Shown piece after piece: positions 1 through 64,000 of a stretch of 64,000 bases of DNA. The notes below the pieces were generated by a model. The model worked only from the letters and a program-made list of their open reading frames with translations. It had not been told where the DNA came from and did no database searches. Source of the DNA: Prostheceraeus crozeri (Eukaryota > Platyhelminthes > Polycladida > Euryleptidae). The position numbers and the translations under genes are program-made. Location of the stretch: contig CAJQUW010007764.1 in the NCBI GenBank assembly GCA_907163375.1, positions 176,584-240,583 on the forward strand. The letters run 5' to 3'. Numbering within the stretch: the first letter of the stretch is position 1; every line of letters starts with the position of its first letter.

Positions 1-591
1 GCAGAAGTAGCTGTGATCAGAGATCCCAAGACCCTCAGCGCCAATCAACGGTCAGATTACCGACAGCCCTGTCGAGTGAAAAGTACGTATCTTTGACTCA
101 AGGTTTTTCAGTGATAACTTCGTCAAATGGAAATGTTATTTACACGGCTCACTCTTAAAAATGTAAATGCACTGCCTGTGTATGTTCAATATGGTGCGAA
201 TCGTCAGAATTCAGGCTCGAATTTGCTTTACGTCCAATGGAGAATTGATCTTCTTGCCCTTCGAGACTAACTCTGGCCGTGACCATCAGTATTGAGGAAA
301 ATCATCTTTAGACCGAAACACGCAGACAAGGCAATTTATCTCTAAACATTTTTGCCGATTTTCAAGATCTGGCAACATTGATGCCTAGGTGAGCAGCTGA
401 AGAGTGTGAGCAGCAAAACATTTGTTGACCATTTTAGTCTCATCAACCTAAACAATTCAGACATTCAGATTTCTTTGGTGAACACATGTAGCATTTTGCC
501 ACTGAACCTTGTGACACATAGCACATGTATTGAGAAAAATTGTTTGTAATACTATGATATGAACACCTTGCTGGCCTCGAAATAGATATAT
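1..591. other. no recognisable gene
   Basis: I see no supportable gene here. Frame 1 on the plus strand is open from the window edge to a TGA at 94-96 and passes a possible splice donor (AAAA/GTACGT) near 84. It could be the end of an exon beginning outside the window, but 31 codons without recognisable homology cannot support a call. Confidence 0.5.
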
Positions 592-1108
592 TGTCGCAAG
601 ATTGTTTAAGCGCAACACTTTCCTAGAAGGGCAAATTGATTCAAAACGATGGCACATGCAGGAAATTACTAAGTGGGCAAAAAAAAATTTTAATACCTTG
701 AAAAGATAGGAAAATTAGTTGTGCGTCGCTTGCGGATTGCTCGGAATTCCTTCAAAATGCTCCGATCGCCACGATTCATTCAGATTCGACGAATTCAGAT
801 CATTGAGCAAAAGTTTTCTCAATAATGTTGGGTCCTGCGATTATTATTAAAAAAGTTAGCAGGTGCATGAAAAAACGTTCACAAACTTCTCTGCAGAACT
901 TGACATCTTCTGTGTCTCTTTGATGTGTGATCCGCTTGAAAACAACCACTGAAACTTTGCACAATTTGGCGTGTTTATTGTTGAACTAACTGCTCATTGT
1001 TCGATTTCTATGTTATTATGTCAGCAGATTGTGCCATTTCATTATGTTACATGTTCCAATGTCTCTTCTCCAGTCAAACACAGGAAGAGACGATCTGTCT
1101 AATTCTTT
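592..1108 (-). mobile_element. hAT-type MITE, degenerate copy
   Basis: This is a non-coding element of about 515 bp, the reverse-orientation and diverged relative of the copy at 20071-20591. The right end reads GTCTAATTCTTTGTG, matching the CTAATTCTGTG terminus of the family. The left end (near GATTGTTTAAGCGCAACAC) is worn and no target duplication is visible. The short open frames inside are by-products of the repeat sequence. The hAT assignment rests on the 8-bp duplications of the better copies. Confidence 0.7.
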
Positions 1109-3086
1109 GTGTACAGCAGTTGAGATGAGGTGCATGGGAATCGAGCAATTTCAGAAGAGGTCAAGCATGAGAGATATCACGATAAGAGATAGTCATCAGA
1201 TTGCTCATCGATGTAGGCATCATGAAATCTTTTATCATATTGACTTCATTTTCATAGCGAAGGTAATGAGCTCACAGTTTCGTATCTTTGCAAAATTTTC
1301 AGCGAAATTGCTACATGCCCGCAAATCACACTGCATATGATAGGACTAATTTCTAACTGCGTAATAACTTGTCATTTCTAGCTTGAAATACAATAGAAAA
1401 CTTGTCACGTAGATATCTACGATTACAGGCAATTACATGAAAAACTACTATGGCAGAGGAACCGCGGCGACTGTCACCTTTAATGAACCAGGCGGGAAGT
1501 TGCTCTTTAGATCGAACGGCGAAACCCTTGCTCGTCCTACCGTGATAAACTGACCCATAGACGCATATAGAAATCGATCGGTAGACGACGGCATTTTACT
1601 TCAGTATTGTTGAGCATTGATGTTACTTGCTGAACATTTAAGCAGTAATGACACAACAATTCAACAGTCCTTACATAATCAATTATTAGCATTTTCTACC
1701 GCACTTTTAGTCGCATGTCTCATTCAAAATTTCATTTAAATGTGAGTTGGCTTTGTATTAGGAATGAGCCGCATCACCCAGGGATCTATGCACTTTAACG
1801 TTCGTTGTGAATAGTGGATGGGACTGATTTGAGCTTCACTAGTTTCTTGTGGAGAATATGCCAATTATAAACCAGACCAAGACCATTATCAAATCAATTA
1901 TGAAAGAACGATCAAAACAAAAATGAAATTGGATGCTGTTGTCAATGAACTATTAGCTTATCATACATGCTGAGTTAACCGTTGTGAAAGAGAGTTTGAA
2001 AGTTTGACATTGTGTTGTGTAACAAGTTCATTCCCATTTTCAGTAGATGATGGATGGATGCTTGATAGTTGTGCAGATCAGTTTAACGAAATTCAAGCGG
2101 CATATTTCAGTCGGTGTCGCCTCACTTCTCATAATACCACTTCACATGGAAATGATTTTAATCTGACACATTTCGCATAGTTTGCACATTCAACGAAAGT
2201 TAAAGCATGCAACCACATTACACTGTAAATCGTACGCTACTAAACCGATGAAATGCTTGCTGTAAAATGCATTATTTCTTTTCATATGGAGCGTTTTTAC
2301 TGTCTGGTAGCAAAGCTGCTAAACTTGCAGAGTTTCTATCGGATGCTTCGTTCTCTTCTAATCGCATGAATATGCCGAAAGTTGCATGTAACTTTTTACT
2401 GTGCTACAAATAGTGAGATATTAACATTTGAAGATCAAACTGACAATATTGAATTCGATTCTGTTACACACAAGTCAACTGTTTTTTATGTCAAGTAACA
2501 AGTTCACAGAAATAAACAACATGCACTCAGTAATTTTGAAATTAAGATAAAAATAAATCCGAAGTGACAATGCATAATAATTTCATACCGTAAAATAAAT
2601 CTATGTTTGATATCTAAAAAGGAGCATGCCTACAGACAGTGATCGTGCAATTATAGTGATATCCTGATCACAGTCAGTGCTGCATTTAGACTTAAGCAGA
2701 GTCGGCATCGGTTCGGAACATATGGGTACAGGTGACTTCGATACCCCTGACTCAGAAATGAATTACATGCAATGTAATAATCACATATAAAATAAATGAA
2801 TGTTACGCGAAAATATTTAGTAAATCTACTACAGCTCAGGACATCTATACGTAATATTCAAAAACAGACCCCATATGAGAAGTTCCAGTATATAGGACCA
2901 TGGTTACCAAATCATTCAGGCGGCCGCTACCGGATGAACACGGACTCGTAGCCACGAAATCCAAACCATCTTCATTTGGAAAGAAAAGCCAGTTACTTTT
3001 GATGAGTAAATTTGGCAGCGATTTTATTTCATTTGATAACTGACAGTTGAATTAATTAAGTAATTATTATTAATACAAAACACAGA
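1109..3086. other. no recognisable gene
   Basis: This is AT-rich sequence with no supported gene. A 31-codon frame (ATG at 1450, stop near 1543) lies in a locally GC-richer patch but has no homology I recognise. Confidence 0.5.
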
Positions 3087-3117
3087 AAATTTCATTTCAG
3101 TCGAAAACTGCAAACTA

Positions 3118-4757
3118 CAGATTGTTTCATAAAAAATGGATCACCCTTAAACATCGCCTTAACTTCAACTTTGTCTAACTCCGCCAAACTTGAACGAATT
3201 TCTCTGAAATTTGGAAGATATGTCAGTTGTGCTTATTAATATCATTGTTGGAAATTTCAAGCATGAATATTGAGTTGTTTTCCTGTTATAGATAAAAAAG
3301 TAGTAGATAATTTGATCTTCATTTAGCAATGTTACACAAAATCATACCTCACTCTTATAAAATTACATTTGTTTCCTTTGTTATGTGATATGTTGTTCTA
3401 CAAGCCAAAAGCTATCAAGCAAAACAAAAATAAGGAAAATCGGTCAATCAGAGCCAGTATAGCACCATTATTCATCAACAATAATGTAACTGCTACATGT
3501 GATTAACTGGACTTCATGTTCCATAGCTTCCTGACTTCGTTGCGGTGGTGTTGGCAGCACTCCTGATTGCTTTCAGCTAGAAATCTATCTGTTACCGGTT
3601 GAAAACAATACAAAGCACAAATGAACAATAACGAGATCGCATTCACAAAAGGCAAAGTGTCAGCCTTGCTAGAACTAGGGTTTTCTTTGCGAGCTACAAG
3701 CAAGCGACTAAATGTCCCTTACACAAATGTGCATCGATGGCATAATGATGATTTTCGACTCTGTCGTAAAGAGGGCTCTGGCCGTCCACGCAAAACATCC
3801 AAACGTAGAGACCGCCTAATTTTGAGATTTGTTAAAGTTGATCCAAGTCTCTCGTTAACTGAGATGGCTGCACTAGACTCGTCTATTTCTAAGTCCACTA
3901 TTCGTAGAAGACTTATTGAGTCGAATTTCAAGAGCTGTAAGAGGCCCTCTCAGATCGAATTATCAGATCAGCATGCAAAAAGACTTCTCAGATGGGCAAT
4001 GAGTCATTGTCACTGGCGAAATCAATGGGATCGGGTTGTCTGGTCTGATGAGGCATTAATGATGGTCGATTGAGATTATGGATAAAATCTGATCATGAAA
4101 TTCCGAGACATTAACATCGTCCCCGGGTACAAGGTGGTGCGACTCTACTGATTTGGGCTGGCATTTGGACCAATGGCCGCTCTGAACTTCACATACAGCA
4201 AGGAACCATGAATTCTGAACGCTATGTGAATGTTTTACGAATGAACATTGGCCAAATGACAGATCAACTTGGTGATCCATCGACTTGGTTATTTATGGAT
4301 GATAATGCTACGTGTCACAGGAGTAGTAGAGTCAACTTATGCAAGTCTCAATTAGGGCTTAGGACATTATCTTGGCCAGCTCGTTCTCCTGATCTGAATC
4401 CCATAGAAAATGGATGGAGTATTCTAAAACGTAACGTTCGTCGTTCACTGCTACCTACAGATGGCGTATCACAACTTACGTCACTGTTAAAAAGAGAGTG
4501 GAGAAAGTTAGATAAGTCAAAAATCAACGATATCATCGAATCAATGCCTAGACGAATTGGTAATGTCATTGACAATAAGGGTAGGGCCACAAAATATTAG
4601 CATCTTAAGAACCGTTACTGTATCATAGCTTATCAGATTATATAAGGACATTCAAATATATTAGGGACATGAAATAACATGAAAAATGCTTTCTGTATCA
4701 TACTTATGTTTTATTTAGTCAAATTTTAGGATGATCCACTTTTTATGAAACGGACTG
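3118..4757 (+). mobile_element. Tc1/mariner DNA transposon (1640 bp)
   Basis: The ends are imperfect inverted repeats of about 33 bp. The left begins CAGATTGTTTCATAAAAAAT, and the right, read on the minus strand, begins CAGTCCGTTTCATAAAAAGT. Both are flanked by TA (3116-3117 and 4758-4759), the Tc1/mariner target duplication. The length is normal for the superfamily and the single gene inside is a Tc1 transposase. It sits inside an FB1 repeat. The gene has a frameshift and a stop, so this copy is not autonomous. Confidence 0.93.
3621..4600 (+). pseudogene. Tc1-type DD34E transposase, frameshifted
   Basis: The start at 3621 gives an N-terminal paired-like helix-turn-helix (roughly residues 1-110) with the GRPRKTS linker typical of Tc1. 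The catalytic core follows: a first Asp in VVWSDEA (near 4040), a second in FMDDNATCH (near 4300), and Glu in SPDLNPIENGW (near 4405). Exactly 34 residues separate the second Asp from the Glu, the DD34E pattern. The gene is broken in two places. A frameshift just after WSDEA (about 4050-4060) moves the reading into the frame encoding NDGRLRLW. An in-frame TAA lies at 4112-4114. Downstream, the same frame runs unbroken to the stop at 4600. It once cut and pasted its own element through the TIRs at 3118 and 4757. Superfamily confidence is high; I cannot name the lineage. Confidence 0.92.
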
Positions 4758-4928
4758 TACGTCCCATTGGATTTAATGTGTTTCTCTTTGATCCCATCTG
4801 ACAAGACGAGAAACTATCTAGAACTCGGCAGACACGTAGATTCGTAGTGGGCATAGGGTGTACATAATTCTGTGAAAATCTCATTTTCGGCCTCGTTCTC
4901 CGCAGATACCCGTTCTGGCTGCTTGACT

Positions 4929-5569
4929 GGAAGCACTAGATTCATGAAGCTATTGATAGGAATAACAGATTTATGATGTCTTAACCAACAACTATTTGAA
5001 TAGGCTCAAAGACTGTGTTTCCTCCCCCCTTGTCCTCATGGACCCTATTAAAGCACTTACACAAGCAACAACGTTGAGTCTTTCAAGGCCATTGCAGGCT
5101 TATCGGCACATCTATCAGAATAATCAAATAATGTTGTAATCTTCAATAAAGGAGGATCTCTTCTTCTTCAATAGAAAGGGTTTACGATCATCTTGACAAA
5201 ATATTATTGATACCTGATCAGACATTTCCTTAAGCTGTTTCATGGAAGTTGTGTATCTCAAGTGGCTGATTAACAAAGATCATAAGCGACGCCAGAGATT
5301 ACATAATGAGCGACTCTCATCAACATCTCTGCAGTTCTGCAGATAAACAATTTGTTTTACGATTCCGCAGATGGCAACAAAGTCTTTGAAAGCAAAATGT
5401 TCTTATGTGACCTCTTGTTGTCCAGATGGGAATATTCTGTTCGCCTGTCCTCTCCTCAGAATTGTTCTGACTTAAAAATGCATCTGAGAGACATGTAGGA
5501 GGAAAAGGCGCCTTGAATTCGTTGGGATTAAAAATAGGTAGTTTACAACTTCAACCAATGCAAGATCTA
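4929..5569. other. no recognisable gene
   Basis: Non-coding sequence; I see no gene or clear repeat in it. Confidence 0.5.
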
Positions 5570-5905
5570 ACAACGCAGGATCCGTAAATATGAATCAATC
5601 GTCACTAAACTTCAGAAACACGTTGTTGAGGAGATCTCCTACCCACATCCAAATTGTGCAAATCGAACAAGCACTTTTTGAACTAGAGACAATAACTTGT
5701 GGTGTAGTATTTGTGAGCAACTTGATCTGACTCATCGTCTCAGTAAATAGCACCTACGGACAACAAATCCGTTTTGCGATAACTTGTCAAATGATGATGA
5801 CCTAGCCCTTAGGGCCACATCCGCTCTCATACCAATCAATAAGTGCAACTATAAAAACGTGTCAGGGACGGATACGAAGAGAGAGAAAACAATTCCTACA
5901 CGAAT
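5570..5905 (+). repeat. dispersed repeat, one arm of the 24.2-kb palindrome family
   Basis: The sequence matches the left arm of the palindrome at 24214-24822. Shared blocks include ATGAATCAATCGTCAC, AACTTCAGAAAC and ATGATGACC. Only one arm is present. A fragment near 8286-8350 resembles the opposite arm. Confidence 0.65.
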
Positions 5906-5924
5906 AGTAAAAAAGAGTTGAAAA

Positions 5925-6310
5925 TTGAAGTACGAATTCTCTACACTTTATGTTACTGTCTCTAGTTCGAACGGTACTTGCCCGACTTGCGCAATTTTTT
6001 GCTTGTTGGTAAAGGATATCCTGAAACACATTCATTTGACGCTTTGTGATAATGGTTTTGTGATAGATTGGTTCCAGGGCCCACCGACTGCTTTAGACAT
6101 CACTGTCACCTCACCGCTGCAGGAAGCTACCATTATCAATGCGGCGGCTGAGGAGACTGTGGCAGCTCGTCGCCGCCAAGATGCGAAGGATAGTGGGGTT
6201 CTCGGCTCCAGCGAAACAGCGGGCTTCGTTTACCTCCCAATAGCCTCTGAGACTTTCGGTGCTTGGGGTCCTGTTGCTCTCCACGGTGAGTTGGAACGTG
6301 CGGGTTTAAC
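5925..6310 (+). pseudogene. retroelement restriction-like endonuclease relic, 5' part
   Basis: The frame contains DWFQGPPTALDITVTSPLQ, then an alanine/arginine-rich stretch and FVYLPIASETFGAWGPVAL. The order ALDITVTSPLQ, coiled basic stretch, then ETFG-W resembles, from memory, a PD-(D/E)XK endonuclease-type module at the C-terminus of non-LTR retroelement proteins common in aquatic invertebrates. A Cys-x2-Cys pair (CPTC) lies upstream, but neighbouring zinc-knuckle residues are out of frame, so decay is advanced. The frame stops where the fold-back repeat begins (about 6282-6312). The matching C-terminal end reappears beyond it at 8042-8165, so the gene was split by an insertion of about 1.7 kb. 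An alternative is an unrelated alanine-rich host exon. Confidence 0.55.
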
Positions 6311-6734
6311 TTGAAAATTTCCCATAAGGTTTCTCAACAGTTTTGGGGTAATTCGATGGGGCTGAGTTCAAATCTGACATTTTTTTGCTATGTGCAAAAA
6401 AACAAAATGGCGGCCGTCGAAAACGAAACCGATCAATTTTTCGTAGCTAGAGAAATTCCCATGTGGTTTCTCAACAGTTTTGGGATAATTCGATGATGCT
6501 GAGTACAAATCTGACATCAAAAAAATCTTTCAACGACGTCTTTCTTTGCTATATTCAAAAAACAAAATGGCGGCCGTCAGAAACGAAACCGATTAATTCT
6601 TTGCAGCTAGAAAATTTCCCATGTGGTTTCTAAACGTTTTTTGGGTAATTCGATAGTGCTGAGTTCAAATCTGGCATCAGAAAGAACTTTCATCGACGTC
6701 TTTTCTTGCTATGTCCCTATTGCTACATGCATTT

Positions 6735-7723
6735 AATTACAAAAAATAGGCCGCACTTTATAATCGCTGATCTAATATTCAAATCATGAGATAATCTGTC
6801 CGGTAGAGGTATTAAGTGCAATTCTATTTTATTCATTGATTCCGAATTTATTCATTAGGACATTCGTTTTATACTCATATTTATGCCTTCAAAACCTTTC
6901 TATTATTCAATAAAAACAAAGTTATTTTTCTAACAACACATTTATCTGAGAAAAACAAATTTCAATCAAAATCATATGTGATGACGTCCATTGTAAGCCA
7001 AAACGGCTCTGAGAAGTCTGTTTCTGTAATTTAATTTGCCACAGTCTTTTATTTTGTAATTTTGCCAGAAATCGTCGAAGTTCCTGTGAACGGATTCTGA
7101 GCTTTGTTCGCAATACTTCCCAGTCCTTCATGTTTTGAGAGGTAAAATTCGCTCACGTGGTGAAAAATTGCGTGAATCTTAGGTGTCACCGTAATACCGA
7201 GAGGTAGTCGTCACGGAACTCACGGATTTTGTCCTGAAAATTCTCCTCGAGCGTGAAAGAGAAATAGCTGGCCACGACACTATTCAAACTCCGAAATGCT
7301 TTAACAAACGGAAGACATCCAAGTGGACAGTTGGCCGCCAAAATATCAACTTTCCTAAGAAGTGACCGCGAGTCGTTACCTGTAAAGGAACCGCCGCCGT
7401 GATAGCAACAGGGGCTGACATGACAATCAATTAACCACTTCTGTGCTGCCTCAGGAAAGCACTCTTCCATGAAGACGCACATAGCAATCGATTCAATGAA
7501 ATCACGCGCCCGCTATTTTGATTGTTGAAGTTCACATGATGCGTTGATTCAAAAGAACATAGATATCTTCCTTTATCCTCATCTCTATCTATTGTCATCT
7601 AATACATATAGGTAAATAGAAAGACAAGAATTAATCTATATCAGTGCTATCGAAATCAATCAAGAAAATCAAGATTTGAATATTTGATCAACGATTATAA
7701 AGTGCGGCCTATTTTTTGTAATT
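6735..7723 (-). mobile_element. 989-bp DNA transposon with perfect 32-bp TIRs
   Basis: Positions 6735-6766 and 7692-7723 are exact inverted copies over 32 bases (outer end AATTACAAAAAATAGGCCGC). I see no convincing target duplication: the flanks are ATTT on the left and AGATTT on the right. Inside is the C-terminal part of a transposon protein on the minus strand. The element lies at the centre of the fold-back repeat. It is probably an internally deleted, non-autonomous copy. I cannot assign the superfamily. Confidence 0.8.
6955..7482 (-). pseudogene. decayed transposon ORF, C-terminal part
   Basis: Reading from 7482 downward, the first frame has the HGGGSFTGNDSRSLLRKVD motif and continues to about 7190. 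The thread then moves to a second frame encoding TPKIHAIFHHVSEF, and then to a third containing CEQSSESVHRNFDDFW followed by LLRAVLAYNGRHH, ending at a TGA near 6978. The block order (GN-x-C/S-R-LL, TPK-H-x3-HV, EQ-x3-SVH-F-x2-FW, then YN-H) matches, from memory, the C-terminus of an uncharacterised transposon-associated family widespread in invertebrates. At least two frameshifts are needed. The N-terminal part is absent, as expected for an internally deleted element. Function in the element is presumed to be transposition; I cannot name catalytic residues. Confidence 0.6.
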
Positions 7724-8041
7724 AGATTTTTTTGATGTCAAGATAGTAAGATTTTTTGATGTCAGATTTGTACTCAGCATCATCGAATTATCCCAAAACT
7801 GTTGAGAAACCTTATGGGAAATTTTCTAGCTACGAAAAATTGATCGGTTTCGTTTTCGACGGCCGCCATTTTGTTTTTTTGTACATAGCAAAAAAAGACG
7901 TAGTTGAAAGATTTTTTTGATGTCAGATTTGAACTCAACCCCATCGAATTACCCCAAAACCGTTGAGAAACCTTATGGGAAATTTTCAAGTTAAACCCGA
8001 ACGTTCCGACTCACCGTGTCTCGATACAATCAAGCTGATAG

Positions 8042-8165
8042 GTGGCAGATGACCCGATCGGCATGGCGAGCAGCATGGCAAAGCGATTGACTGGATTTTC
8101 CAGAAACTGTCTTGTTAAAACGCGGCAATGCTACCATGCTGCTTTCAAGAAGCCCAACCTTGGAT
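8042..8165 (+). pseudogene. endonuclease relic, 3' part
   Basis: One frame reads MASSMAKRL and a shifted frame continues LKRGNATMLLSRSPTLD. This combination resembles the end of the same retroelement protein as 5925-6310, in which an arginine-rich MAxRL segment is followed by LQRGNA-x-ML-x-SR. It lies directly beyond the fold-back repeat, in the orientation expected for the other half of a split gene. One frameshift is required. Confidence 0.5.
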
Positions 8166-9480
8166 GCCTTCCATGGTTAATGTGTCCTCTTCTTTCCTTT
8201 TGTGCTATTTACATGTATTTGTACTGCTTCTGTAATCTGTTTAAAAATGTTTGGGTTGAATGAAATCTCATTGCTGGACGCTCAAGTCTTTTGTGACAAT
8301 TGATCTATTTTTGTGGATTTGAGATCAATTGGAAAACGTTAGGGGAGCAGACAGTCGAGAAGTACCGACTATCTTTCGAAGTGAAACACATTTTATCTTT
8401 GTTAACCACAGAACTTCAGCTTCTCGTTTTCTGGATAAAGATTAGAGACCGAATAAAGTTGCCTCGGGCGACAAAAAATATTGAATTAATATTTTTACTG
8501 TTCTTATTTGGGTTGGGACCTACACACGTTTGACGCTATTTTAGATATCATGCATTCAATTTTAAGTCTTTGATATCCTCAACCTCATAAAACTGACTGA
8601 GAATTTGAGAAGGAAATTCTGATTAAAATAACACGATGCTTCGATGTTATTTGCCTACGACATTAGCCGCTTGCATCAATATTTACTTAACTTTGAATGT
8701 GAATCGTGCAAAGCAGGTTCTACCAGCTAGACCAGTTGTCATCTTCTTCAACTTGGAGATTATCAAGAATTCTGCGATGCGATAGTCTGATAACACGATC
8801 ATTGTTTGAAGTAGAATTTAAGATATCTAAGTCACATGACGACAAACCTCAGGTTGACGAATTTCTATTTATTCTGCAGGATTATCCCAAATTTAGGTTA
8901 TCTTCCTATTCAAGTTATCGCAAAGAGTATCTGATCAATTGCTGTTGAACATTTTTCGTTTTCAACCTAATTTCTGTGAGACAAAAAATACTGTCTTTTC
9001 AATGATATAACAAAAGTGAGCAATTAGATTTGAAATAAAAAATGCATTTTCGCAAAACAAAAGAATCGTTATTGGCTAAAAATGTCATTTTCACACTATT
9101 TTCATCAGAAATATAAAATGTTAGTGCTTGGCATCTACAAGGGGAAGGAATAGGATATAGATCTATTAAAATCAGTTGAATAGCTATTTTTCAAATGTTT
9201 TTCAACATTCCAACATCCTCATTACCGCAGAATTCTACTCAATGAATGGTCATCTGCAGTCGGTGTGGTCAGAGAAAAAGGAGAAAAATATGATTTTCTT
9301 TCTTCTATGTGTTTAGGACCTGCTAATTGTTGATGGTCAATTTATCTATGTATGCATATTCATCGATGCATTTGTGAAACTTTATAGAGAAATACAGGCT
9401 GAATTCCGCATCGTTGAGATAGTGATCTAATACAGCACTTGTCACTTAGTCACACCTTATGTGAAATGATATCACACTGT
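8166..9480. other. no recognisable gene
   Basis: Non-coding AT-rich sequence. A segment at about 8286-8350 resembles the right arm of the palindrome at 24214-24822. Open frames of 60-80 codons here have no recognisable domain. Confidence 0.5.
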
Positions 9481-9870
9481 CTTCTTTGTATGTTATTATT
9501 GTCCATTACTGCTGCAACTTCAACTTGTAATTCATAGGGTATTTTCTTCCATGAATATAAAACCCATGAATTTTGAAATTTGAGAAAGGAGAAAGAAGAG
9601 AAGAGGAAGTTTTACACCCTGTACTTCGCGCACTGTGGCCCCGATCAAGAAAACACACACACAATTTGAGGTGACTCTGGAGTATCGAGACACTTCCTCA
9701 GTACTCGAAATCTATTGTTGAAAATAGATTATCTTTGTATCGTCTTCTTTGTTGATGATTAATATCCATCACTGCTGAAACTGCAATTTGTAATTTTTCG
9801 GGCATTTTCTTCCATGAATATACTAAAACCCATGAATTTTGAAATATAAGAAAGGGAGAGAGAGATTGAG
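9481..9870 (+). repeat. direct duplication, two diverged copies
   Basis: A segment of about 115 bp occurs at 9481-9600 and again at about 9735-9860 in the same orientation. Shared blocks include TTTTCTTCCATGAATATA and AAACCCATGAATTTTGAAAT. Each copy ends in a purine-rich AGAAAG/GAGAG tract. It is non-coding. Confidence 0.7.
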
Positions 9871-10639
9871 AGAGATTGAGAGAAACAATCTGCCCTCACC
9901 TTGAAAAGTCATAATTGTGTTTTTTCATTTAAAACTTCGAAGCGAATGCTGCACACCAAAGTTGTCGATTTTATCAATGTCCAAATCCAGTGAATGGTTC
10001 AAGGCCCACGATGAACTGATATGAATTAATACCGTGATGCAGACTGTCAGATTGCTATGGTGATGACTACATCACCAACTGTCCACAAAGTGTGTCGTTT
10101 AATTAGCTTGCTTAATTATCGTTGCCTGAATGCGAAATTCTCCTATTAAAAATTCGCAGACATGCTAGCCGTCTAATTTTATGGTCGGAGTACATATCAT
10201 TAATTATCATTAAATTTGACAAAAGGCATTGATGATAACAAAATAGTGCATGCACTCTGATAACGTAATTCAGACATATCGACGTCTGTCAATTAGGGAA
10301 CAGTTACAGACTCAAAGTACGAGCGTACATTCACAACATGATCGAAGACGCAAATGATACCGCTGATGTAATAAAGATGTCAACTTTAAATGGGAAACAG
10401 ACTGAATATACTTCATTAATTTTTCTCAAGATGATTTTTGTTGTATTGATAGGATAATGAATTATATGAAATATAGAAATAATAGATAGATATAGCCATA
10501 GAAATTGACAACAATAAAACCTGTAGAATGGACGCTAATCTTCATGAAATACACAATAGTGGTACTTAGTGGTTTCACTTAGATGCTCGTGTTAACGTCT
10601 GCATCATTAGCTTAGAATAAGTTTCATGTACAAATATGA
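9871..10639. other. no recognisable gene
   Basis: Non-coding; nothing recognised. Confidence 0.5.
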
Positions 10640-10722
10640 GTTTTTAATTGGTCATTCATGCTCCAACTTAGTTCCCCCGGGTGTGCCGCGACCTTGAGTC
10701 AATTTCCATTCTAGTCAACTTC
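10640..10722 (-). repeat. short interspersed repeat (ACTAGAATGGAAATT family)
   Basis: On the minus strand this reads ACTAGAATGGAAATTGACTC, then AAGGTCGCGG, a C/G-rich CACACCCGGGGGAACT run and AAGTTGGAGCATGAATGACC. The same order opens the 215-bp insertion at 43296-43510 and recurs, shorter, near 62471-62532. Confidence 0.7.
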
Positions 10723-12245
10723 AGACCATAGACATCTAGGAGTCCATGCTTCAGACAAACAGTATCTTTCTAAGGGTATAACAAATTTCTGACAAGTCCA
10801 ATGCTGTCTATTAGTTTTCCTGTACGCATGGATGCAGATGCATTGGCAGAGGATGAACATGTCTTTTCTAAGGAGTATAGGATCATATTCGACTTTGCTT
10901 GACAAGAGCATCATAGCTCCTCTTCATTCTAAGAAGAAGCCTTCAGCGCCATAACCTAATATATGGCGAAGTTTTATGCACACGCACACGTGCAACAGCA
11001 TAAGCCGTCAACAGTAGCGTCTCTTTTTAAACTTTTCTCAATCAACAGCTCTCCAATAAAAGTCTTAAGCTTTGCTTTATGCACAGCTAGACGACTGTCG
11101 ACAATGCTGTTAATTTGAAAGTCAATGACGACAGTAAGCTTTTTACAAATGAAATATTTGACAAGTTTAATCAGCTTATTTACTGCTTTATCATTCGAAC
11201 GTCAGCCTCTTGGTTGCTAGGTCATTCTTGTGGTTGAGAAATGATTTTCCATCATTAGTTTCTGTCGTAAGAAGCGATGACATTTCCAGGCCAGAACACT
11301 GTATTGTACGTGAGATGCACTATTTCAGCGAGTGATTGCATATGGCAGATAAAGAGCTCTGCCACCGGCAGACATGTAAATGGCTCACATTTATCGGATT
11401 AAGCTAACTCTACTCGCACTTTAGAGTCAAGCTTGACCAGGCTATTTAAACTATCTCTTGAACGCACCCCTCAATCTCATCCGTAAGGACCTACAGTACA
11501 ATGATAAGAACTTAAAATTTCTGAAGAAAAAAACAACTTTTCATTAATCTATTCAATTTTATGTGACTGGATGGATGGTCTCTAAGCTATGCCAAAAACA
11601 TCAAATATGGAAAAGATAGAGAAAACAGTATTTATAATATCGCATGTTTCTTGAGGAAGAAAATACAAGACTGATGATACATCAAAACATAATTAATCAA
11701 CAAACAATGAAACTGTACACATACACGCACGAAAGAAAAATACAGGACACTGTCCATACTGCTGATAAACCACCTCAGTATTTGTTCGAATTATTTTGAA
11801 AAAATATCATGAACGAATGAATTTAGTTGAATCCTATATAAAAATAGTGAATACCTGCAAGCTCACTCACGCCTCTGATTATTATGTCGGTTGGTCCAAT
11901 CCATTAACACTGGACAGCATCTACAGTGGGACGTCCCATGGTCCATAACAGCCGCTTTTGGGTTGGAATATGGACCCTTTTTCTTGCTAAGCTCATCAAC
12001 TCGCGATTATAACAAGCGATCAATTCGGTCAGTTGTCAGGTTAGATTAATTAAGATTTAATTAATAGGCACTGATGAACACAAACGAACCTATGTTGTAT
12101 GGCGGTTGAGAAAAATGTCGTGAAATTCTCGACTTCGAGAGATGGAACTATGCATGACAAGAAATGGAGAGCTACACGTAATTTAATTGTATGTGAACTT
12201 TATTACAATCATGTGAAAGATTTTGCGCAGATGTTGTGGACATAG
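10723..12245. other. no recognisable gene
   Basis: Non-coding. ATCTAGGAGTCCATGC at about 10735-10750 is the same motif that forms the end of the P element at 51220-55094. Confidence 0.5.
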
Positions 12246-13051
12246 ACTCAAAAAGTACATGTATACAGTAAAAATTTTATATGGAAAGACTTACTTAGTT
12301 TTTGCGGAAATTACGTTCCTGTGGTCGAAAAAATTATTTGAGCAATTTTTAAAAAGCTAAAATTTTTCAAATTTATATACTACCGACACAAAAACTCCCT
12401 TTTTAAGTAGTATGAGACAAGTTGGATATCAGAAGAAGTGGATATTTGCTAATAAGCATCCGAACTAAGCGGAAATCAGCTGATTATCGAGGGAATTTCA
12501 TGAACCGCACTATGATGGAAGTCTTAATGGAAAAGTCGGGATCTTGTTGTGCTTTCTTGGTTGAAATGAATTGTTTTTAATTCTATTTCCATCGGCATGA
12601 ATGTATGATTCACTAAATTGATGTTTCACGTCATGAATCTGAATGGTGATGGGGCCCATTTACATCTTTCGAAGTTAATTGAAATCATTGTCTTTGATTA
12701 TGTTATTTTGTTCTACCAGTGGCAGGTTGCTTATGATACAATCACGCTAAAGAAGATTCTCTTGAGGTTCAGCTTGAAAGCAATAGCAGATCATCGAGTT
12801 GCTAATTTGACAAACATTATCTCTCCAAGGCTTTCATGACACTGAGGATCTGTAAAATACCATCATTTCTTCTACAGTATTATCATGATCACTCAATTCC
12901 GTGGTAATTTCTTCAGAGCTACAAAAATTTGCATATCTCACATTTGGTAACAATACCAACTGTATCTCCCTCGAGTTCATTTTATAAAATCGAAAGTGTA
13001 TACACATTGGGGATTCAGTAAATGCGGAGTTATCACTCTACCTAATATACT
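12246..13051 (+). repeat. dispersed 0.8-kb repeat, copy 1
   Basis: The stretch is similar along its length, in the same orientation, to 46986-47776. Shared landmarks in order are GACTCAAAAA-GTA, GATTACGTTCC-like, TTTGAGCA, CATTTACATCT, CAGTGGCAGGTTGC, CTCTTGAGGTTCAGC, ATTTGCATATCTCACATTTG and CTCTACCTAATATACT. No terminal inverted repeats or target duplication are evident. Both copies hold an open frame at the same place (12618-12839 here). Confidence 0.85.
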
Positions 13052-14564
13052 ATTCAATGGTTGTGGACTTGCAATGCGGTGTTTAGCCTCCTAGTCTTAC
13101 ATAGTCTTACAACAAAAGTTGATCAACACTTTTCGGACAAAATGTTTCATTTGTCAAATTTTTTATGATCCAATAATCAGGAAGATTCGAGTAAATTTAT
13201 TCGGGATTTATTCTGTGTCGTACATGTAGCATGAAATGCTAGGATATCACTGATTTTTCAATAAAGCCTTGTTTTTGTTATAGAATGAAACTCGTTTAAA
13301 ATTGAATGTTTATAATTAACTGGAACAGGTTTTCAACTGAATAGATCAATTTTTAATTGAATGGGACAAGCATAAATTAGAATGAAAAAATAAACAACAG
13401 CAGTTTGTCTGTTGCAGCATTATGGAACCCGCCTTTCCTTGTCATGAAAATACATGAAACACATGTCTACGACGTTTTGTTGCTTTTAATGTTCATGTCG
13501 TTCTAAATCTTTCGTATTTCTATGTACACAACCAACGTCAGCCACCAACAGGCACTGACTCCATTATCAAACCCAAGTAGACCAGACTTTGCATAATTAC
13601 AGCTGGCATTTCAAAATTAAGTTTGAGAATGAAATCGCAAAGCTGTGTTTCTATTGAAAATTCTATGAAGAATTCTAAAAATGAATGTATGTTCTCTTTA
13701 TTGGAAAATGGAAGTCGTTGTATCGGAATTGAGCAGAAGTGAAATATTCATACAGACAGATTCAATGCAAGTAAGATAGCGGAAACGCTGCGTAGAGTAT
13801 CATAAATGATTCAGGAGAAAAGCTTAAGAGGATAAAGGAGATTGGAAGTAAATTCTTTGTCCGATTATCAGGGAATTATTTGCTAACGGTGTCGTATCGA
13901 TACATTTCCCGCCCTTACCGTCCTATTATCCACCTACAGTGATGCCAAATAATTAATAGTTCTTCATTCAACTTCGCTACAAAATGTTCAAACCGAATCA
14001 GTGAAGAATGAGGAATTTATGGAGACCAATATCGTCCAATTCATGGAATATCGAATTGCTGAGCGTCAAAGAGACATATGCCTAATGGTTTGAATGCAGA
14101 TTTGAATATGAATGTATTGGAGGCTGACGGTGGATACTTTCAATTTAACAAAACAAGGATTTCCTCTCTTACTTTTGGTTTTCAACGGACGTGTTGGGTC
14201 AAGACTCTTCATCAAAGAAGAAATTGCGGACTTTGCCGATGAGAAAAAATGCGTTTTTGCACATAATAATGAAAACAAAACTACGTCGGAACCAAGGAAT
14301 TTGAGCGATTGGATTTATCGATCGAGTTATCGGTTGACTGAAAGATCGATCGCTCAATGAGATATCGCCAATTATCGACCAGCTAAAGATGGGCATTTCT
14401 ACCTTGAAAGACAGGTATTAAGACACGTTCACGTTAGGCGGACATTGATAACGATAACTATAGCGATAAACTGAAATAAAGTCGCTCTCCATGTGTAACA
14501 TAGCTGCTGTTCACATAACCCCGATTTTCTCCACGATAAATAGTTAGTGTGAACAAAGGAACTC
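13052..14564. other. no recognisable gene
   Basis: Non-coding; overlapping open frames of 65-82 codons at 14066-14396 lie on both strands and have no recognisable domain. Confidence 0.5.
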
Positions 14565-15287
14565 AATGATAAAGTGAAATATAGTCAGGCGGTTTCAATT
14601 TGAAAATTTCCCATTAGATTTCTCGACGGATTTTGATCTATTTTTGCATGAAAATTCTGAAAATCAAGGTTTAAAAATCATGCAATTTGCCCTTTTCGAG
14701 AAAATTACAAAAATTCAAAATGGCGGACAGAATACCCGAAATTGAATTCTGGTGCTGGATAAAAAAATCTCAAGCATTTTATCAGCAGTGTCCTATGTAA
14801 TTTGACCCGCTCTCTTCAAATATAATTGTCAAAAAATCATCCAACTGTTCCTTTTCGAGAAAATGACGAAAATTCAAAAAGGTGAACAGAAAACCGAAAC
14901 TGCAATTTGTGGCTAGATCAAAAAAGTCTCAATTATTTCGTCAACAGCATTGTATGTAGCTCACGCTCTTTTCAGTTATCCCTGTTGGAAAATCATGCGG
15001 CTTTGCACTTTTCGAGAAATGAGAAAAATTCAAAATGGTGGTCATAAAACCAAAACAGCAATCTGAGGCTCTAGTAATATTCATTATACAACAGCAGCAT
15101 GCAATACTGAATGCAATGTCGGTTTCATGTCCGCCATTTTGAATTTTCGTCATTTTCTCAAAAAGGGCCAATCTTGTGATTTTTAAATCATGATTTTTAA
15201 AATTTTCATGCAAAAATGCATCAGAAACCGGCGAGAAATATTATGGGAAATTCGGCACACTGTGAATGATAAAGTGAAATATCGTCA
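14565..15287. repeat. fold-back repeat flanked by a 23-bp direct repeat
   Basis: Outer positions 14565-14587 and 15265-15287 carry a 23-bp direct repeat, AATGATAAAGTGAAATAT plus GTCA, with one mismatch. Inside, 14597-14725 and about 15120-15245 are inverted arms sharing AAATTTCCCAT, TTTCTCG, TTTTTGCATGAAAAT and AAATTCAAAATGGCGGAC. The centre contains two further units with the AATTCAAAA block about 155 bp apart. The arm ends match those of the fold-back at 6282-8018, so the two belong to one superfamily. The frame at 14941-15213 is a repeat by-product. Confidence 0.75.
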
Positions 15288-15723
15288 CAATTTTATCCTG
15301 CTGGTGTAAGTGCACCATTGGTCGCAATGTTCGTTTGCATGGACACTTTATTACAAGACGATCGTGGATTGGTAGCTGTCATTCAAGCAACTGGCTGCCA
15401 TCATGCTCTGACTCACAAGATTCACAAGATCAAGTAATGTCTTGATTCAATTATGACTCACAAGACAACGATTTCTGATGTATGAGTCTAAACTGCCAAT
15501 TTTTTACATTTCAGTCGATAGATTCTTGTGTGATCCCTTGTGTGGAAATGGTGCCACTCCGCATGAATGACGGATATCGGAAATAAATACTGGAATAGTA
15601 ATCAGCACTATAATGAGTAATCTTCAAAAAGTCAATCGTAGACTCTTCAATACTCAACATGTCACAATCTCTACTGACATCAAGCACTCAAAGCAATCTT
15701 GTTATCTCACTTATTTACACTGT
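15288..15723. other. no recognisable gene
   Basis: Non-coding spacer between the fold-back and the mariner element; nothing recognised. Confidence 0.5.
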
Positions 15724-15725
15724 TA

Positions 15726-16737
15726 CGAAGGACGTACCAAAAGTTCGTGACGTTTGATTACTGTGGTTTTAATTCGACTTTTTTCTTTGATCATTGATCG
15801 TTGTCATGTTGCATTGCCTGTGAAGTATTGTCTGTTGATCGGTAACCTATAGAGACACGAATTGAAGCCGGTAAGTAGTGAAGCAATTTTACTTTTGTCA
15901 GCATGACGGACTTCACAAATCGCAAGTGGACATCTTGCCTACTCTTTCTGTTCAAGGAGCGGGAAACACCAACCCGATCGGCTGGGCGTCTAAAAACAGT
16001 CTTCAAGACAGTGCTCCAGCAAGAGCGACCATCAAGCAAATGTTCTCAGAGGGACGGAAATCATTGGAAGACGTTGAGCGCTGTGGCCATCCATCCACTC
16101 AAGCCAGAGAAGAAAATGAAGATTTGGCTTGGCAGCTGATCCAGTCTGACAGACGCCCAACATTTGATGAAATGGAGGAAAAGTCTGGCCAGCTGTCGCA
16201 TGGGACTCTTGAGCGCATCTTCCATGACCGCCTTGAGTTGTCCAAGGTTTCGGCTCGTTGGGTACCGATAGTTGCTGACTACAGAAAAGAAAGGCGCTCG
16301 GGTCAACAACTCCTCTATTTCTCTTGGTCTTCTGGAAGACCACGACGAAGGGTTTTGGAGGAGACTACTGACTTTCATCTCATCGGTCCGATGAAGTAGG
16401 CAATCGGGGGTATTCGCTTCAATGGTGAAAGAGATAAAGAGAGCACCAAAAGCTTCATTCGGGAAATTTCCGCAGGATTGGATTGAAGAAGCAATGAAGA
16501 AACTTGAGAAGAGATAGGAAAAGTGTATTGAAATTTAAGATGACCAGATCGAAAAAAAGAGCTTTGGTATGCTTTTAATTCTGCCAATAAATATTTGTGC
16601 AAATGGAAGTTAAATGTTTTTCTTGTGAAATGCAACTGTCAGAACTATAAGAAATAATATCTAGATATGCACTTGGGCCAAAATGGACGTCTATAGATAG
16701 GAGAGACAAACGTCACGAACTTTTGGTACGCCCCTCG
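15726..16737 (+). mobile_element. mariner-type DNA transposon, internally deleted (1012 bp)
   Basis: The ends are inverted repeats of about 32 bp sharing GTACCAAAAGTTCGTGACGT. The outer bases differ slightly (CGAAGGAC on the left, CGAGGGGC on the right, read inward). Both sides are flanked by TA (15724-15725 and 16738-16739). The coding remnant is a mariner transposase N-terminus joined to a short C-terminal tail. The length is shorter than the usual 1.3 kb because most of the catalytic core is missing. Confidence 0.92.
15878..16540 (+). pseudogene. mariner transposase remnant
   Basis: The opening lies in two frames: RATIKQMFSEGRKSLEDVER, then GHPSTQAREENEDLAWQLI, SDRRPTFDEMEEKSG, SHGTLERIFHDRLELSKVSA and RWVP. 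This is the bipartite helix-turn-helix N-terminus of mariner transposases (SLED-x-R-x-G-x-PS, then K-x-SARWVP). After RKERR the catalytic domain is lost: I find neither the D of the WVPH(E/D)L region onward nor the central D-x-ARPH block. The end FPQDWIEEAMKKLEKR, a stop, then EKCIEI (16475-16540) is the usual mariner C-terminal tail. At least one frameshift, a large deletion and stops are present. It cannot make an active enzyme. Confidence 0.88.
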
Positions 16738-16739
16738 TA

Positions 16740-17377
16740 CAATCTAATATTACATGTAAAATTCCGTGATGATGCACTGACAATGCAACTATACATATTA
16801 CAATTAAATTCACAAATCAAATTTTTGATGTTTTATGTTTATCTGAAAAAATACTACAGTATTTATAGTTATCATGATTACATATTTTTCTAGGCAGGCA
16901 TTTTATCTCATCTGAAGATTCTGAAAGGTTCTGGACCCAAAACGTGCATTTCTGGCATTAGAAAAGAAGGAGAGCTAACTTTGATTTTCTCAACTCCTTG
17001 GCGAATGCATTTTTCAAATATTTCCGCTAGAATGTCTCTGAATCCTGAATAGATTGGGATCCAAATTTATTGGAATATCTAACTGTCACCAATATCCGTG
17101 CAAAAGTAGATTTGCTTTTGATAACTTGCTTATGTGGCAGCATAGTTTTAGCAACATAGTTTCTGATATTTCACGAAAAGCATAAAATTAATCCCATAAG
17201 TATGCTCATGATAGACACTTTTAGGTCGTTCAAAGCAATGGTTTTTGATGGAGTTTTGAAGTAGCACTTCTAATCCTTCTCATTTTCATGTGTTATGGCT
17301 ATAGGCACAACAAGAAGCACATAAAGCAGTGTGATCTCAGGGCTTAAAGAGCTAAATTAACAGACGTAAAATAACTG
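16740..17377. other. no recognisable gene
   Basis: Non-coding; nothing recognised. Confidence 0.5.
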
Positions 17378-17456
17378 CGCGTATTGGTGGATTTGAACCT
17401 CCGACCTCTGGTATTCTATAGGCCAAAGGTCTACCAAATGAGTTATCGACGAGCGA
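17378..17456 (-). pseudogene. tRNA-like relic (SINE head or tRNA pseudogene)
   Basis: On the minus strand the segment has an A-box-like TAACTCATTTGGTAGA and a B-box-like GGAGGTTCAAATCC. A 7-bp stem (CCTTTGG with CCAGAGG) closes an 11-base anticodon-arm loop. The T-arm has one mismatch, and the two acceptor strands do not pair well. It therefore looks like a tRNA-derived sequence, not a working tRNA. I cannot assign an amino acid because the loop is enlarged. Confidence 0.6.
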
Positions 17457-18495
17457 GAGTATGACATAAGTTCTCAATTGCAGAATCAGATGGCTCATCC
17501 CCCTAGACACCATAGCATTTAACGTCAAGTCAAACTGCTAATACCAAGATATCAGCAATTTCAAGGCCAGCAAAAAGTGTACTATCACTGCCAAATGTTG
17601 AGAAAATATTCGTGAAATGGACAAGTTTTGCCAAAAGTCGAATGTATTCTTGATAGATCGTCCCCAGAATGCGGTGGAGTCCGTCGATGATAGAACAGGA
17701 AACGAATAGACGTGCACTTCGATTCTCAATCCATAAGGGATTTTCAAGGAGATCGCGGCGAATAAGTATGCATTCACAAATTGTTTAAAATTCAGTGCTT
17801 TCATCAAGAGCCTAGAAGGAGCGCCTGATTAACCAGGAAAGTAATTTAGCGGACAGTTTCTGCTGTTGATGCCTCAATTACCAAATTTCAACATCACGAG
17901 TATGATGACGGCAAATATGCATTTTTCAAAATGAACGAGAACCGCACATTTCAAAGTTATTCGAATTCAAAGTACAGAAAATTAAATAAATAACATGAAA
18001 ATCATCGTTCAATACCGATCAGTCGATTGGACAAAAGTGCGTTAAAATTCTTTGTTCAATGGCAATGCAGCTTTAACAGGAAATGAATTAAGCATTTTCA
18101 ATATTTGAACAAGAGGAATAATAATGCGACCAGATGAAGAAACAGAGCAAATCAGACTATTCAAAATGTGACTCTATTCATCGCGGATCTATACAAAGTA
18201 TTCACCAACATCTCTCGCCTTACTTCAAGTGTCTGGAGGTGTTTTTGCAATCTTGGCCACAAAGAAGTCCATGAAATCTATTTGCATTATCTCAAGAGTA
18301 TTTGCATCTTCCCGTGTAACGTAAGTAAATAGCAGACCAGCATAGTCTATGATTGAGCGCATGATGCCATGCTCTTTAATGCAGTGAAGGGGACATCAGA
18401 AAGATGACATTATAAAGATTTAGATACTTCAAACTGACCTTCATCGAGATTTCTCAGTCAATATAATTGCTGTGTCATTTGAAATGAGGAAGTAT
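17457..18495. other. no recognisable gene
   Basis: Non-coding; an 89-codon minus-strand frame at 17538-17807 has no recognisable domain. Confidence 0.5.
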
Positions 18496-18513
18496 TTAAC
18501 TCTTTCACCCCGA

Positions 18514-18575
18514 CGAGCCGCTGTCAGCGGCTCGCAAAATTTTACAAATAGGCGGAAAGCCGCTCATAGCGGCTT
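18514..18575. repeat. two subterminal hairpins in the piggyBac element
   Basis: CGAGCCGCTGTCAGCGGCTCG (18514-18534) is a perfect palindrome about a central base. AAGCCGCT-CAT-AGCGGCTT (18557-18575) is a second hairpin with a related core (GCCGCT). They lie 15-76 bp inside the left TIR, where piggyBac elements commonly carry internal repeats, and may be transposase-binding sites. Confidence 0.85.
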
Positions 18576-18814
18576 CGAAATTTTATTGCCTAAAGACGCT
18601 CCCGGTGGCTTGGGATCATCATCGAATGAACAGAAAAGCGCTCCAAGATGTTTCTAATAATGATTATCACCGTCTATTGTGCGATGGAAGGCTGGTGGTC
18701 GTTCACACAAGGTCATACGCACACACACCTGCCTGCAAAAAAGCGTCATCACCGTGCAACGCAAGTTATATTCATCCGCGAACGCTTTACTCTCTGCAAA
18801 TGAATAGAATCAGT

Positions 18815-19380
18815 GAAGCCATGTGTATTGGTTACTACAAATGGTGCCAACGATATGGTCGACGTACACCGCACGAGAGAAACGGTACAAATGCCAGCGG
18901 TAGTGTATGACTACAACACTTCCATGAATGGTTGCGATTTAGCTGACAAAATGATATGTTACTACAATCAATACGAAAGGAAAACATATAAATGGTGGAA
19001 GCGAGTGTTTTTTTTGGCTTCTAGAAATTTCGCAGGTGAACTCATACATTTTGTACTATTTATCTCGACGATTGCCACAGAAAAAAATTTTATTGAGACG
19101 GTATAAAACACTGCTTATTGAGGATATAATAAAAGTTGTTGTACATCAGCATCCAGACGACGGCCTGAGACAGGTGCAACTTGGCAGACCAATGACATCA
19201 GATCCGATCTAGCGCTTCACAATCAAAAAGCACCTTATGCAGCATGTGAAAGACGATCGCAACTGCGTCGTCTGTAGTTCACCTGGTAACCGTAAGCGCA
19301 CATACTTTATCTGCGGGGATTGTGTTGACCATCCTCATTTACACCCCAATGACTGCTTTCGAAAGTATCACACTAAGTAA
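18815..19380 (+). pseudogene. piggyBac transposase, C-terminal remnant
   Basis: The frame starting near 18813 contains VVYDYNTSMNGCDLADKM and then YERKTYKWWKRVFFLASRNF. These are the piggyBac signatures N-x-M-x-G-(V)D-x2-D, containing the third catalytic Asp, followed by the KWW motif. The usual GVD reads GCD here. The frame ends at 19106. Farther on, another frame (about 19249-19380) encodes DDRNCVVCSSPGNRKR and a CGDC / HPHLHPNDCFRKYH tail, the zinc-binding C-terminal domain that binds DNA in piggyBac transposases. Frames are broken between these parts and the N-terminal half with the first two catalytic Asp residues is not recognisable, so the gene is dead. Confidence 0.88.
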
Positions 19381-19589
19381 AATACATGTACATACTGTAT
19401 ACATAATCCCTGCCACATACCTTGTATGCTTGTATATATATCCCCAATTATCCTGGAATACTTCGGTATTTTCATATTTAGTTAAGTTTTAATGCGACTT
19501 ACAAAGTAATCACCAGAACTTTATTATCGTATTTTGCAAAAAATAAGTCCGTCCAAGCCTCATATTTAACTCCGGGGTGAAAGAGTTAA

Positions 19590-20062
19590 TAAGATTTTGT
19601 AATGCTGCAAGATTAGAATTCTTCACTCTTTCGATTTATTTAAACTCTCGTCAAATAATGCAAAAGCTAGGTTTTTTGTCGTGGTCATACTGATATTGCA
19701 GAAAATTGACAAGACTCGCGACGGTTTCATGCTTTAACATATTGATAGATTCATTATCCTTTTTGCTTTGTTTGATATCAAAAGGTCTATCCTCTGCCAT
19801 TCTCTTTTCCTGTATATCCAAAAGCACAAGGGAATTCAAACTCAACGTTAAATTTCCACTGAGATTGAAATCCGTGAATATTTCCATCATCCACAGATAC
19901 TTTGACTGTTCTTTGTTTATCACGCATGACTTTCCAAATAAGCTTCGAATTATTTCTATTTGTGAATATCTTGATTGAAAGTTTCTTGGTTAATGTGGAC
20001 CACTAAATAGTTCATGGTGTTCTAGATGACTGAGTTCTATGTTGTTTGCTGCACATTCAAGT
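19590..20062. other. no recognisable gene
   Basis: Non-coding; overlapping 90-codon frames on opposite strands at 19651-19978 have no recognisable domain. Confidence 0.5.
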
Positions 20063-20070
20063 GAATCGTG

Positions 20071-20591
20071 CACAGAATTAGACAGATCGTCTGTTCTTCT
20101 TTTTGACCAGAAAGGAAGCATTGGAACATGTAACGTAAGTGAAATGGCACAATCTGCTAACATAGTACCATAGCAATCGAACAGTGAGCAGCCAGTTCAA
20201 CATTGAACACGCCAAACTGTGCGAAGTTTCAGTGACTGCTATCAACCGGATCACACAGCAAAGGGACGCAGACGATGTCAAGTTCTACAGAGAAGTTTGT
20301 GAACGTCTTTTCATGCGCCTGCTAACATCTTTAATAATGATCGGAGGGCCCAACATTATCGAGAAACTTTTGCGCAATGATCTGAATTCTATGAATCTGA
20401 AGGAACCATGGCGATCGGAGCATTTTGAAGGAATTCACAGCATTCCGCAAGCGACGTAAGACTATTTTTCCTATCTCTGCAAGGTATTAAAAATTTCTTC
20501 TTGCCCACTTAGTACGTTCCTGCATGTGCCATTGCTTTGAATCAGTTTGTACTTCTAGGAAAGTGATACGGTTAAACAATCTAATTCTGCG
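20071..20591 (+). mobile_element. hAT-type MITE, well-preserved copy (521 bp)
   Basis: The ends are CACAGAATTAGAC on the left and CTAATTCTGCG on the right, an inverted pair of about 11 bp. The perfect 8-bp direct repeat GAATCGTG flanks both ends (20063-20070 and 20592-20599). An 8-bp duplication with CA-starting ends is the mark of hAT transposons. There is no transposase; open frames inside are by-products. Related copies lie at 592-1108, 21296-22553 and 42567-43054. Confidence 0.9.
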
Positions 20592-20599
20592 GAATCGTG

Positions 20600-21287
20600 T
20601 TACTGCAATAGCTAATCAGTCACTCACCTGACGATGAATGTTAGGATGTTTGGAAAGCTACGTTTAGCGATAAAGAGATTCCAGATTTCACTTTCAACAC
20701 ATTTGTTCGTAGGACAAAGTAATTGAACGCAATTTCCAAGTGTTTATGCATAGGAACAGTTCAATAGGTCCACGAACAGGAAATGTCTGAGGCCTGCTTG
20801 TACATAGTTTAAAGTTTTTCGTAGTTTGTAGTTTAAAGGTTTTTAGCTTGTAGCCATGGGGGACTGATCTCCCAAACTATTGCACCAATTTTGTCAAACT
20901 ATATATCAATCGAATGGGCATTGAAAGGGGATTCAGAAAAACCGCATCACTTTTATTCCTAAGGTCATCCCTGGGCTGAGGTGAAGGTCAAAGGTCAAAA
21001 GCGCCAATTTTGACAAATCTACATTAGATCACTATTTGAAATGGAAAATGACAACAAAAACTAATAAACCATACACTACTCGAAAGATCTGGTCAAGGTG
21101 GCTAAAAAAGCGATGACTATTAATCGTCAGGAGATTGCATCATTGTATTAGATGAGGTCAAAGGTCAAATAATTCAAACTTTTAGTTCAACTCAAATATC
21201 ACAAAAATTACAGATTTCAGTATTTAGTTTTGCAGGTGAGGAAACAGCCCAGCTCGATGAACTTTTATCGAGACACTGAGGTTAAAA
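20600..21287. other. no recognisable gene
   Basis: Non-coding. AGGTCAAAGGTCAAA-type runs occur at about 20985-21000 and 21155-21170. I make no functional claim for them. Confidence 0.5.
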
Positions 21288-21295
21288 GCTGCACG

Positions 21296-22553
21296 CACAG
21301 AAGTAGATTGTTTAATTGTGTCACTTTGCTAGAAGTGCAAACTGATTCAAAACAATGGTACATCCAGGAACTTATTAAGTAGGCAAAATGAAATTTTTGA
21401 TACCTTACAGAGATAGGAAGAATGGTCGTGCGTCGCTTGCGGATTGCTCGGAATTCCTTCAAAATGATCCCATCGCCAAGCTAAAGATTCCTTCAGATTC
21501 GACGAATTCAGATCATTGCGCAAAAGTTTTCTCGATAATGTTGGGCCCTGCGATTATTATTAAAGATGTTAGCAGGCGCATGAAAAAACGTTCACAAACT
21601 TCTCTGTAGAACTTGACATCGACTGTGTCTCTTTGCTGTGTGATCCGGTTGTAGTCCGGCAGCCAGAACGAGTTTCTGCAGGGAACGAGGCCGAAACTGA
21701 GACTTTCACAGAATGATGTACACCCTTTGCCTACTACGAGTCGGCACGTCTGCCGAGTTCTAGTGAGTTCCTCTTCTTGTCAGACAGGATCAAAGAAAAA
21801 CATATGTAAATACAATGGGACGCAGATTGCAGCTTTTGGCTAAAATGAAATTTTCTATGTTTTCTCTGATTAAACGAAAAGTACTAAGCCCAGAGTCATA
21901 ATTTTTGGCGTGGAATGTCTTCAGGTCATTTTCTTTCATTTTCATGCACCCCTGTTTATATAGCTAAACACATTTAGCTTTGGCGAGCCTCTTAATGTCG
22001 GCAAACACAAACATTTTGACCAACTTTATCCACATTCAACCACATTCTCACATACATTGCCGATCAGAGGCATAATAATAGCACATTCACATCATTGGAA
22101 ATGACCTGAAGATATTCCATGCCAAAAATTATGACTCTGGGCTTAGTACTTTTCGTTTAATTAGAGAAAACATAGAAAATTGCATTTCAGGCAATAACTG
22201 CAATCTGCGTCCCATTCGATTTACATGTGTTTTTCTTTGATCGTGTCTGACAAGAAGAGGAACTCACTAGAACTCGGCAGACGTGCCGATTTGTAGTAGG
22301 CATAGGGTGTACATCATTCTGTGAAAGTCTCACTTTCGGCCTCGTTCCCTGCAGAAACTCGTTCTGGCTGCCGGACTATTGATAGCAGTCACTGAAACTT
22401 CGCACAGTTTGGCGTTTCTAATGTTGAACTGGCTGCTTATTGTTCGATTGCTATGTTATTATGTCAGCAGATTGTGCCATTTCATTAACGTTACATGTTC
22501 CATAGTTTCCTTTCTAGTCAAACAGAAGAGGAGAGGACCTGTCTAATTCTGTG
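21296..22553 (-). mobile_element. hAT-type MITE interrupted by FB1
   Basis: The left end CACAGAAGTAGATTG and right end GTCTAATTCTGTG are the same TIRs as the 20071 copy, in reverse orientation. The target duplication is GCTGCACG (21288-21295) against GCTACACG (22554-22561), 7 of 8 matching. The element is split at 21651/22379 by a complete FB1. Removing the FB1 and one TTG gives GATCCGGTTGATAGCAG, the same order as in the uninterrupted 20071 copy. Confidence 0.9.
21652..22378. mobile_element. FB1 long-palindrome element, full-length reference copy (727 bp)
   Basis: The ends are TAGTCCGGCAGCCAGAACGA and its inverse TCGTTCTGGCTGCCGGACTA. The two arms are inverted copies over roughly 300 bp each, around a central segment of about 150 bp. 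It is flanked by TTG on both sides (21649-21651 and 22379-22381), a perfect 3-bp duplication confirmed by the empty site in the hAT MITE at 20071-20591. There is no coding capacity. A 3-bp duplication fits PIF/Harbinger or CACTA-type integration, but the ends match neither clearly. Confidence 0.88.
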
Positions 22554-22561
22554 GCTACACG

Positions 22562-24213
22562 ATTCCCCAAATTTTCAATAATTGCTGATTAGTTGTAAAA
22601 CTAAAAGGTGAAAAAACTAATCAAAAATCGTGCTTGAAATTAGAATTTCAAATTTCAAACATGTGTACAAATAAGCAGATGACTTCAAATTCAAACTTTT
22701 TACATTTGTGAATATCTTTATAAAAATAGGATGAATCCTTTATGTAAATTCAACTTATTTCATCAGGAATTGATACCGCAATATATATTAGTACTGAATT
22801 ATACCGACATCAGCCAAAATATTCCAAACATTCAAATTTTAAAATAGATATCACGCCAAAAGTGCTGTGCCAAATTTATTGTCCTGCTGTCGAAGCTGCA
22901 TAATACGTAAAAAGTAAGCTACTAGAAATCTGGTGGCCAAAACTTGCCTGGTTTAAAATATAATCAAAAAATTCGCCAGGGGGTAAACGCCCACCCCCAG
23001 TGGGGTGAATGTTAAAATTATCGTTCTGCTGCCACTTGATTTATCCCATTCATGCATATTATGCCTTACAGAGGTCATTTTGACCCACATCTTTTGGGTC
23101 AGACCCCAAAGCGGCTAAAACTTGTAACCAAAAGAAAAAGGAGATGAATGCGCTTCTAATGGCACCTCTGCCGACTTCGTTCGATACCTAGAACGCCCGG
23201 AAATTGTAAATAAAGAAAATTTTGGTTTTTCAAAAGAAACTTTAATTTTGAAAATGATTCATGCATCAAAGGGTTAATGAAAATAATTGTTCCTGCAATT
23301 CTAAGTACTGCAATGTTACTGTTTCACAGACAATTGTATTTCATCCAATATCGGTCATTGCAGTCCCATAGATATTGCTGTGAGTCATCGATGTGATTCT
23401 ACAAAGTCCCCAGTTGATAGATATTTCACACAAATAATTTTTAAATATCTCAAGCGGTGCTTCCGAAAACTGAATGTCGGTGTTGAATAGTAGAAACAAA
23501 AATTCTCATCTTCAAATCGACTTTTATTGCCTTCATTGTCTTCTACGTCTGTAAGAGCGAAACTTCTTTCCATCGGATGGGAGTAGAGAAAGTGAAGAAT
23601 GGAGTCGGGTAGCCAACACCTGCGCGCACGAAGAAAGGAAGAGATGAAAGCGGGATGAATATTCGGCAAGTTTGATGGTGTCTTGATGATCGTAGATAAA
23701 ACCTGGGAACATCTCAACTCTTCAGGTGCTCCTGCATCTCCTTCGTTTTGTCCTTCTCTCCTATTGTCATCAACTTATGTTTGCATTTCATGGCTGAGAT
23801 TTTGTTTCAAATTCCTGGCATTCCTGATGCCGAGATTTTTCTTCATATTTGCCTGAAAATCCTTGCCCATGGGATCAAATATCACAGCGTGAGCTGGAAA
23901 GCACTTTGTCAGTATCTATCAAGTTCAAATCGAATGTGCTTCCTTCTTTGCAGCAGCGCACCAGTGCATTTTCATTCTGATAACATGATATCAGTCAGCA
24001 CCTGAGTATTCGTCCCTCGCATGTGGTATTATGGGAAACGTATTTCTTATTCGTCTCAAAATCAAAACTTATGCCTAATTCCTAAAAGATTATTTCTTGC
24101 TTGCTGTGGAATGGAAGCCTGAAGTGATTATATATTAATATATAAATCAGCGTTGTGTTTTTTATTCCATTTCATGATAGCATAAACAACAAATTCACAT
24201 AAAAAAACCACCG
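22562..24213. other. no recognisable gene
   Basis: Non-coding. A minus-strand frame of 110 codons (23385-23717) and a plus-strand frame of 85 codons (23748-24005) show no domain I recognise. Confidence 0.45.
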
Positions 24214-24822
24214 GGTACTAATGGTTTATCTCCCCCCCCCAAGTTTTCAAATTTGTCTAAAATCTGTAGAAATGAATCAATCGTCACAAAACTTCAGAAA
24301 CGCGTATTTGAATGTATTTTCTATTTATGCAAATCGGATCAGTACTTTTTGAATTAGAAACGATAACGTGAAGTGTAGCGATGTCAACAGCTTGATCTGA
24401 CTTCGCCTGACCTCATCGCCGGAGCAGAAAGCAGTTGATGTCAACAAAGTCATTTCCCGTAAACTCGTGAAGTGATGATGACCAGGCCACATTCCTTACA
24501 CCAACATTTTCAACTTAAGAAAGGTGTGGCAAGGTAGTGGCCGTGGGCAGATTTGAAATTGCAGCGGATGAGACAAAAAGGGAGAGAGAACAATGCACCC
24601 ACGAGTAAAAAGAATGCGTAGAAGAGACGAAGTCAGACCAAGCCGTTGACATCGCTACACTTCACGTTATCGTCTCTAACGAAACAATTTCTTGTACGAT
24701 TTGCATGAATGCTTGCATGTGTGTAGGAAATATACTCAAATCCGTGTCTATGAAGCTTTGTGACGATTGATTCATTTTTGCAGATTTTAGACAAATTTGA
24801 AAACGTGGGGAGGGGGAGTACC
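24214..24822. repeat. palindromic repeat (about 609 bp)
   Basis: The left arm (24214-24420) and right arm (about 24620-24822) are inverted copies. Both end in GGTACT, next to a C-run on the left and a G-run on the right, then CAAATTTGTCTAAAATCTG. Shared inner blocks include AATGAATCAATCGTCACAAA and CGATAACGTGAAGTGTAGCG. A one-arm relative lies at 5570-5905. The frames at 24633-24857 are by-products. Confidence 0.8.
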
Positions 24823-24925
24823 AAAAACCGCATGCCATGGAGGGCACTAAGAGACAAGCGTAACTAAAGTAAAAAACGCCAAATCAAAACTAAGTCAGAA
24901 CAGGTGGTCACAAATAGAGTCGAAG

Positions 24926-25342
24926 CTATACATTTCTTAAACTAAACTTGAATGAACGAACAGTTGTTGCGAGAGTACATTCTGATGGTAAATTGTTCCA
25001 AACTCGATATACACGAGGAAAGAAAGTGTTCAAGGAGGACTTTGCACGAGGAAGAAGAAAGTGTGCCACTACTTGACATACATTGTACATTCCACTACGA
25101 GTAGGATGCTGGATAGCCCATAAGGGACGATAACAGTGGCAGTTGAAATCCATATCGATGAAGCTATGATACATTTTATAAAGCAGGCATAAATAATGTA
25201 CAGAACGTCCATTCAGCAAAGATTGAAAATTGACTGTGCGGAACCTGTCACTGTAATCTCTGTATGAACTATCATGATAAATTGTGATATTTATAAAATT
25301 ATGATGAATGCATTTAAACAAATGCTCCAAAGGAAATTGCAC
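24926..25342 (-). pseudogene. non-LTR retrotransposon reverse transcriptase, C-terminal fragment
   Basis: The 138-codon frame ends with RAKSSLNTFFPRVYRVWNNL, P, then TTVRSFKFSLRN. The pattern R-x5-FF-x-R-x4-WN-x-LP followed by S-x-x-SFK-x-x-L is the usual C-terminal tail after the reverse transcriptase domain in CR1/Jockey/RTE-type LINEs. The polymerase domain is absent. The homology begins near 25340, so this is a 5'-truncated insertion, the normal outcome of target-primed reverse transcription. Only the last ~140 residues are present and intact. I cannot assign the clade. A SINE lies about 100 bp beyond its 5' end. Confidence 0.75.
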
Positions 25343-25439
25343 AAAAAGACAACAACAAAATGAAGGACCTAGAATAACAAATGGACCCTACTTTGACAAC
25401 GATGGTCTGTCGTAGTTCAGTATATTGTATATCTAGAGA

Positions 25440-25560
25440 ATGACAACGATTAAGTCAATAAAAGACATCGACACCCTTGAATACCCGACCACACTCGCCT
25501 GACCTAGTAATCGAACCAGGTACAGTAACGTCAGCTTGGCTTAGTGAGGAAGGTGCGACC
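25440..25560 (-). repeat. tRNA-derived SINE, reverse copy
   Basis: On the minus strand it contains CCTGGTTCGATTACTAGGTC (B-box region), then GCGAGTGTGGTCGGGTATTC, AAGGGTGT and GTCTTTTATTGACTTAATCG. These blocks match the plus-strand SINE beginning at 25532 and the copy at 39258-39390. Confidence 0.75.
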
Positions 25561-25680
25561 TCGTCTCCACCCACCTCCTTCGGTTCGATTGCTGGGTCAG
25601 GGGAGTGCGGTCGGGGAATCAAGGGTGTTGGTGTCTTTTATTGACTTCATCGCTGTCATTCTCTTTAGATATTCAAGAAT
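25532..25680 (+). repeat. tRNA-derived SINE, forward copy
   Basis: An A-box-like TTGGCTTAGTGAGG and a B-box GGTTCGATTGC mark a tRNA-like head. It is followed by a conserved body with GTCAGGGGAGTGCGGTCGGG, AATCAAGGGTGTTGGTGTC and TTTTATTGACTTCATCGCTG. It is arranged head to head with the copy at 25440-25560. Confidence 0.75.
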
Positions 25681-25884
25681 CCTATCTTATTATTAACGTG
25701 AAAGAGGCGCAATGTTTAACCATTTGTGTATTTAGGGACGGCCTCTGTTGGGTGATGTCTCACCTTCTGTTTTCTCTGTCACTTTCACCACTTTCCAAAA
25801 GAAAGATAATTTTTCTTGGACCAAGAAATTTCTCGAATCTCCGGAGTCTCCTCGAACTGTGTGCCTTTTCTGATCGGGTACACT

Positions 25885-26126
25885 CTTTTCTCTCTCTCTC
25901 TTCTCCCTCTCTCTCTCTCCTCTCTCTCCCTCTCACCTCTTTCTCTCTCTCTTCTCCCTCTCTCTCCCTCTCACCTCTTTCTCTCCTCTCTCTCCCTCTC
26001 ACCTCTTTCTCTCTCTTCTCCCTCTCTCTCTCTCTCTCTCTCTCCTCTCTCTCCCTCTCACCTCTTTCTCTCTCTCTCTCTCTCTCTCTTCTCCATCTCT
26101 CTCCCTCTCACCTCTTTCTCTCTCTC
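25885..26126 (+). repeat. TC-rich microsatellite/minisatellite
   Basis: The tract is (TC)n with recurring interruptions CCCTCTCACCTCTTTCTCTC. Long Ser/Leu-rich (plus) and Arg/Glu-rich (minus) frames here come from the dinucleotide repeat and are not genes. It borders CTCAAGAACTCAAGATGTTT on its right. Confidence 0.97.
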
Positions 26127-27069
26127 AAGAACTCAAGATGTTTATTAGTCAAAAACATTTGACAAAACATTGATGACGCTGGAATGAAATGATAAAATGA
26201 TACAATGATTCAGTGATGTTCATTCTCACGTGTTCATCGATATAAAATAAGTACGATGGGAGGATGATAAGATGGGCATGATGGGCAATTATGACGAAGG
26301 CAACTGTTGAATTCTGTGATTCTGCAATAACTGTCAAAGGTAAAATCACTGAGCGGAGAGGAGACATCATGCATGAAAAATAGATAGCATTTAGTATTTC
26401 ATCATGAATTTTGATTTTAACATATGCATTTAATGGTTTATACACAGTAGATAAATTTAACATGCAGCACTGTGATTGAGTACATGCATTTAATTATGAA
26501 GTTTTGAAAACATTACAACCGAGTAACCAAATCCACTTTCCAAGTAATCATGAGATGTTTTATATTGCATCAGATACACGAGATCATATTTCAAACATCT
26601 GTCTTGGTCTTTATGTTGAATATTTTATTTTAGTAATTGCTTCACATCTGTTGACAAACGCATCCACACGCATACACTGCCACGTTTCAAATCCACATTC
26701 GAATCATTTTGTGATTTATAATTATTTTATGGTCGAAGTCCGGCAATATATGAAAATGAACTCAAAATAGTCAATTTATATGACGGAAGAATATCAAAAT
26801 AGGAATATAGCGATTGCAAAATCATTATTTATAGTGAATAGACACACATAAACATTTACCTAACTATTGCAGCATATATGACATGTAGGTTTAACTCACC
26901 TGTAAGTGGAATGATTCAGAGATGGTAGGCAATGGAATATGATATATTCGTAGTTAGACCCGGACTTCGACTTCGACAGTTTTAGTAAGACACAATTTTA
27001 GGACTGAATGTTTATTTTCATGGAACGCATTCGTGAGGCGCTGAGTTGCATTCTTTGATGACGTAAATA
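26127..27069. other. no recognisable gene
   Basis: Unique AT-rich sequence between two TC tracts; 88-104 codon frames have no domain. Confidence 0.5.
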
Positions 27070-27291
27070 TTGATCCTCTCTCTTCTCTCTCCGTCTCACC
27101 TCTTTCTCTCTCTCTCTCTCTCTCCTCCTCTCTCTCCCTCTCACCTCTTTCTCTCTCTCTCTCTTCTCCTTCTCTCTCCCTCTCACCTCTTTCTCTCTCT
27201 CCTCTCTCTCCCTCTCTCCTCTTTCTCTCTCTCTCTTTCTCTCTCTCTCTCCTCCCTCTCTTTCCCTCTCTCTCTCTCCCTCTCACCTCTT

Positions 27292-27324
<33 letters not shown>

Positions 27325-27671
27325 TCTCCCTCTCACCTCTTTCTCTCTCTCTCTCTCTCTCTCTCCTCCCTCTTTCTCTCTCTCTCCTCTCTCTCCCTCT
27401 CACCTCTTTCTCTCTCTCTCTCTCTTCTCCCTCTCTCTCTCTCTCCTCCCTCCCTCTCTCTCCCTCTCCTCCCTCTCTCTCCCTCTCCTCCCTCTCTCTT
27501 CCTCTCTCCTCTTTCTCTCTCTCTCTCTCTTCTCCCTCTCTCTCTCTCTCCTCTCTCTCCCTCTCACCTCTTTCTCTCTCTCTCTTCTCCCTCTCTCTCT
27601 CTCTCCTCCCTCCCTCTCTCTCCCTCTCCTCCCTCTCTCTTACTCTCTCCTCTTTCTCTCTCTCTCTCTCA
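27070..27671 (+). repeat. TC-rich microsatellite/minisatellite
   Basis: A tract of about 600 bp built from (TC)n with repeated CCCTCTCACCTCTTTCTCTC and CCCTCTCCTCCCTCTC blocks. The 233-codon plus-strand and 149-codon minus-strand frames are translation artefacts of the repeat. Confidence 0.97.
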
Positions 27672-28107
27672 AAGACATATTGATCTATTGATCGAGTGTT
27701 TTATGTCATTGTTGTCTATGTTAAGATATGGCACATCCGTTTACAGTTGTCAAAAGTTGCTACAAAAATAGATCTATATCAACCGAGTACCTTGCTTTTG
27801 ATCTTTTAAAAACAGGAAGACTTAAGGCTAAGAAAATCAATTTTTCAAAATTCTCTACATTCATTACACAGTGTTTTATAAACTTGTCAGAAATCAAGAA
27901 CAACGCGACACAAATTCACTTCTGTCCATCAGTAGTTCCACTAATTTCAAAATTTATTTTGTAACACTGTTCAACCAATTTCTATCTCGTGAATTCAATT
28001 TTTCAGGTTTATATGATGCTTGAGTAATATTTCCTGCATAATTTTTCAATGCATCCTGATCGTAGTTATTTTTTTCAATGCATGATGCATGATGCATTTA
28101 CAATAAT

Positions 28108-28110
<3 letters not shown>
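27672..28110. other. no recognisable gene
   Basis: AT-rich spacer between TC tracts; nothing recognised. Confidence 0.5.

Positions 28111-28178
<68 letters not shown>
28111..28178 (+). repeat. (CT)n microsatellite
   Basis: About 34 uninterrupted CT units. Confidence 0.98.
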
Positions 28179-28179
<1 letters not shown>

Positions 28180-28304
28180 ACATAACGAAAACTACATTGA
28201 AAGTCGCGTCCTCCAGCAACGACTTTTTCCTAGAATCCTAAAACTAGGGGTACATCTTCACAACATTTGAGCGAGTAGTTTCTCCTTGTTCTGTCCGCTC
28301 CACT

Positions 28305-29200
28305 GTGCTCTCTCTCCCTCTCTCCGCTCTCTCTCTCTCTCTCTCTCTGTGTCCTCTCTCTCTCTCTCTCATATACTCTCAGTCTCTTTCACTCTCTCTC
28401 TCTCACTCACTCGCTCGCTCTCTCTCCCTCACTCAAGAACTCAAGAACGTTTATTAGCCATTTACTCGCTCTCTCTCTCTCCCTCACTCGCTCTCTATCT
28501 CTCTCTCTCTCCCTCACTCACTCTCTCTCTCTCTCTCCCTCACTCGCTCTCTCTCTCTTCCTCACTCACTCTCTCTCTCTCCCTCACTCGCTCTCTCTCT
28601 CTCCCTCACTCGCTCTCTCTCTCTCTCCCTCACTCGTTCCCTCTCTCTCCCTCTCTTCTCTCTTTCTCTCTCTCTCACTCACATACTCTCAGTCTTTTTC
28701 ACTCTCTCTCTCTCTCTCACTCGCTCTCTCTCTCTCTCTTCCCTCTCTCTCCCTCTCTCCTCTTTCTCTCTCTATCTCTCCTCTTTCTCTCTCTATATCT
28801 CTCTTTCTCTCTCTCTCTCTCTCACTCATATACTCTCAGTCTTTTTCACTCTATCTCTCCCTCACTCGCGCTCTCTCTCTCTCCCTCTCTTCCCTCTCTC
28901 TCCCTCTCTCCTCTTTCTCTCTCTATAAACCTCTCTTTCTCTCTCACTCATATACTCTCAGTCTTTTTTCTCTGTCTCTCTCTCTTTCCTCTCTCTCCTC
29001 TTTCTCTCTCTATCTCTCCTCTTTCTCTCTCTCTCACTCATATACTCTCCGTCTCTTTCACTCTCTCTCTCTCTCCCTCTCTTCCCTCTCTCTCCCTCTC
29101 TCCTCTTTCTCTCTTTATCTCTCCTCTTTCTCTCTCTATCTCTCTCTCTCTCTCTCTCACTCATATACTCTCAGTCTCTTTCACTCTCTCTCTCTCTTTA
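28305..29200 (+). repeat. TC-rich minisatellite with CTCACTCATATACTCTCAGT units
   Basis: About 900 bp of (TC)n with recurrent CTCACTC blocks and at least five copies of CTCATATACTCTC(A/C)GT followed by CTTTTTCACTC or CTCTTTCACTC. It is interrupted at 28434-28470 by ACTCAAGAACTCAAGAACGT plus TTATTAG. The 312-codon frame across it is an artefact. Confidence 0.96.
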
Positions 29201-29205
29201 TGGTC

Positions 29206-30385
29206 AGATCATATAATTGTGTAGTACCAATGTAGAAAGAACGATTGAAGTACGCTGAGCGTGTTTCTTTTTCTCTGCAATATTCCAATTGATTTTCAAA
29301 ATTGATCAAAATTGATTTTGAATTTAATCATTCACTCTCTTTACATACTCTCTAGTTTTCTAAGTCGAACCATCACTGTACTTGATGAGACAAAGCGCAA
29401 CATCGCGTTGTCATGAAATAATTGAGCTCCACTCTCTATTATTCGTGCACTTCAGTTGCCTTTGTAGAGGCGGTTTGGTTTGAAGACTGCTCACCGTTGG
29501 ATGAAGTTAGCAGTAGCGAAGATTCTGCACTTCATTGCTCTATCTGCACTCACACGACATAGGAACAAATTCTTTGACAATTGAGGAACGACAAGTGCCG
29601 CATTCGCATAGATTATCAGAAACACGAACGCTCTGTAGCTAGCAATCAATTCAACTGAATGAACAGAGTCAATAAACTGTAAGTAGAAAAGATAGAGTAT
29701 TTCGAAAAGATCTAACGCCGAGACCGAGGAAACTGATGCAAAAATGGCGACAGATGGGAAAAAATACATTTCTTCATCATGAAAGAGGCGCGAAACAAAT
29801 TTTGCCTTCAAAGATTCGCTTTCTTCAGAGAAGTCACGTGTTTCGTGTCTTTTTTATACCATTACCCATGAGGGATTTTCAGAAAAACTGAGAATAAATT
29901 AATTAACGCTTTATTGAAAGAAAAGAATAAAATATATGAAGTTTAGGTGTTCAGGTGCTTTCTACGATATTTATTTCCGCAGAAATCTCACTCTTCACTG
30001 GGGTGTTTTGACTGATCTTCTTTTGCATTGTTACTGAGTAAGTAGGGTTGTCCGCCGATATTTCACATGTCACTCTTCTATGAAAGTCGGCCATATGTCG
30101 CCAAATCCAAATTAGACGGCCTTGCATAATTAAGGCCGCCTACTTTGCTATGTAATACCATTGAGGTAGGAGCATTTCACCATCGTCTATCTTCGCATTC
30201 CCAGTGAAAATGACATTGAAGTGATTCCTATGGTTCACAATTTGGACTCGTAGATATCTCAAGTTTGACATACTTTAATGTTCTCCGCTGCATTGGCTAT
30301 GTAGAAAATTATCATAGATTTGAGTCTTTTGCAGATCAAAATCTTGGTTTTTTCATGTCATAGATTTTAAATTCAGTAACAATGC
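29206..30385. other. no recognisable gene
   Basis: Non-coding. A 106-codon minus-strand frame (29491-29811) lacks a recognisable domain. Confidence 0.5.
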
Positions 30386-30465
30386 ATATTACCTTTCAAT
30401 TGATCAGCCTAAATCGTCGGCGCGTAGCGTTGGACGATTTAGGTTGATCAATTGAAAGGTAATAT
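30386..30465. repeat. hairpin palindrome with GC-rich apex (H1)
   Basis: The arms 30386-30418 and 30433-30465 are 33 bp each with one mismatch (a G:T pair in RNA). The 14-base apex is GGCGCGTAGCGTTG. The arms are AT-rich and unlike those of the other hairpins. Confidence 0.9.
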
Positions 30466-30643
30466 ATCTTCAATCACAATTTGTCCTTGATCATCATAGC
30501 ACGTCGGAAAATAAAATTCTCTAGTCAACTTGTGCATGACATTCAAACTCGTTAGATTTAATGTATCTGAAAGGTAGTGTATTTTCATTGTTTAGTAGTA
30601 TATGTCTTTTCATAGTCGATGAATAGAAATATTATGCATTTAT

Positions 30644-30883
30644 AAGTATGGCCATAGACTTCTTAATATCATTGTGTGGCCGACAAATAGGACGCTAGGA
30701 TATCTAGCATCTTCCAGATGGAGATGAATGTATAGAATAATTATTTCCACGAAGAATAAAAAGTCAAATTTTCAGTACGAGGAGTGATATCGTTGTCGAG
30801 AGAGCGCAGCGATCTCCATCTGGAATGTGTTAGATATCTTAGCGTCCTATTTGTCGGCCAATAAGAAGTCTATGGCTATACTT
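30644..30883. repeat. inverted repeat (H2), 240 bp
   Basis: Left arm 30644-30725 and right arm 30812-30883 match inverted, except for a 12-base bulge in the left arm. Shared blocks include CCATAGACTTCTTA, GGCCGACAAATAGGACGCTA and TTCCAGATGGAGAT. The 86-base centre has a GC-rich end (GAGAGAGCGCAGCG). It is MITE-like and non-coding. Confidence 0.88.
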
Positions 30884-32269
30884 TGAAATACGTAAAACAC
30901 TATTTCTATCCATGGACTAGGAATAGACATAGGCTACCAAGCATTGCAAAAGAAGACTTTTTGAATATAAATGTAATTAGTATTATACCTTAGTGTCCAG
31001 TAGCCTATTCGTTACATTCTATTAACCAAATAGCGACTTGAAAATGAAAGAACCCCAGAAATGATAATGAAGAAAATATCAATGGTAAAAGATGCGGAAA
31101 TCGAAGGGGCGATTTTTTTCGAATGTTGTCAGCTATCTGACAGAAATCCAAATTACTGGCACTGTTGATAATTGTGTTAATAATAAATCGTTTGCCAATT
31201 TGATATTTTTGATTCTGCATTAGGTCGATATATTTCAATTTAGCATTGTAATGCACCTATGTTTCAAATGCTAGATTTAGGCACTTGTCAAGGATATTCA
31301 ACGTAAATACAATCAAAATAATGCATAGAGAAAATACAATCATTACGAAAATACACTTTGCAGCACAAAAGCTGACGAGCTGCAAAGTATTGACCGCAAA
31401 GTTGACCAAGGACTGAAAAGCTGAACACCAACTGAAAAGTAATGCTCATGCGCTCTGAGGGCTATGGTAATATCAACTTTTCAATACATGCATAGAAATA
31501 ATTTATTACCTACACTCAATCAAGAAGTCCTCTCGACACCATATCGCTCCTCATACTGAAAAGTTAACCTTTTAATTTTCGTGAAAATAGTTTTAATTTA
31601 GACCGTCATATCCTGCTAGACCTTTTCAATTTACAGTGCAGAAATGGAAGTGTCTATGATAATGAAAGCAGATCGATGTCGACACGTTTCGTAAGATCGC
31701 GTTCCAATGAGTGGAATAGAAAATGCGGAATTTAATAAATCCGTTTAATTGATTTCGATTCTCGACATATATTGTCAATTCATCTGCGTCTGATGTTTGA
31801 TTTCGTGTTGACATGGAGCACTTGTCTCGCTCATATTGCAGAGTTCATGTCTGCAGTTTTAGAAACGTGCTTTTCATTCAAGTAAGCATCTTGAGATTAA
31901 TATCTTTCTCTCTCAAGTTTCCTTCGATTTATCAATTTCTTGCACTGTGAATTGATACTCAAACTTTAGAAGATCCTCAGAGTAAATACGATGAATCATG
32001 GTAAGGAGTTCTGACGCTCTCAAATTGAAATACGTTTCTGGAAATATATCGCCGTGTGATGATCCTTAGACTTATTTCTCGCCAGAGAAATTTTCAATTT
32101 CTTATTCCTCAATTTTTTGTATTAAGACTGCACAAGTAATTTCTACGTGTTGGAGATGCTAATAATGGTTTTAGTTCTAGCTTCTTAATATCAGTGAAAA
32201 GAAATGCTGGCAGTACTGCACTGACAAATTATCTGTATCACTTGTGTGTTATTCTTGTGTTACTGCTTT
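30884..32269. other. no recognisable gene
   Basis: Non-coding; an 83-codon minus-strand frame at 31005-31256 has no recognisable domain. Confidence 0.5.
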
Positions 32270-32539
32270 CCCAGTAAACATTGTGACGTCATTGTGACGT
32301 CCCACTGATGTCATCATTCGTCTGAGACGTCTATGACCAGAACGGGATGTCACAGTGACCTCCCATCAAAGATGTCAGAATGACCGCCTGTGCATGACGT
32401 CAGTGTGACATCCAAAGTGTGACCACAAACATGATCATGAGCCACAACCACGATAAGTTACGAAATTATGACGTTTACGCTATGATGAATAATTTCCACT
32501 TAATTGCACTAAGTTTAGGGACTATCTTTTTTAATTTCC

Positions 32540-32960
32540 ATTCTCGAATTCTCTCTCTCTCACTCACTTTATCTCTCTCCTCGCTTTTCATGATACTTTT
32601 TCTTCTGATAATGATTCTCTGTCATAGCCTAATTTCTCTTCTTCTTTCCTCTTCTCTTTCTCCCTACTTCTATTCATCTCTCAACTCAATTCTTTTCTTC
32701 CTCCTCTTCTATTTCTCCCCACTTCTCTTCATTTTCTTCTTTTGTTCCAATTCATCATTTCTCTTCTTCTTCCATATCTCTTCTCACTTCTCTTTTTTCC
32801 TCCTCTCCTTTCTCTTGATTTCTATTCATTCTTCCTTCTCTACTCTGTCTCCTCATTTCTCTCATTTATCTTCATTTTATTCTTCTGCTTCCCTATCAGT
32901 TCCTCTTTTTCTTCTTCTATTTCTTATTCTCCCATCAATCTGTTTTTTGCTTTGTTTTTA
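32540..32960 (+). repeat. polypyrimidine tract
   Basis: About 420 bp of imperfect TTCTTCT/CTCTTCTTT. The 180-codon Phe/Ser/Leu-rich frame here is a low-complexity artefact. Confidence 0.9.
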
Positions 32961-34782
32961 ACTAAAATCGATGCATCTTCGAAAATAACATAATGTAAAA
33001 GTTTATCATTAATTTCTACCCATGCATTTCTTATTAATAGGATTCATGTTTATCGCAGGGCATTTGATGAATCCCAATTTTGCGATTGCAGTTGGAATAG
33101 AATACAATTGCAAAAGTTCAATATCATAATTCAATTGATCTTTTTTGCGGATACATTCGTGCCCGTGCTCGATGCATGGAATGAGTCTGTCTTTCGATGA
33201 TTTACAAGCATCCCAGCGTTGGCGATCACGTCATTAAGTGCAGCCCTCGTATTTCATTTCTGAATAGACTGCGCACAGATTATATCCCTACTGCCGCCTG
33301 GGCGAATGACCTTCAATCAACGCGTCACTACCGATAATCACATGACAGCGAGAGGAAACGTGCAATCACTCCTTCATTTAATTCATGTTACTCGCACTGC
33401 GCATCGAACGTGATTCATGTCTAGCGATGCGGTTTTAGTGATAGGCTACGACTTAGACCAAACTTTATTAAACGACGCCTCGAGCACCTTTCCTTTGGAC
33501 ATTTGGAGGAACTTAAATCCGCCATCCATATTCGACCTCCACAATCAATTCGCAGATCATTTATTTCTATTTTCAAGTTGCAGACCAGCAGTTGACGACT
33601 AAGCTTTTGCCTTTATCATCTTATAAAACATCTTGTGATTTGGTTCACCTCATATTTAGTGACTTGACTTTATCTCCTACATTAGTCGCTGAAAACCAGG
33701 GCTTCGAATGTCATCTCGTGATCTCTGACAAGAAAATAGTCTAATGCAGTACAAAAAAATGTTTTTCGATGATTGATATCATCAATTGCCGGAGTTTACG
33801 GGTGAGATCTCTACTATTTTCATTGCTTATTAAGTTTAAGTGAATTAACTATACGTACTGTATTAGTTATAAACTTATTTTCACGAAATTATTATAAATG
33901 TTGAAGCTTATTCATTAAATCGCAAAAATAAAAGAAAAAATAATTTAATTGTCCATAAAACATGGCATCATCTGATATCAATTAATTTGTTTCAAATTTC
34001 TTGGCTCTCGAATTGGAATCAGATTAATTCCTCCCGCCGAAGATAATTTACCATAACTAGAGGCTTTATACATTTTGCCATGCTTAAAAAGGAACGCTGC
34101 TATTCGAACATTTCATCTTCCTGTTATTGAACTGTTGTGTGATCATTAATAAAATACTTGAAGGTTTCTGCAAAATACTGAAGTTTGTACCATGGGATTA
34201 TAAATGACAATGCATATAGGCTACCATTTTGACGATCAAAATGTTGTGATGTGCATTGATTTTTTTTACGTAAGTGAATAATTTAAATGTACTGTAACAA
34301 ATGTAAGAATAGTACAGGTATCTATAAGCTTATTATATAAATCTAGATAATGATTCTGATTCTACTGTATATTTGAATAATTGGACGATTGTACGTCACA
34401 CATATCAGTTTGCAATATCGCAATGCATGCACATACATAAGTGTTGTTGAATAATATTCAAATAAGCTTATTTTGTTGAATGTTATCAATTATTGCGAAA
34501 ATGAATGAATAAATAATTTGCTTTTGCTCATGGATGTATCGGATGCAATAATATATTTTTTGCTAGCCTGGATTTTTATGAAATGTTTGCAAACATGACA
34601 ATATTATGATTTGCATAGTTGTAAGGTTAGCAACACATTCTGGGCTACATAAAATAGGACTATATTCGATTTAATTATAATAAAACGTCATGTTTCGTAT
34701 TATGTTGTAAATGGAACAAAAAGTTTATTTTTTGATGACAATTATGATGTCTAAAAAATGATTCCCATTTACTTAGTTTATA

Positions 34783-35080
34783 AATAAAGCCACTAAATTC
34801 ATTTTGATAAAATTAAAAACTGATTCTTGCGCAATGCACTTCGTCCAGTCTTATTCAAGTGCAAACATGCAGGATTGAATATACTGCAGGATTGATCTAC
34901 AGCAATGAATCTATGAACAAAAAGATTGCTCATAGATATATTACTGTAGAAGTATATGATTTTAGATTTTGTATTTTATATTCAGTCCACGCTTGCACTT
35001 GAATAAGAGTGGGCGAAAGACATTGTGCAAGAATTATTTTTTAATTTTATCAAAATAAATCTGGTGGCTTCTTTTATTTA
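34783..35080. repeat. nested inverted repeat inside the CCCAGT element
   Basis: Left arm 34783-34866 and right arm about 34991-35080 are inverted copies sharing TTTTGATAAAATTAAAAA, ATTCTTGC, CAATG and CTTATTCAAGTGCAA. It is MITE-like and non-coding. Its position implies insertion into the larger element, or that it is an internal part of it. Confidence 0.85.
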
Positions 35081-36225
35081 TTGATCATTATGATGATTAA
35101 TTTTATCATGATTGTGTAATTATTTTGTGTGGAAAAAATATATACCGGAAGATGATGGTCGCTTGTCCCGCATTTGCTAGAAAAACAGAGGAAATACTAT
35201 CTAAACAAGGAATTCTCTCATCATATGAATGTCATATTTTATTGGGTTGTATAGTATTAATGCAAAATCATGCTAAAATTCATGATCTAATTTTACAGGC
35301 GATAAATATCCGAAGATGGTCAAAAATCAAAAATATATCAATAACTGTGTCCCTGTCCAGATGCAGAGCATTGCATACATTCAAAATATGATGACAATGT
35401 GAATTTTAAAATGTATGATGTTTTTTTAAATTTTAGTCTAATTTTAGTTTCTAATTATGTCTTTCAATTTATAATTTAGCTTCGATAGCCTCTAGATTTT
35501 AGGCAACAAGCCTGAAGAAACTTTTATTTTGGATTAGTTGTGCCTCATGTCAATGAAAGAAATTTTATATTTTACGAACTGCAGAATTATATATTATTTA
35601 TATTCAATGTAGACCGTCCTATATGCCTACATGTCGAAGCATCTTCTCTACGGTGAGTCAAATTCGATAGGCTTGCATTTCGACACCTCTGATGAGCAAT
35701 TTCATCAAAGTAGATATTGATATTCTAATATAGTGATTTCTCTTTTGAACGTTGTATATGTAGGCCTACGTGTATGTCATTTTTGTGATCTAATTAAAAT
35801 TTTGCTGTTTCTTACTTCAGGTACGTCGTGCTTACAAAAGGTAAATGGAATATCGAAGAAGGATCCGTGATTTATCAGCGTCTGCTTTTGTCTCAAGTGG
35901 AACGTGCATGCAAACAGAAATACCTAGATAATTTGCGAAAATATAATTATCCACAGATGATTCCAATGTTTTCGTTATCTTCATAATTGGGTAAATGATT
36001 GAAACTAAGTACGCGTAATGGGATGTCTGTCACGATGTCAAGTGACTCATTAGTACGTCTCGTAGGAGTACTTTGAAGACGTACGTTGGATGTCCCGGCG
36101 GGATGTCATACTGACGTCCTGTAATGCTTCCGCTGTGACGTGTTTTTACTGTCAAATAAGACGTACGTGGGCCATCCTGTAATGACGCCGTCATGACATC
36201 CCGCTGACGTCACATGTTTACTGGG

Positions 36226-37009
36226 TTATGCTTCATTCACAGAGCACGGATGTATGTGTAACAGCTGCGTTCTTCTTCAGAAAGTGCTTCCGATAGCCCG
36301 TAAACGCATAGTTTAACACTTGACACAAAAATATAATATCTATCACATACAAGCTTGGCAAAATCTACATTCTGGAGTTATCATGTGTATGTGTAGTGAC
36401 ATTTGAAAACAGTTGTTTCCGATCTCCTGAAAAACGAAAATTTTTCCACGTTTCGGAAGCGTCGGCATCGTGCCGGCTTAATTTAAGAAATTCAAAGAAC
36501 GTGATTGCACTAGACATAGATGAGACGTAGATGAGGCAGGGGTGTAGTGGAGGGGTAACGCGGAACAACGCCGTTATAATTTCTAAGATTCTGGCTGAAT
36601 CAGCGTTATACTTCCTAAGGTCATCAAAACAAGGATTGAAACCCAGAACTATTTGTCCTATGTGGAAATTGTTTTAATTGAATCATCAGAATACATATTT
36701 GAATTCAGTGAAACAATTACCTCATTCTTCGTCAAAAGATGGTAATCTGTATGTGGCAAACATTTAATGTAAAAATGTTCATACTTGATGTGCATTATTG
36801 ATGAAGATCTTATTCAACTTCCTATTTTTGCATTTTGTCATGAGCATGCATGCTTTCATTATTACTTGGATTCATGTGGAAGTCCTTCAATGATGAAGTA
36901 ATCGCCGAAAGGGGATGAGAGCGGTTGAAAATTCTGAAAGGGCAATTATGTAGCTCTCGAACAGTCCGTTATGGACAATAGTGGCACGAATATGCGTTTT
37001 TCAGCTGAC
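36226..37009. other. no recognisable gene
   Basis: Non-coding. AGCGTTATACTTCC at about 36602 recurs near 37107 and 37861. Confidence 0.5.
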
Positions 37010-37088
37010 ACACTAAAGGTCAAAAGACTTGTAATCCTTGCGCATTAGTTAACATTGCATGTGCGACAAGTCTTTTGACTTTTAGTGT
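37010..37088. repeat. short hairpin with 23-bp arms
   Basis: The arms 37010-37032 and 37066-37088 (outer ACACTAAA, inner AAAAGACTTGT) differ at one base. The loop is 33 bases. The size resembles a microRNA precursor, but palindromic repeats are common here. Confidence 0.85.
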
Positions 37089-37146
37089 ATATACATGTCA
37101 AATTTAGCGTTATACTTCCAAAATTCAGCTGAATTTTTAGCTCTTA

Positions 37147-37857
37147 AGGGCGGTTTATACTTCTACGCGCTTAGCATGCGCGCCGGCTTCCCCGCGCCAA
37201 GAGAGAGGAAAATACTCTGACGTCATCACATGAAGAGTGATTCACCTGGTCATTTGGACATGAAGAGAATCTACGCGCGTAGATTTCGGCAGTTGACTCG
37301 CATCTTACTTTTACGCGCTACGCAAGGCCCAGCAAACATGCAGGAAGTTGAGAGAGATGCCGATTTTGAGGATAAATTGATAGAGGAAGTGAAGAAATAT
37401 GAGCATTTATACAACACAGGTAGCAGAGATCACAAGGATTAAGAGATGGCAGCCCAATCTTGGATAACTATCGCCGAATCAGGGGGAAGGAGTGTCAAAG
37501 ATTGTAAAGATAAATGGAAGTATTTGAGAGACCAGTATGCACGAAAGAGGAAGTCGATGGATGCAAAAAGTGGCGCTCCAACTCAGAAGAGAATGAGGTG
37601 GAAGTTCTACGAGTCTCTGAGCTTTCTCTCAGACCACATAAAACACAGAATAACCGATTCAAACATCGAGTAAGTTAGAAATAAAATATTTATATGAAGC
37701 CCTGCATCTAAACTAATGCTTGTGATACGACGCGCAAAGTATAAACGCTCGCCCGCGCGTATCTAAAACATTCCCCATGTTTTGGCAGCATCAGATCACG
37801 TGATTGCTGACTCTTAGCGCAGCGCGTATGTACGCGCGTAGAAGTATAAACTGTCCT
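37147..37857 (+). mobile_element. PIF/Harbinger-like element encoding only a MADF protein (711 bp)
   Basis: The left end AGGGCGGTTTATACTTCTAC and right end (inverted) AGGACAGTTTATACTTCTAC match over about 24 bp with two mismatches, then continue GC-rich. Both sides carry TTA (37144-37146 and 37858-37860), the usual 3-bp Harbinger duplication. Harbinger elements encode a DDE transposase and a separate Myb/SANT-like (MADF) protein; only the latter is found here. Confidence 0.83.
37341..37673 (+). pseudogene. MADF/Myb-SANT-like DNA-binding protein, one stop
   Basis: From about 37338 the frame reads MQEVERDADFEDKLIEEVKK, YEHLYNT and SRDHKD, then a TAA at 37440-37442. In the same frame it continues EMAAQSWITIAESGG, SVKDCKDKWKYLRDQYARKR and FYESLSFLSDHI. 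This is the MADF pattern: (F-x-x-LI-x-x-V), (LY), (W-x-x-IA), (C-x-x-(K/R)W-x-x-LRD-x-(Y/F)-x-R), then (FL). A single substitution, for example AAA to TAA, would explain the stop. In Harbinger transposons this protein binds the TIRs and helps the transposase enter the nucleus. The frame also extends upstream to an ATG at 37230 without recognisable domain content. Confidence 0.85.
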
Positions 37858-37934
37858 TTAGCGTTATACTTCCCAAGAATTTACGACTACACCTGAGAAT
37901 AGGTACAGAGTTGCCAACGTTTCAGGTCCTGACC

Positions 37935-37985
37935 CTTTCTCAAGGCAGTTGATTATGAAGTTTATAGTCAACTGCCTTGAGAAAG
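37935..37985. repeat. short hairpin with 18-bp perfect arms
   Basis: CTTTCTCAAGGCAGTTGA (37935-37952) and its inverse (37968-37985) surround a 15-base loop. A third partial copy of the right arm, AGTCAACTGCCTTGG, follows at about 37993-38007. Confidence 0.9.
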
Positions 37986-38207
37986 AGTTTACAGTCAACT
38001 GCCTTGGATATGGTCCTCCCGCACACTGCCATTACTTATAGCATTTAGAGAGTTCAAAAAGCATTACAAAAATGACAAGAATGTTCATAAATGCAAGATG
38101 CTTGCATCAATTCAGCTTGTAATCAGTTATTGCCATCAAATTCGCTACATAGTGCAAAAAGGTCATGACAATATGTTCTTGACAGCTGCGATGAGTGATC
38201 AGCGTGG

Positions 38208-38933
38208 TAGTTCGGCAGCCAGAACGAGTTCCTGCAGGGAACGAGGCCGAAAATGGGACTTTCACAGAATGATGTACACCCTAAGCCTGCTATGAATCTG
38301 CGCGTCTGCCGAGTTCTAGTGAGTTCCTCTTCTTGTCAGACAAATCAAAGAAAAACACATGTAAATCCAATGGGACGCAGATTGTAGTTTTTAGCTGAAA
38401 TGAAATTTTCTATGTTTTCGCTAATCAACTGAAAAGTATTAAGTCTAGACTCTAGAGTCATCATTTTTGAAATGGAATGTCTTCAGGTCATTTTATATTA
38501 TGTGCATGCGCTCTTATCGTGCATGTGATCTGCAAAGTATGTGAGAATGTGGTTGAATGTGGATAAAGCTGCTCAAAATGTTTGCCGACATTAAGGGACT
38601 CGCCAAATCTAAATGTGCTTAGCTTTCTGGACAGGGGTGCATGAACATCATATAAAATGACCTGAAGACATTCCATGTCAAACATTATGACTATGGCCTT
38701 AGTACTTTTCGTCTAATCAGAGAAAACATAGAAAATTTCATTTTAGCCAAAACTGTAGTCTGCATCCCCTTGGATTTACATGTGTTTTTCTTTGATCCTG
38801 TCTGACAAGAAGAGGAACTCACTAGAACTCGGCAGGCGCGCCGATTCGTAGCAGGCTTAGGGTGTACATCATTCTATGAAAGTTTCATTTTCGGCCTCGT
38901 TCCCTGCAGAAACTCGTTCTGGCTGCCGGACTA
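38208..38933. mobile_element. FB1 element, second full-length copy (726 bp)
   Basis: The left end is TAGTTCGGCAGCCAGAACGA and the right end is the family inverse, GGCTGCCGGACTA. The flanking triplets are TGG and TGA, a worn 3-bp duplication. The arm and centre order match 21652-22378. Open frames inside are by-products. Confidence 0.88.
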
Positions 38934-39257
38934 TGACTTCAGTGATCATTGAGACTGTACATGTAAAATCAATGTCTAAAAGAATCTATGCGAAAAATTG
39001 CTTGGATGAATTAATTTCGTTCTTTTTTTCATAGACCGCTCTATCGCGGCATCTGCAGTTCAACATAAAATATCGTGTAAGTTTGTAATTTTTTTATCAA
39101 TACTTGCAAACTTGTCAGTATACTTGCATTGCATCAATTAAATCAATTTTCAAACACAATGGATGCAAAGCATTGGAAAAACAAAGGAATACTTTGGAAA
39201 GTGACATTTTTTGAAAGTCTTGCAATCCTCATCTAGCAACTTTTTCGTGTTCTTGTG
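38934..39257. other. no recognisable gene
   Basis: Non-coding; nothing recognised. Confidence 0.5.
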
Positions 39258-39390
39258 CCGTCGGCTTGGTTTATTGAAGAAAGTGCTCCAACGCGGTTCG
39301 ATTCCTTGGTCGGGCGAGTTGGGTCAGAGAATCAATGATGTTAGTCTTTTATTGACCTTGTAGTTGGCAACATTATCTTTAGATTCCATG
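39258..39390 (+). repeat. tRNA-derived SINE, third copy
   Basis: B-box GCGGTTCGATTCC, then GGTCGGGCGAGTTGGGTCAG, GAATCAATGATGTTAGTC and TTTTATTGACCTTG match the SINE at 25532. The A-box region (GTCGGCTTGGTTTATTG) is weaker. Confidence 0.7.
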
Positions 39391-39795
39391 TACAGCGACA
39401 GATCTTCATTTTCAGCAACCTTATCTATCATTTCATCATGTATAGATAATAATGCTAATTTACTGAGAAATGAGAATTAAGGTAGAAGCGAGGAATGTCT
39501 ATTATAATATCTATTAGAAATGTCTATGATATCGAGCCATCTTTTGATGCACAGGCTGCGATCAATCCACTCCATTATATATCGGTTTATGAGAACGGGT
39601 TTCACAACAAATATTTTGCATATCAATTTTATAGAATTCTGAGAACACTCTTTAGGGGTTAAAGAGGCGAAACTCTCCTCCAGCGGCATTTCAATGCGTT
39701 TCAAGGAACAGGGTGGACCGGGCAAACGGAGATTTTCATGAAAGTAAAGTTGCTTCATTATGTTCATGCAAATTAGGACGAACGGTGCACAATAA
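39391..39795. other. no recognisable gene
   Basis: Non-coding; a 96-codon minus-strand frame at 39477-39767 has no recognisable domain. Confidence 0.5.
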
Positions 39796-40455
39796 TAGTC
39801 CGGCAGTCAGAGCGAATTTCTGCAGGGAAAGAGGCCGAAAATGAGACTTTCATAGAATCATGCACACCCAAAGCCTACCAAAAGTTCCGGTTAGTTCCTC
39901 TTCTTGTTAAACAGGATCACAGAAAAACACATGTTAATCCAATGAGACGAAGATTGAAGAATTTGGTTGAAATGAAATATTCTATGTTTCCTCTGATTAA
40001 ACAAAAAGTATTGAGTCTAGAGTCATAACTTTTGACATGGAATATCTTCAGGTCATTTCTCGCCATGTTCTGGAACATTTGTCTGTTAAGCTGAGCACCT
40101 TCATATTTGGCAAGCTTCCTAATGTCCGCAAACACAGACATTTTGAGTAATTTAATCCACATTTAGCCACAATCTCACATCCATCGATGATCAGACACAT
40201 AATATGTAGCATATACACGATAGGAAAAGACCTGCAGACAAATCATGCTAAAAATCATGATTCTAGACTTAGTACTTAACAAGAGAATACATAGAAAATT
40301 TCGTTTTGACCTAGAACTTCAATCTTTGTCCCATTGGATTAACTGTGTTTTTTAAAGTGTTTTTCTTTGATCCTGTCCGCAAGAAGAGGAACCAGGTAGA
40401 ACTCGACAGATGCGCAGACACTTAGTGAGCATTATACATCATTCTGTGGAAGCTT
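39796..40455. mobile_element. FB1 element, right end lost
   Basis: Starts TAGTCCGGCAGTCAGAGCGA and follows the family through both arms to CATTCTGTGGAAGCTT near 40455, where homology ends about 60 bp short of the expected terminus. Confidence 0.82.
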
Positions 40456-42566
40456 AAATTTGTTGGACAACATCATCTAAAAATTGACTGCAAAACAAGC
40501 AACTGTCATACATGCACCTGCTGCTGCAGCAGTGCGGAGAAGAATAGACATCGGACAATTGGCTAGATATGATGCTAGACGGTGCATTAATGGGAAGTGC
40601 CTTGATCTGACGACACTTCTCATCACACGAATGTAAAGTGAATGTTAAGTATAGAAATATTAACTTACGTTTGTAATCTTTGACAATCCTGCTATATTTT
40701 GACTCCTTTGTTCTTCCTTAGGCAATGCGGATCACTTTGTACAGACAATGCGGTCTAGATTGAAGAATATTTATCAATGTCTTCGCTTTTCATCTCTTGA
40801 AAATCCCCTTTCCCTTCACATGAGGTTACTTTTTCTGCGTTTTTGTGCTGTTCTTGTAGACCTGAGGGGCTGCATTGAATCAATGCTATCGATTCCTCGT
40901 CTATTTGATTACTTTGTTTCAGGATATTTCTCGTAGGTGAAGATTAGAGGCGGTTCCTGAGAATCGGCGCCCCTGAATCACTGTCGAATTTTTTTAAATA
41001 GATCGCTTAAGGAAGATAATGATGCTTCCTTCCCAGTAAAGATATAATTTAATTGCTCGGTCTGTATGAGAAACAGAAGGAAATACTCCAAAGGCCAAGT
41101 TACAATGTTACATGAATTAAGAACAAGTCCAGTTGCATGCAAACCTGTTGGCTGCTGTGTTTTGAAGATCTATGAAGAGTTACCCTGAGAAGGTGTGAGC
41201 GAAGTTTGGTTGAGATTGAGGCCGCATTGACAAAGTTTCGGTCTTCAATGTAAAGCTGTATTGCGAAACATTTAAACATGAGGTGCTTCGCCGGCCAGAG
41301 TTACCCGTTGGCTGTTCTGTTTTGAAGCGCTCTAGAGAATACTACTGAGAAGGTAGGCGCCTATTTTTTTGATGAAGTTCTCAATAACTTTAAGTTGCAG
41401 CTACCGGTAGATTTATTCAATGAACTTATTTTCCTTATTCATTTTCTCTTCAGTGTCAGCTGGAAAAAATGTTCCTGTTGCTTTCCTGTAGTGGGTTATT
41501 TACGGAAGTACGTTCTTTCCGTCTATGTCAGCTACTTGACTGAAAATGCCAAATATCTGAATCAAGCCCGGCCCTGCCTAAGCCTGACCAATGACTGATC
41601 TTATATTATGGTAACTTTTATAGAAATTTGTTTTCGACTTATTAACTTGTTTATGTAGTGATCTCATCATATTCAGAGGTAAATAAATTTCATGTTGTGC
41701 AGGACAATACTCCATACTCATGTAAGGCCAAATGGTATGCACAATTGCCTGCTTTGCCCTGAGAATTAATCTAATTAGCTACTTACATATTTAACAAAAA
41801 TATGCAAGCTGTGTAGTAGTAGCTTACCACGACTCTACCAATCCGAACACATTGAATAAAAAGAAGAAGCGGCGAATTCAAGTACAACAAAAGAAAACGA
41901 TACACGTCTCAAATCTTTCATACACTACTAAAGAAATATCGCATCAAAAATCTCGAAATTCTTACGATTGGTTGTGATTGGATCATTCCATATTTCCCAA
42001 CGACCAATGAAAATGGCGGAGCTTTCATCAGCTGATCCTCTGACCTGTTCGGGAAAGAGACACTCGCTTTCAGGATAATTTTCCGTTATTGTGCTTTTGT
42101 TTGACGTCGAAACACGCGAGCATTCGATATGCTGATGTCTTTTAAGTCGAGATGAACTAGGGATGAATTGCTCGCCCTCAGAAGAAGATATAAAACGTCA
42201 CTTTTGGAAATAAAAGGGATAAACTCCTTTGAAGGCGCCATCGTTTTGAAAATCCGGCCGGGAAAACATCAATTGCGTTGTTGTTTCATTCACACCGCCG
42301 ACAAACGATGAAAGGAAGTCAGTGGACTCGATAATGATCGGTCTAAGTGTCACACGTAAAACGAGTAGATTGTGCAAGGATACAGGAACACGGAAACTAA
42401 CGAGAGGAGAAACGGGGGAAATTAGATAAATGACATTCAGTCTTTATCAGTGAAGGAAAAGACAGCAACGGCTAGAAGTCAGAAAAATGATGCGAATCTT
42501 TGATATCTATGAGCTTGATTTATGACGAAGAACTCTAAATCAAGAACTCCGATATGCTTTAATAAT
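40456..42566. other. no recognisable gene
   Basis: Non-coding. GTTGGCTG(C/T)TGTTTTGAAG-like blocks with AC(C)CTGAGAAGGT recur at about 41148-41193 and 41309-41355. A CCAAT motif at 42004 precedes ATGGCGGAG (42013), which opens a 21-codon frame; see findings. Confidence 0.45.
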
Positions 42567-43054
42567 CACAAAATTAATTAGACAAGTCGTCTATTCTTCT
42601 GTTTAACTAGAACGGAAGCATCGGAACACGCACCGCTTATGAAATGGCACAATCTGCTGACATAATACCATAGCAATAGAACAATGAGCAGCCAGTTCAA
42701 CGTTAAACACGCCAAATTCTGCGAAGTTTCAGTGACTGTCAACCGAATCACAGAGCAAAGAGACACAGTCGATATCAAGTTCTACAGAGAAGTTTGTGAA
42801 CGTTTTTATGTGAGCCTTCAATCTTTTTTTAATAGTGATCGGAAGGAACAACATTATCGAGAAAACGTTTGCGCAATGATCTGAATTCTTCGAACCTGAA
42901 GGAATCGTGGCGATCGGAGCAATTAGAAAGAACTTACAGGAATCCACAAACGACACATGGCTATTCACCGCTATTCACGTTCATGCATACACCATCGCTT
43001 TGAATCAGTTTGCACTTCTAGCAAATTGACACGGTTAAACAATTTAATTCTGTG
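42567..43054 (+). mobile_element. hAT-type MITE, fourth copy
   Basis: Left CACAAAATTAATTAGAC and right TTTAATTCTGTG are diverged family ends, and the body matches 20071-20591 throughout. No 8-bp duplication is visible (TTAATAAT against ATACCAGT). Open frames within it are by-products. Confidence 0.8.
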
Positions 43055-43210
43055 ATACCAGTAATAAGGTACTGGAACGGAAATGGACATTGAAAACAAT
43101 AAGACGTCGTGGACATGCGTTGTCATAGCAACGGTACCTGAACGATGACGGCTTCCAGTGACTGACAATAGAAAAGTATTATTGGATCACGTAATTGCAT
43201 CGTCGTACAG

Positions 43211-43875
43211 TAAGACTCAGGCCGACAGGCAGAACGAGCTTCTGCATGAAACGATGCCGAAAGTGAGGCTTTCACAGAATGATGCACAACCTATATGACT
43301 AGAATGGAAATTGACTCAACAAGGTCACATCCGGGGGGGGGGGGACATAAGTTGGGCATGAATCACCATGAGAAAGCTTATGATTATTTTGGTTCTATTC
43401 TGATACCAATCTAATTCATATTGGGTCGGCGTGGTGAAAATGGTGTGAAATGCGTGCGTTTTTTGCCGTGTGTGTGTTTTGGCATGAATTATTATGAACA
43501 TTTTTTTTAGACCTATACCGACTATGAATCTGAGCGTCTGCTGAGCTCTGTTTAGTTTTTCTTCTTCTTACTCATGTTAATCCAATGGGATGCAGATTGT
43601 ATTTTTTGGTTTTAAGTGAATGTTCTATGTTTTCCCTGATTAAGCAAAAAGCAGTAATCCCAGACTCATAATTTTTGACATGGAATGGATTCAGGTTATT
43701 TCCTATAATGTTCATGCAATTCTGTCAATGAAACTAAACACTTTCAGATTTGGCAAGCCTCCTAATGTAGACAAACACAATCATTTTGAGATATTTCATC
43801 CACCTTTTACCAAATTCTTGCATGAATTACCGATCAGAAGCAAGATAATAACTCATGCACGTCATAGTTTGTGAC
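43211..43875. mobile_element. FB1 element, interrupted and missing its right arm
   Basis: The left arm (GACAGGCAGAACGAGCTTCT onward) runs to 43295, is broken by a 215-bp insertion, and resumes at 43511 with CTATACCGACTATGAATCTG. It ends in the central segment near 43875. Confidence 0.78.
43296..43510 (+). mobile_element. 215-bp insertion with 7-bp target duplication
   Basis: ACCTATA occurs on both sides (43289-43295 and 43511-43517), and FB1 sequence is continuous if the insert and one ACCTATA are removed. It opens TGACTAGAATGGAAATTGAC, has a run of G near 43333-43344, and ends in T(8)AG. Its first 75 bp match 10640-10722. It is non-coding and I cannot classify it. Confidence 0.78.
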
Positions 43876-44125
43876 AGTGGTGGCTCCGTACTTTTCTGTT
43901 TGGTCATGCTCATCAGATTTTTTCGAATCAAGCGGAAATTTCAAGTCCTAAAAGCAAAGGATTTTTAACCGCACAGTATGCATACTATCAAGAAGAGAGT
44001 GCAAATTATCATGCAACGTAATGACAAGTTACCAATTCGATGTACACATTTTCAATCTCATCTCCTATATTTTCTCTTTCTCATGATTCAAAAATGCATA
44101 ATATATAAGCTGCCTACTTTTATAT

Positions 44126-44851
44126 CTGGGATGCGGAGTCCTATCATTTTGATAGGATTCCGAACTCCGGCGGTTGATAGGACTCCGATTCCTACTCCGG
44201 GTGGCAGGTATATAAAGCCTAGTTTTTTGAAAAACAAACCGGCACCCTACATCAGGCTTAGCTGAACCTATTTTTAGTGATCATTGCTGTATCAATTATC
44301 AATCATTATTGATAAAAGTTTATCAAATGTCGCTTGAAGTTGGATGCATATGACTCGGCTCCTCCCATCTTTTTGATGTGTGCTTCACATGGTTTTTCTC
44401 CAGTCTCTACCAGGCAGGAACATCTCACATCTTTCTGCAAAAAATATGAGTACATTTTCGATTCTAATAAGCGCTTTAGAGGAGCCATCACACACGATTA
44501 ACGTGAGGGTGAGAGGTAATGTTCACAAACAAACTAGCATTTCATTTTTGACTCTGATGTGACCTTTGGCGCGTAGGTGTGATCGAGGATAGGAAGGTTT
44601 GTCTTCTCTACTAAATCACAGAGTGAAAAGACAAACCTTTTTCACTATCACGGTTCATTCCCTCAACTATTACAAGCTTTGCATGCAGCAGTGTCTCTGT
44701 ACTTTTGTTTGACAGAGAAAGTTGACATCAAGACAGTGACAGCTATGTACGAGAATAAATAATTTGCTTGCAATATATTTCGGGTCTACTGTAGTTATAG
44801 GCCGGAGTCCGGAGTCCTATCATTTGATAGGACTCCGACTCCACATCCCTG
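44126..44851 (-). mobile_element. hAT element carrying a BED-finger exon (726 bp)
   Basis: TTTTATAT is duplicated exactly on both sides (44118-44125 and 44852-44859). The ends are CTGGGATGCGGAGTC (left) and, inverted, CAGGGATGTGGAGTC (right), in line with hAT CAGGG-type termini. Both subterminal regions carry a hairpin, GGAGTCCTATCA with TGATAGGA(C/T)TCC, at about 44136-44163 and 44815-44836. Only a BED zinc finger is encoded. Confidence 0.88.
44306..44491 (-). pseudogene. BED zinc finger, N-terminal hAT transposase fragment
   Basis: The frame contains MYSYFLQKDVRCSCLVETGE, then KPCEAHIKKMGGAESYASNF and KRHLINFYQ. This fits a BED finger: an aromatic start, a Cys pair (C-S-C here; usually C-x2-C), then N-(L/F)-x-RHL, and a final His that would normally follow within about five residues but is missing. 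BED fingers bind DNA at the N-terminus of hAT transposases. The frame stops after 61 codons and no catalytic domain follows within the element. The TIRs and 8-bp duplication around it support the hAT reading. Confidence 0.68.
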
Positions 44852-44859
44852 TTTTATAT

Positions 44860-45701
44860 CTTCCACTGAATATGGTGTTAGCCTAGGTATGATTGAAATG
44901 ATTTACATGTGCGTATGCTTAAACTAATTTTAAAGCATACTCAATTTGTACATTTACGTCCGATGATCAATTGATGCATGTATATCATGATTATCTACTT
45001 GTACATATAATACAAGCAGGTAGAAGACTACGGCTTAATTACCAGATTTTTCATGTTGTATGCAATGCATGCACTTAAGATAGTGACAACACCGTCAATC
45101 GCACAAAGATGCAAATTGTATTCAAGTTTTTTAATTGGAAAGTCAGGGTTTTTTTTAGACATTATATTAATTATTATTTTTCTTTTCAAAACGTACAAAA
45201 TTTTTCGATTACCATCCAGTACTCATCTTCAGGTACCTGAGACCATTCCGCAGGACGCAAATGCTGATGTCGCTACAATTGACACCGACAATTAGCAGAT
45301 GGCCGCCCAATCAGCTACCGTTAGTCGGTTGAGAGAAACTATGCGTGTAACTTGTGCTTCTCGTCCATGGCATGAGATGCAGTACGGAATTCGTCTCTGC
45401 AGCTTTAGCTGTTGTTTCAATTTGAGATGCATCGGCCAGTTGACTTGCTTCCTCCGATTGTTTTAGAATCAGTTGGCTATTTAATAAATCCTAATTGAGT
45501 ATGACCTTGATATCATAGTAACATGATCTGATAATAGTTATTGAATGTTGTGAAAGCTTTAAAAAAGTCATACTGAAGATCTTTTGTTGATACAAAACTT
45601 TAACTTTCCTATGGTTGATAACGTCGATTTAGTGTGGAGATCAATGAGACAAAATATTTTGTCATGTTCAGCATGAAGGGCATGATCGCCAAAGCCGCCA
45701 C
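44860..45701. other. no recognisable gene
   Basis: Non-coding; an 80-codon frame at 45053-45295 has no recognisable domain. Confidence 0.5.
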
Positions 45702-45890
45702 TGTCTTGTGACCTGGAGACATTCCATATCAAAAATTATGACTACTCTGGGATTAGTACTTTTCGCTTAATCAGAGGAGACATAGGAAATTTCATTTTAA
45801 CCAGAAACTGCAATCTGCGTTCCATTCGATAAACATGTGCTTTCTTTGATCCTGTCTGTCGAGTTTTAGTGAATTCCTCTTCTCTGTGCT
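45702..45890 (-). repeat. FB1 arm fragment
   Basis: Matches the right arm of FB1 from CTGGAGACATTCCAT through CTTAATCAGAGGAGACATAG to AATTCCTCTTCTC. The outer end of the arm is absent. Confidence 0.78.
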
Positions 45891-46985
45891 TCATGTTTCG
45901 ACTTGGGCCGATCACACACCAACACCGGGAAATCCGATCACACACCAACACTACATTCGTTTAATGTGTTACATCATGTGCCAATACCTGCCAACTACAC
46001 CCGTGCGCCGATATATTTTTCATCGGCGGCGGCGCTTGCTTCCGCGGAAGTTATCGGCGACGGCGTTTATCGGCGTACATCTGTTCATAGAATAGAAGTT
46101 GGATCTCTCCTTAGTATCTAAGCATAGCCCTATTCTTCGCTTAATCGAAAAAGCCGGATAGTCTAAATCTCATTACTGATTAAAAAAAAGAAGAATTCGG
46201 TAAATTCTCACCATCTGAAAATGTTGTGATGCATATAGCCTACCCGGTCAGCACAATTCACGGAAGTTGCGTTTTGTCAGCTAAGGGTTCTTAATCAAAC
46301 AACAATTGTGATTTTTGTGTAATTAACAGAAACGCGGCACTCTTATATAAAGCTGAGTAACCGATAAATTGTTTGTATGATACCACGTCTTCATTACTGT
46401 ACATCCTACACTTGAATTCTAGCAAAGTGAAAATGTTGTAGCGTGACCGATCGATACCCATACAAGCGTATTCACCGACAACTTTGTTCCTGTCAGAATG
46501 TAGGGCTACTCTCTTGGTTATACCCAACTAGAAATTTTATTTGGACTTTTCCTCAAGAGCAAGCGCTATGTTCATAAGTTACAGTTAAAGAAGCAGTGGA
46601 GACAGTTAGTCCACAAAATAAAATCCAAAAATGTCTCCGCCGGCGCGACGCCGAAGAAGTGACCGGCGGCGGCGGCGGCGTTCGCCGGCGGCGCAGGGGT
46701 CTACTGCCAACCAATGAGAACTCATCAACGTGAGGAATTCGAAGTTTCTTCCACAGGTGCCACAAGATGGGATGAAGAAGGAAAGCTTTTAGCTGCTTGA
46801 TCTAATTTACTGTTTAAGTTCAATGGAACTTTAAAGCCTCATGACAGCATATATAACTACTAAATAACTGTCATAAAAATTCGATACTATAGTACGATTT
46901 CCATTAGGGACTGGAATGGTCATGCCCCATGAAAATAATATTGCGCCATATACATGTGTTGCACGTAGTGTTTATAGGTATTGTC
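45891..46985. other. no gene; GC-rich patches and a short tandem repeat
   Basis: CCGATCACACACCAACAC occurs twice in tandem (about 45908-45950). GC-rich, CGGCGG-containing patches lie at about 46008-46080 and 46638-46695, the latter including a (GGC)n run. I see no supported gene. Confidence 0.55.
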
Positions 46986-47776
46986 GACTCAAAAAAGTAT
47001 CTGCATACAGTGAAAAGTTTTATAAGAAAAGATTCAGTTTTTTGCGGAGATTACGTTCCCGTGGTCCAAAAAATTGTTTGAGCACTTTTGAGAAAAGTCA
47101 AAATTTGCCTACTTAGAGATGACTCTCCTATATGAGTAGTATTAAACAAGTTGAATATCAAAGGGAATGAATATTTGATAATAAGCATCTTAACAAAGCG
47201 GCAATCAAGTTGGTTATCAAGGTAATTTCATGAATTGTATTATAATGAAAGTCTTCATGAAAAAGTCGCGATATCATTTGTGCTTTCTTGGCTGAAATTT
47301 CAAGCTTTTAATTCAATTTTCACCGGCATGATTTTATGATTCACTAAATTCATGTTTCATTTTTTGAATCTGAATAGTGATGTGGAACCATTTACATCTG
47401 TCAAAGTTAATTGAAATAATTGTCTTTGATTATGTGATTTTGCTCTGCCAGTGGCAGGTTGCCTGTGATATGATCACGCTTAAGAACATGCTCTTGAGGT
47501 TCAGCATGAAAGTAATAGGAACATATCGAACTGCTAATTTAAAAAACATTAAATATCCAAAGCTGTCATGAGAATCTGTGAAATACCATCATTCCTTCTG
47601 CATTGCAATCATGATCACTTAATTCCGTTGTAATTTCTGCAAAACTGCAAAAATTTGCATATCTCACATTTGATGACAATGCCACCTGTATCTCCCTTGA
47701 GTTCATTTAATAAAATCGAAGATGTATACACACTGGGGATTTAATAAATGCTGAGTTGCCACTCTACCTAATATAC
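46986..47776 (+). repeat. dispersed 0.8-kb repeat, copy 2
   Basis: Direct-orientation partner of 12246-13051, with the same landmark order ending CTCTACCTAATATACT. An open frame (47377-47571) lies at the equivalent place to 12618-12839. Confidence 0.85.
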
Positions 47777-49343
47777 TTACTCTATGACGTAGGGTTTAGT
47801 ATATTCCCGAATTATAATGAACCGGTTCCGGTACCGATATTTTGAGAGTAGAATTATAATGAATTTATGAAACCACCACTAGCAATAAAATTGTCAGTGT
47901 GTAAGACGAATAATTTGCGGTCCGATGCATTGGATCAGTCACTTTGAGTAGAAAGAAAGGCTAAAATCAAGCTTCATGAATTTCCTCCATACTAATTTCT
48001 TATACTCTTTGCTACTTTTCACGAGCAGATAAAGTAGCAACTTCAATAAAGTAAATTTGATATTGGCATTGTTTTACAATTTATGTCTTTTAAAACGTTA
48101 ATGTACGAAATTGAAAGAATTGTTAAGTAAAACTCTTTTGTCCAAGTGGAGGTTGAATATCCTGAGGCTATATTTCAAACTACTACTTTCTTTCGTGAGA
48201 ACTAGGTAAAATAGTTGTAATGATGTAGGAGGAACAGAAATCAGTGTTATCAGCAATGCGGTCCTTTTATTGGTAATACTGTTAATTTAGGGTAAACTCG
48301 GTTAGCGTGGCAACTTCCCAGATTTCGCTTGTAATAATTTATTCGAATTGACCACGTATGATTAAGTCACATCATCATAGCAGTTTGGAAATAATAAAAT
48401 TCAATAGTTTAAATGCATGATAAATCAATATCTAATCCTTTTTGATGAATTTTTCATGAAACGTCATGGTTACCAGTAGGCTTGTTTTTAAAGACATTCT
48501 AAATATCTTTATGCGCCTACGACTTCATGATCAGTAATTAATGATAAGCAGTAGTCATACCGCAGAAAAATGTGGTGTATGAATAATTATCTTCATAGCT
48601 TCAGTTTCTTCATTATACAGAATACGAGTGTTTTGAAACTATGAAAAGTTCCCTACATCACATTTGTCTATGGTATGACTATTTTGTACAATAGTTATCA
48701 ACACAAAGCTTTGATAAATCATATTGTATTTCACTCTCGATGGCTTTGAAGGTCATAGAAATGATTGAAATTAGTTTGAAATGCATTATTGCCCGGCATT
48801 GAAGGGTATATAACATCCTTCTATCGCTCAGTAGGACATTATCAGCTTCAAATTGTTATATGCATAATCCAAAAATTTGCATTGCGGCAATGGAGACAGT
48901 ACAGTATGTTCCAATGGGATTTCAATGCTTAAGCAGATAATGTCCGAAAAAATATCTATATGCATAAGAACCCTAGAGACATAATATCAGACTAGCGGTT
49001 TTTTGCGTAAATTACGCAAGTGGTATTGAAATGTCAGGAGGAGCCCGTCCAAGTTGTTTTTTCCATCGTTTAAAGTGTTAAAGTTTTGATCTAAGAAATG
49101 TGATGACAGTTGATGTAATTTTCTCGATAGCCTAGATGTAATATCATGTTGTTGGCTTATTTTTAGTCAGACAATATAATATATGTACAGTAACCCTAGA
49201 AATTTGCATTCTAGTTAAAAAAGAGTATCACGTTTCAACATTTCCTATAATTGAATAAGTCATTAATATACATGTACATGGCAAATAATCAAAGGCTATT
49301 GATAACTGATCGTTCATGCACTCGTACAGTTTACTGGCCGATT
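47777..49343. other. no recognisable gene
   Basis: AT-rich non-coding sequence downstream of the first Crypton gene; nothing recognised. Confidence 0.5.
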
Positions 49344-50606
49344 TCAAGTATAGTCCCACTGGAAGTAATAATTTTTATTTTTTTTTCGTGAATGTCCATC
49401 ACCAATACTATTCAAATCAATCTGGTTGCTATCGATATTTTTTTCTGCTCCTTGAATTATCAAGGATGCGGTGTTTGTTTGGTCTTTTGAAATGCGTTTA
49501 TAGCTGTTAACGCCTTTTCCACTACGATGACCTGTCATTTTCATTATTATTTTACTGTCAAGTCCTGCGGCAAACATACGAGTTGCCGAACTAGCACGCA
49601 AAGAATGAGTGGTATGATATCCGCTGTATCCGGCCTTTTTCATTATGTCGCCAACCATAGACTCATTTGTGTGCAAGCCTACCGGCTGAATGGAATACCA
49701 CACATTTCCTCTCGCGTTTACTAATGGCCGAAGGTATAATCGCGAAACCCCTGGAGGACGATGACTTAGATATTTTTCAAATATATGGGGAGGGCTTTTG
49801 TCTTTATCGTTTCGATTTTCAATCGCTCTCACTTCCTTTATGTCACTATTGATGTTTTTCAGTGTTCCACTCTGGTTCTTCGACTTCTTTTCGGAAAAAA
49901 ATACTTTCATTCCATCTTCATTACTAACTTCAAATTGATCAATTGTTAAAAGTGAATGTTCGGAGCCACCACGTAAGGGGAAGCTCACGCCAACAGTAAA
50001 TAGGATGGTGTTCAGCAGTTTTTGTGGCGTGTCAGAACCCAGTAATCCCATTTACCATAAATTATCCTCTTGCTCCTTGGTGATAATTTCTGCCTGTTTC
50101 TTTGGAATATTCATTCCCGCGGCCGCTGATTTCGCCATCATTGAATCAAGGCAGCCTCTGATGGCTTTGAACTTGCCATCACTCAAAAAATGATAATTTT
50201 CATTTTTATGATTCATGTTGATGTACTGCTGTAGTTGTAATACCAATTCCTTCAAAGTTTTTGACCTAAATATGCAACCCTTTTTATCTTTTATTTCGCA
50301 AATAAAGCGAGGGACTGCAAAGTTTAACTCTTCAATTGAAAAATCTTCTATTGGTTTCTGAGGTATACGAAAGTTTTCATCGGGATTCTCATTCCTTTTT
50401 TGTCGCCAAGAATCAAAATGGCGATACGCCCATATTCTTTTGGATTTCGTGCTAAAAGGAATGCTTCCTAACGACAACTTTTCAATTTCTTCATCTGTTG
50501 CGAAATTAATATCATCTGCTGGTATATCATCAGCAATCAACCTAGATTTTATGTCCAAATTAAAATCAGTAATCTTCCTGGTATTAATATTAAAGCAGTT
50601 ATTCAT
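49344..50606 (-). pseudogene. Crypton-type tyrosine recombinase 1, one in-frame stop
   Basis: One reading frame runs from ATG at 50606 to 49344, broken only by a TAA at 50052-50054, right after EQEDNLW and before MGLLGSDTPQKLLNT. The first 184 residues form the N-terminal core-binding part. The following 235 residues hold the catalytic domain. Counted from the Met after the stop, the catalytic residues are Arg27 in PLRGGSEH, His149-x2-Arg152 in HTTHSLRASSATR, His175 in MTGHRS, and nucleophile Tyr184 in VNSYKR. This is the DUF3504-like recombinase of Crypton transposons and their domesticated relatives. The enzyme would cut and rejoin DNA through a 3'-phosphotyrosine. The full catalytic set and a single stop suggest recent loss or a sequencing error. 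It ends in a short basic tail. Confidence 0.9.
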
Positions 50607-50690
50607 CTTGCTTCAGCAACAAAATGACAACAGTATTAAATGTATGGAAATCTTGAATTTTGAAATATTATTTCCATGTTTATAGCCCAG

Positions 50691-50795
50691 AACCATAGAA
50701 AGAGGTTAAGCTAGATATTGTACAACATCTATCACTTAATACAACTATATCAATTTCAGTTGAACCATAGAAAGAGGTTATGCTAGATATTGTAC
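50691..50795 (+). repeat. 33-bp direct repeat
   Basis: AACCATAGAAAGAGGTTA followed by (A/T)GCTAGATATTGTAC occurs at 50691-50723 and 50763-50795 with one mismatch. The second copy overlaps the start of the hairpin H3. Confidence 0.9.
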
Positions 50796-50889
50796 TCATA
50801 TTGGAATTATTGACATAGAATGTCCTTGGCGCTATACGCGCCTCGGACATTCTATGCCAATAATTCCAATATTCGTACAATATCTAACA
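50781..50889. repeat. hairpin palindrome with GC-rich apex (H3)
   Basis: The arms 50781-50825 and 50845-50889 are about 45 bp each with few mismatches (inner block GACATTCTATG). The 19-base apex is TTGGCGCTATACGCGCCTC, itself able to pair (GGCGC with GCGCC). Confidence 0.92.
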
Positions 50890-51219
50890 CATAATGCACC
50901 ATTATACGCCCGCCAATTTCACATAGAATTCTCACCGTGCCAGATAGCCATGAACCGTCGTCCGTCACTCTAGCTTGAGAATCCATTAATGAATGAATTG
51001 GTGAATGGACATTTCAGATCATTTTTTGATAGAAATCTGAATTCAAATCTATTCACATTTGCAAACATTCATAGACTTTCAAACTTTTCATGAATCAAAA
51101 TCTATTTAGAGAGAAAATTTTCATAGACTTCAATCAAAGATTTCTTCATCTCTCCAATGTCTGTTACTAACAGTGATCGATAAATGCAATATTCATAGAC
51201 TTGTCAAGAGTTACATACA
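50890..51219. other. no recognisable gene
   Basis: AT-rich spacer. CATAGACTT occurs three times (about 51069, 51122, 51195). Confidence 0.55.
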
Positions 51220-51300
51220 ATGGACTCCTAGATAGTTAACAGCACCTGGACGGATAGGTCAATGAATTATGCTGTCTGCGCTATACCAACCACGGCGGAC
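51220..51300 (+). repeat. P element left TIR
   Basis: Outer ATGGACTCCTAGATAGTTAA, then ACCTGGACGGATAGGTC, ending ACCACGGCGGAC (51289-51300). It pairs with 55025-55094. Confidence 0.85.
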
Positions 51301-51511
51301 TGATTCATTGCTTCGTTGTGTCCGCGTAGATCGGACGTCAGATATCTTCACTGCAGGTAGTGATGGGCACCAGTCAACGCATCATTATTAGTCAGTCAAT
51401 GATCACTGCACTCTTTGTTATAGCAACCACGGCGGACTATTGAAAGGATTTTGCTAACTGCTCGTTTTTCTATTGCAAGTTTCGTTCAAAGAGTTATATT
51501 ATTAGAGAGTC

Positions 51512-54500
51512 ATGCCAAATAGATGCTCGGCATATGGTTGTCGCAGTGGCCTCGATCCACCAGAAAATGAGCAAGGAATTTCGTATCATGCCTATCCCCT
51601 AAATGAACCCGAGAGACTCCGACTGTGGATATCCAGAAATCCCAGGAAAAACTTTACCCCCACAAAGCATTCCTACTTGTGTTCTCGACATTTCATACAC
51701 ACAGATTACGCTGAAGAGCGTCAGGATTCCAACAAAAACCGTGTGAAGAACCGATCTTCAAAACGAAAATTGAGGTTACTGAAAAAAACGGCTGTTCCCA
51801 GTGTTTTTCCAAATGCACCGTCTTACCTCTCCACCGCCCCTTCTATTGAACGAATGACATCAGCCACCTCAAGCAAGAGATTGAAGCTTTCGAATGATCG
51901 GCTGGAAGTGAAAATAGAAGAATTCATGGAGAGCGATCGCCTTTCTTCCCTAGCTGATCTTAAAGTGGGACTGTCATCTAATGATCTCTGCATACCATCT
52001 GGATTTTTGATGAAATTTGATGAAGATTCGGTTTACCTCTTTTATATTGTCACCGAAAACTTGCCCATCATCAAGGCGAGTCTGCGGATTGATGGTGACT
52101 TGACTGTAGCAGTTTTCGTCGATGATCATGCCATCCCGGAAGATAACTACAGCGACATTGCTGCGAACTCGACTGTGTCCTCGATATCTCAAGTTTTGAA
52201 CTTGATGTCGAGAGCAAAGCATTTATCTGACTCGAGAGATATTTGCATCGATTACGCCGACGAAGTGATTGGCAAACTGGAGCAGTGGCGAAGTGCTTCT
52301 CAATCAGATCAACTCAGTGAAAGCCTCAACTTTCTCATCGAGCAAGTTTTGCTTTTGAACAAAAGTAAATTTGCAAGGTCGTACTCGTCTCAGCTGATGG
52401 TGATGACTTACCAAATTCATGCAGCTAGTCCCGCGGCCTACGACTTCCTCTATCAGCAAAAAATCCTCTGCCTTCCGTCTGTCTGCACCCTAAAAAAACT
52501 GACCAGAAAGCTGTCAACAGATAGTGGACTTCAAATTGAAAACTATCTCTGATTGCGCACTGCAAAGCTTGATGGACGCGATTGCAATGTGCTATTGATG
52601 ATCGACGAAGTTTACTTATTCAAACGAATAGAATATAATGGAAACCAGGTTCATGGGATCACTGAACATTTAGAACCTGCATCCACTATCTTGTGCTTTA
52701 TGATCAAGTCGCTGAAGGGAAAATATCGAGATGTGGTTTCGCTCTTTCCCATCAATGTCCTGACGGCCGACAAACTGCGCAAGTGTTACGAGGAGACAAT
52801 GAAAACCTTGAGGAAGGTATCTTTGAATGTGGTCGGTATCTCGGTTGATAATGCGACTGTGAATCGGAAATTTCTTGTTGATCTCTGCGGAGGAGAATTG
52901 CAATCCTATATTTTGGATCCAGTGACAGGGCAACCAATATTTCTTTTCTTCGATCCTGTCCATGGAATTAAGAACATTTACAACAATTTTCAGAAGAGAC
53001 GAACCTTTACTTGTCCCCCTATGCCTCACTACTTTCCGGATGGCTGTTCACCCAGCTTCGATCACATTGTTCAGCTATATGAACATGATCAATGACCCTG
53101 AAAAAGGCTTACAAATTGACGCCTGCAGTGCTTCAACCGAAAAGCATTGAGAAAACTTCGGTAAAGCTGGGACTGCGTATATTCTCTGAATCCACCAGGG
53201 ATGCACTTGTGTATTATTCCGAGCACGAAGAGAAGCCATGGGTCGATACGGCGAACTTTATTTCGTTCGTAATCAAAATGTGGACAATTTTGAATGTCAA
53301 AACGCCGAACAAAGGAGAACACAAGCGCAACATCGCCGCAGACCCGGTTCGCCATGCGTCTGACTGGAAATTGGGGTTTCTTGAGGAGTTTTCCGAGTTT
53401 CTTCAGGTAAGACTACAGAAAATTTTGAGATGATGTATAATTCGTATGATTCATAATAATATTCTATAGTAAGATTCATAGTAATTCATATACCCGGTAT
53501 TTTTTCCTTTACAAATGCAATATTCATTTATCGCATTCTGAGACATAGGCCTAACTGTACAACATACAATTTTGATGCGTTAGCATGCAGGTGTAGCTGT
53601 GCATGCGTAGGAATCTGATTATGAAGCATGACTATTTTGAAATCAAATAATCATCGTAGGCCTTACGTGCTAGCTCCTTACATGATACGATCAGATAGAT
53701 GGAATAGCGACGTATACTAGACAGTCGCCACACAAGTGATATGAATATGCTGAATCATCAGGATTTGTGAATATACCGTACATGTCTAGCAAGACAAAAT
53801 ATCGCAAATGCATGATTGTTGATTTATTTCTATTTGATCATATTTGTCTATATTTTATTTACAATCTAAGAAATCCATCAATTTATTTTCCAGAGATGGG
53901 AAGATTCAAGGAAACCTGGTCTTTCAAAACAGACATTTCTCGCTCTTCGGCACACTTGTACTGCCTTGTCCCAGTGCTGTTACTATATGTTCACGCGCCT
54001 CGAATTTGATTATATTCTTCTTGGAAAACTGCAGTCCGATAACATTGAATCTCGCTTCGGACATTACAGGCAGCTCTCTGGAGCCAATTATTTCATTTCG
54101 GTCCGAGACATTGTGCAGAGTGAGCGCAAGATACACGCGTTATCACTTCTCAAGTTCTCCAATGTCACCATACAAGATATTGATGCCGCCTTACAGGACC
54201 AGGGTGAAGAACAAGACAAGGACATGCTGAAAATGGCGAGTGAAATTGGAGAGGCGCTTCAAATGGATTATGATCCAACCACTAGTGAGCAGAGCACAGT
54301 CTTGTTTGTCTGTGGTGCCATTTGCAGGAGTACATTGAACACAACAAAATGTGAATCGTGTAAAGCAATCTTGTGCCGAGATAACCGAAAGCTCGAAAAC
54401 AGATTTCGCGTTCAATGTGTGTCTCTTTTCCTTCTGCGTTTTTCAGGAACTGCAAAGCAATGCCATGATGAGGACTGCCTTGCTTCAGTCCACAAAGCAA

Positions 54501-54740
54501 CGGCAACTCTTCCATCAAATTGTAGAATACGCCATGGATGAGTCGTTTTTCTCCGAAGTGATATTTGGACATGACATGTGTAGCCATGGTCACAAGGTGT
54601 TTTCATATATTGTACAGAGATTTTTTAATACCATGATGAAAGGATTGACCACGAATCTGACGATTGATGCTTCAACAGTAAAACAGAAGACCACTTGTTC
54701 CGACCGAAAAATTGCAAAAGTGAGCAATAAAAGAAACTGA
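51512..54740 (+). pseudogene. P-element transposase (THAP domain), two exons, broken
   Basis: ATG at 51512 opens a THAP zinc finger with Cys5, Cys10, Cys57 and His60 of C2CH, Trp39 in LRLWISR, and an AVPSVFP box near residue 95. A helical region follows. The frame meets a TGA at 52550-52552 and continues in frame with LRTAKLDGRD. RNase H-like motifs follow: LLMIDEVYLF, VVGISVDNATVNRKF and FFDPVHGIKNIYNNF. A frameshift near 53090 leads into KLTPAVLQPKSIEKTSVKLG. Exon 1 ends at 53406 (CTTCAG/GTAAGA). Exon 2 starts at 53894 in phase with RWEDSRKPGLSKQTF, then LGKLQSDNIESRFGHYRQLS and GANYF. The C-terminus switches frame at about 54447 (after TTTTTCAG), giving VIFGHDMCSHGHKVFSYIV. The protein would have excised and reinserted the element; this copy is inactive. 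Confidence 0.88.
53407..53893 (+). other. intron of the P transposase gene (487 bp)
   Basis: The donor CAG/GTAAGAC at 53407 and acceptor TTATTTTCCAG ending at 53893 join two phase-0 exons. Protein homology resumes directly at 53894. Confidence 0.8.
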
Positions 54741-55024
54741 TTGGATGAAAATGACTTGTTCTTCCGTAATTGTTTTCCATAGCACTATATTTTCAGTAGT
54801 GGGATATTTTCAGCATTGGGAATATTTATACAGTCTATTCCCTGTGTTCATCGAGAATAATTAACATAACGCAGCTTCATATCTTTAGTATCTATCTTTA
54901 ATATCATATCTTTTCATGACCCGTGAAGATCTCTGATAATTACAAAATAGCAGATCACTTTTACCATTTTAAGTTTACTTCACTGCACAAAAGACAGTAA
55001 CTGCGGTGAATCTGATTTAGCTTT

Positions 55025-55094
55025 GTCCGCCGTGGTTGGTATTGGCGGAATTCGACCTATCCGTCCAGGCACTGTTAATTATCTAGGAGTCCAT
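55025..55094 (-). repeat. P element right TIR
   Basis: GTCCGCCGTGGTTGGTATTG, then GACCTATCCGTCCAGGC and TTATCTAGGAGTCCAT. Inverse of 51220-51300. Confidence 0.85.
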
Positions 55095-55200
55095 GCATTA
55101 TATCATGGATTATGCGGGCAGAAATATCAGGCAGTCTCGGCTGCTAACGCAGCCTCGCCTATGTCTGATATTACTGCCCTAAAAATCCATGATATAATGC
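55095..55200. repeat. hairpin palindrome with GC-rich apex (H5)
   Basis: The arms 55095-55133 and 55162-55200 share GCATTATATCATGGATT and GGGCAG-AATATCAG. The apex region CTCGGCTGCTAACGCAGCCT folds on itself (GGCTGC with GCAGCC). It directly abuts the outer end of the P element's right TIR. Confidence 0.9.
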
Positions 55201-55364
55201 TACATTATAATTCATCTCAGCATAAGATTTCTACATTTTGCCGGACAATATTGCTCTTTAAAGGATGCTCATTTTAACTATGTCACGTTTTAGATAGGAG
55301 GGAAAATATCTTGTATTTCATATAAAATTTATACTTCTTAACAAATAAATATCTATTGCAAGAG

Positions 55365-55553
55365 AGTGCTAGATGACTCCAGACTACATGTACATAGAAA
55401 ATAGTAAAACTGACCATGAAGGTGGCATTACGGACTATCATGGACTCCTAGATATTAAATCTCTACTATCTATGAGTCCATGAAGATATGACATTATGCT
55501 TTATGTTGGCTAAAATATCAAATGAAATTTCGCAGTTGGAGTCATCTAGCGCT
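55365..55553. repeat. nested inverted repeats with a P-TIR-like core
   Basis: The outer arms AGTGCTAGATGACTCCA (55365-55381) and its inverse (55537-55553) match at 16 of 17. Inside, TCATGGACTCCTAGATA (55439-55455) and its inverse (55467-55483) form a 45-bp palindrome whose arm repeats the first bases of the P element TIR. Confidence 0.85.
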
Positions 55554-55634
55554 ATCTTTTTTCATACAAGGAAGTAAAAGTCAATAATGTTTGAAATTGT
55601 CAACGCTGAAGCATTCAAAGATTTGGGGTTAGTA

Positions 55635-57723
55635 TCACCTATAAGGGACTTCAATAATGATCCCACTTGGACATTTGATGACAATTTTGTCACTTGCAGC
55701 TGGCACGTCCGTTGGTTGATTTTGTTCATTTTTGTTAGCTAAATTCACATTACTATTGGTTAATATGTTTGATGTTACTTTTTGCATGTTTGTTGAGTAA
55801 TCATTGTAAGTCAAAACACAGTCTGAGCGATGACCAGTCACTTTTTTTGCCATTTCTTTATTTCCGGTGGCATTCATGATTCTGGTCACCGTAGTTTTTC
55901 TGCATGACTGATTACTATATTGGTCATCTTCTCCCGCAGCCTCCATCATGTTTCGTATGGTTGCCGTTAAAGAATTGTGTCCCAGAGGTTGGTTCACAAA
56001 CCAAGTGGTAGCTGTCGGCTTTGGATGAGGCTGGAGGAAGAACGCATTGGTCGTATCGTTAACAGGACGCAATGAACTGTAAAAGATAAAGAGATTTACC
56101 AGGCACTTTGAAGGATCATCACTTTTGAATACAGTTACTGTTTTTGGCACGACGTGATGTTCATGAAGAGCTCCCTTATACGTTTTTGATATATCCTCCC
56201 TGTATTCGAGCACATCGTCACCCTCTCTTCGAGTCAAGGTCAATTGAGCATTTTCTCCCCATTTTAGATTGCGTAGCTCCTTTCCCCCACGAAGTCCACA
56301 ATTAACTCCAATCAGGCAAATCAACGTCCTCGTGAGTTTTCGAGGATTATCGCGACCGAGATATTGTCTCTCCCATAACCGTGTTTCTGTGGACAGGGGC
56401 ACCGGCTTCGCCTGCTTCTTCGTTAGGGAAACTCCAGCAGCGGTATTGACTTTCATGGCTGCGTCCAACGAACTCCTTGTTTCCAGGAAAGCAGGATCAT
56501 CAAACACCTGTAATGACAAATTAATTTGATTTAGAATAGATTAATTATAATATTACCGCTATGTTTTTTAACTCGTAGTTTGTAATGAAAGTCGACATTG
56601 CAAACAAGTAATTTTTTCCACTATCCTCATTCCTAGTTTTCGGAAGGAAAAGTAATTATATTTATTTCATAAAAACAGAGTAGCATCACGAACTAAATAA
56701 CAATAAAGTTACACAAGTAATTGAAATGGCAAAAGTACCTTGAGAAGTACCGGTACATGATAAATTTATGAATATAGCAAAATCTTTATAAAATAAATTC
56801 ATCTTTTCAATCAAAAAGCATTATCAAATATTTCAATTAAACTATATTTGCATGCTATTAAGAAAAATTGATTCCACTTTCAAACTCAAAAGAAGGACTT
56901 TCACTTCAACCAATAAAGGGAACTTTTGCGATAAACTTCAGTTACAAAAAAAGAAGTTTAGTATAAAAGATTAAAATCATTCCTTCCTCTTGTATAGGCC
57001 AACATTTTGTGAATAATATCTGCATGCATGTGCATAACACAAATATTGTAGGAGTTTTATTAATATGAAGAATAAAATGCTACTTGTTCAACAGCAGCTA
57101 ATCAGGAACATACATTTATATATCTACTTGTATAGGCTACCAAATTCCTTTGCCTATATATCTTATTTTTCATAGTCAGTTGATCATAATTTAATTCTAA
57201 AATGAGTACGAGAATAAAAATAATAGAAAAACCATTGTTGAAACTTGCATTACTTCACAATATCGATTTAATAGAAGCTATATTTTTTTCCAACTTTATG
57301 GCAGTTTAAATTTATGATTAATTTTTTCCAATTTTAGCGTCATAAAAATCGTCTTACCTTCCAATCCAACTTGCGTTCGCTTCTGATGTATCTTTGGATT
57401 CCGCATAGTAATAGTCGTAGAGTTTCACCCGGGTACACATCGCCGTTCTTCTTTCTAACTTCATGAAAGAAAAATTTCAATGCCAGGTTCAAAGTGACTT
57501 TGGAGATGAACTCCAATTTTTCATGACCATCGCTTGAACGGTCCGATAGAAACATAAGGTCCTCTGAACCGTTTTCTAAAATTGTTGTATTTCTTTCCTT
57601 GAGCCAGTCGTCGAATACTTTTCTTGCCCAGTAGTTCTGATTCATGGTGTTTTGAGGAATGGTGGTCTTCCGTATCTTATTCAGCTCTTCAGTTGTAATA
57701 GGTGTGGCGTGTCTTTTTGTCAT
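55635..57723 (-). CDS. Crypton-type tyrosine recombinase 2, two exons, open
   Basis: Exon 1 (57723-57358, 122 codons) starts ATG-ACAAAAAGACAC and ends in KLDWK at AAG/GTAAGAC. Exon 2 (56507-55635, 290 codons plus stop) begins VFDDPAFLETRSS after TCATTACAG. The 412-residue product has no internal stop. The N-terminal part contains a FDDWLKERN segment typical of the core-binding domain. In the catalytic part, Arg195 lies in CGLRGGKELRN, Arg325 in SNQSCRKTTVTR, His348 in VTGHRS and Tyr356 in VLTYNDY. The usual His before the second Arg is Gln322 (NQSCR for NHSLR). It would cut and rejoin DNA if active. The other catalytic residues and clean splice sites make this the best candidate for a working or domesticated gene here. 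It lies 540 bp beyond the P element. Confidence 0.87.
56508..57357 (-). other. intron of Crypton recombinase 2 (850 bp)
   Basis: The donor AAG/GTAAGACG (57357 downward) and acceptor TTGTCATTACAG/GTG (ending 56508) are canonical GT-AG. Both exons are in phase 0. It is AT-rich with no coding content. Confidence 0.85.
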
Positions 57724-58212
57724 GATTTCTTTGACCGTGTTGCTTTGCGATGGTAAACTATCTTAAAAGAAATGCCTATCCGTCTGACCCTAGAATGACG
57801 TCCAAAACTTTGATTTTGAATTTTGAATGCAGATCAGTGACCTAAATGAAAGAAGCCATATCCATAGAATTAGTACAGATGTACCTATCAAAAGGGTCAA
57901 ACTTCTAGCTATCTTTGATATCTTGATTTCCAACATAGACGTCTCTTGATTTCCCAATACTTTCTTCTTCTTCTTCTGTTTATATTTAGACAATTGGAAG
58001 TCTATGACTTAGAAATAGATTTCTTAAGAACGAAGCACTATTAACGGAAATCCATGGACATCTATCTACATTCTCAATTTAGAAAGGACATTTGATCATA
58101 GATAACAAACAATCATTTTAACAAATTGTCCCTGGCATTTTAACAATATTGTCCCTCCATTAACAAGCTGTCCCTCTCTCTGATTGGCTGAGATGAGCAT
58201 CCTTTAAGTATG
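57724..58212. other. no recognisable gene
   Basis: Upstream flank of Crypton 2; nothing recognised. Confidence 0.55.
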
Positions 58213-58338
58213 TTACAGGAGGATATCTCTATGACTGTATGGGAAATACCTCGGTGTATACCTCGGCCTACGGCCTCGGGATTTTAACATAGTTATACAC
58301 CTCTGTATTTCCCATACAGTCATGATATCCTCCTGTAA
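58213..58338. repeat. hairpin palindrome with GC-rich apex (H4)
   Basis: The arms 58213-58260 and 58294-58338 share TTACAGGAGGATATC, ATGACTGTATGGGAAATAC and GTGTATA. The apex begins CCTCGGCCTACGGCCTCGGG, which can fold on itself. Confidence 0.92.
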
Positions 58339-59470
58339 CCTTAACTTGTTGCAATATTGTCCGGGAAATGCTATGCAATTCATGTGGAAGGAAAAATCCC
58401 AATATGCCCGCTATCACAGATGTTTCAGCGATTCATTAATTAATTACATTGAATTAAGGGTTGCCATTGTAGGCTATAAAATTATTGCTTAAGCGAATCA
58501 CAAAGCAAATTTCTCCATGACCAAAGAATGAGATCCTTTTTTGTTTTTTACCTTTCCATTGGTCCGCCATTTGGATCCACCCATCGTCTATTGTTGTTGA
58601 TGTGAAGCATGGATTCAATACATTCAAGTGCGTAGATGAAACATTTATTTGGGTCCTGTGATCGTGTGACTTCACATGCAAAATAACACTGGCAGCGATT
58701 CGTGGGGAGATTTGTGTCTAGGTCACAAGATACCATCTACTTTCAGAATGAGCGAGATTTTCATGCACATGCTATGTCCTCTGGTACATTTCATGCATCA
58801 CATCAGTATCCTACGACCATCGTGACATAAATTTTGATTGGAAATTTAAATCGCATCAATGGATGTTGAATCAATTACTTGAGCTACATGTTAAAATGTT
58901 CATGGATGATAAAAATACCTTTTCTCAAATCCTTCCTTGAAGATTAGCATTCCGGATGAAAATATTCTCAAATTTGTTGTCTTTTCACTAGAAATGGTGT
59001 CAGTTAATTGCTATCCATTAATGAAATTCACATCATAAACAAATTCTCCTCTCTCATTCGGCCGCCATTTTTTGAAATAGAGTTGATGAAACTTATGAAA
59101 GTATAAATAAGCAAAGCGAATGAATCACAAGTACTCGAATTCACACCATTATGTTCACTAACTTTTCACTACTTTCCTTACTTATGTTGACTAGCAATTG
59201 CTAGATGCAACCTGTAGTCTGAAAAGTTTTGATCAATCTGACATGAAACTTCCTCTGCTAGGAGTTTGAATTCTAATGTTCTATGTCATATTGAACATAA
59301 TGTTGTCATTTTTAACACAGTCCGAGCCATTACCTTGGATGAACTATAACAGGAATATTGTCACTGTTTTATCGGATAAATAATGCAGATATCCTATGAT
59401 CGAAATTACTCATATTACAAGTGCTATCTATTCTAATCCAAATAAAATTCTAGCACAAACCCATTCTTTC
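58339..59470. other. no recognisable gene
   Basis: Non-coding; 62-75 codon frames at 58454-58736 overlap in different frames and have no domain. Confidence 0.5.
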
Positions 59471-60068
59471 TCAGAATTGAGGTCGGGCGCCGAACAGTTC
59501 CAGACTCGCATGATACAGTTGTCTTAGTTTCAGAAACAGAAATGAAAAAACCTGGGATGATGTCGATCCACTGTTGTCCTCAATACAAATATCCCTTTGT
59601 TGGGTTTCGGATCGGTGAATACTGCTGCTTAAATCATGTGATACTTTCATTTTCTTTGTTGGTGTTACACGTTTAATATAGCGCTGCACCGAATCATTCC
59701 TTTTATGACCAGTAACCGTTTGAATCTGGTCCGTTGTGTACCCTTTTGAGAACATCTCCGAAACGACTGTTACACACACGCACACAGTGATTGGTGTAAA
59801 TTGCGTTTAGGTCTGATTCCCTTGAAATGATTTTCATTGCATCATTCAACAAATGCTTCCCCACGACTTGTGTATCCGAGTACCATGTAGCATTACTCTC
59901 CCAACCGCCACTCTCCATTTTTGATTTCTGCAGCGCCTTCGGGAATAAGCATGTACAATTATCGGGGATCTTCCTCAAATATAGTCGGATGGCTTCAACA
60001 GGACATTCATCTTTCTTCTCTGGTTTTGCATACATCACAGTGTCTTTAATATTCTCGTAATTCCTTTT

Positions 60069-61090
60069 GAAGCAACTTGTCCCTGGTATCACTTTGTAGA
60101 GAAAATTCAAAACAAGAAAATTCACCCGAACGTTTTCGGCCATTCTCTTCAAGGATGTACATGGCAATGAAATTACAGCTAAGAAAAAGAAATGGAATGA
60201 TGTTAAACGAATTCACATACGTCATACACGTGTCTACATGTGGTTTGCAAAGATCTACATTCGACTAGTATCTAACACTCTACTCATTAACAGTTAAGTA
60301 ATAAGAACATGCAATCTTAAAAGACAAAGTTAATAAGTTATCTGTCTAACTTATCTGAAGCTAAAAGTCAAGACACAAAGAAATCACATAATTCTTCTGA
60401 ATGCACAGTATAGGCTTTTCTCTCTTGATGACCAAAGCCTCCAATATCTGTAGTTCTCTAAAGGTTCTCACTCGTTTCACCACTTTGAATGACTGTCTGG
60501 GATCGGCAGGCGGAGAGGAGCAGGAAACTAAATGTCTTGTAATTGCAGACACTCCTGCCTTCTTCTTGCCGTCGATGTACCACTTTGGGACATGCTCCTT
60601 GACTCTGTCTCCCAATCGTCGTCTCGTTCTGCCAATGTAATTGAGTCAACAACTACAGGAAAATTTGTAAATCACATTTGATGTGGCAGATACGGGAACA
60701 GGATCTTTAGGCGACTTCCTCAAGGTAGGAACCGTGGTATGCACGACCATTACTTGGGCAGCAGGAAAGGCATTTTCAACTGCAGCTTTGAGTCCCCTCT
60801 TGTGTAGGTTTGAGGGCTCACCAAGATAAGGAATCCTTATCCACACTTTCCTTTTCTTCGTGCATACCACGGTTCCTACCTTGAGGAAGTCGCCTAAAGA
60901 TCCTGTTCCCGTTGTGTTCCGAATGTAGATCTTTGCAAACCACATGTAGACACGTGCATGACGTATGTGAATTCGTTTAACATCATTCCATTTCTTTTTC
61001 TTAGCTGTAATTTCATTGCCATGCACATCCTTGAAGAGAATGACCGAAAAGGTTCGGGTAAATTTTCTTGTTTTGAATTTTCTCTACAAA
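60069..61090 (-). mobile_element. Penelope-like element insertion (about 1.0 kb)
   Basis: GTAATTCCTTTT occurs at 60057-60068 and 61091-61102, a 12-bp target duplication; removing the insert plus one copy restores Crypton 3 in frame. Its minus strand encodes the end of a Penelope-like protein. The element is partly self-inverted: 60091-60268 recurs inverted at about 60917-61090, and 60689-60745 recurs inverted at 60857-60912, leaving a 111-bp unique centre. This suggests a 5'-truncated copy with an inverted 5' segment. The frames at 61013-61026 and 60091-60167 are repeat sequence, not Crypton. Confidence 0.85.
60361..60860 (-). pseudogene. Penelope-like element protein, C-terminal part with GIY-YIG endonuclease
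   Basis: From about 60850 the frame reads IRIPYLGEPSNLHKRGLKAA, then VVHTTVPTLRKSPKDPVPV and SATSNVIYKFSCSC. A TGA at 60646-60648 follows. The same frame continues LNYIGRTRRRLGDRVKEH, then FRELQILEALVIKREKPILC and IQKN, ending at 60361. The linker motif PYLG, the VIYKF-x-C-x-C motif and the YIGRT-x2-x-L-x2-R-x3-H core match the C-terminal GIY-YIG endonuclease of Penelope-like retroelements, where it nicks target DNA for reverse transcription. The usual GIY part is not seen; the stop lies just before YIG. The reverse transcriptase is absent. Confidence 0.85.
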
Positions 61091-61912
61091 GTAATTCCTT
61101 TTATTGAGTGTTGATCTCTTATTTTTTTTCTTCAAGAGTTTTATTACACACAATGAATTCACGATTGTCGCTATCCACTGAGAAGACAAGAGGATCCTTT
61201 TGGCCTCTATTCCTCGATAGGCAAAGTGGTAAATGATTAGAAAAATTACCTCGTGTTGCAAAACTTGAGGATTTTTTCTTGAAAAATAGTCACCAAGCTT
61301 CAACAAATCAGTTGAATCAATTGCTCGCGCACTGTTTTGATTGTTGATCATTTTCGTCGACTTAAGATATTTGGCAATCATGCATTTTATCATGTTATTT
61401 GCTTGATTAAATTCAACGTCTTTCAAAATATTGACCTGTCGTCCTATGTCTGCGCTCAAGTAATGGAGAATTCCCGCCCGCATACATATTAGCCTAGATA
61501 GGCTGTAGAAATTCCCTTCTTGTCGGGACAATTTACTGTACCAGAAGCGAAGGTATTGTGACAGATATTTCACTGGCATTTCTTCAATGTTTGTTGGTAG
61601 CTTTTCATCACGAAGAAATGATTTAAACCTGCTAACGTACTGCTTCGTCTGGTCACTTGTGCGCTTGTTTCTCGCATCCTCCTCTGTTTTTGCAATTTCC
61701 CTCATAATTTCATCATTCAGATCGGGATACGAAGTGTCGTCAAAATCTGCTGTCGATTCAATTATCTCCGCAGTCTGCGAATCTGTTAAGCCCGTAAACT
61801 GATCATACACATAATTATTAGTGTCATCGTTTGTTAGAATTTCAAGAAAATTCAAGTTTTCTGAGCTTAAACCACTGATTTGGTTGCCTTTGATTTTTGA
61901 TAAATTGAACAT

Positions 61913-63450
61913 AGTTAAGTCTGCTGTCTACCGTGCGTGCTTCTTGTATGAGTGATTCGAGAAAAGTGATCAAGCTACGGTTTACAAAACTATCATCCAT
62001 GAATTTTTTGAATTTTGAAGGTAGTCAACCTTTGCAATATTGTCAGATTATGCTAGTGAAGAGATCTAGGAACTGTAGTCATAGACTTCTTGAGGCTATC
62101 ATTCAAAGACTATGAAATGACCCATGGACTTCTTATTAAATAAACATGGATGTCAATGATCCCTTTATGGATGTCTAGGCGCAAACTAAGATTTAGAAAA
62201 ATAATGTACACATATCTAGGAGTTATGTACTATGAGCATGAGTATGAGTAATTTATGAAGCACTATCAGTACTACGAAGCATTAATAGAAAGCATTGATA
62301 TAGATTTCATCTTTTTTGGGTTAGAATGCCAACAATATCCACTTTTATCGGACATAAATGCAAAATTCCTAACGTGTCCTCGGAATCTATGCACTTATGT
62401 CCTCTAAAAGTGGATACTCTTCCTATATTATTGTCCTCTAAACCATAGAAATTAACAGTACCATAGAAAGTCCTAGAATGGAAATTACATGAAAATTATG
62501 GCACACGCCGGGGGAACTTAGTTGGGGCAAAAGCTAGTCGTACGAGCTGGTTTTCTTGTTTTCTGGTTGGCATTTATATTTATCAAACCAATTTGTGATC
62601 TGGAATGATGCCAAAATGCAATGCCAATCATGCCTTTGTGTCCAAAGATCATGTAGACAAAAGCAATAATGAATTTACAAAATACTGCGGCGACAGGATG
62701 ACAAAGAAGGAAATAAGCGTTTAAGTTCATCATTTTGAAATATCACTCTTATAATCCATCAAGAGTAAAATCAGACACATATGCAACCTGTAATTCTGAT
62801 TTACAGAACATATATTGCTCCAGCTTGAAACCAGAGGGCAATAAGACTTCGAGTATTCATTTCGCTCTAAAAGGAGTCCTGTTCACTATATTTGAACAAT
62901 TTTCAAAATCTTTGTATGCTTTCGAATATCAGCTTACAAAATATCATCACACTGTATCATATATGTCATTTAGTGATTAATTGAAAAGTTCCAGCGACAT
63001 TTCATTTATTTGAGAAATAAATGTTGGTAAAGAAGCTGTCAATGTGTTTATTCCAGAAAAACGCTAGGTTTCGTAACCGCTTGAAGGAGAAATTATCCAA
63101 TAATTAGAATTTTTATCTGTTAATTCTTGAGATGTTCTTACAACCAATACACCGACCACTTTCAATTATGACTGTGGACCAATTTATAATTTGCATTCCA
63201 ATGTTGAAAAATAGTATAATAGTTGCTGATAACTGCTAAAAATAGACACAGTATATTAATCCATGGAATAGTGGGCTATTTTAAATGAAGCGATGACACC
63301 ATCTCACTTAAAAAACTTCATGAAAATTATGTAATTTGTGTGACAATTTCCGCAACCAACTAGGCAAATAGTTTGACTATGATGCAATGTTTTAGATCGA
63401 ATCTGATCTGCAGCCTATAGATTTTTCCATGTGCCATCATTGTACATAGG
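61913..63450. other. no recognisable gene
   Basis: Non-coding. An 81-codon plus-strand frame (62735-62980) and a 71-codon minus-strand frame (62518-62733) lack recognisable domains. Confidence 0.5.
62471..62532 (+). repeat. short interspersed repeat (ACTAGAATGGAAATT family)
   Basis: CCTAGAATGGAAATT, then CACACGCCGGGGGAACTTAG and TTGGGGCA match 10640-10722 (minus strand) and 43296-43372, with an internal difference. Confidence 0.65.
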
Positions 63451-63652
63451 CAAGATATCAAACTTCCATTCTAGTGTACTATTATCCACTTCTATGCTCT
63501 AAACTATGACAATATTCATATATTATCAACCTCCTAGGAATGTGTTCTATGTAAATCTCCAATCTGACAATTTGCAATATCAATACGGAAATTGATCAAA
63601 TGGTGTCATAGAAGTAGATAATAATACATTAGAATGGAAGTTTGATATCTTG
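63451..63652. repeat. inverted repeat with 46-bp arms
   Basis: CAAGATATCAAACTTCCATT onward (63451-63496) and its inverse (63607-63652) match with few differences. It is MITE-like and non-coding. The arms contain CTAGAATGGAAGTTTG-like sequence. Confidence 0.88.
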
Positions 63653-63666
63653 AGTAATGGGAAGAA

Positions 63667-64000
63667 GACCGTTCCAGGACAAGACAAATTCAGAAAAATT
63701 GGTATCTTTAAAAACGACTAAATTCAAGAATTTGAAACCTTTTTTTCAGGTTTTTAAAACCTAAATTCATGAATTTAGACCGTTCCAGGACAAGACAATT
63801 TCAGAAAAATTGGTATTTTTAAAAACGACTAAATTCATGAATTTGAACCCTTTTTTCAGGTTTTTAAGACCTAAATTCATAAATTTAGTCCATTTAAAAA
63901 GTACCATTTTTTTGAAATATCGGTATTTTTAAAAACGACTAAATTCATGAATTTTGGTCATTTTTTCAGGTTATGAAGACCTAAATTCATAAATTTAGGC
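63667..64000 (+). repeat. tandem satellite, 110-111 bp unit, running off the window
   Basis: Three units start at 63667, 63778 and 63888. The first two begin GACCGTTCCAGGACAAGACA; the third is diverged at its start. All share GGTAT(C/T)TTTAAAAACGACTA and TTTTTTCAGGTT. Each unit carries two CTAAATTCATGAATTTAG-like palindromes. The array continues beyond 64000. Confidence 0.93.

Follow-up and report, generated by a model that had tools for sequence, protein, structure and literature searches.

The four palindromes in the window (the whole 64,000-nucleotide stretch of Prostheceraeus crozeri DNA that was analyzed) are each the right end of a multi-copy element of its own, with arms specific to the respective family (Table 1). 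From sequence analysis of this one genome, we conclude that the palindromes probably form the right ends of transposons of the Crypton type and of nonautonomous relatives, for which we propose recombination of a folded bottom strand.

Table 1. Elements, recombinase genes, hairpins, and apices in the window
Feature	Position	Strand	Description
Element A	48810..50890	-	autonomous-type Crypton, ~2.08 kb; copies and empty sites
Ends of A			left ATAAC.. / right ..CTAACAC, with the hairpin; recombinase encoded on the minus strand
Tyrosine recombinase gene of A	49344..50603	-	N-terminal part QRICH1-like, C-terminal part DUF3504/Phage_integrase; Pfam, translation
Terminal hairpin of A	50781..50889	.	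palindrome search
Apex of A	50825..50845	.	CTT GGCGC TATAC GCGCC TCG; TAC in most copies
Element B	48723..55203	.	nonautonomous, ~0.53 kb without its inserted elements
Terminal hairpin of B	55095..55200	.	palindrome search
Apex of B	55136..55157	.	CTC GGCTGC TAAC GCAGCC TCG
Element C	55257..58345	-	autonomous-type Crypton, ~3.09 kb; copies and empty sites
Ends of C			left TTTAAAGG.. / right ..CCTTAAC
C recombinase, DUF3504 C-terminal part	55635..56519	-	Pfam
C recombinase, QRICH1-like N-terminal part	57340..57723	-	separate ORF; QRICH1 E 9.7e-10
Terminal hairpin of C	58213..58338	.	window copy: part of left arm near apex gone
Apex of C	58262..58278	.	CTC GGCC TAC GGCC TCG
Terminal hairpin of D	30386..30465	.	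right end of element D ~30471; D mapped at right end only

Where both ends were mapped, the palindrome forms only one end of an element of 0.5-3 kb, and empty sites of A and C were found elsewhere in the genome. The palindromes thus do not have the form of a palindromic MITE of a DDE transposon, in which the palindrome is the whole element and the target duplication has a fixed length. Element B contains the inserted element A (48810-50890) and an inserted THAP/RNase-H transposon (~51221-55094), and has no DUF3504 recombinase gene. That the palindromes end larger elements, two of which bear a recombinase, goes beyond the first-pass annotation, which had suggested that the arms arise by inverted duplication of the target flank and had expected empty alleles with a single arm. 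This origin is ruled out, as the empty sites of A and C hold neither arm, and the arms form multi-copy families. Some arm copying does happen, but within existing elements: in loci L048 (element C) and L077 (family F1), a reverse-complemented copy of the other arm has taken the place of an outer arm.

The left end has no hairpin, yet it can pair with the sequence that immediately precedes the right-end hairpin, so that in a circle, the stem would span the junction and the integration cut would fall inside the stem. The ends paired across the circle junction in all seven families tested, with own scores of 11-17 compared to a mean of 7.3 and a maximum of 11 for 42 mismatched control pairs; the own score of families F3 and H (11) equals this maximum, which was likewise attained by one of the 21 interior controls, in family H. 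Same-family head-to-tail junctions are present in the genome, for B in L015 and L024 and for C in L039; L048 and L077 had also been taken for such junctions, but are the arm conversions described above and were excluded from the count. On the gene's other side, none of 14 segments contained a left-end hairpin inside the element, and palindromes outside the element were seen in two of these left-side segments (two in L095, one in L102). Two of the 14 left ends (L091, L100) lie within ~2 nt of a hairpin from a different family, next to its right arm, and this hairpin has an apex of the same kind; two palindromes cross the left end there because the hairpin of the other element abuts. For the right ends of family F4, one of three stretches (L099) was dropped, as it did not contain the element's hairpin.

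The target flank has a T at position +2 in 76 of 81 unique flanks, or in 71 of 76 when five rearranged loci are left out. Reading 20 copies by eye (with one further copy, L048, set aside), we found a two-nucleotide NT at both ends, with the T nearly constant and the N differing between the ends in 8/20. In family P, the subfamilies represented by L070 and L084 show three pair differences within the outermost 17 bp of their stems, each compensated as judged by eye, whereas two inner changes in L084 are uncompensated; L085 combines the left arm of one subfamily with the right arm of the other, with mismatches.

The recombinase of A has all catalytic motifs in place by eye, namely Arg (LRGG), HxxR, GHR, and Tyr. 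Its gene has one in-frame stop in the window copy, and an open copy of 428 aa is present in L004. In C, a Q replaces what is the first His of HxxR in A. Judged by sequence, A and C count as Cryptons, with an R-H-R-Y tyrosine recombinase (apart from the Q in C) and, in the ORFs scanned, neither a reverse transcriptase nor a DDE transposase; the recombinase appears to belong to the CryptonA/DUF3504 clade. Pfam matches to DUF3504 and QRICH1 were obtained with A and C as well as with fragments from five other families, a comparison with the PDB returned QRICH1 (E 1.7e-23), and Foldseek with the modelled A recombinase gave QRICH1 first and then XerA, with a model pLDDT of only 60. The scanned ORFs of A (two of at least 150 aa) and C (three of the five listed of at least 60 aa) contained recombinase-type domains (DUF3504/Phage_integrase, QRICH1) or nothing, and neither Rep nor helicase was detected in them. 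Values of dN/dS between A copies were near 1 in two of three comparisons (~0.9 with the window copy and with L003, but ~0.56 with L006), so that little constraint is seen among these copies. The hairpin lies upstream of the gene in 17 of 19 hand-picked DUF3504 loci, and ~0.65-1.1 kb upstream of the DUF3504 match in 16 of them; L072 and L081 have no hairpin, and in L073, the apex is lost. In A, C, and six sampled recombinase families, the gene is oriented away from the hairpin.

The first-pass annotation had recognized that the four palindromes share a GC-rich tip on arms that are largely unrelated to each other, and this holds true: all four palindromes are where it had placed them, with an arm complementarity of 87-97% in the ungapped part found, and the letters of the tips had been read correctly, albeit listed in an order other than that of the coordinates. 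Three of the tips are decayed in their window copies, namely that of A (with TATAC in place of TAC), that of C (with a partial deletion on its left side), and that of D, and TAC is the commonest form among the cluster members, window copies included (A 6/9, C 16/20, D 17/23). The tip of A has CTT in place of CTC, and D has no G-A internal loop. The arms of ten families gave a mean local score of 9.33 compared to 8.22 after shuffling, with 17 for the best pair and a shuffled maximum of 15; the arms are thus almost, but not entirely, unlike one another.

We surveyed palindromes of any kind, with no filter for the tip sequence, in the window and 111 loci (~357 kb), which are not a random sample of the genome, and obtained 107 palindromes in 28 sequence clusters. 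As the four palindromes of the window recur in L001, L009, L029, and L049, cluster sizes are affected by this overlap, but the number of clusters is not; some hairpins detected by other scans (F1, H) were missed by the survey's palindrome finder. The apex C(TN{1,2}C)G was present in 18 of 28 clusters, in comparison to 115 of 3340 random hairpins (3.4%) from the same sequence (binomial 4e-20), and in 14 of 24 clusters without the four given families (5e-15). Structural selection on the tip, as the annotation had considered, looks right. It had regarded arms that fall into multi-copy families and an apex no commoner than chance as contrary to its reading; the arms do form such families, whereas the apex is far commoner than chance. 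In this sense, its interpretation stands as regards the shared and seemingly selected tip and falls as regards flank duplication. Another palindrome, H2 (30644-30883), had been considered a relative, but it belongs to a different multi-copy family of inverted repeats, in which 86 nt separate the longest arms and no such apex is present, and we reject the relationship.

Read on the opposite strand, the apex of the same 18 clusters is C(GNA)G or, less often, C(GNNA)G, as most of the loops are GNA triloops. With one representative per cluster, 2x2 internal loops on the GNA strand are GA/GA in 23 of 30 cases and TC/TC in none. Sheared tandem G-A pairs are stable. With the element body on the left, the GNA strand is the bottom strand in all ten families for which the right end was mapped. 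By nearest-neighbour DNA energies, the two strands are similar: at the apex, the bottom strand is better by 0.3-1.1 kcal in eight of nine families and equal in D, and for the whole hairpin, it is better in six of seven families, with F2 showing the opposite. GNA or GNNA loops with at least two G-C pairs are described as extraordinarily stable DNA mini-hairpins (PMC4686876), and they agree with the tips found here in the sequence of the loop and in being closed by G-C pairs, although the hairpins of that description are short oligonucleotides and ours are transposon ends. The shared tip looks built for the folding of one strand into a DNA hairpin, in a manner similar to the recombination sites of bacterial integrons.

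In the mechanism that we propose, the element would leave as a circle or as a single-stranded copy, the bottom strand of its junction would fold up as a single long hairpin, and the element's own recombinase would recognize this folded strand. Cleavage would occur near the stem base, inside the stem, at AC|NT, and the cut strand would be joined to a weak target C|ATW, with the distal piece of the stem left behind on the element's opposite end. Such an exchange would involve a single strand and would therefore need replication for its completion, just as when a cassette is inserted into an integron. The apex could serve as the point of nucleation and stabilization for folding of the bottom strand, and the arms may co-evolve with the recombinase of each family.

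It is also conceivable, but in our view rather unlikely, that these elements follow classical double-stranded Crypton recombination, with the palindrome as a paired recombinase-binding array in duplex or cruciform form and the tip as the binding site of a host or element protein, so that no folded single strand is recombined. In the published Crypton model, the element forms an extrachromosomal circle and recombines at short direct repeats (PMC3212892), and short NT repeats are indeed present at both element ends here. However, a duplex gives no reason for the presence of GA/GA and GNA on one strand, for the fixed orientation in 10/10 families, or for freely varying arms. The pairing of the left end with sequence just before the hairpin corresponds to the geometry described for Helitron2/Helentron elements (PMC3627910), which have a 3' hairpin and, as an asymmetric inverted repeat, a 5' repeat that pairs immediately upstream of it. 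Our elements would then be rolling-circle elements with the recombinase as cargo, the hairpin as replication terminator, and the left end as asymmetric terminal inverted repeat. We consider this very unlikely, as Helitron2/Helentron elements encode RepHel and not a DUF3504 tyrosine recombinase, whereas A and C measure only 2-3 kb and their scanned ORFs contain recombinase-type domains or nothing. Moreover, a first look at the genome gave 3484 DUF3504 candidates versus 58 for the Helitron Rep domain, and the regular hairpin distance in 16/19 DUF3504 loci is unexpected for captured cargo.

Since the recombinase gene has its sense sequence on the bottom strand, the apex could instead be a 5'-leader structure that regulates recombinase expression as RNA, and the GNA strand would indeed be mRNA-like in A, C, and the six sampled families if transcription starts outside the hairpin. 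This is highly improbable, since the palindrome stops exactly at the element boundary, the stem continues across the circle junction, B retains the hairpin at only ~0.53 kb, and the predominant GNA triloop is a DNA-type mini-hairpin. We give hardly any credence to the view that the palindromes are ordinary MITEs whose tips converged by hairpin mutation bias and not by selection. Arm-to-arm copying does occur (L048, L077) and could favour short stable loops, but a bias is not expected to produce 23 GA/GA against 0 TC/TC, to keep one orientation, or to place a hairpin next to the recombinase gene at 17 of the 19 hand-picked loci.

Folded-strand recombination, which we favour, agrees in several aspects with known systems. 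Folded single-stranded DNA is the substrate of the XerCD tyrosine recombinases at the attP hairpin of CTX phage, although this is a phage that uses a host recombinase and the hairpin is not a transposon end. With CryptonA elements, ours share the DUF3504/QRICH1-type recombinase, the recognition of only recombinase-type domains, and the absence of ordinary terminal inverted repeats, with short direct repeats possible at the ends; they differ in the long strand-specific hairpin at one end, with whose base the other end pairs. Kojima and Jurka (2011; PMC3212892) found neither direct nor inverted terminal repeats in animal Cryptons, and the main text of their article nowhere contains the words palindrom, hairpin, or stem. 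In the open-licence PubMed Central literature, we found no earlier description of a terminal hairpin in Cryptons. As in integron attC sites, an imperfect palindrome with freely varying arms and an asymmetrically marked bottom strand lies at one end of a mobile unit. The attC site is cut inside the stem base, with the remainder at the other end, and here the likeness is anatomical only. In both, little sequence is conserved beyond the boundary triplets (AAC/GTT in attC, AC|NT here), and, like cassettes in an array, our elements can adjoin one another (L091, L100). In contrast, attC sites are bacterial, their strand is chosen by extrahelical bases, their apex is variable, unlike the conserved one found here, and the integrase is encoded outside the cassette, according to the account of integrons in PMC2727003, whereas A and C carry their own recombinase gene.

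It is quite possible, though we would not yet call it probable, that animal Cryptons, to which the many DUF3504 recombinases of this genome would belong, are a eukaryotic counterpart of integrons. They would recombine a folded bottom-strand hairpin, carry both site and recombinase aboard, and sometimes stack end to end, with arms that diverge with each recombinase while the mini-hairpin tip and the G-A mismatches are kept. To our knowledge, folded single-strand recombination is otherwise known only from bacteria and phage, and the elements described here make a case for it in animals. The hairpin offers a concrete and testable substrate for end recognition by animal Cryptons and, in addition, a computational rule for locating Crypton ends and nonautonomous copies.

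All four palindromes proved multi-copy in a search of the 2.05-Gb genome, with 1011, 1438, 387, and 2911 first-look candidates for those of elements A, B, C, and D, respectively, the number for A being partly owed to a 72-bp tandem repeat. In the copies looked at, the sequence left of the palindrome was conserved and that to its right was changing; the palindrome is therefore the end of an element. A and C each carry one DUF3504 (Crypton-type) recombinase gene, whose upstream end faces the hairpin and whose product has a QRICH1-like N part. Both A and a transposon bearing THAP and TNP-like RNase-H domains lie within the window copy of the nonautonomous B, and C follows just past the right end of B.

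Features of the window and of numbered loci (L) from the same genome
Feature	Location	Remarks
Element A	48810-50890	gene on minus strand; from comparison with empty copies
Element C	55257-58345	gene on minus strand; from comparison with empty copies
THAP/RNase-H transposon	about 51221-55094	inverted ends; in B, just before B's hairpin
Stacked left end, L091	about 1041-1189	oriented positions
Stacked left end, L100	about 1018-1146	oriented positions
F1 hairpin	L071, L075, L077, L082, L086	
F2 hairpin	L074, L078, L083	
F3 hairpin	L076	
F4 hairpin	L079	
H hairpin	L080	
P hairpin	L069, L070, L073, L084, L085, L087	

An older inverted repeat (55236-55256, CCGGACAATATTG; 58346-58370, CAATATTGTCCGG) is split in its middle by C and is uninterrupted in L010 and L011. 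A ~1.05-kb repeat at 62436-63499 has 82-83% copies beside or inside B and C in L015, L025, L027, and L030; an ORF at 3621-4070 encodes a Tc3-type transposase helix-turn-helix domain, and long CT-rich tracts with a strong strand skew occupy 25889-29197. On two other contigs (G000 C13924:29338-35766 and C13832:64326-69965), pre-hairpin A-like sequence forms satellite-like 72-bp tandem arrays spanning several kb.

The right flanks, 81 of them unique, had T at +2 in 76 (94%), A at +1 in 63 (78%), and A or T at +3 in 86%, where some bases scored as target may be part of the element itself. Once five loci whose neighbours are rearranged or head-to-tail were set aside, the counts were 71/76 for T and 62/76 for A. 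Read by eye, 8 of 20 copies had unlike bases before the T at their left and right ends, as would be expected if a circle supplied this base at one end and the target supplied it at the other. At their empty sites, neither A nor C showed a long target duplication. D in L060 (1440-1520) occupies the same GGGTATAT site of B as A in the window (48800-48812); judged by sequence, this site is a recurrent target.

A first apex scan, which admitted any hairpin with complementary outer arms, a stem of 4-7 bp, and a loop of 3-5 nt, yielded mainly one apex type, N-CTC-[stem]-T(N)NC-[stem]-TCG-N, and some variants of it. A second scan, free of these rules, yielded 107 palindromes, which formed 28 clusters. 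A mechanical rule found the apex C(TN{1,2}C)G in 18 clusters, two more (family P and the palindrome of L034) were assigned by eye, and the remaining 8 of the 28 lacked the shared apex type by either approach. As the surveyed loci came from searches seeded with these elements, this survey is a non-random sample.

Sheared tandem G-A pairs are stable. On the opposite strand, the loops read GTA, GAA, GGA, GCA, GTTA, or GTAA with a closing C-G pair, and the CTC/TCG internal loop becomes a tandem G-A. Among two-by-two internal loops on this GNA strand, predicted folds of cluster representatives gave GA/GA in 23 of 30 and TC/TC in none of 30, and several clusters had two GA/GA loops in each hairpin. 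The GNA strand was the bottom strand (body placed left, hairpin right) in each of the ten families whose right end was mapped: A, B, C, D, and the families beside other DUF3504 loci, F1-F4, H, and P. According to PMC4686876, DNA mini-hairpins with a GNA or GNNA loop are extraordinarily stable when they have two or more G-C pairs. Counting against a role for one folded strand, D has no G-A internal loop, and that of A is CTT/TCG. Between the strands, computed energies differed little (by 0.3-1.1 kcal at the apex, with no difference in D), and for the whole F2 hairpin the top strand was favoured.

The arms of the families were slightly more similar than shuffled sequence. Three pair changes in the P stem were compensated, two inner changes of L084 were not, and the hairpin of L085 was mismatched. 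In L048 and L077, the reverse complement of the right arm's outer part now stands in place of the outer left arm, a change that suggests arm copying through a folded state.

Both ends were mapped for A, C, F1, F2, F3, F4, and H, using 2-3 copies each of the latter five; one F4 right stretch (L099) was without the element's hairpin. No mapped family had its own hairpin at the left end. Instead, the first 10-20 bases of the left end were the reverse complement of the bases directly before the hairpin's left arm. Own-family pairing scores were 11-17, against a mean of 7.3 and a maximum of 11 for 42 mismatched pairs, F3 and H only equalling this maximum; among 21 interior controls, one, from H, also scored 11. 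B's left end (48723) obeyed the same rule by eye. Right and left ends folded together gave a single hairpin with its stem across the junction in 7/7 families, with unpaired bases predicted close to the cut. Such head-to-tail junctions exist as genomic sequence in three loci (B in L015 and L024, C in L039). Two left ends among 14 (that of F2 in L091 and that of F4 in L100) started no more than about 2 nt from the right hairpin arm of a different family with the same apex type; from their sequence, these are elements stacked end to end, cassette-like. In L069 (722-928), the P hairpin ends ~4 nt before the D hairpin starts, which places the insertion of one element at, or close to, the other's hairpin base.

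DUF3504 had 3484 first-look candidates genome-wide, of which 150 were scored, the matches listed all being above the curated cut-off. Nineteen stretches upstream of DUF3504 genes (18 of 2.6 kb, one of 1.1 kb) were hand-picked for diversity and are thus non-random; 17 contained a hairpin, from six families, and L072 and L081 had none. Two scripted finders combined detected 14 of the 17, a separate apex scan that of L080, and folding those of L082 and L087, their apex being confirmed later; in L073 the apex is lost. The hairpin lay ~0.65-1.1 kb upstream of the DUF3504 match in 16 loci and between two head-to-head genes in L082. The recombinase pieces compared were 28-33% identical to that of A, whose copies show little protein constraint. 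The best solved relative was QRICH1, a protein whose Crypton recombinase domain has been domesticated (PMC3212892).

The genome's single COX1 match (L112, G000 C6227:15880-17400) lies on a 100.7-kb contig. Animal COX1 has Asn at its AAA site and usually Ile at its ATA sites; together with AGA read as Ser and an in-frame TGA, this codon usage fits mitochondrial code 9 (AAA=Asn, ATA=Ile).

A Crypton survey describes animal members as without terminal repeats (PMC3212892), and a later paper gives short direct repeats as the end feature (PMC3627910); searches of open-licence papers turned up no description of hairpins in Cryptons. Ends that pair in the same way are also described for Helitron2 (PMC3627910), which, however, encodes a Rep-helicase; the ORFs of A and C that were scanned contain none. 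Helitron Rep domains were rare in the genome (58 first-look candidates); 13 fragments form a mostly regular array at G000 C998:158128-191624, spaced by ~2.7 kb except for one ~3.0-kb gap. In layout, the elements match integron cassettes: a mobile unit has a palindrome at one end with one strand marked, and the cut lies inside the stem base, the remainder being at the other end. In attC, the bottom strand alone reacts and conserved sequence is described as confined to the boundary triplets (PMC2727003). We infer that the Crypton recombinase may act on the folded bottom strand, which would be its proposed substrate.
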